Of a stretch of DNA of 64,000 nucleotides, positions 1 through 64,000 are shown piece by piece. The translations under genes were made by a program, and so were the position numbers. Position 1 is the first letter of the stretch. The number at the start of each line of letters is the position of its first letter. The notes below the pieces were generated by a model. It ran no database searches, was not told the DNA's origin, and saw only the letters and a program-made list of their open reading frames with translations. The DNA lies in the NCBI GenBank assembly GCA_029891345.1, contig CM056997.1:212885212-212949211 (forward strand), in the 5' to 3' direction. Origin of the DNA: Dryococelus australis (taxonomy: Eukaryota; Arthropoda; Insecta; Phasmatodea; Phasmatidae).

Positions 1-1500
1 GTAAGACTCTCTGACCCCCCTTTATATATGCCTATGTCTATCTGGAAGAATGTAGCTTTCTAACAGCGAAATAATTAAAAAAAACCGGCCGGGTAGTTTA
101 GCAGATCATGCTTAGAAAGCAGCTAAGTAGCTCATTATTTTTCTCCGACTTTGTTTACAAACTTTGACATATCTCAAGGACTATTTTTTTTGTCCTAAAT
201 ATGTCTTTAAATTTGCAACCATAGTGGCAGGCACTGTTACAGTGCTAATTGTCACAAAATACAAACAAACTCTCGAGCTATTTTTTTCGAACGAAGGCAA
301 GGAAATGAGTAACGAAACAAATAAGACAGGTGATTCAAACAAATAGTATGTTGGCGGTCTAATTTCTTCTGCCCCAACACAGAGGTATTGTTGATTCGAT
401 TGTGTATTTTATACGGGAAACAAAATTAATTTGTTGTTCTTCAAGTTTTGTATACTGAAGTTTAAATTTGTTACAACAACTAAATATATGTTTGGCCACA
501 TACACAAGCATATTTTTTTGGCTTTTCTCTCACTGCAGCTGTCTTCATTTTCAAACTACACCTGTCTAAATTAATTTGATTAACTTTACGGTACATCCGG
601 TAGTTTCACCTTTAGGAAAGCAATATTTTTCTATTGAATGCCTGATAATATAAATCGTCTCATTTCGCAAATATACTACTATTCCAAGTTATTATTCTTA
701 AAAAACTACTTTGCAAAACATTTTCGCCCATAACATGATACAATATTCATCCTTTATTTCGTTGGGTTCAGACAAACTGGCCGTATAGTCACAAAGATAA
801 ATCATGGTGTGATTCTAAAAACTGACTACTTTATGAGAAGCTAGAAAACGTATTTGGAGCAAAATGTATATGTCAGATGTCAACACTGATAATAGAAAAT
901 TTTCATACTCTGCCACAGAATTCAATACTTGTTTACACAGCGAAGATGAAGTAGACCTGAAAATTATCAAAACACACGCCATACTCTTTCAAAAATGAAG
1001 ATTATGCAGGAAAATAGACGTTCATTAATTGATTAGCATTGGAAATAAGTGTATTTTAATTGCAAACCTGAATTCGAGCGTTATTATTATTTAACATTAC
1101 TAAGAGCGCAGAAATTTTTTGTAACATTGGCATTACTCTACGGCCTTTTCTCAAGACTCGCAGCAGCAGTAATCAATGAATCATTAATTTGCTGGTAGTT
1201 ACGTAATTCTATGGATTTGTTAACTGTAATCTGTATCTTTATAGGGTTATAAACACTATACTACAATGATCCTACGAGTGAAACTAGTGGTTTAACATTT
1301 TATAAAAGCTACTTTCCATTGAATGTTTTTCACAAAGTGCAGTAGCCATGTAACTTAAACGTAAATAATGTGCAGCCGACACTATACAGATAGTTAAATA
1401 CTGAACAAGAGCTTCACTAATTATAAACATGCGTCTCTTTCCAGAACATAAGTTACAGTTTGGGTTTTGATATTTCTGAACCAAAGTCGGTTTTCTTCAT
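1..1500. other. AT-rich DNA, no gene seen
   Basis: I see only short, unconvincing open frames (about 60 codons), no splice-bounded exon and no clear repeat. The composition is that of the AT-rich background of the window. Confidence 0.5.
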
Positions 1501-1513
1501 GCCGAACGAGTAT

Positions 1514-1537
1514 TTGGGTTTTCTCAGAGTAATCCCA
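1514..1537 (+). repeat. Fragment of the GGTTTTCTCAGAG repeat motif
   Basis: The segment reads TGGGTTTTCTCAGAGTAAT followed by CCCAT. Nearly the same block occurs in the right arm of the fold-back element at 26.69 kb (with the complement in its left arm at 26.54 kb), and a looser copy lies at 63.42 kb. It is probably a short remnant of that element or of a related SINE core. Confidence 0.4.
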
Positions 1538-2183
1538 TTTTTAACATATACATTTTATGGGGGAAAGACTTTTGTGGGCACAAACTAGACTCTTTGGTGC
1601 TATAAGAACCGCATTTATATATAAACAAATGACAATCGATGTTCTCACTCCGTGAGGTAATCATCTATTTGGAAGCGCTCTCTCGCTATATCACAAAGAT
1701 GACTTGCGAAATGGAAGGTCTGTCTTTGACCTCAACTAACATGGATCCGCGACCTGCATCATCATTAACTGGTTGTCTCCAGTGTAGATTCTGCGATCGA
1801 GTGATCACCTATGGTCAAAATGCTTGACGACATGAGAGAACGGCATGTATGAAGAGACCTTTTCGTGCGATGAAACTACACGACAATAGTCACATGCAGT
1901 ATGTGCAAGATGATACAATGAAGTAAGATAGTCAGATCTGCAAGGGTTCGTCCACTCGGAGCCAGCAAGTGATGTCACCAATACCTGCTGCTGCATCGAT
2001 GGGTACTCTTTCCGCGGACGATTACGACGAGATAATTAATGACAAAGACGGAATGAGCACAGTACAATCGGTTTGTGAGGAACGTACACTCGCCAGATGT
2101 TCGCGAGCAGTCGACAAACTTCAAAATACACGACCAACAGCTCTAAATACTGATGAACATGAACTCCTGCTGCAAGGGAAAGT

Positions 2184-5100
2184 AATGATGAAGCAGGATG
2201 TGAAGTCTACGATGACGACAGTAATAGTGTTCGAGACGATGACTATTCCCGCGAAGAAGCAGGAAGTGAAGTCTACGATGACGACAGTAGTAGTTATCGA
2301 GACGATGACTATTCCCGCGATGAAGCAGGAAGTGAAGTCTACGATGACGACAGTAATAGTGTTTGAGACGATGACTATTCCCGCGATGAAGCAGGAAGTG
2401 AAGTCTACGATGACAGTAGTAGTGTTCGAGACTATGACTATTCCCGCGATGAAGCAGGAAGTGAAGTCTACGATGACGACAGTAGTAGTGTTTGAGACGA
2501 TGACTATTCCCGCGATGAAGCAGGAAGTGAAGTCTACGATGACAGTAGTAGTGTTCGAGACGATGACTATTCCCGCGATGAAGCAGGAAGTGAAGTCTAC
2601 GATGACAGTAGTAGTGTTCGAGACTATGACTATTCCCGCGATGAAGCAGGAAGTGGAGTCTACGATGACGACAGTAGTAGTGTTTGAGACGATGACTATT
2701 CCCGCGATGAAGCAGGAAGTGAAGTCTACGATGACGACAGTAGTAGTGTTCGAGACGATGACTATTCCCGCGATGAAGCAGGAAGTGAAGTCTACGATGA
2801 CGACAGTAGTAGTGTTTGAGACGATGACTATTCCCGCGATGAAGCAGGAAGTGAAGTCTATGATGACGACAGTAGTAGTGTTCGAGACGATGACTATTCC
2901 CGCGATGAAGCAGGAAGTGAAGTCTACGATGACGACAGTAGTAGTGTTCGAGACGATGACTATTCCCGCGATGAAGCAGGAAGTGAAGTCTACGATGACG
3001 ACAGTAGTAGTGTTTGAGACGATGACTATTCCCGCGATGAAGCAGGAAGTGAAGTCTATGATGACGACAGTAGTAGTGTTCGAGACGATGACTATTCCCG
3101 CGATGAAGCAGGAAGTGAAGTCTACGATGACGACAGTAGTAGTGTTTGAGACGATGACTATTCCCGCGATGAAGCAGGAAGTGAAGTCTATGATGACGAC
3201 AGTAGTAGTGTTCGAGACTATGACTATTCCCACGATGAAGCAGGAAGTGAAGTCTACGATGACGACAGTAGTAGTGTTTGAGACGATGACTATTCCCGCG
3301 ATGAAGCAGGAAGTGAAGTCTACGATGACGACAGTAGTAGTGTTTGAGACGATGACTATTCCCGCGATGAAGCAGGAAGTGAAGTCTACGATGACGACAG
3401 TAGTAGTTATCGAGACGATGACTATTCCCGCGATGAAGCAGGAAGTGAAGTCTACGATGACAGTAGTAGTGTTCGAGACTATGACTATTCCCGCGATGAA
3501 GCAGGAAGTGAAGTCTACGATGACGACAGTAGTAGTGTTTGAGACGATGACTATTCCCGCGATGAAGCAGGAAGTGAAGTCTATGATGACGACAGTAGTA
3601 GTGTTCGAGACGATGACTATTCCCGCGATGAAGCAGGAAGTGAAGTCTACGATGACAGTAGTAGTGTTCGAGAAGATGACTATTCCCGCGATGAAGCAGG
3701 AAGTGAAGTCTACGATGACAGTAGTAGTGTTCGAGACGATGACTATTCCCGCGATGAAGCAGGAAGTGGAGTCTACGATGACGACAGTAGTAGTGTTCGA
3801 GAAGATGACTATTCCCGCGATGAAGCAGGAAGTGAAGTCTACGATGACAGTAGTAGTGTTCGAGACGATGACTATTCCCGCGATGAAGCAGGAAGTGAAG
3901 TCTATGATGACGACAGTAGTAGTGTTCGAGACGATGACTATTCCCGCGATGAAGCAGGAAGTGGAGTCTACGATGACTACAGTAGTAGTGTTCGAGACGA
4001 TGACTATTCCCGCGATGAAGCAGGAAGTGGAGTCTACGATGACAGTAGTAGTGTTCGAGACGATGACTATTCCCGCGATGAAGCAGGAAGTGGAGTCTAC
4101 GATGACGACAGTAGTAGTGTTTGAGACGATGACTATTCCCGCGATGAAGCAGGAAGTGAAGTCTACGATGACAGTAGTAGTGTTTGAGACGATGACTATT
4201 CCCGCGATGAAGCAGGAAGTGAAGTCTACGATGACAGTAGTAGTGTTCGAGACGATGACTATTCCCGCGATGAAGCAGGAAGTGGAGTCTACGATGACTA
4301 CAGTAGTAGTGTTCGAGACGATGACTATTCCCGCGATGAAGCAGGAAGTGAAGTCTACGATGACGACAGTAGTAGTGTTCGAGACGATGACTATTCCCGC
4401 GATGAAGCAGGAAGTGAAGTCTATGATGACGACAGTAGTAGTGTTCGAGACGATGACTATTCCCGCGATGAAGCAGGAAGTGGAGTCTACGATGACGACA
4501 GTAGTAGTGTTCGAGACGATGACTATTCCCGCGATGAAGCAGGAAGTGGAGTCTACGATGACGACAGTAGTAGTGTTTGAGACGATGACTATTCCCGCGA
4601 TGAAGCAGGAAGTGAAGTCTACGATGACAGTAGTAGTGTTCGAGACGATGACTATTCCCGCGAAGAAGCAGGAAGTGAAGTCTACGATGACGACAGTAGT
4701 AGTGTTCGAGACGATGACTATTCCCGCGATGAAGCAGGAAGTGAAGTCTACGATGACGACAGTAGTAGTGTTTGAGACGATGACTATTCCCGCGATGAAG
4801 CAGGAAGTGGAGTCTACGATGACGACAGTAGTAGTGTTCGAGAAGATGACTATTCCCGCGATGAAGCAGGAAGTGAAGTCTACGATGACAGTAGTAGTGT
4901 TCGAGACGATGACTATTCCCGCGATGAAGCAGGAAGTGGAGTCTACGATGACTACAGTAGTAGTGTTCGAGACGATGACTATTCCCGCGATGAAGCAGGA
5001 AGTGAAGTCTACGATGACGACAGTAGTAGTGTTTGAGACGATGACTATTCCCGCGATGAAGCAGGAAGTGGAGTCTACGATGACGACAGTAGTAGTGTTT

Positions 5101-8100
5101 GAGACGATGACTATTCCCGCGATGAAGCAGGAAGTGAAGTCTACGATGACGACAGTAGTAGTGTTCGAGACGATGACTATTCCCGCGATGAAGCAGGAAG
5201 TGAAGTCTACGATGACGACAGTAGTAGTGTTTGAGACGATGACTATTCCCGCGATGAAGCAGGAAGTGAAGTCTACGATGACGACAGTAGTAGTGTTTGA
5301 GACGATGACTATTCCCGCGATGAAGCAGGAAGTGAAGTCTACGATGACGACAGTAGTAGTGTTCGAGACGATGACTATTCCCGCGATGAAGCAGGAAGTG
5401 AAGTCTACGATGAGACGTAAGTAGTTAGACGAGCTTTCCGCATGAGCAGGAGTGAAGTTCGATGACAGTAGTAGTGTTCGAGACGATGACTATTCCCGCG
5501 ATGAAGCAGGAAGTGGAGTCTACGATCGACAGTAGTAGTGTTCGAGAAGATGACTATTCCCGCGATGAAGCAGGAAGTGAAGTCTACGATGACAGTAGTA
5601 GTGTTCGAGACGATGACTATTCCCGCGATGAAGCAGGAAGTGAAGTCTACGATGACGACAGTAGTAGTGTTTGAGACGATGACTATTCCCGCGATGAAGC
5701 AGGAAGTGAAGTCTACGATGACAGTAGTAGTGTTCGAGACGATGACTATTCCCGCGATGAAGCAGGAAGTGAAGTCTACGATGACGACGTATAGTGTTTG
5801 AGACGATGACTATTCCCGCGATGAAGCAGGAAGTGAAGTCTACGATGAGACAGTAGTAGTGTTTCGAGACATGACTATTCCCGCGATGAAGCAGGAAGTG
5901 AAGTCTACGATGGACAGTAGTAGTGTTTGAGACGATGACTATTCCCGCGATGAAGCAGGAAGTGAAGTCTACGATGACGACAGTAGTAGTTATCGAGACG
6001 ATGACTATTCCCGCGATGAAGCAGGAAGTGGAGTCTACGATGACGACAGTAGTAGTGTTTGAGACGATGACTATTCCCGCGATGAAGCAGGAAGTGAAGT
6101 CTACGATGGACAGTAGTAGTGTTGAGACGATGACTATTCCCGCGATGAAGCAGGAAGTGAAGTCTACGATGACAGTAGTAGTGTTCGAGACGATGACTAT
6201 TCCCGCGATGAAGCAGGAAGTGAAGTCTACGATGACGACAGTAGTAGTGTTCGAGACGATGACTATTCCCGCGATGAAGCAGGAAGTGAAGTCTACGATG
6301 ACGAAGTAGTAGTTATCGAGACGATGACTATTCCCGCGATGAAGCAGGAAGTGAAGTCTACGATGACGACAGTAGTAGTTATCGAGACGATGACTATTCC
6401 CGCGATGAAGCAGGAAGTGAAGTCTACGATGACGACAGTAGTAGTGTTTCGAGACGATGACTATTCCCGCGATGAAGCAGGAAGTGAAGTCTACGATGAC
6501 GACAGTAGTAGTGTTTGAGACGATGACTATTCCCGCGATGAAGCAGGAAGTGAAGTCTACGATGACGACAGTAGTAGTGTTTGAGACGATGACTATTCCC
6601 GCGATGAAGCAGGAAGTGAAGTCTACGATGACGACAGTAGTAGTGTTTGAGACGATGACTATTCCCGCGATGAAGCAGGAAGTGAAGTCTACGATGACGA
6701 CAGTAGTAGTGTTCGAGACGATGACTATTCCCACGATGAAGCAGGAAGTGAAGTCTACGATGACGACAGTAGTAGTGTTTGAGACGATGACTATTCCCGC
6801 GATGAAGCAGGAAGTGAAGTCTACGATGACGACAGTAGTAGTGTTTGAGACGATGACTATTCCCGCGATGAAGCAGGAAGTGAAGTCTACGATGACAGTA
6901 GTAGTGTTCGAGACGATGACTATTCCCGCGATGAAGCAGGAAGTGAAGTCTATGATGACGACAGTAGTAGTGTTTGAGACGATGACTATTCCCGCGATGA
7001 AGCAGGAAGTGAAGTCTACGATGACGACAGTAGTAGTGTTTGAGACGATGACTATTCCCGCGATGAAGCAGGAAGTGAAGTCTACGATGACGACAGTAGT
7101 AGTGTTCGAGACGATGACTATTCCCACGATGAAGCAGGAAGTGAAGTCTACGATGACGACAGTAGTAGTGTTTGAGACGATGACTATTCCCGCGATGAAG
7201 CAGGAAGTGAAGTCTACGATGACGACAGTAGTAGTGTTTGAGACGATGACTATTCCCGCGATGAAGCAGGAAGTGGAGTCTACGATGACAGTAGTAGTGT
7301 TCGAGACGATGACTATTCCCGCGATGAAGCAGGAAGTGGAGTCTACGATGACGACAGTAGTAGTGTTCGAGACGATGACTATTCCCGCGATGAAGCAGGA
7401 AGTGAAGTCTACGATGACGAAAGTAGTAGTGTTCGAGACGATGACTATTCCCGCGATGAAGCAGGAAGTGAAGTCTACGATGACGACAGTAGTAGTTATC
7501 GAGACGATGACTATTCCCGCGATGAAGCAGGAAGTGAAGTCTACGATGACGACAGTAGTAGTGTTCGAGACGATGACTATTCCCACGATGAAGCAGGAAG
7601 TGAAGTCTACGATGACGACAGTAGTAGTGTTTGAGACGATGACTATTCCCGCGATGAAGCAGGAAGTGAAGTCTACGATGACGACAGTAGTAGTGTTCGA
7701 GACGATGACTATTCCCACGATGAAGCAGGAAGTGAAGTCTACGATGACGACAGTAGTAGTGTTTGAGACGATGACTATTCCCACGATGAAGCAGGAAGTG
7801 AAGTCTACGATGACGACAGTAGTAGTGTTCGAGACGATGACTATTCCCGCGATGAAGCAGGAAGTGAAGTCTACGATGACGACAGTAGTAGTGTTTGAGA
7901 CGATGACTATTCCCGCGATGAAGCAGGAAGTGAAGTCTACGATGACGACAGTAGTAGTGTTCGAGACGATGACTATTCCCGCGATGAAGCAGGAAGTGAA
8001 GTCTACGATGACGACAGTAGTAGTGTTTTAGACGATGACTATTCCCGCGATGAAGCAGGAAGTGGAGTCTACGATGACGACAGTAGTAGTGTTCGAGACG

Positions 8101-8906
8101 ATGACTATTCCCGCGATGAAGCAGGAAGTGGAGTCTACGATGACGACAGTAGTAGTGTTTGAGACGATGACTATTCCCGCGATGAAGCAGGAAGTGAAGT
8201 CTACGATGACGACAGTAGTAGTTATCGAGACGATGACTATTCCCGCGATGAAGCAGGAAGTGAAGTCTACGATGACGACAGTAGTAGTGTTTGAGACGAT
8301 GACTATTCCCGCGATGAAGCAGGAAGTGAAGTCTATGATGACAGTAGTAGTGTTTGAGACGATGACTATTCCCGCGATGAAGCAGGAAGTGAAGTCTACG
8401 ATGACGAAAGTAGTAGTGTTCGAGACGATGACTATTCCCGCGAAGAAGCAGGAAGTGAAGTCTACGATGACGACAGTAGTAGTTATCGAGACGATGACTA
8501 TTCCCGCGATGAAGCAGGAAGTGGAGTCTACGATGACTACAGTAGTAGTGTTCGAGACGATGACTATTCCCGCGATGAAGCAGGAAGTGAAGTCTACGAT
8601 GACGACAGTAGTAGTGTTCGAGACGATGACTATTCCCGCGATGAAGCAGGAAGTGAAGTCTACGATGACGACAGTAGTAGTGTTTGAGACGATGACTATT
8701 CCCGCGATGAAGCAGGAAGTGAAGTCTACGATGACGACAGTAGTAGTGTTTGAGACGATGACTATTCCCGCGATGAAGCAGGAAGTGGAGTCTACGATGA
8801 CGACAGTAGTAGTGTTCGAGACGATGATTATTCCCGCGATGAAGCAGGAAGTGAAGTCTACGATGACGACAGTAGTAGTGTTCGAGACGATGATTATTCC
8901 CGCGAT
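2184..8906 (+). repeat. About 100-copy 66/63-bp tandem array (exon-derived minisatellite)
   Basis: The unit contains GATGACGACAGTAGTAGTG, then TTCGAG or TTTGAG, then ACGATGACTATTCCCGCGAT and GAAGCAGGAAGT. The basic length is 66 bp; a common 63-bp variant lacks one GAC. Recurrent variants are TTCGAG/TTTGAG/TATCGAG, GAAGTC/GGAGTC, TACGATG/TATGATG and CCCGCG/CCCACG. Because 63 and 66 are multiples of three, several frames on both strands stay open for hundreds of codons without meaning. Variants are arranged in short higher-order runs, for example alternating TTCGAG and TTTGAG units around 7.56-8.16 kb. In one plus frame the unit encodes an acidic Asp/Ser/Arg-rich 22-residue repeat that continues the upstream exon. 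Confidence 0.95.
5412..6450 (+). other. Indel-laden segment of the 66-bp array
   Basis: Units here contain single-base and few-base gains and losses absent from the rest of the array. Examples are GATGAGACGTAAGTAGTTAG near 5410, GACGACGTATAGTG near 5784, GATGGACAG near 5910 and 6107, GTGTTGAGACG near 6119 and GATGACGAAGTAG near 6298. Elsewhere length changes are almost only in steps of three. The clustering suggests either a poorly polished piece of assembly or a locally decayed block. Confidence 0.6.
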
Positions 8907-9074
8907 CTTCTGTGCCGTTTCTAGGCACGTTCTTTGTTTTATTTGTATTTTGCGCTTTACCTTAATGATTTGCGCGATGTGTTGTTAATTTCTTATACCT
9001 CACCGTGGATTTTTTGAGTGAAATAATTTTTTTTTGTTTTATGGCAGAATATTGATTATTTGTTCGTCTTTCTC

Positions 9075-9080
9075 AATAAA
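9075..9080 (+). terminator. Candidate polyadenylation signal
   Basis: AATAAA lies about 150 bp after the stop that closes the acidic frame of the exon-derived array and is followed by T-rich sequence. It is the natural 3' end for the 1.8-8.9 kb gene remnant, but isolated AATAAA motifs are common in AT-rich DNA. Confidence 0.35.
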
Positions 9081-9099
9081 GTCATTTTATTGGAATATT

Positions 9100-11239
9100 T
9101 TTATTTACTGTCATTATTTACTGATTAAGATGTTAAAAACTGAACCATAAGAAACTCATATTTCTTTGTGATTAACTTTTTGTCTCTACACGACATATCA
9201 CGGTTGATGAGATATATTAAACATTTTGTGCTTCTATACGAAGTATTTGGTGTTTTAGTTCAAATTTTTGCTACTAGAATACTCTTCGTGAAGTAAAACA
9301 TACATTTTTAAGGGTAATGGAAAGTGAGTATTTTTGTGTTAATTAAAGTTGTCTAAACTTCTAAGATTACATGATAAATATTTTGTGATGAAAAGAATAA
9401 CAGGTAAATGTAAAAATTATATTTTCACAACATAAAAGTTTAGCATAGATTGCACAATGCACGAAGTAATTTAAAGTTTGTCACTTCTATGTAATGTTCT
9501 ATGAACAGTCCTTCACGTAGCTACTCTTTGGTGCTGTGTAAGGCTTCTTCCTTCACCATTTTTATCATGTAGTTATCATCATCTCCATTTCTATGTCTCT
9601 TGTTTGATCCGTCTTTTTATAAGACTATATAAGACATCAAAGTGAGTAACCTGTTCGTTAACTTTTGGTCGTTGTCGGGAATATTGTATTTTATCGCGGC
9701 GAACATTATTTACGTCCCTTATTGATGTATAGCTGAGGGCGGTTCGCCGGGTGAGGCTCCATGTAATGGCCTTTGTCCATGCTGGTTGATCGCGACGATG
9801 CTTGCTGAGTAGAGGTCTGCGACCGAGTTTCTGCTGCTCCGACAGACAACAAGCACGCTATCTTAAATTGCTTCTTAGTATTTTTCTCACCAAGACATAT
9901 CGGAAAGACTCGCCCATACATGATGAATGTTTTAGACATCGAAGAACAACGCAAAAAAAAAAAAAAAAGACGTAGTCGGAGATATATTTATATATGATGT
10001 AAAACGTATTAAATTTTGTTCTTTGGAATTACAATTGGAAATCTGATGTCAAAATTTCATAGTTGAGTAACACGTAAAGCTAAAGAAATAACTGGCTGCA
10101 GAAAATGTTAAAGTTATCGGGGGCCCCTATAGTGTTAGTTAAATATGACATAAAATGATATTAAAAAATACAAAATACCAAGATATTCAAGTGAAGAGTA
10201 ACACCTAAAGATTTTTTTATGTAACAAGTTGTTTGATGTGAAAATTATGATATTATTATTGAGAGATTGTTGAAGAAGTTAATTACCCATGTTATATTTA
10301 TGTGCAAGTAAACAGCCTGCAGAAACCGAATGGGTGTCATGATTCTCTTTTAAATTTACCTTGCCCTTAACTGTCTTAAAAAATCAAACTTACTAAGTAT
10401 TACTATGATTTGACTATCCAATATTAGTAATATATCTTGAGTTGGATGCATTTGAAGAACCAATGTGGCTTAGTATGGTTTTGATAAACTTTGTTATTTG
10501 AGGAGATAACAAAATCTAGCAGTGCTGGGCCTTTTGGTGCTCTCCATATGACACACCTGAAAACCCTTGTCCCCACGACATCTGGCTAGTGCTGTAGTTC
10601 CCACAAATCTCCACAACATATCCGTTAACTATATTTTATGTGAAAGAATTAATGAGTTATAAGTCCATGCGTAGTAGGACTGTTTGTAAAATGACAACAG
10701 TGATGGCAAACTATGACATCTCCTATCTTTGAAATCTGTGATTTCTCAATATGATTGGTCGAGACAAGTGTAATTTGCATTCGAAATTCGCTTTTGTATT
10801 GCTGTAACGAAATATACTTAGTACAGTATAAGAGAAGTGTACTAAAGATATCATAAATAGAAAGATCGTAGCTGCCGCTCTAGTATAAGGTTGAAATAAT
10901 TTCGAAGTTCCACACACCGTAACAAGTAAATAACCAGAGATAATTGTTTAAGAAGGAGACTTAAATAAACTTTCATGACTATTTTTCATTTTAAACCCTT
11001 ATCATCAATATATTTCTTAAAATAAATAAATCTCTTGCTTGCTACTTTTTTTTTCTGTGAACGTCCAGAAAATGAATTAAAACAGACCATTATTTTAAAA
11101 TTTCCTACGTAGAAAATACATCTAATAAAGAAAATATTATAATTCCGTCATTATTAGAACATATCAGTGATTTGCTAGTAATTATTGAAATTATTTGAGT
11201 GGATAGTTCTCGAGCAATGACGAGTTTAATTTTTAATGC
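9100..11239. other. AT-rich intergenic DNA
   Basis: No gene, SINE or tandem array is recognised. An 82-codon minus-strand frame at 9706-9954 and a 64-codon frame at 10723-10917 have no family I know and no flanking splice structure that I could support. Confidence 0.4.
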
Positions 11240-11410
11240 TGATTGGCGGCGCGAAGCGAGCACGTAGCGACCTGCCCGCGTGCAGAAGCTGTGGGAGCAT
11301 AAGGGCGAGATTCCCGTGTTTCTTGGCGGCTCCGGCCAGCGCGAGGGACTGGCTGGGGGGAGCGACAGCCGCAGTAGAGAACTGATGCGATGCGGTGCCA
11401 CTGCGCGACT
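11240..11410. other. Small GC-rich block
   Basis: About 170 bp of clearly higher GC and CpG content (GCGGCGCGAAGCGAGCACG and similar) stands in AT-rich flanks. It may be a transposon end, a SINE-like body or a small CpG-rich regulatory segment. I cannot tell which. Confidence 0.3.
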
Positions 11411-11740
11411 ATTAAAACATGCAAATAATTATATTTGGTAAAAAAAAAAATTGATCTCTAAGCAAGTAATATTGTTTTGTAATAGGGAAATATATACAAC
11501 TTTAAGTCAATAATACTTCGCATTTGAAACTCTAATTAAACAAAATATTCGGAAAATTTACGGAAATGTGGTCAGCTCTAAAGCCCCGAGTGCACGGCCT
11601 CACGCACCGCCACTGATTATTTCGCGTTATAAAATAGAACCGAGCAGAAGATGTCGCCACAGGCAGATCTTATGCTCCTGTTTCACCTGACATCGCGGAG
11701 TAAAGCTGCCTAGAGTGCTTTGTGTTTACTATTGGTTCAG

Positions 11741-11991
11741 TGGGCCGCGGTGGCTGAACGATTAGACTGCTCGCATCCCGACTAGGCGAACCGGGTTTAA
11801 TCCTCGGCCGGGTCACTCCTGGATTCCCACGACCGGGAATCGTGCCGGACGATGCCACTGGTATTGCGGCTTTTCTCGGGGATCTCCCGTTCCCTCCGCC
11901 CTTGCAATTCCGGCGCTGCTCAATACTTAGCTCGCTTCACCCTCATCAGCTCTCAAGACCTTGTTGTTAAGAACCACACAAACCTCTTCAC
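11741..11991 (+). mobile_element. tRNA-derived SINE, copy 1, with target duplication
   Basis: The head has a Pol III A-box-like TGGCTGAACGATTAG and a B-box-like GGGTTTAATCC spaced as in a tRNA. The body contains GTGCCGGACGATGCCACTGG, then TTTTCTCGGGGATCTCCCGT, TTCCGGCGCTGCTC and CCTCATCAGCTCTCAAGACC. The copy is flanked by an 11-bp duplication with one mismatch, TATTGGTTCAG at 11730-11740 and TACTGGTTCAG at 11992-12002, which fixes both ends. Copies 2 (39.8 kb) and 3 (57.8 kb) share head, body and tail order. Confidence 0.85.
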
Positions 11992-12167
11992 TACTGGTTC
12001 AGAGTCTGGCAGGACCTACCGGATGCGCAAAAGTCCAATGATACGCGAAAGTAACACGAACATGTATACCGCACTTAAGGTTGAAATAAAGCAACTGCAC
12101 CCGACTATATAACGTGAAGAACTCGTAAAAAATGTAACACTCACTATAAAATTGGTCAGAATAATGC

Positions 12168-12750
12168 GATTTATGCTGTATATGAAAGAAGAATGTATAT
12201 ATTTAGCAACAGTATAAAATATTTTACTAAAATATAATTTTTAATTAAAAATATAATGCATTAAAATAGTCTGTATTTTTAACAAAATTTAAGTACACTT
12301 CAGTTTTGTATGCTCCAGAAAGCAGAATTTGCAAAAAAAAAATCTTTGTCATGGAATATTATCCTAATATTTATTATGATCGTGTGTAAGAAAATTGTAA
12401 TAAGAATGTAAGAAATAATTTTTATAATTGATTTTATATGCGTCCATTTGTCGCAAGCACTTATGGCTGGAACTGACGCAAATAAAGTTAATTATAATAT
12501 TGATATTATACATTATTACTATGATTTTATTACATATGATCAGAGTAAATATTATGACAAACTTTATTGAAGAAAATTTTCTTGTAAATTCTGCTTTTCG
12601 AAGCATCAAAAACGGTAATACGCTTAAATTAGGTTAAAAATGCGGACTCTATCGATCGATTAATTTTTTACAATTAAAAAGTATATTTTAGTAAAATATT
12701 TTATAATGTGGCAAAATATATATATTCTTCTTTCATATATAGCATAAATC
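12168..12750. mobile_element. Fold-back (MITE-like) element, about 580 bp
   Basis: The left end TTTATGCTGTATATGAAAGA pairs with TCTTTCATATATAGCATAAA near the right end. Pairing continues inward through TAAAATATTTTACTAAAATA on the left and its complement around 12690. An inner pair, ATGCTCCAGAAAGCAGAATT near 12309 and AATTCTGCTTTTCGAAGCAT near 12588, shows that the arms extend most of the way to a centre near 12459. No coding potential is seen. The length and long imperfect arms fit a non-autonomous DNA transposon. Confidence 0.65.
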
Positions 12751-12931
12751 ACTTTTTTTTTTTTTACTATTTTTATGTTGTGTGTACTAATTTTTTATGA
12801 GTTCTTCAAATGGTGCATTCAGGTGCAGTGCTCCATAGGCAGTTATTTTAATTCGACCTTAATGCTCCCACGTACTTGGAGGGTTTTTCCTCGTGTGTGG
12901 CCTAGAAGCGCGAGAGCGATAAGGGCGACAC

Positions 12932-13005
12932 TACCACGTGCATCAAGTGTGGGGCACACTTGATGCACGTGGTATCGTGTGCACGTGGTACCACGTGCAC
13001 ACGAT
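12932..13005. repeat. Two adjacent palindromes with four CACGTG sites
   Basis: The first is a perfect hairpin with 20-bp arms (TACCACGTGCATCAAGTGTG at 12932-12951, complement at 12955-12974) and a GGG loop. The second is a perfect 32-bp palindrome at 12974-13005 with half-site ATCGTGTGCACGTGGT. Together they hold four CACGTG hexamers in 75 bp. CACGTG is the canonical E-box bound by bHLH factors, but the palindromic arrangement could equally be a transposon end or a cruciform-forming relic. Confidence 0.8.
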
Positions 13006-13029
13006 GCGCGGAATCACACCCCCCCCCCC

Positions 13030-14590
13030 TTCCTCTCCTAAGCAGGAGACTCTGAACTGGCCTGCAGTGTTCTCTTCACACTGCGTGCACCTATGGGACT
13101 CTCAGTTGTGACGCCATTATTTTATTGGCGGGAAGTCGATAGGAAGGTCCAGTGTTGCAAATATCATTATTTGCTCATTATATTCTGTAAGGTACTTTTT
13201 ATTTAGACTTCTCTTATTTAATGTTCCTTAATTTTACTGCCCACGTGATCAACACAGTAATTTCACATGTGGGAATGATTATTTAATATTTCAATGAAGG
13301 TTTGTTAATACCGTTTAACTTAGGAATAATATTGATTCTCTATGACTGTAAACTGTTCTGATGTTTTTCATTGGCTTCTTTAGCAACGTATTGTAACAAA
13401 CGCGGCACTAGCATAAAACCATAATACTTCCAAAAATATATATCTGTCGTTTATTACAAATTGTTTTATTTGAAAATTTGCTTCTATTCGATTTTGAGGT
13501 CATATTGAACGTTAGGTTCATGGAGCGGAGTTTTAATATAACTTAAGAATTTGTGTAAATGTTTAAAAACAATACACGGGATTGTGACATTACCGATGAC
13601 CTGTGGGCCTCTGCAAGAAAGACACCGAGAAGTCTCTACCACGCCATGCATTGCCGAACCAGCCTGACTGCTGTTGCTACAGATAAGTTGAAATTTTCTA
13701 ATCACGGGGCAGAAACTAACTAAAGGTTATTAATAATACCGAACTCTATATATCTGCGGACACTCCGATCAGTTAATACAAATGCTCTACCAATATTCTG
13801 GACTTAACTTCCACCAAATAAAAAGTTTAATGAATTTTCCATTTACAATTAACGCTAGTGTCGTGTGCCGACAAGAATCTAAAAGTTAAAATGTCGAATC
13901 TTTCAGGCTCTTTAATTCTTATCAAATCATTAGAAATTTCTTTTTTTCAGCAATTTCATGCTACAGTTTAGGCAATTCGTGTTTGTATTTTTTCGTAATA
14001 AATCAGATTTCAATGTCTTGTTGGTGCCCCTTTCAGTAGCGAGTTGGAAGTTAGTGGTAGCGGTTGCAAAATGTTTCGTCTGGGGAGTAGAGTTGAGTTT
14101 CGAGTGTTATGTCTCTCTCACCACAGCTGTTCTTACATTGACACAAGTCCAGCCACAAAGCAAGAGCCTAGCCGGGCATAATTCTGACAAGCTTCGTTGC
14201 AAGTGCATGGCCCTTGGGAAGTTTTGTATGGATTTTATGGGTATATTTACAGCTACCGTGGTCTGAAAAGGCTGTTTTTTAAAACCGTTTTGGCATACTC
14301 TGAAATAGTTTTTCTAACGTGCGTGACATTTTGAAAGTACTTAACGCGTATTTCAAACACTCTACATTGTAATTGGAGCACTAGGTTGGTGGTAGCGTAA
14401 TCAAAACGCGAATTTATGGAATCTTTATCAATATAAATATAAATGTTTCACTCAATAGCAATAAAACTCTTTATGTTGCTGGGACGTACTATCCACGAAT
14501 AATATTTTTTAGGACGAAATCTGAAAGGAGACACGAGATTCTTGCCTCGGCACATCCCTCCAGCACTCGCACAAAAGATGTAGCGATAAT
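13030..14590. other. AT-rich intergenic DNA
   Basis: An 11-base C run sits at the left edge (13019-13029). Otherwise I see no gene or clear repeat. The 102-codon plus frame at 13958-14266 is unrecognised and not supported by splice sites or homology. Confidence 0.4.
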
Positions 14591-14599
14591 TTTGCAGTG

Positions 14600-15195
14600 G
14601 TCTGTACACACTGTGCGACGGCTTGCCTACCATGTTCCGGGCCTGTCAGCGGGAGCACCAATCAATGCTTTAAGTGGCCCGCTATTCTCGGAGAGCGAGA
14701 GAGCGTGTGCGTGTGGGAGAGAGAGAGACAGAGAGAGCAGCTAAGAGGAAGTGTCGGTCGATACTCTCGGGGTCAAGTAGATGGAAGGATTCTGCAAACA
14801 TTCACTGTCCTGCTCGCGCCCATCACAGCAGCATCCTTCCTAGCAGCTACCTCACTTGCGGGACCATCTCTCTCCATCACTCCCCATCTCCATGGAGCTC
14901 TCGAGCCGCCAGGAAATGACTAGCCTCATTCTGCCAGCTGCCGCCACGCAGGTGGGAGTGGGGGAGCGACAGGACAGCGAGTCTGCGTGAGATCTTCATC
15001 TATCATTAGCAGCGTGAGAAGGTCTGGTCTCGGACATGCGTGAGGACAGCGTATTAGCAAGAATTTTTCTCCCTCCCTCTTGTAAGTGTTTCTATTATTC
15101 CCTCGTGGTACTCTCGACACGGCTGCTGCGTTCATCCGCAGCTGAGTCGCCTTGGAGATAATGGTCTTTGAGATAACTTCACCTTCCATTCTCTG
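14600..15195. other. GC-richer block with a GAGA tract
   Basis: Base composition rises relative to both flanks, and 14691-14745 is a purine tract of GAGAG repeats (GAGAGCGAGAGAGCG, GGGAGAGAGAGAGACAGAG). Overlapping open frames of 81-108 codons are probably compositional. It could be a promoter-like segment or a transposon terminal region; no TATA, start or homology decides. Confidence 0.3.
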
Positions 15196-15199
15196 TGAC

Positions 15200-16600
15200 T
15201 GCGCATGTATGTCTCTTTCTGACAGCTCCGTTCTAACAAGTTGCCTATACAGCCCAACATATTACATTTGTATTATATACTCTAATGTTATTGGGTCAAA
15301 GGTTAACTGCTTTTTTTGAAAATACCGTTGTTCATATTTACCTGCAAAAATACGTAACCGTTCAAATTTCTTAAAGGAAAGAAGTATCAACCAATATATT
15401 TTTTAAAAATATAGTTAGCTTATTAAATCTTAACAATTTTTTAACGGACATGGGGGCGTATTTGGTGTCGTTACTTTAATGCAGACTCTCATCTTGTTCA
15501 ATGTGGGTGCTTTTCTTTTTTCTGATCCATGTTAGGAAAATTATGTATGTTCACAAAAATTTGGTTCCCAGTAATATATTTATCACACTCACTGAAATAC
15601 CAGATCCAATTTTATCACTATAAATTTCTCCGCTTATTTACATGCTGAATCTGTATGCACTATCGGTTGAACAATTCAAGATGATTCAATCAATACATAC
15701 ATAAATTTGACGGACTTAAAATAATAAGTTTGTGAACTAGAGCAAATATGAATTTGGCTGTCTCAATATGATAGGAATATGTAAATATAATCTTATAACC
15801 GTCATTTTGTGTAGGCTTAGACACAATTATTTTTCAACCATATAAAAACATTTATAAGTATTGTATCAGTGATTTAAAAAGCTAAACAGACATAAACTAT
15901 ATTTTTGTAACTCTATTGTGGTTCTTTAGCAGGGTCTTGCTATCACAAAACACAGTTTACATATTTCTAAACTACATCACTTTCAAAAGCGCAGCCTCAA
16001 TTGATAAAACACAACATCTAATCGGAATCACAAGAAGTATCACAAGTTTACCCAAAGATGGCATAATCTGAACACATTCCATCTTCACGTCTATTATTTG
16101 ATCACCATGTGTTGTAAATACTAGGTATGTCACAGCCACTTTTACAATCGAAACTTTGGCACATGTGTATCTAATTTTAGCATATCCATGCCACCATCTG
16201 TTCTTTATTGCTGTTATAAAGCTAACCAGTTATATTCACGTTATATATCACGAATTTTACAATATGAGGGCTATTTAGGACAAGTCATAGTTTTCACGAC
16301 TTTTGAAACTTTTGGCCAAACAGCATATCTCTCGATGCGCAAGTATATATAGTATTGATTTAAATGTTTTACTCGTGACTACGGCTATCATGAGTGAAGA
16401 ACTGAAGTTAATTATGAAGACAGAATACATCCAAAACTTGAATTTGTGAGAATTGAGCCAAATCAGTAGTATGTGCATGCCAGCTCTGGCTTACTTGGAG
16501 CAAAAAGGGCATGTATACTACATTTGCATTTATGAAATCTGATTTGCATAAATTCAAATCGGTTTAGAATATTAGTAATTAATTTTAATTTTTTAATTTT
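15200..16600. other. AT-rich intergenic DNA
   Basis: Nothing recognisable beyond short AT-rich motifs; no exon, SINE or tandem array seen. Confidence 0.4.
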
Positions 16601-16639
16601 TTGATATGAATGTGGGATTCTATTTTTGGAGAGCGGCAT

Positions 16640-18420
16640 CGGTGTTCACCCTTGGACGTCTCTCAGTCGACTGAGGTGTGAGGTGTGCGGGTAGAGGTAT
16701 ATATGTATTGTGTTGGGTGAAATTATTGTATAATTTTTATTTGGGGGGGGGGCGAGAGTGTGTATTGAGGTCGATGACTACGGTGGGTGAGGTGGAGGAG
16801 GGTGTACCGGGAGCGGGGCATGTTTGTTCTGCCTCACTTGGGAAGTCGGTGTAGGAGTGAGGTGTGTGAGGGCGGGACATGTCCCTTCGCTTGGGATGTC
16901 TGTGGAGGACTGAGATGGAAAGATGGATGGCCGTGCAAACGTCCATCCAGATCGCTGTCTGAATGTATACTAAACTCTATATACATGTAACGGCTGTGTT
17001 CGGAAACATGTATTTCGAGATTATGAATAAATTAATGTTTTAAAATAACGAAATATATGATTGCATGTATTTCGGTGAAATAAAATAATCATAATATATT
17101 TAACCACAAGAAACTACAAACATGACATATTTTGTCAGAAATCAATAAAACACAAATAGAGATGGATACGATTTACAATCAAATATATGTCAACAAATAT
17201 TGATTTAATTACACACACGACAGAACAAATATAGTTTTCTAGGCCACTTGGAACGCACATGCGCATAACGAAATACCAGCTAACCACAATCAAATATCCT
17301 TACTATCTAAACACAAAGATACAATTACTTGTCATGATCACTCATCGAGTTCCACAATAGGAACGAGTTAAGACTATACTCGCAACGTTTCAAATACATA
17401 TTATATCACTTCACAAGTCACAAGTTCAAGATATTAATAAAGCACCAGTTCACTATACTATTACCCCAACAATTTTAGTTATCACAATCAATAAAAGCCC
17501 AGAAATGTCCAACATATTTTCTATGGAACCAGGCGACTTCCATTAAATCACACTTCACACACAACTAAGTAATTAAATATTAACCAAGCAAAAAGCCAGT
17601 TTACAGAATACCGGTGTCTAAAAACTTAGGAATGAAACGAAATGCCATATTACATACAAAAATAATCCGATAAAATGCACATATTCCAAATATGCAATAA
17701 AAACTCACCATTCACTTACAGCCTCAAGCAAAATATTACACTAAGTACTGCAACAGACATGCAACCACACGTTCAAAATATTAATAACACCCAAAACTAG
17801 TTTACTAACATATTTTAATATATGGCAAACAGGATAAATCACACACGACGTTTGAAGTACGAAACATAATATTTAACACATAAAAAAAATCAACTTTACC
17901 GCCCTGCAAATATAAGTGACATAACAAGTGTTTAATAACATCGAAAATTACATTTCACCCTCATCGGCTCTCAGGTCTACGATGCACACGCATCGTTTGA
18001 ATTATGTAAATTTATTTTCTATCTAATATAATTTGTCACAAATCAATTAAATCTCAGAAATGCTCAAATACCCAGAACGAAATACTAGCTAAACTTTATC
18101 TACCCTTATGACTTCCACTTAAACACAAACAAGGAAAGACCTTTACTCAATCACATGCATCGTTTCAAACAAGCACATTAAATATAATTTAATCAAATAC
18201 TAAACATGCAAAGAGCAGTTGACGAACACACTAATTTAACAAAAAAAAAATTGAAACAACAAAATACCACTTAAATCAGACAACATACCCCAATTCCACG
18301 AAAAACCAAAACCACAAGATTTAAATCTAATATAAAATATATGGGCACGAAATCACTTCACAATCCCGTATAGAGAGTGTCCCTAGAAAAAATTAATTTT
18401 TAAATAAATTATTAACTCTC
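16640..18420 (+). repeat. Degenerate repeat related to the 46-51 kb inverted-repeat arms
   Basis: The left part contains CGACTGAGGTGTGAGGTGTG and then GGTATATATGTATTGTGTTG, matching CGACTGAGGTGTGATGTGCT and GGTATAATATGTGTTGCG in the left arm of the large inverted-repeat element (46.77 kb) and their complement near 50.58 kb. A G run at 16742-16751 follows. From 17.0 kb the plus strand is C/A-rich and G-poor, with recurring words such as AAATCAATAAA, ACGTTTCAAA and GAAATACCAGCTAA, suggesting a decayed tandem structure of roughly 180-190 bp. Only one arm is visible here. Confidence 0.4.
17953..17985 (+). repeat. Possible SINE tail fragment
   Basis: TTTCACCCTCATCGGCTCTC followed by AGGTCT matches the CACCCTCATCGGCTCT-CAAGACC tail block of the SINEs at 11.9, 40.0 and 58.0 kb. 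No head or body accompanies it. Confidence 0.4.
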
Positions 18421-18453
18421 TCGTGTCACAAATAGAAACTACGTATTCACATT

Positions 18454-18475
18454 CACACACACACACACACACACA
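18454..18475. repeat. (CA)n microsatellite
   Basis: About 11 CA units, uninterrupted. Confidence 0.95.
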
Positions 18476-19092
18476 TGTAACAACTCATACCAAAACACGT
18501 AAAGTGGATTTAAACATACCACGCTCGCTTCACCCTCAACCAAACGATAGCTCATCGCGCGTCGTATGCCAACTGACCCGTCACAAGGACCTCGCTTCGC
18601 TCTTATAGACTCGCGGCGACCCATCACACACAGCTCTCTGTATCACACGTTTATAAAAATATTCGAACCGAATTTTCTTTTATGAACACGCTTAACTATT
18701 ATTTTGTCTCCTATCGCATTGTATGTTATGAAGGAAAGTTAATGAAGGATAAGTCCGGAGCTCTCTTCAGTATCAAGCCAGGCTGGGCGGGTAGGATATA
18801 CTGCCCCAACACCATTACAGAAGGCGACCGAGAAGCCTGCCTTGCCCTGTCCTGTCTGCTACCCTCCCACCCTACCAACCTTATAGAAACCTGGTCTAAG
18901 CCTCTGGCCAAAGCAATGCCATGCTGGTCCTTGAAAAAAATTTCAAATTTATTTCATCGGAATCACATCCCAACTCTTGTTAACCGCTCACTTCTAGGAA
19001 ATATAATTAAAAAATTTATATATACGATAATTACAATAAAGTAAACCACAATGAAATATATCCCGAGAAACTTAAATATCACTATAAAATTA

Positions 19093-19977
19093 ATGAACCC
19101 AAGTACTACCTAAACACGATGACTTATTTCACACCTACTATAATTACAGGAAATTAAATAAATAAATACGAGTAACCTCGCACAATACAATTAAACCAAA
19201 ACTTTTCCTAAAATGTTACGGGATTGACCCTCATCTGCTTCCCGATGCCAAGAACTATACATTATATGTTAAAAAAATGGTTTTCTAAGCAGCGAAACAT
19301 ACCGCCCTATTCCGATTGAATGAAATAAATGTTAATACTGTGGAGTATTTGTTGCCACGAGACTTACAAAACGGTGTTTTAATTGAAATGAAAAATCAAT
19401 TTTAAATCATTCATTGTTTTCTTTGTGTAAAGAATTCTTCAAATATGAATACAAAGTGGTTAAGAGTATACAAAAGGATATATATATATATTCCTTTTGG
19501 ATACTCTTAACCACTTGTAACCACAAAGGAATATATATATATCCTTTTGTATACTCTTAACCACTTGTAACCACAAAGGAATATATATATATCCTTTTGT
19601 ATACTCTTAACCACTTTGTATTCATATTTGAAGAATTCTTTACACAAAGAAAACAATGAATGATTTAAAATTGATTTTTCATTTCAATTAAAACACCGTT
19701 TTGTAAGTCTCGTGGCAACAAATACTCCACAGTATTAACATTTATTTCATTCAATCGGAATAGGGCGGTATGTTTCGCTGCTTAGAAAACCATTTTTTTA
19801 ACATATAATGTATAGTTCTTGGCATCGGGAAGCAGATGAGGGTCAATCCCGTAACATTTTAGGAAAAGTTTTGGTTTAATTGTATTGCGCGAGGTTACTC
19901 GTATTTATTTATTTAATTTCCTGTAATTATAGTAGGTGTGAAATAAGTCATCGTGTTTAGGTAGTACTTGGGTTCAT
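19093..19977. repeat. Near-perfect 885-bp palindrome
   Basis: The left arm (19093 to about 19487) and right arm (about 19583 to 19977) are reverse complements with no net indel; paired coordinates sum to 39070 wherever I checked. I found one mismatch (CTCGCACAATAC against CTCGCGCAATAC). The roughly 95-bp centre repeats TCCTTTTGTATACTCTTAAC and AACCACAAAGGAATATATAT in alternating orientation around (TA) runs. No coding sequence. It is either a young fold-back transposon or a hairpin-type assembly artefact. A 15-bp word AGGTAGTACTTGGGT is repeated 25 bp further right, just outside the arm. Confidence 0.9.
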
Positions 19978-20049
19978 ATATTAGGTAGTACTTGGGTATA
20001 TATATATATATACATATATTGATCATATATATTTACTTTAAACTTATTC

Positions 20050-21600
20050 TCTAATACAGAATTCTTAATAATTTGCCTTTAAGGCAAATAAGAAATACAT
20101 AATCATCAACAGGCTAATTACAAATGACTAGAATATACTTTTTCTCACATTCAAATTGTACATTACTTTGATACGTTTAGGCAGGTAACAAATGTCATAA
20201 AATGCTGTCTCGTAGTATTTCACACACTATAGGTTGAATATAGAACAATAATGAAATTTAAAAAAATTTTAAATTCCTCGAAATGAGAGAGCACCAAGCC
20301 GGTCAATCATAACCTCCCATTTCCACAAAATTAGAGGCAAATATAATTACACAAAATGACGATTGAACGAATGTTAAAACTATTACAAATTACGGGATCT
20401 CGGGCAAATATGCCTCGCTAATAACTGTGTCCCAAATCAGATTGATGCACGCATAAAAGTTTCCTAATACTAATTTACACAAACAAAAGTGAGCGTATAT
20501 GAAATACGCTTAAAATTTCAAATATTAAGTTTCCACTTGATACCGTTTGCCACATCAAAGCTCTGTTCAGGCTTGTAATTTTATAGCCGCAAAGGAGAAT
20601 ACCACGTAATATCAAACCACCATGGGTAACTCCTTAAAACTTTACACGTGAATTAAAGGAATGTTCATAGTTCCCACAGTGTTAAAAACACCTGATAAAA
20701 TGGTTAGCTGACCGCAAGTCATTAAGTGCAGTGTGAAAAAATCAATACTTTCCGAGGGTGGTGCATACTAAAGCCCATTTAATCATTTCCACTTCGCACC
20801 AGGCATTCCTACAAAAATTCAACAATCAATACATCCAGACAACATACCATGAAGCGGCTTACCGAAACTCAATTTGGAACGGGAGACCTAAAAAACACAA
20901 TTTGTAAGTCAAGCCATAACACAGAAGTTCCCTAGAAATATTAAATACCTACTATCCCTCGCACGTAGTGCTACAGCTCATGTCACGAAACAACTAACAC
21001 TGCACCCATTACCTACCTCAGAGTTAGCGACGCCCCTCAACACATAATATTTAATAACAAGTGTGTCATACCACGACAGTATCAGGTAGAGAAATGATCG
21101 AGACCCAGAACAATTCAACATTTCTCTGTTGGGCAGGCTTCGAATTCGCATGAGCGTGGAGAGGTGGTAGGTTAGAACATAGATATTGGTGAAAGGAAGA
21201 AGTGAATGGAAACGACAGAGTCGTTGGAAGGTGACATGGTACTCCCCATTTTGAGTTCAGTTAATTTTAAAGTTATGTGATGGAATAGTAATTAACGCAT
21301 TCCCTTTTATTGACTCTCATGATTCATTTGACCTCGAGTATGGAAGCAATTTCATAAAGTTTCAAGAAAGAAGACTCCTGTGTCAACATCGCGGCTACAC
21401 GAATGGCTGTTAGTTGGTCGACCGGAAACCTGCATTTCCGTTGCTGGCGAGTCCACATCCTGTTGTTTCTGATAGAGCAGTTACACTCCCAGACTCTATA
21501 CTTCAAACAGCTTCACTTTGATGACCGACTCACATATAGCTTCAGCCACATATCTTTCTAAAGTTTTGCTCAGCCCGAACAAAACTTTTCTAAAAGAGGG
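20050..21600. other. AT-rich intergenic DNA
   Basis: No recognised gene or repeat until the purine tract AAAAGAGGGAGTGA at about 21592, which may be the polypurine tract of the candidate LTR that follows. If so, part of this stretch could be decayed retroelement interior, but I read no pol motifs in it. Confidence 0.3.
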
Positions 21601-21605
21601 AGTGA

Positions 21606-22237
21606 TGTAGTACCGCGGGCACTTCGCTAGCTTTCCAGTTCAGAGAGAGAACATTCTAGTGAAGTATTTTCGCAACTTATGCTCTGTGGCGCCTGCGACA
21701 GGAAGCTGTATCTGCTATAATACTGCCCGCTGTGATTTCAGCACTGCGTGACTACGATTGCTAACTACATTTGATGGGAAATACGTCCTGTTTTTCACGA
21801 TATTTCAGTCCCATGACTCCTGGAATCACGTGCTGTATCACGCACTATTTTCCTGTCACATGATTTCAATACCACACTTTGGGGCTGTGTGCAAAGTTCC
21901 AGTTCATTGTGGCTAACGCCCTAACTTTGCTCTCTCATTGGTTGGTTACTCTTCTCACCATGACTTCTCATTGGTGAGAGACTGCTCATGCGCGACGTCT
22001 TGGTGGAGGGGACTTCTCCTCACTACACTCATGTTGCTTTATTATGCCATGCACGGCCTGAGGAAGAGATACTTCAGCAGAGGACACCAGAGACTGCACA
22101 TCACTGCCTGGGACGACTCGCCTGAGCTGCGCTGAGACTCCACTATCCTTCACCACCGTGGCTATAGAATAAACTTGTTTCCATTGCCGTTATTATTTTA
22201 TTTTATATTAATAATTCCCATGTTGTCTTCCACCACA
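21606..22237 (+). mobile_element. Candidate LTR (retrotransposon end)
   Basis: The block starts TGTAGTACCGCGGGCAC directly after a purine tract, AAAAGAGGGAGTGA. It contains two close CTCATTGGT (CCAAT-like) boxes near 21936 and 21969, a stretch of higher GC, AATAAA at about 22169 followed by T-rich DNA, and ends ...TCTTCCACCACA. The TG...CA ends, the polypurine tract and the late AATAAA fit a gypsy-type LTR. I could not find the partner LTR, a primer-binding site or a target duplication. Confidence 0.4.
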
Positions 22238-22331
22238 TCGCCAAGTAAGTAGATGTATAGTTAAAAGTGTAACAGTTTCAGTGTTCGATTTAATTAAAAG
22301 TGTTAAATTGACTTAGATTATTTCTTATTGA

Positions 22332-22917
22332 ATGTTTGTGCTCAGCCCTAGACCGCTCGGGCATCATTACTTTGATAGCCAATTGGCACGAGCGTATAAC
22401 TTGGATAGGCATGTTAAGATCTGTAAAAATAATATTCCTACCGAGAAACGATATGCATCGTCTCCACTACATAATACCACAGAAGGAGAGGGTACTGACG
22501 TAATTACAAGAAATTAACAGACTGGAATACATTTAGTTCATAGAATTATACACTTTAAGCACTAGCACGGGAACGTAAAGATCTTGGACATAATATACCA
22601 TAACTAGCTTCGAACACTACTCTCGGTACGATAAACTTTCTCCAAAGCAAACTAAACTCGATATTTATGATGAAACAGGAAGTGAAGACAACATTGATGA
22701 TTCCAACAACAAGTTTCCTTCAACAAGTACTGTGAATAAGGAGTACATTTTTCCGAAAGATGGCAACGAATTTGTAGATAGAGATAGATATCTGCTTGAT
22801 TTGCAAAAACAAAGGGAAACATGAAAGAAATGGTTTCGATTTTTGGTATACTTGAAAACCGGGGATACATCGAATGAAAGTATTGAAGTATTATCTGCAA
22901 ACAGCAGGGAAGTATAA
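22332..22917 (+). pseudogene. Single-copy relative of the gene behind the 66-bp array
   Basis: Two coding-like pieces lie in order. At 22332-22517 the frame contains ARAYNLDRHVKIC, the C-terminal half of a zinc-finger-like H-x3-C motif. At 22621-22917 a frame with a single internal TGA (22822-22824) reads YDETGSEDNIDDSNN, then VDRDRYLLDLQKQRE, and after the stop KKWFRFLVYLKTG. The DETGSE..IDDSNN segment matches the DEAGSEVYDDDSSSV unit of the 1.8-8.9 kb array in residue pattern and in nucleotides (GATGAAACAGGAAGTGAAG against GATGAAGCAGGAAGTGAAG). In both loci the finger precedes the acidic segment by a few hundred bases. A phase-0 intron between GTAATT (after 22500) and CTCCAAAG (near 22650) is possible. 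Family unrecognised. Confidence 0.5.
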
Positions 22918-23154
22918 AGACTGCATATATGGATAAAAATAATGATAATAAATATATATCGATTTAATTTAGTGAATCCTATTACTTTTCCAAAAGAGTA
23001 ATTATTTCAGAGGTGTATAATGGCGAATGAAAAGGTGTATTTTAAGTAAACATTGCGTGAGATAAATATGTTTAAATCCGAAGTAATATGCCTTTCTCAA
23101 GCGTCTTAAGTCGTTTGAATTTGGTTTGATAAACTGTCCAAATGGGAAGGAGTG

Positions 23155-23335
23155 TTATCGAGGTATGTTCTTTGAGGAATAAGGTATGATTTATGAGGAA
23201 AACAGAATGATTTTTGACAAATTCTGAATGATTTTTGAGGATTACGGAATGATTTCTGAGGATTACAGAACGATTTATAAGGAATACGGAATGATTCTCT
23301 GAGGAATACGGAATGAGTTATGAGGAATAAGAAAC
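23155..23335 (+). repeat. Degenerate ~22-bp minisatellite
   Basis: About eight imperfect copies of GAGGAATACGGAATGATTT and variants (GAGGATTACGGAATGATTTC, AAGGAATACGGAATGATTCT) follow one another. Confidence 0.75.
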
Positions 23336-23408
23336 GAAATCTGTCTTTAGCGAGTTGGCAGACAGCTTATAACTAAATGGGTTAACACCCTATAATTTTT
23401 TTTGTTGA

Positions 23409-23610
23409 AATATCTGGTATGTACGTTTTGAGACATCTGTATAGTTTGTACAAGTTGTGTATCATTTGGTATGTATGTTTCGAGACATCCCATATAATTT
23501 ATACAAGTAGTGTAACGTTTGGTATCTACATTTTGAGAAATCCTGTATAATGTTTACAATTAGTGTAACATTTGGTATGTACGTTTTGAGACGTTTTGTA
23601 TATGTTTTGT
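23409..23610 (+). repeat. 53-bp tandem repeat, about 3.5 copies
   Basis: GGTATGTACGTTTTGAGACA recurs at 23416, 23468, 23521 and 23574 (spacings 52, 53, 53 bp) with GTATAATTTGTACAAGTAGTG between. Confidence 0.8.
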
Positions 23611-23614
23611 GTAT

Positions 23615-26250
23615 AATGTTCAGTTCTTAATTAGTGAATCACTAAATATGTTTCGTTCTTATTTTTCTAAAAATAAATATGTTTGAAAAATTAACTGTAT
23701 GTCATTTACTCTTTACGAAAATCATATTTAAAATTACATACTAGTGTGAGAAATGCATTTGTTACCTTGGTTAATCAAATGTCTTAACAGATGAAAAAAC
23801 TACCAGACAGGGATTCTTAAATTTTCTACAAGTATGTTGCAAATTCAATAGAGTTGTAACGAGTTCAAAAGTGTTTGGTTTCCATCACAACAAGTCGGTA
23901 ATTTACTCATACGAAACAAACTAGGTTTCAGCAATAGTAAATTACATCTCTTGAGAGGTAAATTAAAAAGCCATAGGAAAACGAATTATCCCCGAGAAAA
24001 TATAGCAAGTGAAAAAATATCAGGCCAACCCCCCAAGGATGTGAGCATTCTAACCGCTTATCCGTCTGTCAAAGTAATGGATAGAACCACTGAAGTTATT
24101 AAATTCCAACAAGAACATATATGACTTCTTGAATAGGTGGGGAGTGTATCCCGAATAGATTTACGTTAAACCACGTAACATATTAAACATCATTCTATAT
24201 GAAGAATAGGCTTACTGTAACATTATCGTTCATGAGGACATAAATTCCTTACACACCACTTCTCACAATAAACAACACTTTTGTTCTGAAGTTATTCTTA
24301 CTATAAAGTTTCTCTCAGAGAACAAATTTTAATTTCTATTATATCATACTAAAATGTTGTAACCTAAACGTTATTTTATTGTTTAAGGACCATATGTTTT
24401 ACACTGAAAATTAACTATAAAACGCTATTACCGATTACTATCGCATGTAAACAAACAAACAGAATGAACAAATCACCTAAACACATATCATTCCCATGAA
24501 GTAAGTAACATCCGGAGAGACATATATGAAAATGTAATCTTTAAACCATTTTCAACAGCATTTAAACAATCTATGTTCGGAGGCGCTTTGGTAAAGTATT
24601 CGGTTTAAGCTTTCCTGCTAGTTTCCTTTCAAAGTGATGTTACAAACCGATCATGTTATCTTAAAGGCTTGGGTCATTATTATAGGTTTTAATGTTGTTG
24701 TCAGGTACACATTATTCTTTCCAGTGTACATTTACACACAAAAAGATTGAAGCAATTACTTATAATTTTTACATTTCGTGAATAACCTAGCATACGAGGG
24801 AAGAAAATATAATATTTATAAACCCGCGCCTCCGTAATTAAACAGATTATAATGCAACCTAAAAACTATTGATGCAAAATAAGGCAAATGCCCGTATTCG
24901 GAAGGACATGTGTTCGATCATTCTGCCAGCCCTTACTTATACACAATTACTAACCAAACGCAAAATGACATGAAATACGCACACCGTTCAGTTGTAAATT
25001 TTACTTTAAAATGCACGATATATTGTAATTGATAGAGGCATTCATACATTTTTTCCGCACCCCGAGAGATCGATGGTTAATTTACAGAAACAGAGAACTA
25101 ACCCTATCACAATAATAGTGGTGAGTGGGAGGGGAAGATCCTGGCGCAAAAACAGACGAAAAAGGTCCTACGGGCACAAAGAGTTACATACCACGCAGAC
25201 ACACCACTCAGAGCTCACTAAGCGAGGAACGATGACCTTAACAATCGTGCAACGATAAACCCAATCATACAGATCACTAAGCGCAATTACGTAACATCTA
25301 ACTTTAACCCTCACACTTCCGGAAATTGTTTAAAATAACTCATATTAATTTTAATGTACTATCTGTACTATCATACTCGCTACAAAAAAACAGCCCAAAC
25401 ATCCATTTTCTACATATTCTTCCAAACAAAAATTATAATTTGTGATAATCCTAAAAACCTTAAAACTACCTATATTCCATTCCATTACATCATATCAATT
25501 ACACCAATCACTTTTCTTCATACCACGCAGGACAACAAAGCAATTATATATGCTTTCCTATGAAATAGTCCATCGAATTACTCTGATAAACCAATACGTT
25601 ACAAACCTAAGACTTGTTCCTAATAAACCAAATTACCTAAAATGACACAAAATGTCCCAAAATGACTCCAAAGCACATATACAAGTCATTTACACAAACT
25701 ATACCATACATTCGCAAGTCCTTTACCATCGAACATTAACAGCAAAACTAACATGCTGTAGAAACAAGATATATTAAACATCGAACCATTCATTACGAAT
25801 ACCAACACACAATATGAACAGATTATTGAACTGCTCGATACCCATCACTCAATCGTTTACCAACTACCATACATCGCCGAATTTCGGAAGTCAGTACAAC
25901 TCAGTACTTGATTTCATAACATCAGAAAGAATTAATTCATTTTCAAACAGATGCTATCTAACACACCCAATCTTGTGTCAAAGCGATTGCTACTGAAGAT
26001 GGCTAACATATCCCGTATCACATTAACTAATATAAATTTTCTCTCCTTTATTCACAGATGACTCTTTACTCGAAAAAAGTAATAATTTCATAAAAAAAAA
26101 CCTTGCATGTCTCTTCTAATTGGCATTTCAATTTCCAGTGAAATCCGAACCATTAGATATACTCAACATCTAAGTTATAATTAAAATTCCTTATATCCTC
26201 ATAGTTTACAATTAAGTGTAATTATCAAGATATTGCATATAAGCATCAGA
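23615..26250. other. AT-rich DNA with a C/A-biased strand
   Basis: No gene is recognised. From about 24.2 kb the plus strand is G-poor and C/A-rich, like 17.0-18.4 kb and 50.5-50.8 kb, so it may be decayed copies of the same repeat class. Open frames of 60-69 codons at 25.07-26.0 kb look compositional. Confidence 0.35.
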
Positions 26251-26254
26251 AAAA

Positions 26255-26985
26255 AATTTTATTTCATAACTAAATTATTACCACCTTAATTACATAATTA
26301 ACTCAGATTAGATTTAAATATTTCACCAGATCAGTTTAATATAAGGAGGGGAATAATGAAAGCAATAGTCTTTCTTGTATTTTAACTTTATTTCACTGAC
26401 TTATCATAAATACATCATATTAGATACACACTCAAACATATTCAACACCCAGCAAAAATATTTATAACATAATTTTTAAAAAATCCCAGAAAAAAACCAA
26501 GATTAAAGGTGAAACCTTCGCGATATGGGGGTACTCTGAGAAAACCCATTTATAATTCATCCAAAAATGCATGTTAATAAGCTAGGAATATACATAATTA
26601 TATATAATATAGGAATGTATACATATATGAGATAAGAATATACATATTCGTATATTACATGTATTCTTGTGGGCTGAATGTTACTTGGGTTTTCTCAGAG
26701 TGCTCCCATATCGCAAAGGTTTCACCTTTAACATTGTTTTTTTTTCCTGCGATTTTTTTTTTTAATTTTCTAAAAGTTATGTTATAAATATTTTGGTTGA
26801 ATGTTGAATATGTTTGAGTGTGTATCTAATAGTATGTATTTATGAAAAGTGCGCGAAATAGTTAAAATATACGAAATACTATTTATTTATTTTCTGCTTT
26901 TTATATTACACTGATCTGGTGAAACATTTAAGTCTAATCTGAGTTAAATATGTAATGAAGGTAATAATAATTTTATCATGAATTA
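26255..26985. mobile_element. Fold-back element, about 730 bp
   Basis: Inner pairing is clear: AAGGTGAAACCTTCGCGATA at 26507 against TATCGCAAAGGTTTCACCTT at about 26709, and TACTCTGAGAAAACCCA against TGGGTTTTCTCAGAGTGCTC. Outer pairing links AACTCAGATTAGATTTAAAT and CACCAGATCAG on the left with CTGATCTGGTG and AAGTCTAATCTGAGTTAAAT on the right, and further out ATTACCACCTTAATTA with TAATGAAGGTAATAAT. The centre is near 26613. Pairing is imperfect and interrupted, so this is an older non-autonomous element. It carries the TTTTCTCAGAG motif shared with 1.51 and 63.42 kb. Confidence 0.75.
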
Positions 26986-26999
26986 ACATTTTTTTAATC

Positions 27000-29340
27000 A
27001 ATTTATTTACGCAGCTATTATTTACAGCATTTAATTATTTATCTCCACTATTACAATTTTTATTTCTCAGTGATCGCAATATTTAATGTCTTTGTCAACT
27101 CAAATTTACGTCCTTCTTAATGGCTCTGTTTGTTTATAGTCAATTAACTCATACTCATCATTAACACATGTTCGGTCTATCTGTTGCCATCATTTGTAAT
27201 GCCTTTCACTCACGCATCCAGTCCAATAGTCCGGCCTGCAGTCGTATTCTTCCCTGCTCTAATGTACGCAGTCGCAGATTTTCCTCCCGCTGGTCATTTC
27301 TCTCGCCGCGCGCTTCTCTTCTCGCTAGTCGTCTATCACTGAAACTATTCCATTCAACAATTGACGGCTTGGATGCCCGACGTGCTTTATATAGCCACTG
27401 GCTTGATCTGGAAGGTTCACTGCACCCCGAGTCTTTCTGAGAGAGACAATACCAGTAACCCAGGTCATTCTAATTCACTCTCCTGAAAGCGTCTCAGCCG
27501 TTTGGCGGAAACCAAAGAGATCAAAGACATTTCAGTGAGAGGACAATGAAACGCTTTTTTACTTCCAGGATGCAAGCTCTATTCGTAAAACATAAGTGTC
27601 AAGAGCAATGCCTCAATGATAACTTACTTGCGAACACCATGACAAGTCCCAAGTTGACTACAAAATGACACCTCCTACACCAAGTTAAGCTACTATGCTT
27701 TCTTGGTGCTACGATAGGTGAAACTAGGTCACACTGATAGGGAACATTTTAAGCAACGTGTGATAAGTCCAGATATTTGGGGTTTAACGTTACACCGTCC
27801 CACACATGGGTTACGAAAGTTTTGGGCGAGTAGTAGATAATTTAGAAGTTTGGAGTCACATTACTTTATCACGTGTCGGTTAATTTGGTATACCTGAAAA
27901 CACTGTGAATTTGTCATTATGGAAACTAACACATCTTTGGGGAGGTGGAAATAACGTCATATAAAAAAATATTCCATGATCACACCTTCAACATGTGTTT
28001 AGATATTGACTGCTTGTATGTGTTCTAGAGACTTTCTTCTTATTTAACTGGGCCACTGCAATGCCTCTGCAATATAAGCGATATACCCAAATACAAAAGC
28101 TGATTATTTATTAAATAATTGAATAACAACTAGAAATCGCTTTCCCGATGAGTATTTAACAGAAAAAAGTATAAATTAGTTTTAATCAGCAGGTTGGCTA
28201 GGCTTCACAGTCACGCGTTTACTGGAACCTTTTTAATTAAATTATTTGCTGCTACTTTTATGAAAATCAAGTTTTTGCTCTTGACTTTGATAGACATAAA
28301 TACTTTCTCATACCAATTAATATTTATTATAGACTTATAAATCTACAAGGCTTGTCAAATAATGCGTATTTTATTTGGAAATTAGAAACATATGTGAAGA
28401 GATTCACGTCCAAGTTGCCAATAAATGAATTAGAATAAGTTCATTGTCTGTATTTATTGGATATTCTTAGTGAAAAATATTATTTCTCCCAGTATGAGTA
28501 GCATAAATGTCTTTATACTGTGAAACACTGTATCTACATGTTGTCACAATACACATAATTATATAAAAATGATATCGTATAGCGGGTTGTTTGTCGTAAG
28601 CGTAAGCAACGCCATGCTACTGAAGATTACGAATTTCATTGGCTAACATGTACCACGTGTTCCTCGGCACTGAAGAGCCTTGGCGACTTGTTTCCAGCAG
28701 TCCCGGAGTATAGAGGAGAATCCTGACTGGAGGATGCCCTGGAATATGCGGAGGTGTAAATCCGTGGAAGATGCGCACCCGTTGGCCGACTCTCGCTGCC
28801 TCCCGCACCGCCTGAAAACCCTGCAACCCCCTGTACACCTTCTTGCCTGGCACCTCGCGGGAGAAGCCTTTAACTTATGAATATTGATCAGGCAGCGCGA
28901 CGGGCCACCCCTCACATTTCAGTTTCAGCTTAACGGAAGTTTAAACTTCCTCGACACCACACCCACCCCTCCTTCTGTTCCCCGCCACGACCCCATAATT
29001 TCTTTACGGCTTTCAGGCACTGTAGTGCATATCTCTCACGTAAGCTTCTGGCCGTACCGCGGCAAGCTCGTGAAGGCTGTTCACGATACATTAAGCACTT
29101 TTAAAGTTTCTTTAGTCAACATCCGAACCAAAATGACTGTCCATAACCACTGAGAAAGGAACAGGGGGAGGAGGTCCTTCAGGGTTGCAATTTACCCCCA
29201 ACTCCAAAAAAATTTGATAGTGGCTTGCAGCATAACATTTATACCCACAAAACTTAAAAAAACTGAAGGAATATTTTTGGTAGGTTGAAAACTAATAACA
29301 AAGTTAAAGCTGAAAGGGTATACTATATATAGTATATTTG
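27000..29340. other. Intergenic DNA
   Basis: No gene recognised. 27.17-27.45 kb is GC-richer, contains CTTTATATAGCC (a possible TATA box) and ends in CTTTCTGAGAGAGAC; this may be a promoter-like or LTR-like piece. 28.62-29.15 kb has overlapping 66-90 codon frames on both strands with no family match. Confidence 0.35.
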
Positions 29341-29350
29341 CGTTTGCTTT

Positions 29351-29700
29351 ACACTTTATGAAACAAAATTTCGATGAAAAATAACCTCGTGTATGACGTG
29401 CTTGGTCGCCATGTGTCACAGGCGTTTTATACATGTCTTAACAATAAATTAAACTATTCATTCCTTGAACAGAATTTTTAAGTTTATTTTATCTAGAAAT
29501 TATAAAATTTAATTTGTTATTAATACGAATAAAACAGGGATACATTCATAGTGCCTAGTAAGAATTTCTTCTTATGCGAAATATTATTACTCTGAGTGCG
29601 CACGCATGCAATGCGCTGTCCTCATGGCGCTACTTTCTAGACTCGGTTAAACATTGTTTACATGTAGGGGAGGAATATTCTGGTAGTAAAACATTAGCAG
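29351..29700 (+). repeat. Dispersed repeat family R350, copy 1
   Basis: This aligns by eye with 42059-42413. Shared blocks in order include GTATGACGT, GTTTTATAC, GCCTAGTAAGAA, CTGAGTGCGCACG, ACTCGGTTAA and TTAGCAG. No coding frame is conserved between the copies and no terminal repeats are obvious. Confidence 0.7.
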
Positions 29701-29709
29701 TGAAAGTCA

Positions 29710-31640
29710 GAAAAGCCAGACGTGACCGTGTACACACTATGTAACATTTATCCCACTGGTGAGTGTGAGCGAAGCATTTCGAACATAAAATTACTTCTGC
29801 TGACGCGTGGCTTGACAACATACTACTGACGCCGGTCCAGATCCTCGTCACGTTAGATGTTGTAGTTGTCATTCCACGACAATGACGGCCAGCCAACTTT
29901 CCTCACGCAATTTGGGCGTAACTGTAGCCGTTCAGTTCTAGTCGGGCATTGTACTGAAACAAACCGGAAACCTCTTCACGCTCAGTGAACTGCTGCGCTC
30001 ATCACACTCAGTATGGTCGCTACGGAGTTAGGTAGTGCTTAATGTTGTAGCGAGCGAAACCGATAGGTAATTCTGGAATCTAACGCATCGAATGTAAAAG
30101 GGAAGGAAATAAAATAAGTAATAGAACATAAATATTTTTGCGCTTGAGATAAGCCTGTACGCCAAGACAAAAATTAAATTAAATATCGATGTATTTAACA
30201 AGAGTTCTTTATTACCATAGCGAATGTTGTTTATTACAGTCCACTTAGCCTATTTACAATTTTTTTATTTTGTAATGCTGGTAACTTTTTTTTAACAGCG
30301 TCCAATAACAGCGGACCAATATTTCCTTCTTTTTTTTTTTAAGCACAACACTTTGCCCGTTGCTAGTTTCCGATTAGCTGAGTGCTATATTTATCGTACA
30401 CTGGGCGAGGTCCTACCCCTTAGTCTAGGGCACTCCCACAGGGTGGGCCATATCCGTCGCACCACCTTACATCCGGGTTCCTACTGTGCTATTACAGCAA
30501 CCACGCAATCGAGGAGGGATAGTATTTCCCTTTCCAGGTGACAACATACCCACCCGGTTATTAGATTGCAGCTTTCGTCCATTATATGCCGGTTCCTTGA
30601 CACCCGACTCAAGCCTTCCGGGCCACCGTCCCCACACCCTTCAAGTATCTTCCGCCAGAGAGGAAACTGCTTAGACAAAAGGGCATCGCTGCTCGCGTCG
30701 TGGGTCCTCTGTATGATCCTCAGAACATCTTACACCCCTTGTATAGGCCGGCCTCCAGGCTTCCAGCGTCTGGCAACTTGCCTAGTGTCATAGTTACTCC
30801 CGCCTTTCCTGTAAACAGTGTGATAAGTGGACTCACTTTTAAAAATATAAGTGTTTGTGACGATTCAAATAATTCGTTTATTACAGTTATATACCTTGTT
30901 AGCCTACCTTATGCATTCAACGTAAGACCTGGCTGGAAAAGACCGGAAAACCTAATAACACCAAGTTAGGTCAACATCGGACATTTACAGTTGTCGATCA
31001 TGGCGGGTACTGCCACGCTGTAGCTATAGGGCGTGGCAATAGGGGCATTGAAACAAGCCTAGCACCACAACAAAAATATTAGAAACGTGGGACAAATCCA
31101 AAATCCCTTCAAGACATGGGGTAAAGATCATACCCCAAAAACCCCTACAGAAAAACACATGAAAAACTGTAACTTTCATTTATTATGTAAATATATCGTT
31201 TCTTTTCAATGTACAAAAATATATATAATTTTTCCACAAAAAATATAAAAGTTAAGTGCAAAATGCTGTAGAAGGCACAATATCACTTTTAGAAAAATGT
31301 TAAATTTTACTTTTGCAGAAATCTAGAAAATTATACAAAATGCTATATAGAGCGCAATACAATCTAAGCAGTACTGAAGTTTTAGAGTATCTTCTAGAAG
31401 ATTATATCTAGAATTCTCTTAATTTCCTTGCAGTCTGAAAGTAACCTTTTCTGGCTAAACCAGCAAAAGCAAGTCTTAAAAACATGTTTTTCCCCTAAAT
31501 TTTCCGCATACAATAAATTTACGAAAGTTTCATTTTATGGATTTGCCCTACAATTGAAAAAAAAGAAAACGATTTATGGCTAAACATATAGGGACATAAA
31601 TGACTAGAAAATCTCAAAATACAATAATTATTTATTTTCT
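29710..31640. other. Intergenic DNA
   Basis: No gene recognised. A GC-richer interval at 30.35-30.80 kb gives overlapping short open frames on both strands, a sign of composition rather than coding. Confidence 0.35.
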
Positions 31641-31659
31641 TCCTAAGTGAAAAAAAAAT

Positions 31660-32080
31660 GGTCAATACTAATTCCCACATAAAATTACTGGCAGAATTTA
31701 CCTCTTATTGTCATTCCTACACCATCTTTGCTATAATCGAGCAAAATTACAAAATTAGTTGTTTCATCAGACATATTTTACTGGCTGTATAAAGCAAATC
31801 ATCAGCTATTTCACATTAAACTTTTTGAAGCAATTTCTAATTTTCTATATACATGTAAAATTACAAAATGAGTTTATTTTCCAAGAATAAATTACTGGCC
31901 TTTTAAATAAAATCTTCAGCCATTGAACTTTTTACCTTTGACCAAAGTTATTATGCAATTGCTAAACAGTGTTTGATTTCTGTTATAATCAAAACTATTT
32001 CATTCATCAGGAATACTTTACAATTTCTCAAAGATATTCTTACAATTTGCACAATTGATTTCATTTAAAATCCCTATACC
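31660..32080 (+). repeat. Degenerate ~115-125-bp repeats
   Basis: ACAAAATTAGTTG (31749), ACAAAATGAGTTT (31864) and CAAAACTATTTC (about 31988) begin similar stretches with ATTACTGGC and AATCATCAGCTATT or AATCTTCAGCCATT inside. About three heavily diverged copies. Confidence 0.4.
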
Positions 32081-32624
32081 TGAACTATTGGCGAACAATC
32101 TACGCCCAAGTTTAACTAAAATTCCGGTATTTTTAAAACTGACATTTTCAGGAATTTTTAAAATTACGACAATATTTCTCCTAATTTCAAATTCCACATT
32201 TTTTTTAAAAGGGAAATGGCAAATTTAAAAGTTTTTCATGCGCTTCTGACAAAGCGCCTATTCCTTAAGACTTCTACATAAGGACTTTTAACATGTCCTT
32301 CTTTATCTGACACCTTAAGGGTCGTTCTGAGAATTAATAAATTTTTACAAATTCATAATTAACTCGACTGAAGCTCTCAGACTGCAGTGTTCGCCAATGA
32401 GCATGCGCCCTGGGCTTAAATACAAGCGAAATACACAATTTTATACTGGAGGGATACCTCACAATAACCTGCCAATCACGGGCCGTCGAACAGTCGGCAA
32501 TGTTGTTCTATAAACTCTAAGTCTTTAGCGCCGGAACTGACGTAACAATCGTGTGGCCAATTGGAGCTGCGCGGGCGGCCAACGTGATCACGCGCGCATC
32601 TACCGGCCACCCACAGAGGCTCTA

Positions 32625-32786
32625 GACGAGAAAGACCCAGGGGCGATGACAGACGAGAAAGACCCAGGGGCGATGACAGACGAGAAAGACCCAGGGGCGA
32701 TGACAGACGAGAAAGACCCAGGGGCGATGACAGTCGAGAAAGACCCAGGGGCGATGACAGACGAGAAAGACCCAGGGGCGATGACA
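32625..32786 (+). repeat. 27-bp minisatellite, exactly 6 copies
   Basis: The unit GACGAGAAAGACCCAGGGGC plus GATGACA repeats six times, with GTCGAG in place of GACGAG in the fifth copy. The unit is divisible by three, so it keeps a plus frame (DEKDPGAMT) and minus frames open without implying a protein. Confidence 0.95.
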
Positions 32787-33041
32787 GTCGTCTTGTTGTT
32801 TGTTGCTGCATCGTTCGTCCACTTTGTCGTTACAAAAATCCAACACAGACCTTCCAGTGTTCTTAGCAGTTGAAGGTTAGTGTTTAGGCATAAGCGTGTT
32901 TAAGTTTTCCGGTGATTTCAGGTGTATAACAGAAGAAGAAAAAACGTTCCCGAAAGTAATTTTTCTCCATGCTAGTTCAATATTGCGTAGCACGGTTTGG
33001 TAGCCAGTCGAGGCCAGGTGAAATGGATCCGTCGTTAAATT

Positions 33042-33058
33042 GGGGGGGGGGGGGGGGG
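33042..33058. repeat. 17-bp G homopolymer
   Basis: Uninterrupted G run; its length in the true genome is uncertain because such runs are error-prone. Confidence 0.95.
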
Positions 33059-33099
33059 CACTGGCAGAAAACACGTGAAAATGAGACCCCCTGTCTAAG

Positions 33100-34400
33100 T
33101 TCTTATTTTCAAAATGTCAGCAATTTTAAAGTTTAGAATACTATGTTGTATCTCGGGAACCATTTAACCGAGACTAACCGAATTTTGTTAGTTAACAGTT
33201 AATTATGTAAGCATTGAATTTAGAAACCAATAATCTTTTTGGTCAGCCGTTTTGTACGATAGTGGAAATTATAATGCTTTTACATTATATCTTCAGAAAC
33301 ATTTAACCGATTTAAACCAATTTTGGCGTGTTGGCAGTCGATGATATACGCATTGATTTTATAAAGGGATGATATTATTAACAAACAATTTTAGAAGACA
33401 GTGCAAAATGGAAAATAAAGCTGTTACATCGTATCTGGGTAAGTACACAAACAATTTCCGTTACATTCGGCATTTAATTTTTACTATTATAGGCTATGAT
33501 CATAAATGGAATTTGAACGGATAAGGCACCTATTTTCAAAGTGGCGGAATATAATTATTTTAGATGAAATTTTAATATTAATTATTCTATTAGACCGATT
33601 TCGGCCAAACTTGTTTTGTTGATAGCATATTTTACAAGCATCAAATGTGTCAATACAAAGCTTCTTTTGTCCGCCATTTTGTAAGATAGCAACATACGAA
33701 AATTTAATTTCTAATATCAAATCTTGGGAAACAATAAATCGATTCGTACGAAACTGAGCACTGAAGTAATACTACGGTATGTCATGTAAACCGACATGAT
33801 TTAGTAGGTCAGGCTATTATTTCCAAAATGGTGGCCATGTAAACATTTTAGACTACTATTCCATATATATGAAACCATTTCACGGATTTAAACTGAACTT
33901 AGTAGGCTAGTAGTATAGGCCTATATTACAATCATGAAATGCGTTTATCGAAGCATCTTTTGTCCACAATTTTGTAAGATTAGTGCCACACGAATAAATC
34001 AAGTCTTTTCATATATAAGGAAACAATCAAACAGTTCCTTTTAAATTTGGTAAACAAGTAGTAATGTGCTAAGCCAGGCAACTTAATACGTTATGTTCCA
34101 AGAGGGCACGGCACATATTTTAGAAATTAGAGTTAATTTTTTACCTTTTACCGCAGTCTTATTATATCTACGAAACAATGTAACCAATTCAAACTTAATG
34201 TTGTAGGCTGGTAGTATATATGCAAACATAAAATTAGCTAATAAATGTACTCATTTGTCTGCCACTTTGGACGATAACACTACATGAAAAGTCAAGATTT
34301 TCTGTCATATCTCGGGAAAGCATAAACTGATAAACATCGAATTCAGGAAACAAGATATACGTTTCTAGTCCATTAGAATGTATGTGATCAATACTGCATG
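33100..34400 (+). repeat. Ancient ~145-bp tandem block
   Basis: A loose consensus recurs: ATATCTCGGGAAACATTTAACCGATTTAAAC, then TTGGTAGGCTGGTAGTATA, then CCGCCATTTTGTAAGATAG and CACACGAAAA. Anchors such as ATCTCGGGAACC (33150), ATCTTCAGAAAC (33290), ATCTTGGGAAAC (33722), ATATGAAACC (33868), ATATAAGGAAAC (34012), TCTACGAAAC (34158) and ATCTCGGGAAAG (34312) are spaced about 142-150 bp or multiples. Copies are too diverged to be recent. The block resumes at 37.75 kb beyond the 113-bp array. Confidence 0.6.
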
Positions 34401-34811
34401 TTACGGTGTTTGCCAACCCATACAGGACGAGGTCCTTGTCTCAACTGCTTCCTGAACGTCGGTGTTTTAATTTGGAAAACAGCTGAGAGCCCCTCAATGA
34501 TGCCAAAAAAGGGATTTGGGTTGGTTCCAGTGAGAAGGTTTGAAAATTATTCGCTTCCTTGTTTTTTATATCATAATATAACCATTTACATAATTTTTCT
34601 TCAAAATTTTACAACCATTAAACGTTATATAAAAACATAGTTTTCCCAATGATTACATTTAATATATGAAAGGGATCAAAAATAATTATGTTTAAAACTT
34701 CCCCCAAAATCTATATTTTTACAAGATTACATATCTTTCCAGATAAATGCGGTTTACATATAGACTAATTATTTTCCTTTAAACCATACTTAACTAAAAT
34801 TGCAGCAAGCG

Positions 34812-34823
34812 CCCCCCCCCCCC
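34812..34823. repeat. 12-bp C homopolymer
   Basis: Uninterrupted C run. Confidence 0.9.
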
Positions 34824-35026
34824 TTTATAAAATGCTGACGGAACAGTTCCTGCCCAAGTGAAATAAACCAGTGCTATCTCCTCGAACCTGGGCGAGATAT
34901 ACCTGTATTTATATTTGATTTAAAACCATAGAGAACAATACAAAATGATCTTCACTCCGTCGATATGTGGAAATCCTGGACGGGCACGCAAGTGGCACGT
35001 GGCTGGCTGGCGTTGCCTGGGCAAGG

Positions 35027-37622
35027 TGGCGTACGAGAGAGGGGAAGGCAGTCACACCTGCCCGTACTTGCAAACTAACAGGCCCGCCCAGCAGACGTGA
35101 GGCGTAGAGCTCGTCAAACACACCCCCGTCACAGCAAGGCGACGCACAAGAGAGGGGAAGGCAGTCATACCTGCCCATACTTGTAAACTAACAGGCCCGC
35201 CCAACGGACGTGAGGCATGGAGCTCGTCAAACACACCCCCGTCACAGCAAGGCGACGTACGAGAGAGGGGAAGGCAGTCATACCTGCCCATACTTCCAAA
35301 CTAACAGGCCCGCCCAACGGACGTGAAGCGTGGAGCTCGTCAAACACACCCCCGTCACAGCAAGGTGATGTACGAGAGAGGGGAAGGCAGTCATACCTGC
35401 CCATACTTGCAAACTAACAGGCCCGCCCAACGGACGTGAGGCGTGGAGCTCGTCAAACACACCCCCGTCACAGCAAGGCGACGTACGAGAGAGGGGAAGG
35501 CAGTCATACCTGCCCATACTTGCAAACTAACAGGCCCGCCCAACGGACGTGAAGCGTGGAGCTCGTCAAACACACCCCCGTCACAGCAAGGTGATGTACG
35601 AGAGAGGGGAAGGCAGTCACACCTGCCCATACTTGCAAACTAACAGGCCCGCCCAGCAGACGTGAGGCGTGGAGCTCGTCAAACACACCCCCGTCACAGC
35701 AAGGCGACGTACGAGAGAGGGGAAGGCAGTCATACCTGCCCATACTTGCAAACTAACAGGCCCGCCCAGCAGACGTGAGGCGTGGAGCTCGTCAAACACA
35801 CCCCCGTCACAGCAAGGTGATGTACGAGAGAGGGGAAGGCAGTCATACCTGCCCATACTTGCAAACTAACAGGCCCGCCCAACAGACGTGAGGCGTGGAG
35901 ATCGTCAAACACACCCCCGTCACAGCAAGGCGACGCACGAGAGAGTGGAAGGCAGTCATACATGCCCATACTTGTAAACTAACAGGCCCGCCCAGCGGAC
36001 GTGAGGCGTGGAGCTCGTCAAACACACCCCCGTCACAGCAAGGCGACGTACGAGAGAGGGGAAGACAGTCACACCTGCCCATACTTGCAAACTAACAGGC
36101 CCGCCCAGCGGACGTGAGGCGTGGATCTCGTCAAAACACACTCCCTCTCAGCAAGGTGATGTACGAGAGAGGGGAAGGCAGTCATACCTGCCCATACTTG
36201 TAAACTAACAGGCCCGCCCAGCAGACGTGAGGCGTGGAGCTCGTCAAACACACCTCCGTCACAGCACGGTGATGTACGAGAGAGGGGAAGGCAGTCACAC
36301 CTGCCCATACTTGTAAACTAACAGGCCCGCCCAGCAGACGTGAGGCGTGGAGCTCGTCAAACACACCTCCGTCACAGCAAGGCGACGTACGAGAGAGGGG
36401 AAGGCAGTCATACATGCCCATACTTGTAAACTAACAGGCCCGCCCAGCGGACGTGAGGCGTGGAGCTCGTCAAACACACCCCCGTCACAGCAAGGCGACG
36501 TACGAGAGAGGGGAAGGCAGTCATACATGCCCATACTTGTAAACTAACAGGCCCGCCCAACGGACGTGAGGCGTGGAGATCGTCAAACACACTCCCCTCT
36601 CAGCAAGGTGATGTACGAGAGAGGGGAAGGCAGTCATACCTGCCCATACTTGTAAACTAACAGGCCCGCCCAGCAGACGTGAGGCGTGGAGATCGTCAAA
36701 CACACCCCCGTCACAGCAAGGCGACGTACGAGAGAGGGGAAGACAGTCACACCTGCCCATACTTGCAAACTAACAGGCCCGCCCAGCGGACGTGAGGCGT
36801 GGATCTCGTCAAACACACTCCCCTCTCAGCAAGGTGATGTACGAGAGAGGGGAAGGCAGTCATACCTGCCCATACTTGTAAACTAACAGGCCCGCCCAGC
36901 AGACGTGAGGCGTGGAGCTCGTCAAACACACCTCCGTCACAGCACGGTGATGTACGAGAGAGGGGAAGGCAGTCACACCTGCCCATACTTGTAAACTAAC
37001 AGGCCCGCCCAGCGGACGTGAGGCGTGGAGCTCGTCAAACACACCCCCGTCACAGCAAGGCGACGTACGAGAGAGGGGAAGGCAGTCATACATGCCCATA
37101 CTTGTAAACTAACAGGCCCGCCCAACGGACGTGAGGCGTGGAGATCGTCAAACACACCCCCGTCACAGCAAGGCGACGCACGAGAGAGGGGAAGGCAGTC
37201 ATACATGCCCATACTTGTAAACTAACAGGCCCGCCCAGCGGACGTGAGGCGTGGATCTCGTCAAACACACTCCCCTCTCAGCAAGGTGATGTACGAGAGA
37301 GGGGAAGGCAGTCATACCTGCCCATACTTGTAAACTAACAGGCCCGCCCAGCAGACGTGAGGCGTGGAGCTCGTCAAACACACCTCCGTCACAGCACGGT
37401 GATGTACGAGAGAGGGGAAGGCAGTCACACCTGCCCATACTTGTAAACTAACAGGCCCGCCCAGCAGACGTGAGGCGTGGAGCTCGTCAAACACAACCCC
37501 GTCACAGCAAGGTGATGTACGAGAGAGGGGAAGGCAGTCATACCTGCCCATACTTGCAAACTAACAGGCCCGCCCAGCGGACGTGAGGCGTGGAGCTCGT
37601 CAAACACACCCCCGTCACAGCG
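35027..37622 (+). repeat. 113-bp satellite, about 23 copies, with a 452-bp higher-order unit
   Basis: Each unit runs GTACGAGAGAGGGGAAGGCA, CCTGCCCATACTTG, AACTAACAGGCCCGCCCA, GACGTGAGGCGTGGAGCTCG and CCCCCGTCACAGCAAGG. The spacing is a strict 113 bp. Since 113 is not a multiple of three, the many 60-79 codon frames shift from unit to unit and are artefacts. Variant units recur in a set order: CTCCCCTCTCAG, then CCTCCGTCACAGCACGG, then two CCCGTCACAGCAAGGCGACG units with CATACATG. The first variant appears at about 36138, 36590, 36816 and 37268, giving 452-bp (four-unit) periods with one 226-bp interruption. Confidence 0.95.
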
Positions 37623-37744
37623 AAGGTAAGCCATCCCTAACGGCCGACATTTTCTCAACTTCGTATTGCATCGTCGGCTTGACTTCCGTTCGATGTGCAG
37701 CGATTGCCGTCTCAGTGACTTACAGAGGTCGTCACTTATTTTCA

Positions 37745-38250
37745 AAATAAAAGTCATGTAAATATTTTTAAGTTAGTATGCTACATGTACAAAACAATTA
37801 CAACTGTGTTTAATATAGCAACAATTAAATTTTGAAATATATAACAGTTTTGTTCTCCAGTAATGAAGATAGTACCACACTAGAAAATGGAGTATTTAGG
37901 TCATATGTCTAGGACTGATAAACGAACTTTCACACTGAACTTGGCACACAAGTAGTGCTACGTTAGGTCACGTTTTAAGCATGTTTGTTTTTATTTCCAT
38001 TATTGCTGCCATAAAAATATTATAACTTTGACATAAACACAAACAATTTTATTATTTCATTTAAAATTTGTATGCTGAGAGTGTCCATTAATAGCATCAA
38101 ATATGCCCATAGAGATAATATTTTTGCACCTTTTTGAATGATAGTGCAGGTGATAAAATGCAACATTTATGCTACATCTCGGGAACAAGTAATCTAATTC
38201 CTATCAAATTTTCCCACACAAGTAGGAGACAGTTAGATATAACAGGGTAT
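37745..38250 (+). repeat. Continuation of the ~145-bp degenerate block
   Basis: The same anchors return after the 113-bp array: GATAGTGCAGG, then GCTACATCTCGGGAACAAGT and AATTTTCCCACACAAGTAG. The array therefore appears to have grown inside, or been inserted into, an older repeat block. Confidence 0.5.
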
Positions 38251-38698
38251 GTAGTATACAAATGCACGTATCTTCTCTGGCCATTAAACAGTGTATCCAT
38301 TGTTTACAGCAAAACATCTCCATTGTCCTTCTTGATGTTATGGAAAATCAGTCCCATGCATTAAGAAACGAAAAAATTAATGTTTCTCTCGTGTGTCAAA
38401 GTACCCTGCTTTATCATATTAGTCTGACAAAACAGGGTATACTAATATCTAATATGTTTATGCAGGTTTTTAGATATCAGAGATGTCTTATAATCTAAAA
38501 GTCTTTACAGTATCATTACGCATTATTTATGATATATATTAGTATTAATCATTATCAGTTTCTGCGTTTCTTACTGGAGAAAATACTCGGAATCACACAC
38601 TTTGAGTTTCAGTGCAAGTTATATAGCACACTTTAATTGCAAACATCATATGAACTCTTTGTAGCCTACCTGTATACCATTAAGTTTGCAAAAAATTA

Positions 38699-38995
38699 TC
38701 ATTTGCAATAACCACATATGTAAGGTCCAACGTCATCAATGTCAATTCCTGCACATTGTTCATGTGCCCATTCATCGCACACAACACACTTAATCCACCC
38801 TTCTTCTGATTTGGAGTTGGAATATAAGTCATTACAGAAGATACATCCGGCATTTGTCTCCTCTTCATCAGAAGTGTCTGATTCATCCTGAGTTGTAGAT
38901 ATTTTAGTTTTCTTTTGGCTGTTGTGTAGGCCCAATCCTAAAACAAGGGTTAAAATATATTTCTGGTAATTATTTTGAAAAAAATTACTCATCAT
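38699..38995 (-). pseudogene. Transposase C-terminal exon with PHD finger
   Basis: The frame holds an acidic stretch (TTQDESDTSDEEE) followed by a complete C4HC3 PHD pattern: CIFC, then CVVC, then HEQC, then CGYC, ending within a few residues of the last cysteine. The spacing EGWIKCVVCDEWAHEQC is typical of the PHD finger at the end of insect pogo/Tigger-like transposases. It lies between the terminal repeats, on the same strand as the N-terminal fragment at 39.2 kb. The upstream part of the frame is probably intron. Confidence 0.7.
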
Positions 38996-39152
38996 AATAA
39001 TAACATATTATTACAATTTTAATAAATGTTTTAAAAAGAAAGTCACTTATTTTGTATTTAAAAACATCAAATAATTTTGAAATGCATATCTTTCTAAGTA
39101 GCATCCTCAAGCGACAAACCAATTGTTGCGATCTTCCCCCTCGCTTCAGGAG

Positions 39153-39275
39153 TTAATGTGGGACGCCGAACGTTTTAGAAGCCTTAAGATGTCCCGTTCT
39201 GGCAGCCAGAAACTTAGAAACTGTATTCTTCATAGCCACTTAAGACCAAGTCTGTCGGTTGGTTTTGCACATCAT
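39153..39275 (-). pseudogene. Transposase N-terminal (psq/CENP-B-type HTH) fragment
   Basis: Reading on the minus strand gives KTNRQTW, S, a stop, then a stretch ending TGHLKASKTFGVPH, and a second stop. The KASKTFGVP block is the characteristic recognition-helix region of pogo/Tigger-like transposase DNA-binding domains (KASKTFxVPRSTL). Two stops in about 40 codons show decay. Everything between this domain and the PHD finger is missing. Confidence 0.65.
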
Positions 39276-39765
39276 GATGCACTGTATGGCAAGTACAAAA
39301 AGATCAGAAATAAAATACACTATTCAGTGCCTGAAACCAAATAAAGTATGGTTTGTAACTTACGTGTAACTATTATGAATAGCCTTCTTGTTGATCTTTA
39401 TGCTACAATAAAGAGAAAGTTTGATCAAACAGGGTGCAGTCGGATATAACCGGGTACTACCCCGTTTTAACCAATCAAGCAGTACCCTGTTTTATCAGAC
39501 TACGACTTGTTACAGAAGTATAGGGTTTCTTAGGAAACTAGTGAAACATGTGTATTAGTTCATACAGGTATTCGTAGTGCATAGAGCACTTATTTTCATG
39601 CCTCCTTACCGTTATAGTTTGACAGTTGTATATTCCGGACTTTATCAAACAAACAGAAGCCAAAAATTACATCGCAGCAGTCAGAAAAGACATATTTCTC
39701 AAGTGACAACCCCTGACGCTGCAGATTACCGCGCTATCTCCTGATAACTAGAGGCAAGTGTGCAC

Positions 39766-40030
39766 CGTGGGGCAGCGGTGGCTGAGCCGTTAGCCTGCTC
39801 GCCTTTCACCAAAGCGAACCAGGGTTCAATCCCCGGCAGGGTCATTCCCAGTGTTTTGTAGCAAGTGGGAATCGTGCCGGACGATGCCACTGGCCGGTGG
39901 ATTTTCTCGGGGATCTTCCGTTTGCCTCGCCTTTTCATTCCGGCGCTGCTCCTTACTCACCTCACTCCACCCTCATCGGCTCTGAAGACCCCGATGTTAA
40001 TAATTGCCCAAATTTCTTCACTCACTGTGC
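39766..40030 (+). mobile_element. tRNA-derived SINE, copy 2
   Basis: The head GGCAGCGGTGGCTGAGCCGT and TAGCCTGCTCGCC contains the A-box; GGGTTCAATCCCCGG is the B-box. The body has ATCGTGCCGGACGATGCCAC, then TTTTCTCGGGGATCTTCCGT and TTCCGGCGCTGCTCC; the tail has CACCCTCATCGGCTCTGAAGACC and ends CTTCACTCACTG. Target duplication is weak (TGTGCA on both sides). Confidence 0.85.
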
Positions 40031-40189
40031 AAGGTACTAACTGATACCAGCAGAGGTAGATGGCAGCATTGTCTAGTGGAAATATTACCGGTACACTGTT
40101 TTTCCCCAACCTCCGGGTTTTATCCAACTCCCTCTTAGTACTACAGTGTACCATGTTAACTTACATAGTTTAAGTAGGTAAAACTTTTT

Positions 40190-40545
40190 TTTTAGAATGT
40201 TGCAATATAGATTATTTAGATTAGTACCTATATCATAGCTATTAAATCAATTTATTAAATTCGACCAAACGTTTTTATGTTGACAGTATCTATTAAAATC
40301 TGGAGGCACGCCTATACAGAGCCTGTTTTAGGCATTTTTGTACGATAGCGCCAAGTGAGAAACTAAAGCTTGTATGCCAAATTTTGGGAACCAGTCACTC
40401 TATTTCCAACAAATTTTGCACACAAACAGTGAGTGATGTGGTACGCCACGTTAACTCGCATGGTTTCAGTGGCTAACACGGTTGTTTTAAAAATGCTGTC
40501 CCTGTAAACATTTGAAGTGTATTAACCCAGTCTACCAAACTTTGG
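40190..40545 (+). repeat. Outlying copies of the ~145-bp degenerate repeat
   Basis: TTTTGTACGATAGCGCCAAG, then CCAAATTTTGGGAACCAGTC and ATTTTGCACACAAACAGTGA match the order of motifs in the 33-34 kb and 38.1 kb blocks. Confidence 0.45.
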
Positions 40546-40559
40546 ACTTGTTACTACCG

Positions 40560-42050
40560 AAGTTGATGCTTCGAATCTTACATCAGTAATGTAATCTGTT
40601 GCAAGCCAGCATACAGTGCGAGCCAGCATACAGTCTGTGTATTTGTTTCTGGTTGCATCTCAGAAGATATCACTAACAACGAGATATCAAGACCCTTTCA
40701 TCCATGCAGAGGAAAGCAGGCTCATTAGTTATATCGATCACTCTGTGTTTGTTTGCCAGTATCAGTAGATGACTACTTATTTACTCGTGCGCCCCCTTGT
40801 TGCTGAACAATACACCAATGCGCCGGCATCACTCGTTAATGCAGCTCACCCAGACTCACGCCAAGCACAGGACACCTTATAGTATAGCAAGCGCTAGAAG
40901 TTTTCCACCCGCATATCTGTCTTTCAGTGACATTTACTGTGTTGTAGTTATACAAGCATGTACAACCATTTAAACTTATAACACCGTCTCTCATGCTATA
41001 CTTAACAAACGTTGAGAAATGAATGAAACCTATAAAAAATACGTTTCCATTAAAATCAGAATACAAAAAAATTGTCTTCAACACTTCTAGCAGTCACATT
41101 TGTTACACGAAGCTGACATGTTACAGAGAGTGAGAGACACATTCTAATCGCCACTAACAGCGACTTGTTTTCTCAAATATACACCTACATGTACACCGCC
41201 ATATTCCTGAAACGATCTTACATACCTGCCCGTTACGATATACAAGCTAACAACACACCGACATGCAGGCTCTCGATTAAGTTGGTATAGTCAATTTACG
41301 GTTACTTTCAACTTTCTCAAGCTCTGCTAAAGCTCTTTTTCTCTCTGTCTTTGTTGAAATCTGTCGTAAATATTTTTTTTTTTTTTGTAAAATATAAAAG
41401 AAATTTCAAATTAATCAATCATAAGGCAGTCTACTTGTATGTTAACAACAGTATAAAACGCCTGTGTTACTTGGCATACTTATAAAGAAAACAAACACCT
41501 AATACATGGGCTTTTTTTGAAAGGTTTGATTCAGAAAACTTGAAGAATCCGCGAATAGACTATAGCGAATTATTGAAAATTGTTTTAAGATTTTACTTTT
41601 TTTTTTCTTTCGCGAGTCTGCTAATATTTACGGGTATTGAAATCATGGTTTCTTGATTTATTCATGGAACATCACACATTTGCATTGTTATTAATGCGTA
41701 TTTTTTTCGTAGAAATTTTACAGTTTCACGTGGATGGGGCATGAATAAAGTGTGAAGGTCCGTGGGAATGTTGAAAGTACATTCGGCGGAAGCAAACAAA
41801 ACAAGATGAAAGAAGTCCTCGGTTAAACAGCGCAGAGCGTGTAACGAGACACGCGCCCCTGCGATCACCCTCTCAGTCGAGGACGCGAGGAAGGGCGTGA
41901 GAATCGCCCATGATTTACTGGCGGCTATCAGCATCATTAACCTCCCCTGTCCAGGCGTTTAATTAGCAGATGGCCAGCGGGGATGCGGGCCTTTCATGTC
42001 ACGGGTCCGGCCCCTGTCTCCCTCCCTTTCCGTAGTCTGTACACAGTTTC
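40560..42050. other. Intergenic DNA with one shared short repeat
   Basis: No gene is recognised. At 41720-41790, CATGAATAAAGTGTGAAGGT and following bases resemble CATGAATAAAGTAGTGAGGC at 62.98 kb (about 70-100 bp, diverged). Confidence 0.4.
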
Positions 42051-42058
42051 TTCACACA

Positions 42059-42413
42059 TTTTAAAACAAACATTTCAAAAATCACCCCACGTATGACGTC
42101 TTTGGCTGTTCCCTAAATATGCCATGAATCACACGTGTTTTATACTTGCGTTAACATAAAAATGTCTTATTTTTGGTAAATTTGAACTTTTACTTATGTT
42201 TTACCCATTAGTAACGATATTTAATTTTTATTGAATACGTATAAAGAGATAGGTGTGTTGGTATTGCCTAGTAAGAAATAGTTCTTACGAAAAATTGTAT
42301 TACACTGAGTGCGCACGAATGGGGTGCGTAGTCCTTTTAGCATAATTTCCTGAACTCGGTTAAGATCTGTTTGCACGAGGCGGCGGAATATCCCGCAAGT
42401 ATAACGTTAGCAG
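42059..42413 (+). repeat. Dispersed repeat family R350, copy 2
   Basis: Same ordered blocks as copy 1 at 29351-29700, in the same orientation, with many substitutions and small indels. Confidence 0.7.
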
Positions 42414-42419
42414 AGCTTC

Positions 42420-44735
42420 AGAACAGTAGTAAGTAACTGTGAATTGACTATAGTTGCCACCGCCAGCCGGCAGCGTGCGATCCAAGAAGCCTCTTTGAAG
42501 AGGACAAGACAGATGGCCAAGGAAAGTACTGCGCCAGAAAGAAAGTAACTTAAAAAACGATTTAACCCACTCTCTGGCTGGCGTGAATGCAGCGGTAAAC
42601 TAGGACAGGTGAACTACTAAGCTGCCTTCGCCCCTGGAAAACTGAATGTGGTACGACAATGGATTGACATCCTCACGCCATATATAGCTGATACCACATG
42701 AAGGCACCTTACTGACCTGCAGGAGGTTATTTTATCAGCAAGACATCACATAAAAGTTAAAAACTGTAAGGTTTTGATAATTACGACATTTGAGGGTAAT
42801 TATAATCTTTCTTTGAAACAGGTTTAGTAATACATCCTACGTTTTCAACTAAGTGCCTTAATTCTGGTATTCATGCACCTAAATATAAAATTACTACATA
42901 TACGACTTTACCTTACATCCACAACTACACTACGAGATCTAATCTCAAACATAATCATAAACGCTCACATAAATACACACTTTATACCGGTCTATGCCGA
43001 ATTCCATATGTGATCTTGCACGAGCGGTAGTCTGATACGGAGCCACTTCTATTGTTTATCGCAATTTATATAAACGCATGCCCAGTATGCTGGCATCGCT
43101 GCCGCAACTGCTCCAGAAGAAAGGAAATTTTTTGTTTCTCTATTTGTGTTGATTGGGAATAAACTTAAGTGTCGGCCGAAAACATAAAACTTTAATAGTA
43201 GGAGAGAAGTATTTTCTTTGTGTAAATAATTGGCACACTTCGAATTTTCAAGGACTTCAGGAATTTCGATGTGTTTTATTTCAAGCGTTTTGACATCCAT
43301 CCTTATTTAAAAAAAAAAATTATATTTTGTTTACTGAATATAGTTGATTGTAAGATTGCTTGATAAGTTATTTATTTTATTGGTAAAATACAGGTATAAG
43401 GGAAATATTAACAACTTTAAATTTGTAACGAGGCAGCAATCATAGATCTTCTGTTGTAGCTGGTGTAAAGAAATTGCATCCAAAATCAGTAGCCAGAAAG
43501 AGAAACAATACATTTACAGAAACACGAGGGAACTTGAAAAGACCCCAATATTGACAGTCTGGTACAGCTATCATGTTAGTCGGGCGTCCGTGCCGGTATC
43601 TGCAAGCGAACTTCACATATTCGTTACCGTTCGTGGATTTCACACTGTTAGGTTGTGTACACATTAAGTAGCAGTTAGTTTATAACTATAATAAGCCTTT
43701 CATAGGTAAATCCTGTAGTAAATTCACCATGAGACGTTGATTTAGCGTCGTGCACTTTAGCAAGCTGGCGGCTGACGCAATGGGACGGTGTCGAGGCGAA
43801 GGTAGTCGCCTAGGAACATGTGGACGTGTTGGTACTTTTCCGTGCATAGTGAGATCTCTCCGTTTCATCCAATGACCTTGAAGAACACCATCTCCGAAGA
43901 AACCTGGGGTGAGCAGCCAGGAGTCCATCCAGATGTCTAGTTTTGGGTCAAACCCCGACATTCCATTACTCCAACCACACCAATCTCACGCAGCTCCCCT
44001 CCCGCATAGCCAGTGCTCAGAACAAAAGACGTTTCATGTCAACATCTCGCAGTTCAGAAATCCATCAACTACAGCTTACAAGTAGCAACGAACTCCACTC
44101 GCGTCCATCTCACGAGAGCAAAAATAGAGAGTAACCACTAGGGACTCGACCCCTAACCTTGTGGCTCGATCCTAAATTTTTACAACTTTTTTTACGGAAA
44201 AAAAAAGTCTTATAATCCAAATGAAGTTGACACCCTCATGATAATGAGCATGGGCTAAGAGTAGTAAGGCGCTGGGAGCCAGAACAAAAAAAAATTTAAT
44301 TTAATTTAAAAACTATTCTCAAAAAAATCCTTCCATAACTAACAAGATGAATACACGGAAAAAAATATATTAATTTCAACAAATGAACAATACCCTAATC
44401 AAATCCACATAATTATTAAAACTACAAGATAGAATGATTCTTGTCCAGTTAAGCTAATCAAATTAATTAAAGTTGAGAAAAATTTGATTTAGTAACTTTC
44501 CTAGGCATTTCTACATCCCCAAGGATCATTGTGACTGGTGTTGAAAACATACGAATCACGAATAAACTAAACTTTTGGAAGCTAACTTTGCACTGTAATT
44601 AGCGGCTTTATTACTCAGATAGTGAGTTTCTAACATCACTTAGTCGCCTAACTTATCTGACACAGTATATTGATTTTTATTATACACTGAAGCAAGTTTA
44701 GAATTTTATAGTTTAAAATTATTTGTGACCTCATC
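42420..44735. other. Intergenic DNA
   Basis: No gene or repeat that I can support. Minus frames at 43049-43300 (83 codons), 43440-43664 and 43686-43961 are unrecognised. AATAAA on the minus strand at 44676-44681 could serve the DUF4806-type remnant just upstream. Confidence 0.4.
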
Positions 44736-44788
44736 TCACATGGCATCCAGATCTTTTACCTGCTTTACATAATCCCGATCAAGATCGT

Positions 44789-44875
44789 TTAATACCCATG
44801 CATTAGTAGATTTTTCAAAATGTTTACGGTCAGCGACTGCACGTCACTGCCGCCTATACGCTTAACGAAGTTAAC
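44789..44875 (-). pseudogene. DUF4806-type gene, exon 5
   Basis: Follows the acceptor GTTATGTTTTTGCAG and reads VNFVKRIGGSDVQSLTVNIL, then KNLLMHGY and TAA. The IGG-[ST]-x-V ... L-x(3)-L pattern is the core of the DUF4806 domain. An overlapping frame (ending TNAWVLNDLDRDYVKQVKDL and TGA at 44736) suggests that the original C-terminus may have been longer and was cut by a frameshift. Confidence 0.7.
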
Positions 44876-45534
44876 CTGCAAAAACATAACATATTTGACT
44901 GTAGATATTGGTGTTAACTGTTTTTCTAACAATTTTAATGTAAAAACAATTTAAGATTTTCATAATAAAATAATCATATTCAAGTTAGCGAGAAAAATTA
45001 TTTATTAAAAACTGATAGCAACAGAATAACATTTAATAAAATTGCGTTTTCTTAAAATTCTGTATTGATTACATATATTTATATTCACCATGTAATTGCT
45101 ATGCTATTTACACAAAACTCTCTGTAATGTGATACAGAAGTCATACAATTTAAGAACTTGTCCTCTACATTGACACTTGATTCATTTGAATGTTCTACAA
45201 AAAACAATATAATTACTTTGTCATTTATTATTTAGGTGTGCTGGTATGAGGTAAAAAAACTTTCATTAGCCATTAAACAATCAGTAATTTTTTTCCAGAT
45301 TTTTAGTACGCAGTGATCAAATTTTTTTAAATAATTTGTGAGTTCTCAAATTTCCTGTGTTTAGAGCGCAGCCCATTATGAAAACTGGTGGCAAAACAAC
45401 TACATACCTTTATTATTATGATGAACAAAATTACCATGATTTATAAACAACAAAGTATATTCTGTCACTTCGGAACAATGGCATAAAATAGGCCGATAGG
45501 CTACCAATATTATATAAAAAGACATAAAAACAGG

Positions 45535-45774
45535 CACTCGCAGTCAAAAACTTGCCAATACCAACACACACAAACGGACAACACATTTTTCGCGCGGGTG
45601 CATGTTCGCTACGTTTTACCAGCTATGCCAGTTTCATAGGGCAGCAAGTTGTAGCGTACTTCCTGCCTGATGAAGCTGGCCTAGCTGGCGAAACGGAGCG
45701 ACCGCGCACCCGAGCGAAAAAAAAATTGTCGTCCATCTGTTTGTGTGTATTGTCAAGTACTTGACTGTGAGTAT
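45535..45774. mobile_element. 240-bp MITE-like fold-back element
   Basis: The left end ACTCGCAGTCAAAAACTTG pairs with CAAGTACTTGACTGTGAGT on the right. Pairing continues through CACACACAAACGGACAACAC against GTTTGTGTGTATTG, and CGCGGGTGCATGTTCGCTAC against GAGCGACCGCGCACCCGAGCG. It lies within the intron between exons 4 and 5 of the DUF4806-type remnant. Confidence 0.75.
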
Positions 45775-45839
45775 TTGTTTTTCTGTCTTTTTAAATAATA
45801 TTCTCTCAGATTGTGAAACACAGACGTAAGTGCAATTAC

Positions 45840-46054
45840 CACTTTACTGTAGAAAGTGTTATCCTCAAGCAACTGCTCACACTTCTCTAATTCGTCTTTT
45901 GCTTTAAAAGGCAGCTGTAAGTGGAAATTTCCATCATCTTCTTCCGAAACGCTGCTTGGTGATAATTTTTTCTCAATAGATGCTGTCGTTTCTTCTAGAG
46001 CAATTAATTTGTTTACTATTATATTTAGTTTGTTCTAAACTTCTTTAGACAATT
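45840..46054 (-). pseudogene. DUF4806-type gene, exon 4
   Basis: Begins after the acceptor GTTTTTATTTACAG. The frame has an early TAG, then NKLNIIVNKLIALEETTASI, an acidic SVSEEDD, and LQLPFKAKDELEKCEQLLED-NTFYSKV before GTAATT. The LPFK...ELEKCEQLLED...F block is the start of the DUF4806 domain. Its phase-0 donor joins exon 5 in frame. Confidence 0.7.
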
Positions 46055-46104
46055 CTGTAAATAAAAACGCATGCTCAGAAAACGAAACAAAATAAAATCT
46101 TTAC

Positions 46105-46358
46105 CGGAGAAAACATTATTTCGTATCTATCTCTTCCTGCATGTTGACCATTTTTTGGACGAACCTGATGGGAACATGGAATTTCCTTCGTCACTGGACA
46201 TGGTCTTGACATAGTCTCTGAAATGCGACTGTTCTGACTAGTGACTGCTAATTGGGAGACAGGTTGTAGAAGTTGTTGTGAACTTCCTGGATGTTCTGGT
46301 AAAAGTGGAAGCCATTCTGACGGCTGCTGAGAACGGTTTCCATAATCTGGCTCAATTT
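46105..46358 (-). pseudogene. DUF4806-type gene, exon 3
   Basis: The open frame (106 codons from 46395) reads EIEPDYGNRSQQPSEWLPLL and continues Pro/Gln/Ser-rich to GRDRYEIMFSP, then GTAAAG. An acceptor, GACACATACTTCAG, precedes EIEP. The upper end of the frame (PLLLTHT) overlaps the left terminus of the inverted-repeat element. The linker composition fits the family but is not diagnostic by itself. Confidence 0.5.
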
Positions 46359-46372
46359 CTGAAGTATGTGTC

Positions 46373-49300
46373 AGTAGTAGGGGCGTATCGGTCATATATA
46401 CGAAGAGATGCTGCCTTTGATTAATCGGGTTATCAATTTGATACTAAGTTCATATGAAACTGATTGATCGTATTAAGTCTTAATCCGTTCTTAATGCGGT
46501 CAAAAATGTTCGTTAATCCGATGAAATGTGATTGTTTGACAAAATTAATTCATCGAAGTTTTTGCATCAAACTTGTGTGATTAAAATTGTTTGACAGAAT
46601 TTTTTTTTATTTGATAAGTGTATAGATTGGGCAATTAATTTTTTTTGGGGTGGGGAGCAGCTCTGGTAGATGTTGATGCTCTGAGATCTGTCATGGTAAT
46701 GAGGTGTTCGTGTGTTGGGGGAGCGGTGTAAATCGAGGAGCGATGTTGTCTGCACGACGACTTACACTCGACTGAGGTGTGATGTGCTGGGGAAGGGGTA
46801 TAATATGTGTTGCGTTTTGTGCAAGAGTTGCATAAGTGTTTTTTGGGTGTCGTAGAGAGTGTTGCGGGATAGGCGACTCTGGAAGATACGATTTATGTGG
46901 TGTAAGGTAGGTGTAAACGATTATTCCAAATTAATAATAACAGTGCTGACGTATTACATGAGAGAAATAAGGAATGTTTAACCAAATATTACCGAAATAT
47001 ATTTCAAACGAACACACGTACGTTTGTATAATCTATGAAATTAGTTAAATGACTGACATTAGACAAGTATAACAAACAAACACAACTACATGAAGCCTGT
47101 CAATTCTACAGGCACATTAAATTATTTTAATGTATGTCTGTCTGCCTGCGAGGTTACTGAAGGAATGACGTTAGTGTAGAGTTTGTGGAGACTTATAAGC
47201 ATGACTAGAGACATGGAGCATGGCCGCTAGGCGACTCAGATTATAGCTACTCTGAAAGAGAGTTGAACAGCTACGTGACAAAATAAATGAAATGTCAGTA
47301 GCAATATACAAAATACACTACTTGAATTTAAAAAGATGTAATGAAATCGTACAAGCACTAGAAACACGTCTGATCGGATGCGAGGTCAGTGAATGAATGT
47401 CATTTAAGCTGTGTATGTAGGGGGCATTTCTAGAGACTTGGAGAGCAGTCGACGTCTGTCAGGCAACTGGGCAGAAATTACGGGAAAGAGTTGAATACAA
47501 AACTACTGTTTCCAAATAGGCAACATTACCCACGATAGATATTGTAATACGCTAAAAGTATAAGAATAGACAAGAAAATGATTAAATATATATTTCAAAC
47601 AGCAGAATGAACAACTTCCAGGTCTCATAAATAAATGAAGTTTTAACTCACTAAACGAATTAATAGAAAATAAATGTCCACATCACAATGAAAACTCGTT
47701 TACAGCCCATTCTGATAACTTGAAGATGGAATAAATTACACTTTCAAAATATGCAAACTTTCTAACGAACTGATTGAATACTCTACGTCCTACAACAGAC
47801 AACACAATTATTTACACTCTACTCATATGCATTACTGAATTTTATCTAGATAATTAAACAACGCACAAATAAATATTTCATGATAGCACAGACAAATAAG
47901 TATTGAGAAAACTTACCCAGATTTAGAACACAAGTTTCACATCCCTGGGAAAAATAAATTTCACTATTTTAAGAATAATCGTTTTTTAATAAAATTTCCA
48001 TCCAAGCATAGGGAGACTTGGATCACGTGAAGAAGGGATTAATCCTGCAACACTTTATAGAAATGTAGGATATATTAATAAGTCCACAAACTTCCTCGAA
48101 GTGAAAATATCACTTGTACGATAATATTTTCATAGATTCCCTGGATTTGTGTGATTTTAAAAATAGTATTTAAAGTTTACTGGAAATAATTTAATAAGTT
48201 TGCTAAAAAAATATAATTGAAACTTAAAGTTTATTGGTTTAAAATTCATTTCTTGGAATAAAACATTTATTTTAACTTCAGGGGAAATAATTTTATGAGC
48301 AGGAATTAGGAAAACTTTTTTTTTTTCGATAGCAGAACAAACAAGTCATCCATAGGCTTTGAGAATACGAGAAACCTTCCTTTCTGAACAGGTTAACAGA
48401 CAGGCGAAAGTAAAAGTTTGATGAGCACGATGGAGAGAGGTGGCAAGCATGCTGGTCCACTTCACATTCGTGGGTAGAGGTGAGTTTTTGCAAACAGGTT
48501 AATGCCTTCGGGTGAGTTCAAACTTGGTGTCTTGAGGGGGTGTCTGGCATGTGGAAAGCCCTTGACTTGGTGGAAAAAGACGCATTCGGGGCAGGTGGTG
48601 CAGCGGGAGGGGGAGTGCCTATCCGTGACAGGTAGTCCTCCAGCTAACCAAAATAATGTTCTTGGGGGGGGGGGGGGAGAGCTCATACCCGAAGACAACC
48701 TCTGGCCTAGTGTTGGTAAAGGTAAAATGGGGGGGGGGGGGCAGGAGCTTTCAACTGTCCTGGGTAGCCAACTTCATTTTTAGTTGGATGAAATTCCTCG
48801 CCCTGGATACATCACTCTCTGCATACACTTCACTAAGCATCACTTTCTGCTCTTCCGAATTCACCACTTAGGACGACACCTGGCGTGATCGAGGCTTAAG
48901 TTATATGCGAAGCCGCGGTTTCGATACAGCCTACACTGCTATTCAGCTCTTGCCTTATTCGAAAACTATCTGCTCCGGGGTTCAGGTCTCGTTCACAGTC
49001 TTCGTTAACTATAGTGCAAGATATTATTGCAAGTTTCAAATTAATAATTTATTGGGAAAATTTATTCGTGTGTTAAGCCGATATAGCGCGTCCGTTATTT
49101 TATAAGATTTCATCGTGATAAGTACGTTTCTAATCTCGGTCTATGAAAGTTCATAGGATTTTCAACTGCAATTTCGTTAACCAGTGAAGCAAATTTCCCT
49201 GACTTTACGGAACTTTCGTTAACATTATTCGGCTCGATGAGGCATAGCCGTTATTTTAAATAATTTTTCTTCAATGGTGTGCGTGGATTTATTAAAATAT

Positions 49301-50999
49301 AGTACGTTTCTATAAAGTCTTGTGGGATTAAGCCCTTCTTCATGTGATCCAAGTCTCCCTACGCTTCGTCGGAAATTGTGTTAAAAATTCATTGTTCTTA
49401 CAATAGTGAAATAATTTTTCCCCAGGGAAGTGAAATGTGTGTTAAAAATCTGGGTAAGTTTTTTTCAATACTAATTTGTCTGTGCTAATGTGAAATATTT
49501 ATTTGTCCATTGTTTAATTTCGAGATATAATTCAGGACGTGTAAGAGTTGTGTGTAAATGGTTTCGTTGTCGGCTGTAGGACGTAGAGTAATCAATCAGT
49601 TCGTTAGAAAGTTTGCATATTTTGAACGTGTAGTTTATTCCATCTTCAAGTTATCAGAATGGGCTGTAAACGAGTTTTCATTTTGATGTGGACATTTATT
49701 TTCTATTAATTCGTTTAGTGAATTAAAACTTCATTTATTTATGAGACCCGGAAGTTGTTCATTCTGCTGTTTGAAATATATATTTAATCATTTTCTTGTC
49801 TATTCTTATACTTTTAGCGTATTACAATATCTATCGTGGGTAATGTTGCCTATTTGGAAACAGTAGTTTTGTATTCAACTCTTTCCCGTAATTTCTGCCC
49901 AGTTGCCTGACAGACGTCGACTGCTCTCCAAGTCTCTAGTAATGCCCCCTATATACACAGCTTAAATGACATTCATTCACTGACCTCGCATCCGACCAGA
50001 TGTGTTTCTACTGCATGTTCGATTTAATTACATGTTTTTAATTCAAGTAGTGTATTTTATATATTGCTACCGAAATTTCATATATTTTGTCATATTGTTG
50101 TGTATTCAACTCTCTTTCCGAGTAGCTATAACTTCGGTTGCAAAGGCTGTGCTCCATGTCTCTAGACATGTTCATAAGTCTCTGCAAATCCTATACTAAC
50201 GTCATTCCTTCAGCAACCTCACAGCCAGACGGAAGTATATTAAAGTCATTTAAGGTGCATGTAGAACTGACAGGCATCATGCAGTTGTGTTCGTTCGTTA
50301 TACTTCTCTTATGTCAGCAATTTAAATAATTTCATACAGGATTCTTGCGTTGGTTTGAAATATATTTCGGTAATATTTGTTTAAAGACTCCTCATTTCTC
50401 TCATGTAATACGTCAGCGCTGGTATTCTTCATTTGGAATAACCATTTACACTTAACTTACACCACATAAATCTTATCTTTCAGAGTCGCCTATCTCGCAA
50501 CACCATCTACGACACCCTAAAAACACTTATGCCACTCTTGTACAAAACTCAACACATATATACCCCTTCCCCAGCACATCACACCTCAGTCGAGTGCGAG
50601 TCGTCGTGCAGAGATCATCGCCCCCCTATATATATATATATACACACCCCTTCCCCAACACATGAACACCTTAATACCACGACAGAGATCAGAGCGTTAA
50701 AATCTACCAGAGCTACTCCCCACCCCCAAAAAGATAAATTGCTCAAACTATACACACATCAAAAACAAAATTCTATCAAAGAAATTTGATCAAACAATTT
50801 TGATTCAAAATTTTTTACCAAATTTCTTTGATCAAACAATCACATGTTATCGGATTAAGATTAATGGATTAACGAACATTGTATAGGGTTAATATCGGAT
50901 TAAGACATAATACGATCAATCAATTTGATACCAAATCGATAATCCGATTAATCAAAGGCGGCATACCTTTGTATCTATGACCCATGTCCCCCTACTACT
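46373..50999. mobile_element. 4.6-kb element with ~1.7-kb inverted arms
   Basis: The left arm (46373 to about 48080) and right arm (about 49290 to 50999) pair along their length with roughly 15% divergence by eye. Termini are AGTAGTAGGGGCGTATCGGT and, on the opposite strand, AGTAGTAGGGGGACATGGGT. Landmarks include TTTGATTAATCGG, CGACTGAGGTGTGATGTGCT, ACGTATTACATGAGAGAAAT, ATTTCAAACAGCAGAATGAA and GAGACTTGGATCACGTGAAG, each with its complement opposite. The roughly 1.2-kb loop holds no recognisable transposase. It lies between exons 2 and 3 of the DUF4806-type gene. Large fold-back elements of this form are known in insects (Galileo/FB-like), but the family here is unidentified. No clear target duplication was found. 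Confidence 0.75.
48080..49290. other. Loop of the large inverted-repeat element
   Basis: Contains two long G runs (48664-48677 and 48729-48741) 51 bp apart, and overlapping open frames of 66-93 codons that I do not recognise. No transposase motif is visible. Confidence 0.5.
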
Positions 51000-51114
51000 T
51001 GGGTTCGTTTGGCTCGAATCCTTCTTATCTGTTTGTCACTTTCTGATTGAGAAGATTCTGTTTCAGAAAACTTATCTGCCAGCTTTAATTTTTGCATCTC
51101 ACTCTCATTTGTAT
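51000..51114 (-). pseudogene. DUF4806-type gene, exon 2 (truncated by the inverted-repeat element)
   Basis: Follows a strong acceptor, ATATTTTTATTGCAG, and reads TNESEMQKLKLADKFSETES, then SQSESDKQIRRIRAKRTQ. This is the charged, Ser/Glu-rich linker expected after the N-terminal module. The 3' side runs straight into the right end of the 4.6-kb inverted repeat. Confidence 0.6.
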
Positions 51115-51119
51115 CTGCA

Positions 51120-53090
51120 ATAAAAATATTTCACCGAATTAATCACATTACTATAGATGTCAAAAGTTATATCTTTAACAGCTTCATTATATAATGGGTA
51201 CATTATTAATTTTGCTAGGTGCAGAATTAACGTTATAAACATAACAAATGTGACGTAATGTTTCATTGTGACTTCTGTTGTGTCACACTAGAGTCTTAGC
51301 ACAACTGCTTCTTCACATTCCCCAACTCCTCTCTGACTATAACAGAAATTTCTGAAATGTTATTTATACTACTGTACCTTTAATTGTAAGTTAAAAAAAA
51401 ATTTTTTATTCTGCAGTGCAAATAAGTAGGCTGTGACTATTACAGCTAGTACCTGAACTACTAACACTGCAAAATATGCAAATACATGTGTAGTGTACTT
51501 AAGAGAACCTTTTGAAGTGTAGATGCGCTTTCTGTAAATGGGAATAGTAATATGTGTTAATATTGCTTTCGTCATTTTAGAACCCAAAATTACCAGAAAG
51601 GAGGATACAAGTTTAAATTTTATTTTCACGGAAAATCAAATTACACGTTCATATCCTACCTTTATTAGCCCATTTTCCCATGACATGTGGTATTACCATA
51701 AAATAAAATAAATTCATACGATTATGCAGCAGTTCAATAAACAAAATAACTTAGTCAAAACAAATGTTGTGCAGATCTCATGATTTTCAAACATGGAATT
51801 TACCACATGGCGATTCGTGCCGACAAAACACGAGGTTTTTTTTTTTTTACAATGGGCATCTGGGCCGAATAATAATAACTTAACAGTAAATTTCAAATCC
51901 TGGGCATAAATTCATTCAGTTTAAATTACCAAACATTTCACTCAAACAAAACATGATTTATCAATTTGGGACTAAACAAGACAAAGAACGAGGTGTAGGT
52001 ACTCATTAACACACATGGCATCTTCTTCACATGACAAGTCTTGCCGGTAACATTAAAAGAACGTAATTTCCATGGCCAATTCAGTGGCTAGGAACCTCTT
52101 CATCTTTTGTCCTGACGATACGACTGTTAAAACTAATTTACTTGAGTTATAGATAACAACACAGCTATGATGCCTCAGTCATTTAAAACTTTCGCCCTAC
52201 GTTATGCCGGACCGATAGTGGCCATAATTCACAAGCTTCTACCTTAACAAAAACTAAGGATACAGAAATCCTATACTAAGCAAAGATAAGCATAAAGATT
52301 TCTGGTAAAACACTAATTATAGAAGCATGATTACACAGTTTAAATGTGCAACCAAAGCAGACATACACAGAAAAAGACTCCTTGGAAATGCTAAATGATC
52401 AAGCCCAAAGAAAATCATTCAAAACTAGCATTTCAAGACCAAAACAACACATAAAATAAATATATAGGAAACATGACAAAATTAATTAATTCCAATAAAA
52501 CCAAAATAAATAGCATATGACCTAGGGGTGAAATAAAATACCTAAACATCAGCTATAAAAAATAAGCATAAGCTGGAAATGTTAAATAAATCTAAAATCT
52601 GTAATTTCGGTATTAAAAGGCCTAATTAAATATGATTCTCTTAGCATTATACCCGTATGCTTACATTGCCTACTATGAAATTCGCGTAGGTAACCAGCTC
52701 ACACACTGCTTGTGGGATGCGTGCATTGGTAAGACCTTGGGAAGTTTATTACAGACATTTCTCACTCCAGAGACGGGAACAAAAATGTGAATTTGGTAAA
52801 TACTAAGGAGAGGGACTTTTTCGAAATTGGGTAAAATAATACCTGTATATGTTAGAGACGGTGATTACTAAGTAAAATCAAAAGGAATTATCGAGTCGCT
52901 CCATGTAGTTGCGAGAAAAATAAATAAAACGTGGTCGCGACGAGTCGTCCAAAATCTATCACCTTGTTTACATCGTGCCTTGATGGATGTGAGCATAGAA
53001 GTACGATATATAAGGTAAAATATTGCCGCAATATATTAATATCGCGTCTGTATTCACAAGATGATAGGTTTACCTACTGAATTACTTGTA
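51120..53090. other. AT-rich intron-like DNA
   Basis: Between exons 1 and 2 of the DUF4806-type remnant. I see no gene, SINE or tandem array. 52.2-52.6 kb is C/A-biased on the plus strand. Confidence 0.4.
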
Positions 53091-53093
53091 GTA

Positions 53094-53095
53094 TT

Positions 53096-53144
<49 letters not shown>
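53094..53144. repeat. (TA)n(GT)n microsatellite
   Basis: About seven TA units run directly into about 18 GT units. Confidence 0.95.
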
Positions 53145-53146
<2 letters not shown>

Positions 53147-53528
53147 GATAATTATAACCAAATTCGTAGTCGGTGTTTATGACCAGGCACTGTAAAACGC
53201 CATGTTGGAACAAGTGTGCGTCATTGGTTGCTCAGAGCTTTTATGAACAGATCTGCCTTGCGAAACGGTCATTAGTAAAAATTTGAAAGCTGAAATGTGC
53301 TGGTCGTTATTTGTTTAAAGAAGTGGTATATGTTTCGCGAGGCGCGACATCTGATTCCGTCCAGGCAAAGACTTGTGAAATTTGAATAATTGTGTGAAAC
53401 TACGAGCGTTTTGTGGTATTGTAGCACAGGGAAAGTGAGAGTATCAAATTTGTGCGGAGATTGTGTTTCTAGTCAAATGGATCCACGCCTTCTCATGCCT
53501 CCATGAGTACGAATTGAAATAAAATTTT

Positions 53529-54139
53529 CGATAGTGGGGAGGCCTGTGTACATGAGGGAGGTTGCGGGGTAAAATGAGTGTAAAATATTTACGTTTTCGT
53601 GATAATATTTAACCCTAAAATCGCCTCAATATCACAGCACTCCCCACTAGCGAATTTGTAACTTGTAGTGGTAATATTGTCAATTTAGGTATTTTTCGTT
53701 TACATCTGTGTGCAGTTAAATGTATTTTCATAATAAAATATTGCAGTTATATAATCATTTTCAAGCGTAGCCCCCTAGTAAGGAAAAATACTGTACAAGC
53801 GTAGCCAAACATTATGCTCTGAAGCAGAGTCCCAGCACCAGCAGGGGAGTAAATATCCAAAACAGTGATTCAAGGCACGCCGGCTGTTTTTGTAGATAAT
53901 GACCACGAAGCGGTCATGCATAAGTGAAGATTGAAGTTTCCCCACAAATATTTTTTCCCTGGTGTTCATTGCACTCACCACTATCAAGATTGGTGTTTGT
54001 ATTGGTTTGGTTTGTGTTGTTTGGTTAAGTATTTTTGGCAATTCATGTATTTCCATGTGTAAATATTATTATGAAGTACACATTCTCCACTTCTTTTACC
54101 TCACAATTTCCCTGGTATTCATAGCCCTCCCCACTATCG
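53529..54139. mobile_element. Candidate 611-bp TIR element
   Basis: Perfect 13-bp ends, CGATAGTGGGGAG (53529-53541) and CTCCCCACTATCG (54127-54139). The same motif recurs inside: CACTCCCCACTAGCG at 53639 and CACTCACCACTATCA at 53974. The last two right-hand copies share TTTCCCTGGTATTCAT upstream. No transposase is recognised. Confidence 0.45.
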
Positions 54140-54184
54140 GTTAGGTGGTTTATCTGGGAGAAATATTGATGAGCCTCATAAATC

Positions 54185-54365
54185 CGTGTTCTTTATTAGT
54201 AATAGAATGGATTTATACCTTTTTCTGAATTTTTTTTTTTTTTCGAAAAAGCCCATTTACTTAACATTAAACTTCGTGTTTTGTGTTAATAATATAGTGG
54301 ATTTGTACCGTAATGCGATTTTTTTTTCAAAAAAGCCTCTCTACTTAACGTTTACCATGAAATGG
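54185..54365 (+). repeat. 90-bp tandem duplication
   Basis: CGTGTTCTTTATTAGTAATA...GTGGATTT...AAAAAGCC...ACTTAAC occurs at 54185 and again, diverged, at 54275. Confidence 0.7.
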
Positions 54366-54840
54366 AGAGGAAAAAAAATCACACATGTTGGGCATATTAA
54401 GGAAAAGAAACCACTTACAAATCCAGTATTGTATAACATTAGTAAAATAAGTTGTGTGTGCAGTTTTTCCATCATTACATATTCTTAGAATAATACCGAA
54501 TATTCACCTGGCTTCCATAGTCATTATAAAACACATCTCAAAATATTAATTATTTGTACCTGCACTAACGCAAGATCTACATTCTCTGAGTGGTCCAGGT
54601 TTTTTTCCCTATTTTTCCTGATGTTCAACATCCTTAAAGTACAATAAATCGGAAGCATAAATTAGTTTTGCCTGTGTAAAATCTAAAATAGTAAAAACAA
54701 AAATACATACCTTAAATCCTATCAAACATCGAATTGATAAGGCTTGTTTACAACACAGATATTATTTAAAAAATCGAACATTTCCATAAACATAATGCAG
54801 ATAAATTTTTATTTACTCCATGCTATACTAAAAATCTTAC

Positions 54841-55033
54841 CTCAAGAGCCAAAAATGTTGAGGATTCTGTACACTTCCCTGTCAAACGAAGGACTGTCTG
54901 CCTATGCAATTGCTTTAATCCACAGCGGGCTTTTTAGTTTTGGCCAACTGAACGCCATGTTTTCCTTGTTCAGCCACTTTGATGGTACCAGCTGGACGCC
55001 ATCTTCAAACTCAACAACTGCGTATTTGCCCAT
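54841..55033 (-). pseudogene. DUF4806-type gene, exon 1
   Basis: Starts at an ATG (MGKYAVVEFEDGVQLVPSKW), continues with a SWPKLKSPLWI segment, and after an in-frame TAG reads ADSPSFDREVYRILNIFGS followed by TGA. It ends at GAG before GTAAGA. The one leftover base completes an Asp codon with the first two bases of exon 2. The KYAVVEF...LVPSKW start and a final [ILV]-[GF]-x-[YF] before the donor are typical of this family. Confidence 0.7.
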
Positions 55034-55306
55034 ATAAAATAACGAAACATTTAAATTGTATTAATGAGAGGAAAAAGAAATGAATTATTTTTGTATGTCA
55101 TTATCCACATTTTGCCTTTATCTGAGGCAGACCACATTTTTAATGTGGGGTTATGTGTAACCACATATATACACAGTTTCTCAGATGAGCACGGCAAGGA
55201 AAATAATCTTTTACTGGATGCATTTCCTATCCTATCACAAAATATCCTTATTTATTTTCTACTAAATTACAGACAAGCACCATTTTATTGTCTTCTAAAA
55301 TGCTGC

Positions 55307-55309
<3 letters not shown>

Positions 55310-55361
<52 letters not shown>
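55310..55361. repeat. (CT)n microsatellite
   Basis: About 26 uninterrupted CT units between the DUF4806-type gene and the transposase relic. Confidence 0.95.
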
Positions 55362-55363
<2 letters not shown>

Positions 55364-55439
55364 GTTTTTGCTAGTTACTGTGAAAAGGTTTTTGACAAAT
55401 GGTTTGTATTGTAAACTGCATGTAGAAACCTGACTAGTC

Positions 55440-57186
55440 AAAGGCCCATCATTATGCATTCCCTCAAAACTATTCCTTCCGATGCCATTACATTGTTTAT
55501 CAAAACCACACCTTTCAACATATCATTTGGACAACTGCTACAATGGTTTTTCATTTTTTGTAACACCTTTTTTGATAAATGGCATGTAGTTCTCAAACTT
55601 GAATGCAATAAATCGATCCAAATGTCCAAACCACCTGACATCCAGGTAGAGATGCAACAAACTGTGGATATTGTGAGAAACATTCTGTGGCCCATATATT
55701 ATCTCAAAAGGTGAAACAAAATGATGAAGCAGGTCATTTGCATTTGACACAAGCTCATCAACTTGAACTATAGTTGATCTGCAAGTATTGTAACAGAGAC
55801 ATGAAGTGCAGGCCTTCATTAAATACAGATTTCAAAATTAATGGGCCAGTGTACAACAAAAATTGTCGAAAATCTGTTGCCTTCCAATGATTGATCGCTT
55901 GTAATGATCTTGGTTTACTGGTGAACTAACAAGGCACTGTATTTAGTAAAGAGACAAATGTTTCTGAAACTTTACTAATAGCCTCCCCTGATGAGATCGT
56001 ACTGCAAGCGCTCTACTCAACCACGTGTTTAAAAGTTTCCGCGCTACACCTAGGCAAACAACGTGTGTATAATATAAAGGCACTTTTTATGCTACTCCAA
56101 AATTTTTAATGTTTATTAAAATACTTTCTCCTATCTGATGATCTTCATATTTGTAGTTGTAGAATTTTCTATCATTTCATAAGCCACATCCAGATTCTCC
56201 TGCAAAACACTCCCTGCGGTCACAATATAATCCTTCAGCAACACACTTGCCGCAGCTGTTGTAACTAGCATGACCTTTGACTACCAAGACAAAAGATTTA
56301 GCTGGTGCATCGCACACTAGTGCACACATATTTACTTCATATTCTGTTCCTATAGTCGTAAAACCGCCTTTCACAATACTTAAGACTTCATCAACAAATT
56401 CCCGTACATATTCATTTGCACCATTAGGTTTTTTATGTCCATAAAATGCCCCGACAATGTAAACTCTTTTAAAATTAATATCTGTTTATAGAATATGCCA
56501 CAAACATGCATTTGACGATTTAGAAAGGATTAAGCCATCAATATTTACCATCAAATGTATTCTACATTGGCTGTGGCCTGCTGTTTCGGCTTCTTTTGCT
56601 AGTGCTTTGCCTGCCATTTGTAAACCAAAGTGGCAGTACTCTCCACCACCTTTATTAATTATGTCAACACTCCTAGGGGTTTGCAACAAAGTGCGATCAT
56701 CTATAGGTAGGCCTAACATGGTGTTGACATGGTTTTTGAGTGCAATTAGCAACCTACTAACTGTATTTAAAGGCACATTATAGTCCAGTTCTCAGTGCCT
56801 CAAATCACTCTTAAATCTCTGCTCACTTCTTAGAAATATCTGCTCCATGGACACACTTCGTCTTCTAACTCAGTGACTGGATCAGAAGCATTGGCCTCAT
56901 CACTGTAGTGAAATTCCAGTTGCATTTTGTCACTGTTAATATGGCTACTGTGTAAAGTGTCTGTTACAACCAAGTTTCCCTCTACATTTGACTCTAAATA
57001 TACATTTCTACTCTCCAAACAACTTAAAAGTGAATTAGATACTACTGGAAGCTCTGAATGTGTCCTTGATAACTGTGAAAATTTTTCTGTACTTGAACTT
57101 CTCAGATCTGCATATTCTGTGTCAAGTTTATCGAGATCTGTAACAGTACTTAGTTGAACCAAGCGCATTAGATGTCTGCTTGACAA
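55440..57186 (-). pseudogene. Decayed Tnp2/CACTA-like transposase
   Basis: Colinear blocks, read in several minus frames, match a transposase family common in insects, cnidarians and fish. An N-terminal Ser/Asp-rich part (57186-56830) is followed by LPIDDRTLLQTPRSVDIINK, GGEYCHFGL and MVNIDGLILSKSSN (56776-56486). After a frameshift comes VGAFYGHKKPNGANEYV, then VREFVDEV and CALVCDAPAKSF with KGHASYNSCGKC (56474-56180). Next are EDHQIGESIL, then KPRSLQ, HWKATDFRQFLLYTGP (55891-55842), and last YGPQNVSHNIHSLLHL with FGHLDRFIAFKFENYMPF (55819-55538). The DGL, DAP and WKA-FRQFLLYTGP blocks belong to the catalytic part. Stops and at least three frameshifts make it inactive. CACTA assignment is tentative because I found no terminal repeats. 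Confidence 0.75.
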
Positions 57187-57189
57187 ATC

Positions 57190-57800
57190 AAGAGAACACT
57201 TTCATTTAGTTGTCGTATCCATATCAAGGCATCAAAGATTCAGTCCAACCCTAAAACACCAGGAATAATATCCTTGTACCACCACCAGTGATGGTGTCCA
57301 GACAGTGGACTCGACAAATTAGCTTCTCTTCACAGTATGGGATGTTCAATAGCAGAAATGCTGATGGCCAACAACCTATTACTAAATATATATTTTGATA
57401 AAATGCTTAACTTGTACTAATAAGCAACGAAGTATTTAATGATGTGCCAAAGTGTTATGGAAATGAATGTCACTAAGTGATTATAACCTGACTTAATAAG
57501 CCTAACTAATGCCTATACTTTCAGAATCGATCACAAAAGCATGCTCATAGAATCCTCATATATCAAGTCTGCATTTAGTGTAGACCAAATGCAACTGCAT
57601 CAACTGACCTTGCACAGTAGGCCTATGTACTCTTTAGGCCCTGGTAGGGTTGGTAGTGCTGGTTGATGGGGAGCTCAGATTGGCCCCTACTCACCTCCGT
57701 GATGTCATCACCAGCTAGTATTTGTGGTCAGTGGCAGGTACCAATCAAAGTTCCCCATCTTAAACTTTTGACGCGACGGGAACTACCTTAACTACTACGT
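57190..57800. other. Intergenic DNA
   Basis: Would hold the 5' end of the transposase element; no terminal repeat or further coding block recognised. Confidence 0.35.
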
Positions 57801-57810
57801 GCGATTAACA

Positions 57811-58053
57811 AATGACTGAGTGGTTAGCCTGCTCGCCTCCCACCATGGCAAACCGGGTTCAATCCCCAGCCGGGTCACCGGATTTTCGCAAGTGGATATC
57901 GTGCCGGGCGATACCGTTTGTTGGCGGGTTTTCTCGGGGATCTCCCGTTGTCCCCACCCTTTCATTCCGGGCAGCTCCATACTTACCTCAATCGCCCACA
58001 TCGGCTCTCAAGACCTCGCTGTTAAGAGCCGCCCAAATCTCTTCACTCACTCT
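57811..58053 (+). mobile_element. tRNA-derived SINE, copy 3 (5' truncated)
   Basis: Lacks the first bases of the head but keeps TGACTGAGTGGTTAGCCTGC (A-box), GGGTTCAATCCCCAGCCGGG (B-box), GATATCGTGCCGGGCGATAC, GGGTTTTCTCGGGGATCTCC, TTCATTCCGGGCAGCTCC, CATCGGCTCTCAAGACC and the ending TCTTCACTCACTCT. Confidence 0.85.
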
Positions 58054-58079
58054 ATAAGCTCACTGGATTTTTCTATTGG

Positions 58080-58700
58080 ATACTCTTGTCATACAAAGTT
58101 TTATTGAAATTGTTTAAATGTTTATATGTAGTGCAAACAGGTCTAAATTGATTTATGGCAGCCATATTTTTAATATTGTCAAGCACACTTAAAACGTGTG
58201 TACGTGGTCTGCTGTAGGACTACTTGTGTGCAAAACTCTGTGAAGTTCGGTACATTGGTCCCCGATATATGGCATAAGGCACAATTTTTTCATGTGCTGC
58301 TATTGTCATTAATAGGGAACAAAATGGTTACTCATTGACACATTCCTAGTTGATCGTAGATACTGCTACATATTAAGTTCGGTACAAATTGTTTGGTAAA
58401 TATGCATACTAATCGAAAATATTTTCATGGTTATTAATTTAAATATGCGTGACTACCTCCTGAATGTATGTACATTTATATACGGACTACAAAATTATAA
58501 ATTTTAGCTTGAATTGGGTGGAAATTAGTTAATTTTTTCCAGATAGGTAACGAAAGCTTCGTTTTCGTTTAGTGCTATCTTCCAAAATGATGGATAAATG
58601 CGTTTATGTATTAGACCTAGTTCATATTGTTTCATACAGATAAAATACCAAGCAAAAAATTTGAGTTGTCCACTTGCAAAGCCTGTTAAACGACATATTG
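58080..58700 (+). repeat. Possible distant copies of the ~145-bp degenerate repeat
   Basis: TGTGTGCAAAACTCTGTGAA, GGTACATTGGTCCCCGATAT and CTTCCAAAATGATGG echo the order of motifs in the 33-40 kb blocks, but divergence is high. Confidence 0.25.
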
Positions 58701-59238
58701 ATTAAATGTCAAGTTATAATGATCGTTTAAACCTGTTAGTATCGTCTACAAAGGTCTGAAGTGTTCCACTAATGAAACCTACTACAATCGCTTGAAAAGT
58801 CGATGAGAAAGTCACGTCCACTAGCAAACCCTGTCAAAATTGCAATGGCTACCCTTTCAAAACCTGTTAAATATAGTCCTCTACCAAAACCAGCTAAATC
58901 AGAATCGCAACATGGCCACCTGGACCAATACACATGCAAAACCTGTTCAAATCTCATAACTTCACATCGTAGGAGGTTCAAAGACAGTGTTTTGCTTATT
59001 TCTTTCTCTATGGTTTGTTTTCACAGCACTGATTTTGACGGGATGTTATTGGCGGCACTGGCCTCAAGCACCTTGTGGTTATAATAAAAAAGGTTTGTTT
59101 ATTTACATATTGAAGTTAACCTTAACCGAAATGTGTGCAAGGTAAGGAATGTGGTAGTAGGGAAATTATAATTTATTTAATATGGGTACAACAGTACAAA
59201 CAATATTAAAGTTGTAGCCATCGATGTTCTGTTTATAG

Positions 59239-60160
59239 ACGTTGATCCTGCGGAGGCAAACAATCCCCCAGAAAATCCCAACTCGAAAAGAAGTTGTAAA
59301 GAGAACGGTGCTCCGCGAAAGAGGAAACTACGTCCAGAAACCTGGAAAGGAAATGTCGCGAAGGAAAAAAGGTAAGCCTATGAAAATATCAAGTTAAAAT
59401 AATAAGATAGGTAGAATAGAGCAAATTGTGACAATACGTGAATAAGTAGGCAACATAACCTATTAAAACTTCAATTTTTTGTTCGTTAGGTACTCTCTGA
59501 AAGTATTCCCGAAAATGCCAACTTGTTCAAACAAAGGAAAGATCTTCCGCTGTAAAGAACTCAATTGTTAAGAAGTCCGAAGAATTCACCAAGCTTACTT
59601 CAAGGAAAAATCACCACTTGCACAAAATAATTTCATCTTGCAAAACGCCAAAGTTTCAACGCCGAAACGAAGCACCGAAAACCGCAAAAGAAAATTCAGC
59701 ACAGAGTACATTTTGCCGAAAAGAAGATAAGGCGCCACCGAAAACATACCAGTCTGCCGAGAAATGTTTACGACAACTCTTCAAGTGGTGAGAGACAGGC
59801 AGGCTGCAACGTATGTGTTCGAAGATTCTGAATAGTCCAGAAACCCTGCCCGAAAAGAGAGGAGACAGCATATCGACAAAATTTTCTGAGATAAAAGAAA
59901 TAGTAAATAGCCACAGAGGCAAATTCATCCCACTCGAAGCCCACTACTCAACGGTTAAGAACTGTGAAGGAGGGTACCTTAGCTCGTGGGGCCTATGCTT
60001 GAAAAACTACTCGAGCGTTCGTACTATAAGAAGAATTTTCGATTGGTCAATTTCGTTTACGAACATACGTGTACCAAAAAAAAAAAAAATTGGCATGCTC
60101 CACTTTCTGTAGTTCATACACGAATTTACCATTTGAATCCATTTCGGCAGTAAGTTGTTT
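59239..60160 (+). pseudogene. Broken two-exon gene of an uncharacterised transposon-like family
   Basis: Exon 1 (59239-59371) lies between TTTATAG and GTAAGCC and reads VDPAEANNPPENPNSKRS, then CKENG and RKRKLRPETWKGNVAKEK. The intron (59372-59489) ends GTTCGTTAG and the phase carries over (AG+G). Exon 2 reads RYSLKVFPKMPTCSNKGKIF, a stop, EVRRIHQAYFKEKSPLAQNN, then KVSTPKR...RKRKFSTEYILP. After a frameshift comes LPEKRGDSISTKFSEIKEIV, PLEAHYSTVKNCEGGYLSS and LCLKNYSSVRTI (59813-60112). The order RPETWKxNVAK, the Cys-rich knot, a D/LP-x-KRG block, E-[SA]-HY and YLSS-LxLKKxY matches a multicopy insect/cnidarian family I remember only as uncharacterised and transposon-like. Stops and frameshifts make it inactive. 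Confidence 0.55.
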
Positions 60161-60164
60161 CTCC

Positions 60165-61340
60165 CGTCTGAATTAATTTTCTCGGCGTGTATCCACTCAG
60201 AAAAGGGGCTTATGTTGTTATGTAATAGGCGGTAACTTTTGTGTTGTATCCAACATTGCAGTGGCAGAGTTTAGGTTTCAGATATTGAAATTGTTGAGTA
60301 AATAATACTTCCAACTATATTACAGATAATGAATGTATTTTCAATGAAAGAAGTACCAACTTGAATAGCATGTCATACCTACGACGATGCCGAAAACGTA
60401 ACTAATGATATTTAATACACGTATTTTGTAAACATGTCTTTCTTACACATTTCAAGGCCGTATGCACGGACACGCCTAGAAAAGAAGCCACTAACATAAC
60501 TACGACATTTTTAAAGATATTTTGGAGGAAATAAAATTATTAATTACTAATAGTATCTATTTTTTATTTATTTTTTCACTGTTGTTATTACTGTTAGCCA
60601 TTCCTACAAATGCACACTGGCCTACTTTTTTTTAAATATTCTTGTTGATACTTACAAACTACTGGATGTGATATCTCTGGTAGGGTTTTGATGTTATTTA
60701 GAAAACAGTTATTGTTTGTCTGCGTTGTTTTGTTTCCTTCCTTCGTTTTATTTGTCGTGGGAGACAAGTTGTGCCTGTGGTAAATTTTTCACTTTTCTGT
60801 GTGTTTAGGTGTTTACATTGTTGTTATTCATTTGTCTTGTTATATTGATTCTTGTTGTGGCGAGGGGACTTGTTCTTTTGCTTCATCTTCTGTTTCTTCT
60901 GTGGTGTTAGTTGTTATCAGCATTTGTTATTTTAATGCCATTCAAACAAATCGACAAAATTAAAAAATGTGGCGCTAAAAAATTCGGAAGAAGTACGATT
61001 TTGTAAACATTCTTTGAAAAAATTTTATTATACTTTTGTAATATACTTAATGTTGTAGAAAAATACTTGGTTTTTAATTGTAGACATTCTGTAAACCTTT
61101 CTATATTTTATAAACGGATGGGTATAAGTTTTAATATTTTACACTTACATACGACAACTAACAATCTATATAAATGAATAAAATATATTAAATTTAGCGC
61201 TATCTAGTTACAGCAACGTAACTGTTACTGCTGAATACGAATTACGTGTAATCTTTGCGATACGACACTGTATTAAAAATTACAATATAATCGTATATGT
61301 AGTGTTCCAGTGTATGCAGCACCACACGAATTAAATTAAA
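60165..61340. other. AT-rich intergenic DNA
   Basis: No gene or repeat recognised. The 3' part of the relic at 59.2-60.1 kb may extend in, but no further matching block could be read. Confidence 0.4.
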
Positions 61341-62032
61341 ATCTTTAATTACAGGTGTTCGCTCGCTCTCGACCACACGGAAAATGTTCTTATACGAGGC
61401 CGTGTTTCAAATGGCAAGAAATGCGCACTCTCGTGCATTCGCAATCGACAAGGACGTCAGAGAGTGCAGTTCTGAAATATGTCCATAGAGAGCGAGTGGG
61501 AGTGCGAGAGCGATTGATAGTTTGTTTACGAGTGTTAGCACGTGCATGCTCTAACAGTGCTGGCTACAACCGCCATTATACTTTGGTTTGTTTACTAACA
61601 TCATAAAAAAAAAGAAAAACAAATAAACCGCTTTCATTTCATTCTCCAACGTGTGACTTTCGTAAACAAATATATTATAGGCATATTTTGGGTTACGCAT
61701 TAAAATTTAAGGATTTATTTAAGCAAGACTACATTACTTAAAACAGTGGAATGGCACAGGAACAAGTATTCTTTCAAAGTATGTATTTTCAATTAATATT
61801 TAATATATTTATACATTCGGAAAATTAATAATTCATAATTTTATAATAAAGTGAGCTAAAATTCCGAGCTCAAACTATTTATTTCAGATAAACTTTATCC
61901 TTGACTCTTCATGCATTACTATCATACCCATAATCATCCATACTAATCAATCCATTGTTAATCGAAATGTAAATATTAACGAATAAATATTTTTTAAGTA
62001 AACATTATATTGTTCGTGGAGAAAAACAATCG

Positions 62033-62275
62033 ATTGCAGACCCTATCGATTATTTTGAAACGTGCAAGTGACGATAGTTCCATAAGGAGGGGGTGTAAGT
62101 GCGAGAGCGTGTGCGAGAGTAAGAGTGGATGTGAGTGCTGGCTCAGCCTCAGTGCGGCGAGCAGTTCGTATACGAATGGGAACTCCATTACGGACCCCCA
62201 GGTATCGAAATGAGTATCGATACCATTCTTTCGAATACACGTTCGATACCAGTTATCGATACTGTCCTGGTATCG
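62033..62275. promoter_or_regulatory. Cluster of TATCGATA/CGATA sites
   Basis: Exact TATCGATA occurs at 62215-62222 and 62254-62261, with GGTATCGAAATG, GTTCGATACC and GGTATCGCAA between and beside them; CTATCGATT lies at 62043. In Drosophila TATCGATA is the DREF binding element and CGATA is bound by BEAF-32 at promoters and insulators. The adjoining 62085-62160 stretch is GTGAGAGCG-rich and of higher GC. No downstream gene was recognised in the window, so function is only suggested. Confidence 0.35.
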
Positions 62276-62959
62276 CAACATCCCTAAGCCAAAATCAAAA
62301 ACTGACAAAGGTATCAAAGACGGCCATATTGCCTAATCAAAGGGAATTGTCGCGCAAGCTAAGGATGGCCGAGTCCGATTCGATTAGTAGCTAAAACGAT
62401 TCAGCTGTTTCAATTATTGCCAATAATCGAATCGATGCAGACGTTTAGATGCATCGTGTGAATCTATTCATTTGTTTTGATTTTTCGATTCGATTATCAG
62501 GTTATTTGTATTCGCATATTTTCACAACTTGTTTGTAATCGTATGTTAGTAATATTAACAGCTTCTTCCCACCTTGCTCTTATTTTCTATTTGCTTTTCA
62601 CTTTGCAGTTCTGGTTCTGTCCATGTTTAGATGAGCTTATCCTGAATAGCAAATTTTTATTTTTTTTTGTTTCCCCAGGTAAAGGCTGTACACTATAAAG
62701 TGACTAATTTTGAAAGGAACACCTTAGAAAATAGTCACTACTCCTACCTGCATATATTCTAACTGGCGTGCTGAGTGACATGCGCTCAGTAAAGTTGGTA
62801 ACGATGGAGGGAAAGTAGTTCCATAACTGAATGTCAAATAAAAAGTGTATGTAACCATTTGTGATAACTTAAATTATTTCTTTCACTTTCGCTTTCTTAT
62901 TTTTGATGCCTGGACATGTAAATTGAGCCGATTTGGAAAATGTATACGTTTATAATAAT

Positions 62960-63040
62960 GTAACACTTTCACTTCACGACACATGAATAAAGTAGTGAGG
63001 CCCATGGGAGTGTTAGTTTTACATATGGTAGAAGAATGCA
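62960..63040 (+). repeat. Short dispersed repeat shared with 41.72 kb
   Basis: ACTTTCACTTCACGACACAT, then GAATAAAGTAGTGAGGCCCA and TGGGAGTGTTAG parallel CAGTTTCACGTGG...CATGAATAAAGTGTGAAGGTCC and GTGGGAATGTTG at 41.72-41.79 kb. Confidence 0.45.
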
Positions 63041-63299
63041 CAACCTGCATACAAGTAGATCTTATGCAGGGCTTTCAAAAGTGCTCAGTTTACCGTGAAC
63101 TGCCTATACTTGGGTGTGACCCTCCGTGCTTGTTATTGCTCAAATTCCGGGGAAAAGAAGACGGAAGATTTTTGTGTGAAATCGCTAGTAGTAGGAAATA
63201 GTAGGTTTGGGGACATGGGCTAGGGCCGCGAGGAACCAACATGGCGGGCGGCACCGCCATCTTGTTTCCGTCCACCATAGTGTTTCTGCTATCTAGCAA

Positions 63300-63365
63300 C
63301 CAGTATGCCATGTTCACCATATTGGCAGCTAGTACCTAGTGTATGCCATATTGGCAGCCGGTATT
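63300..63365 (+). repeat. Duplicated CATATTGGCAGC motif
   Basis: GTATGCCATGTTCACCATAT, then TGGCAGCTAGTACC is followed by GTATGCCATATTGGCAGCCG; two partial copies, about 35-50 bp apart. Confidence 0.5.
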
Positions 63366-63516
63366 CCATTTCCCCTGCGCTATCATTCCACCTTGATTTT
63401 TCATGCTCTATCATTCCATGGATTTTCTCAGAATCCTCCCATTTTTCTCTTTTGCATTCTTTCTCTCTCTTTCCTCCCTATTCTCGCTTGTCGCCTTCTA
63501 CGCAGTTCGGTGAGCG

Positions 63517-63765
63517 ACCTGCCAGGGGCGCTGGTATGTCTGCCACCATCTTTGGTTCCTCCATCGCCCTGCCAGGGAGTGCTGGTGTGTACGCGCCACC
63601 ATCTTTAGTTCCTTGATCGCCGGCCAAGGGCATGCTGGTCCGCCATATTGTTTGCAGAATAGTTATTTCGTTCATCGTCCGCCAGGGAGCACGCTGGTGT
63701 GTCCGCTGCCACCATGTTTCCTCCATCACCTGCTGGGAGGCGCTGGTGTGCGCGTCCACAATCTT
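63517..63765 (+). repeat. Imperfect ~52-bp minisatellite, about 5 copies
   Basis: CCTGCCAGGGGCGCTGGTAT and CCACCATCTTTGGTTCC recur as CCTGCCAGGGAGTGCTGGTG (63569), CGGCCAAGGGCATGCTGG (63622), CCGCCAGGGAGCACGCTGGT (63680) and CTGCTGGGAGGCGCTGGTGT (63731). It explains the 103- to 156-codon open frames on both strands here. Confidence 0.75.
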
Positions 63766-63815
63766 TTTTTCAGTTATTATTTTTTGTAGCTCAAAAAATT
63801 TCTCCTTTGAAAGGG

Positions 63816-63882
63816 GGCAGGATAGAACCGCCGAACCTGGTGGTTGCCAGCCCAACGCCATAGGCCACTCGACTATCGGGAC
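63816..63882 (-). mobile_element. tRNA-like SINE head of a second family
   Basis: Read on the minus strand: CCGATAGTCGAGTGGCCTAT (A-box-like TAGTCGAGTGGCC), then GGCGTTGGGCTGGCAACC and AGGTTCGGCGGTTCTATCCT (B-box-like GGTTCTATCC). The box spacing is that of a tRNA. The stems do not obviously close into a functional cloverleaf, and the head differs from that of the three SINEs on the plus strand. Confidence 0.5.
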
Positions 63883-64000
63883 ATGTGTCAGATCAAGGTG
63901 TTTAAAAGAAGTGATATGTTCGTGTGAATGCAGGGAAACATTTGACAATCAGTCATAGACACGCAACAAATTTTTTTATATAAGATTGTTTTCTCTGTCT

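Follow-up and report, generated by a model that had tools for sequence, protein, structure and literature searches.

The 66-bp tandem array described here from Dryococelus australis is best read, with a probability of about 0.87, as what is left of a dead gene, probably from a mobile element, with its acidic segment multiplied into a minisatellite that is young and local. The array lies on the forward strand of the window (the whole 64,000-nucleotide stretch of contig CM056997.1 that was analysed) and occupies 2187–8906, with a period of 66 bp, about 103 units and 95% matches by repeat measurement. The unit number is taken from one long-read assembly. Each unit corresponds to a 66-bp acidic coding segment found singly in copies of a dispersed element elsewhere in the genome, and the proposal of the initial annotation that a protein-coding stretch was amplified about 100-fold is borne out in this form.

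Outside an irregular zone at 5388–6473 (+), the array contains 85 units, 70 of 66 bp and 15 of 63 bp. All fifteen short units have lost one GAC; given this single length class and shared loss, the deletion was probably one event copied around the array. One codon in these units reads CGA (50), TGA (34) or TTA (1), and a unit without TGA translates in the acidic frame as DEAGSEVYDDDSSSVRDDDYSR. The irregular zone has 16 units, 7 of them neither 63 nor 66 bp, and these are all such intervals among the 101 parsed.

The acidic frame had been described as open through the array, which it is not: its first TGA is at 2364, 17 TGA codons precede 5388, and TGA interrupts 34 of the 85 clean units. Changes between units in this frame are of fifteen kinds (12 replacement, 2 silent, 1 stop), with no excess of silent over replacement changes, and nothing points to protein constraint on the array. 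Most likely the array has no protein product now. The earlier observation that length variants differ by multiples of three holds for the 66- and 63-bp units, although only one length class supports the argument built on it. That both classes divide by three reflects the coding origin of the unit, and present coding is not needed to explain it.

Upstream of the array, positions 1490–2186 (+) are the 5' part of a decayed element copy. A BLAST comparison of the window with twenty fetched copies, their 5' ends aligned, placed the start of homology at 1490–1510 in eleven copies and later in nine, and its end at 2185–2254, with 78–86% identity. Read by eye, this part has a TATA-like box (1616–1625) upstream of an ATG at 1699, and the ATG is followed by a finger pattern (C-x2-C-x12-H-x4-C) and then by coding-like sequence as far as the array. 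Within the finger, the window copy has a TGA at 1825–1827 (+) where sixteen of the twenty copies have CGA; the others have TGA (L025), CGG (L026), CAA (L015) or a gap (L009).

The initial annotation had joined this finger to the acidic frame through an intron at 1923–2176. Its phase arithmetic is correct (AA/G GAA AGT AAT GAT GAA across the junction), but there is no intron: in relatives the segment (+) aligns as coding sequence in the frame of the finger. The donor GT at 1923–1924 is missing in 19 of the 20 copies, the exception being L028 with GTATGA, and finger, supposed intron and acidic segment form one frame without net frameshift in eleven of the twenty. The stretch is also stop-free in two of the twenty (L010 and L021); nine copies are frameshifted or misaligned. 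At 1924–1926, where the window copy has TAA, the relatives read GAA (16/20), AAA (3/20) or TAT (1/20, L028). The segment has a G+C content of 0.476, compared with 0.32–0.35 upstream, and is open in the finger's frame, as were 1.4% of dinucleotide shuffles of the segment; any forward frame was open in 3.6%. The alignment also places at 2158–2163 (+) a one-base deletion, which may be genuine or an artefact of assembly and which puts the finger out of step with the acidic frame. Thus finger and acidic segment did ancestrally belong to the same protein, as had been supposed, but by a continuous reading frame and not by splicing. The acidic frame is also ancestral, as had been proposed, and the longer frame of 1165 codons is not. 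With a TGA in the finger, TAA for GAA or AAA, a one-base shift and TGA codons in the array, the window copy is a decayed pseudogene.

Nor is the gene a single host gene, as first proposed; it is one member of a very large dispersed family. Forty places were scored for the finger region, 39 of them outside the window locus and 78–86% identical. When the protein stretch of copy L021 served as query, 22,828 first-look candidates came up, of which 150 places were scored; all 150 listed matches had E values below 1e-69, and the match interior was stop-free in 28 of them, L021 itself included. The element, about 2.8 kb long, is probably mobile, judging from this dispersal; it occurs in very many places, and its ends were compared by alignment only.

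Among the fetched copies, the acidic segment was a multiple of three in length in 24 of the 26 measured and exactly 66 bp in nine. These 26 come from a total of 29 copies, as L009, L012 and L019 yielded no segment by the pattern used. Nine of the 29 (L033–L041) had been fetched on account of their match to the unit of the array, and the proportion with a 66-bp segment should therefore not be taken as a family frequency: it is 3 of the 17 measured in the first twenty copies (the 66 bp of L018 end differently) and 6 of 9 in L033–L041. Differences among copies showed no third-codon-position excess, either in the exon part (0.151/0.111/0.125) or in the supposed intron (0.138/0.131/0.108), in a test on the twenty copies without the window copy that included L027 with its misaligned start. 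The open reading frame of the family therefore rests on continuity and in-frame lengths and not on a selection test.

We then compared the array itself with the rest of the genome. An array-only query gave 22 candidates, all scored, and 42 matches, 21 at the window locus and 21 elsewhere. Every one of the 21 matches elsewhere is about one unit long (46–80 bp), and the nine that we viewed with their flanks all match the window upstream of the array as well. None of the 29 fetched copies carries tandem units. The array is local and was found at this locus only. The initial annotation had proposed to look for relatives that combine a finger with few units, and such relatives thus exist. The units are about 95% alike, compared with 78–86% identity between the host copy and its relatives, making the array young relative to the copy that carries it.

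At its 3' end the array adjoins a second, unrelated dispersed element at 8911–10592 (+), the end being approximate. Copy comparison places the boundary at 8907–8913: the first shared bases of this element are TGTGCCGTTTYTAGGCACG, and before that point the six other copies read differ. A profile of the 3' half of the first element (15 copies) gave 105 matches at E values up to 10, five of them outside the array, namely one strong and separate (22701–22875) and four with E values of 0.3–9. The 3' part of the window copy is missing, the copy ending at the array. A TAG at 8922–8924 does end the acidic frame after the array, and an AATAAA does follow (9075–9080), as had been noted, but both lie inside the second element and are not the gene's own.

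These results point to the following course of events. A high-copy dispersed element carries a single-exon gene, whose short protein product has a finger-like motif at the N-terminus, followed by a middle region, an acidic segment rich in Asp, Glu and Ser, and a C-terminal part. One copy, at this locus, lost coding ability, before or after the first duplications, as its finger TGA, its TAA and its one-base shift show. Its 66-bp acidic segment was presumably duplicated in head-to-tail orientation; the likely mechanism is slippage or unequal exchange between copies of the four bases GATG, the start of the segment and, in some relatives, also the next sequence after it. GATG directly follows the segment in three of the nine copies with a 66-bp segment (six of the nine having been fetched through the array-unit match), which suggests how the first duplication might have arisen; microhomology at both segment ends was found in only two copies, L033 (with a 63-bp segment) and L034. 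The pattern of variants suggests that unequal exchange or conversion enlarged the array to about 103 units and spread the CGA-to-TGA change to 34 and the 3-bp loss to 15 of the 85 clean units. The second dispersed element now adjoins the array at 8911, and the 3' part of the copy is gone.

A host gene in which a 254-bp intron separates a finger exon from a giant acidic exon open to a stop at 8924 would account for the fitting splice phase and for the GTAAGA...AG of the window copy. It is extremely improbable: TGA interrupts both the finger and 34 of the 85 clean units (which refutes the gene as an open frame), 19 of 20 relatives have no donor GT, 11 of 20 read the segment through as coding, and the final stop lies within another dispersed element. 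The array might instead have expanded while the copy was still translated, lengthening an acidic tail, with the death of the copy coming later. Such a coding VNTR would agree with the segment lengths, divisible by three in 24 of the 26 copies measured, and with the two in-frame length classes of the array, but we consider it unlikely, as silent changes are not in excess (12 replacement, 2 silent and 1 stop kinds), TGA has spread through the array, and one 3-bp event suffices for the in-frame lengths. Mucins and involucrin are coding minisatellites with tens to hundreds of in-frame repeats, open and expressed; the Dryococelus array is like them in its in-frame repeats of a protein segment and differs in being interrupted by TGA.

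The +1 frame (1927–5424, 1165 codons, MTIPAMKQEVKSTM...) could in principle represent a novel gene overprinted on the array. It is open over 3.5 kb, it reads the CGA and TGA alleles as TTC and TTT (both Phe, a silent difference), and outside the indel-rich zone it meets one array stop (TAG near 8030). However, a stop-free 66-bp unit stays open over a whole array by arithmetic, two minus-strand frames likewise stay open for over 1,000 codons, its changes are of 10 replacement, 4 silent and 1 stop kinds, and its first 278 codons gave only below-cut-off matches in Pfam (best E 0.00079). We give an overprinted gene hardly any credence. Equally far-fetched is continued expression of the array-bearing copy, in which translation of the acidic tail or of an overprinted +1 frame, via TGA readthrough or from the array start, would yield a long protein, either acidic or rich in Thr and Val, that descends from a mobile-element gene and is tuned by unit number. 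As for inflation or scrambling of a short array by error-prone long reads, the assembly was built from PacBio CLR reads, and its authors mention uncorrected indel errors that short-read polishing might correct (PMC10268593). The irregular units clustered in 5388–6473 are probably consensus errors of this kind. An artefactual array is nonetheless very unlikely, since different variants of the unit lie intermingled across 6.7 kb, well under the reported read N50 of 35 kb (PMC10268593), and substitutions recur, unlike indel errors.

A dead gene with an expanded acidic segment makes this locus a clear but not unprecedented case of repetitive DNA born from mobile-element sequence. In Tetris/TIR-220 of Drosophila virilis (PMC4079207), an apparently nonautonomous dispersed element likewise gave rise to kilobase-size tandem arrays, from terminal inverted repeats already tandem in the element and in copies described there as without conserved ORFs; the Dryococelus unit is a single coding segment, and its array was found at one locus. 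Mobile-element coding sequence has likewise given rise to the satellites listed in PMC9659126: CR1 ORF2 gave chicken HinfI, LINE-1 ORF2 PROsat, gag rye E3900 and CACTA Tnp2 Chenopodium CficCl-61-40. The Dryococelus unit differs in being short (22 codons), in keeping its codon phase and in having single-copy relatives in the same genome. For the miDNA4 MITE satellite of Xenopus, a review (PMC12628747) likewise describes a single monomer or an array within the element and short direct repeats as the proposed driver of growth, presenting the satellite as a tandem repeat that was captured and is flanked by AT-rich sequence; in Dryococelus it is a coding segment with GATG. Among titles and the starts of abstracts in the open-access literature, the D. 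australis array is not named. With single-copy relatives of the unit, a dispersed host element and an expanded copy, the birth of tandem DNA can be traced here within one genome. The locus also urges caution, as unit lengths that divide by three, extended open frames and a credible splice site can all occur in a coding-derived array that is dead.

Attempts to name the finger protein gave only Pfam matches below cut-offs (best zf-WIZ, E 0.01; zf-C2H2_4, E 0.12; zf-C2H2, E 0.15). PDB sequences gave nothing usable (SAKe6FR was best, with E 0.002 in the acidic stretch), nor did two scans of viral contigs; Rfam and tRNA scans of the window returned no matches. A link to Polintons was considered through PF03175 (family B DNA polymerase, protein-primed, Polinton/Maverick): among the matches listed, none of the 54 to PF03175 had any of the 150 finger-gene places closer than 20 kb, the nearest being 300 kb away. 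A foldback or long inverted-repeat transposon, in which two inverted arms would enclose a variable middle, was considered as well. Uniform spacing of those 150 places would give 0.13 adjacent pairs within 20 kb. They include five divergent gene pairs within 10 kb and one convergent pair 16 kb apart.

The 66-bp tandem array at 2187–8906 (Tandem Repeats Finder: period 66, 103 copies, 95% matches) directly follows a decayed element copy at 1490–2186, the window copy. The element is dispersed, bears a gene and is probably mobile; the copy at this locus has decayed and holds a minisatellite derived from its coding sequence. We searched the genome (3,415,067,245 bases, 646 contigs) with window 1700–2400. 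Among the best 40 of 6,665 first-look candidates scored, thirty-nine lay outside the window locus at 78–86% identity, and most covered the finger (a C-x2-C-x12-H-x4-C pattern in the N-terminal part of the element's gene), a supposed intron at 1923–2176, and the beginning of the acidic part. Twenty of the thirty-nine were retrieved with about 4.7 kb on each side. Homology begins at window 1490–1510 in eleven of them and further downstream in nine, and many share about 2 kb of additional sequence past the acidic segment. A 216-residue stretch of one copy, L021, served as a further query; the best 150 of 22,828 candidates were scored, all 150 listed places have E < 1e-69, and twenty-eight, counting L021 itself, are stop-free within the match.

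The initial annotation had spliced a finger exon to an acidic (Asp/Glu/Ser-rich) exon through the intron at 1923–2176, which the relatives contradict. GT at 1923–1924 is missing in 19/20 aligned copies (L028 reads GTATGA), and the site of the window's TAA (1924) is GAA in sixteen copies, AAA in three, and TAT in one. From the codon at window 1738, eleven copies (L009, L010, L012, L015, L016, L019, L020, L021, L025, L026, and L028) show no net frameshift across the supposed intron as far as the acidic segment; in L010 and L021 this stretch is also free of stops. The remaining nine include eight with frameshifts and one, L027, with a misaligned start. Given the read-through and the missing GT, the ancestral gene was a single exon: the finger pattern and a middle, then the acidic segment, then a C-terminal part whose end lies near ...ELKDRGYI. 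The proposed union of finger and acidic segment in one protein is thus borne out, with no splice needed. The G+C content of the supposed intron is 0.476 (0.32–0.35 in the upstream flank), and the finger's frame remains open in 1.4% of its dinucleotide shuffles. The window copy has a TGA in the finger at 1825, a codon that is CGA in 16/20 copies, and alignment with the twenty copies shows a single base absent at 2160/2161, so the finger frame passes into the +1 frame, the longer alternative frame of the array. The missing base could be an assembly error. L025 shares the TGA at 1825, which would fit either a CpG transition that recurred or membership of a common subfamily.

The acidic-frame translation of a TGA-free unit is DEAGSEVYDDDSSSVRDDDYSR. 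Outside an indel-rich zone at 5388–6473, eighty-five units could be compared, and one codon is CGA in fifty, TGA in thirty-four, and TTA in one. The intuition that linked the acidic frame to the finger was good, but the frame is not open: entered by the proposed splice, it meets its first stop at the TGA at 2364, and seventeen TGA codons lie upstream of 5388. With TGA at 1825, TAA at 1924, and TGA in 34/85 units, a living gene at this locus is not supported. The fifteen kinds of single-base change among units comprise twelve replacement, two silent, and one stop in the acidic frame, and ten, four, and one in the +1 frame; by these counts no constraint is seen in either frame. More than 1,000 codons are open in each of one plus-strand and two minus-strand frames of the array, because a stop-free 66-bp unit keeps a frame open by arithmetic. 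Unit lengths are 66 bp in seventy of the eighty-five units and 63 bp in fifteen, and the earlier argument from multiples of three therefore depends on a single length class. Other lengths occur in 7/101 parsed intervals, all within 5388–6473. The assembly (3.42 Gb, scaffold N50 262.27 Mb) was built from PacBio continuous long reads, and the genome paper remarks that indel errors might be corrected by polishing with short reads (PMC10268593); the irregular zone is therefore probably a consensus error.

The initial annotation had proposed looking for relatives with a finger and few units, and these exist: BLAST of the unit found no tandem units in any of twenty-nine fetched copies (the first twenty plus nine picked from array-query matches). 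The acidic segment was measurable in twenty-six and is 66 bp in nine, 90 bp in nine, 93 bp in three, and 63, 69, 74, 81, and 88 bp in one each, divisible by three in 24/26. The window unit is the 66-bp form. Its first four bases, GATG, directly follow the 66-bp segment in three of nine copies (L010, L015, and L034), and the segment starts with GATG in L034 and also in L033 (63-bp segment). With GATG at the segment ends, the first duplication would have a simple explanation in slippage or unequal exchange across these four bases. An array-only query (window 3000–3400), in a search that skips very common words, had all 22 first-look candidates scored and gave forty-two matches, twenty-one in the window locus and twenty-one elsewhere; the latter span 46–80 bp each, about one unit, at 75–87% identity. 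Units are about 95% similar to each other, whereas the host copy differs by 14–22% from its relatives. Judged from these comparisons, the array is local and young.

The TAG at 8922–8924 and the AATAAA at 9075 had been taken as the gene's own end. Both lie in a second, different dispersed element (8911 to about 10592), since its common sequence begins at 8911 with TGTGCCGTTTYTAGGCACG. This element adjoins the array end and has a hairpin-like start (GTGCC...GGCAC). Window sequence from 8907–8913 onward gave long matches of 73–87% among the best 40 of 104 candidates scored, and in 6/6 other copies read by eye the sequence upstream of the boundary is different. A profile of the 3′ halves of fifteen copies matches within the array as far as 8905. 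It gave 105 hits at an E limit of 10, of which five fall outside the array, namely 22701–22875 (E 5e-19), one weak neighbour, and three distant hits of E 3–9. The first of these belongs to a second decayed piece of the family, separate from the window copy and spanning 22645–22900, in which the acidic segment's beginning and the C-terminal part are present. Slightly beyond it, at 23161–23592, are tandem repeats of 21/42/63 bp and 53 bp.

The finger-gene protein was not identified by Pfam, PDB, or viral-contig searches. Among the 150 listed places, five close pairs lie within 10 kb (G000; C7:36991023/36992205, C8:101666175/101669959, C17:266003229/266004936, C3:111319046/111320979, and C1:139708524/139717101), against a uniform expectation of 0.13 adjacent pairs within 20 kb. 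All five run minus-then-plus, and their promoters therefore face each other. Two more pairs are spaced more widely, a convergent one at 16 kb and a same-strand one at 25 kb. L011 and L022 carry an inverted piece of the element's 5′ end upstream of the copy. The divergent pairs hint that the element belongs to the inverted-repeat or foldback type and bears one gene in each arm; the 2.8-kb unit may be one such arm. Of the 54 PF03175 polymerase matches listed, none falls within 20 kb of any of the 150 listed copies; the smallest distance between these two incomplete lists is 300 kb.

Reviews list open reading frames of transposable elements among satellite sources, and propose duplication driven by microhomology (PMC9659126, PMC12628747). 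Repeats of Tetris, a foldback element, expanded into arrays (PMC4079207). The event behind the window array is of this kind; its advantage is that the unit's single-copy relatives can be examined as well.

Elsewhere in the window, a 113-bp tandem array at 35021–37627 (23 copies, 93% matches) has a consensus unlike the 66-bp array. A 27-bp array at 32624–32787 (6 copies, 98% matches), with several frames open, is another short array whose period is divisible by three. A dispersed repeat is common to 11742–11996, 39770–40027, and 57813–58047 (76–77% identity) and also occurs near several fetched copies. On the minus strand, an open stretch at 38702–39007 has a PHD-finger-like match (E 0.00017, below the Pfam cut-off).
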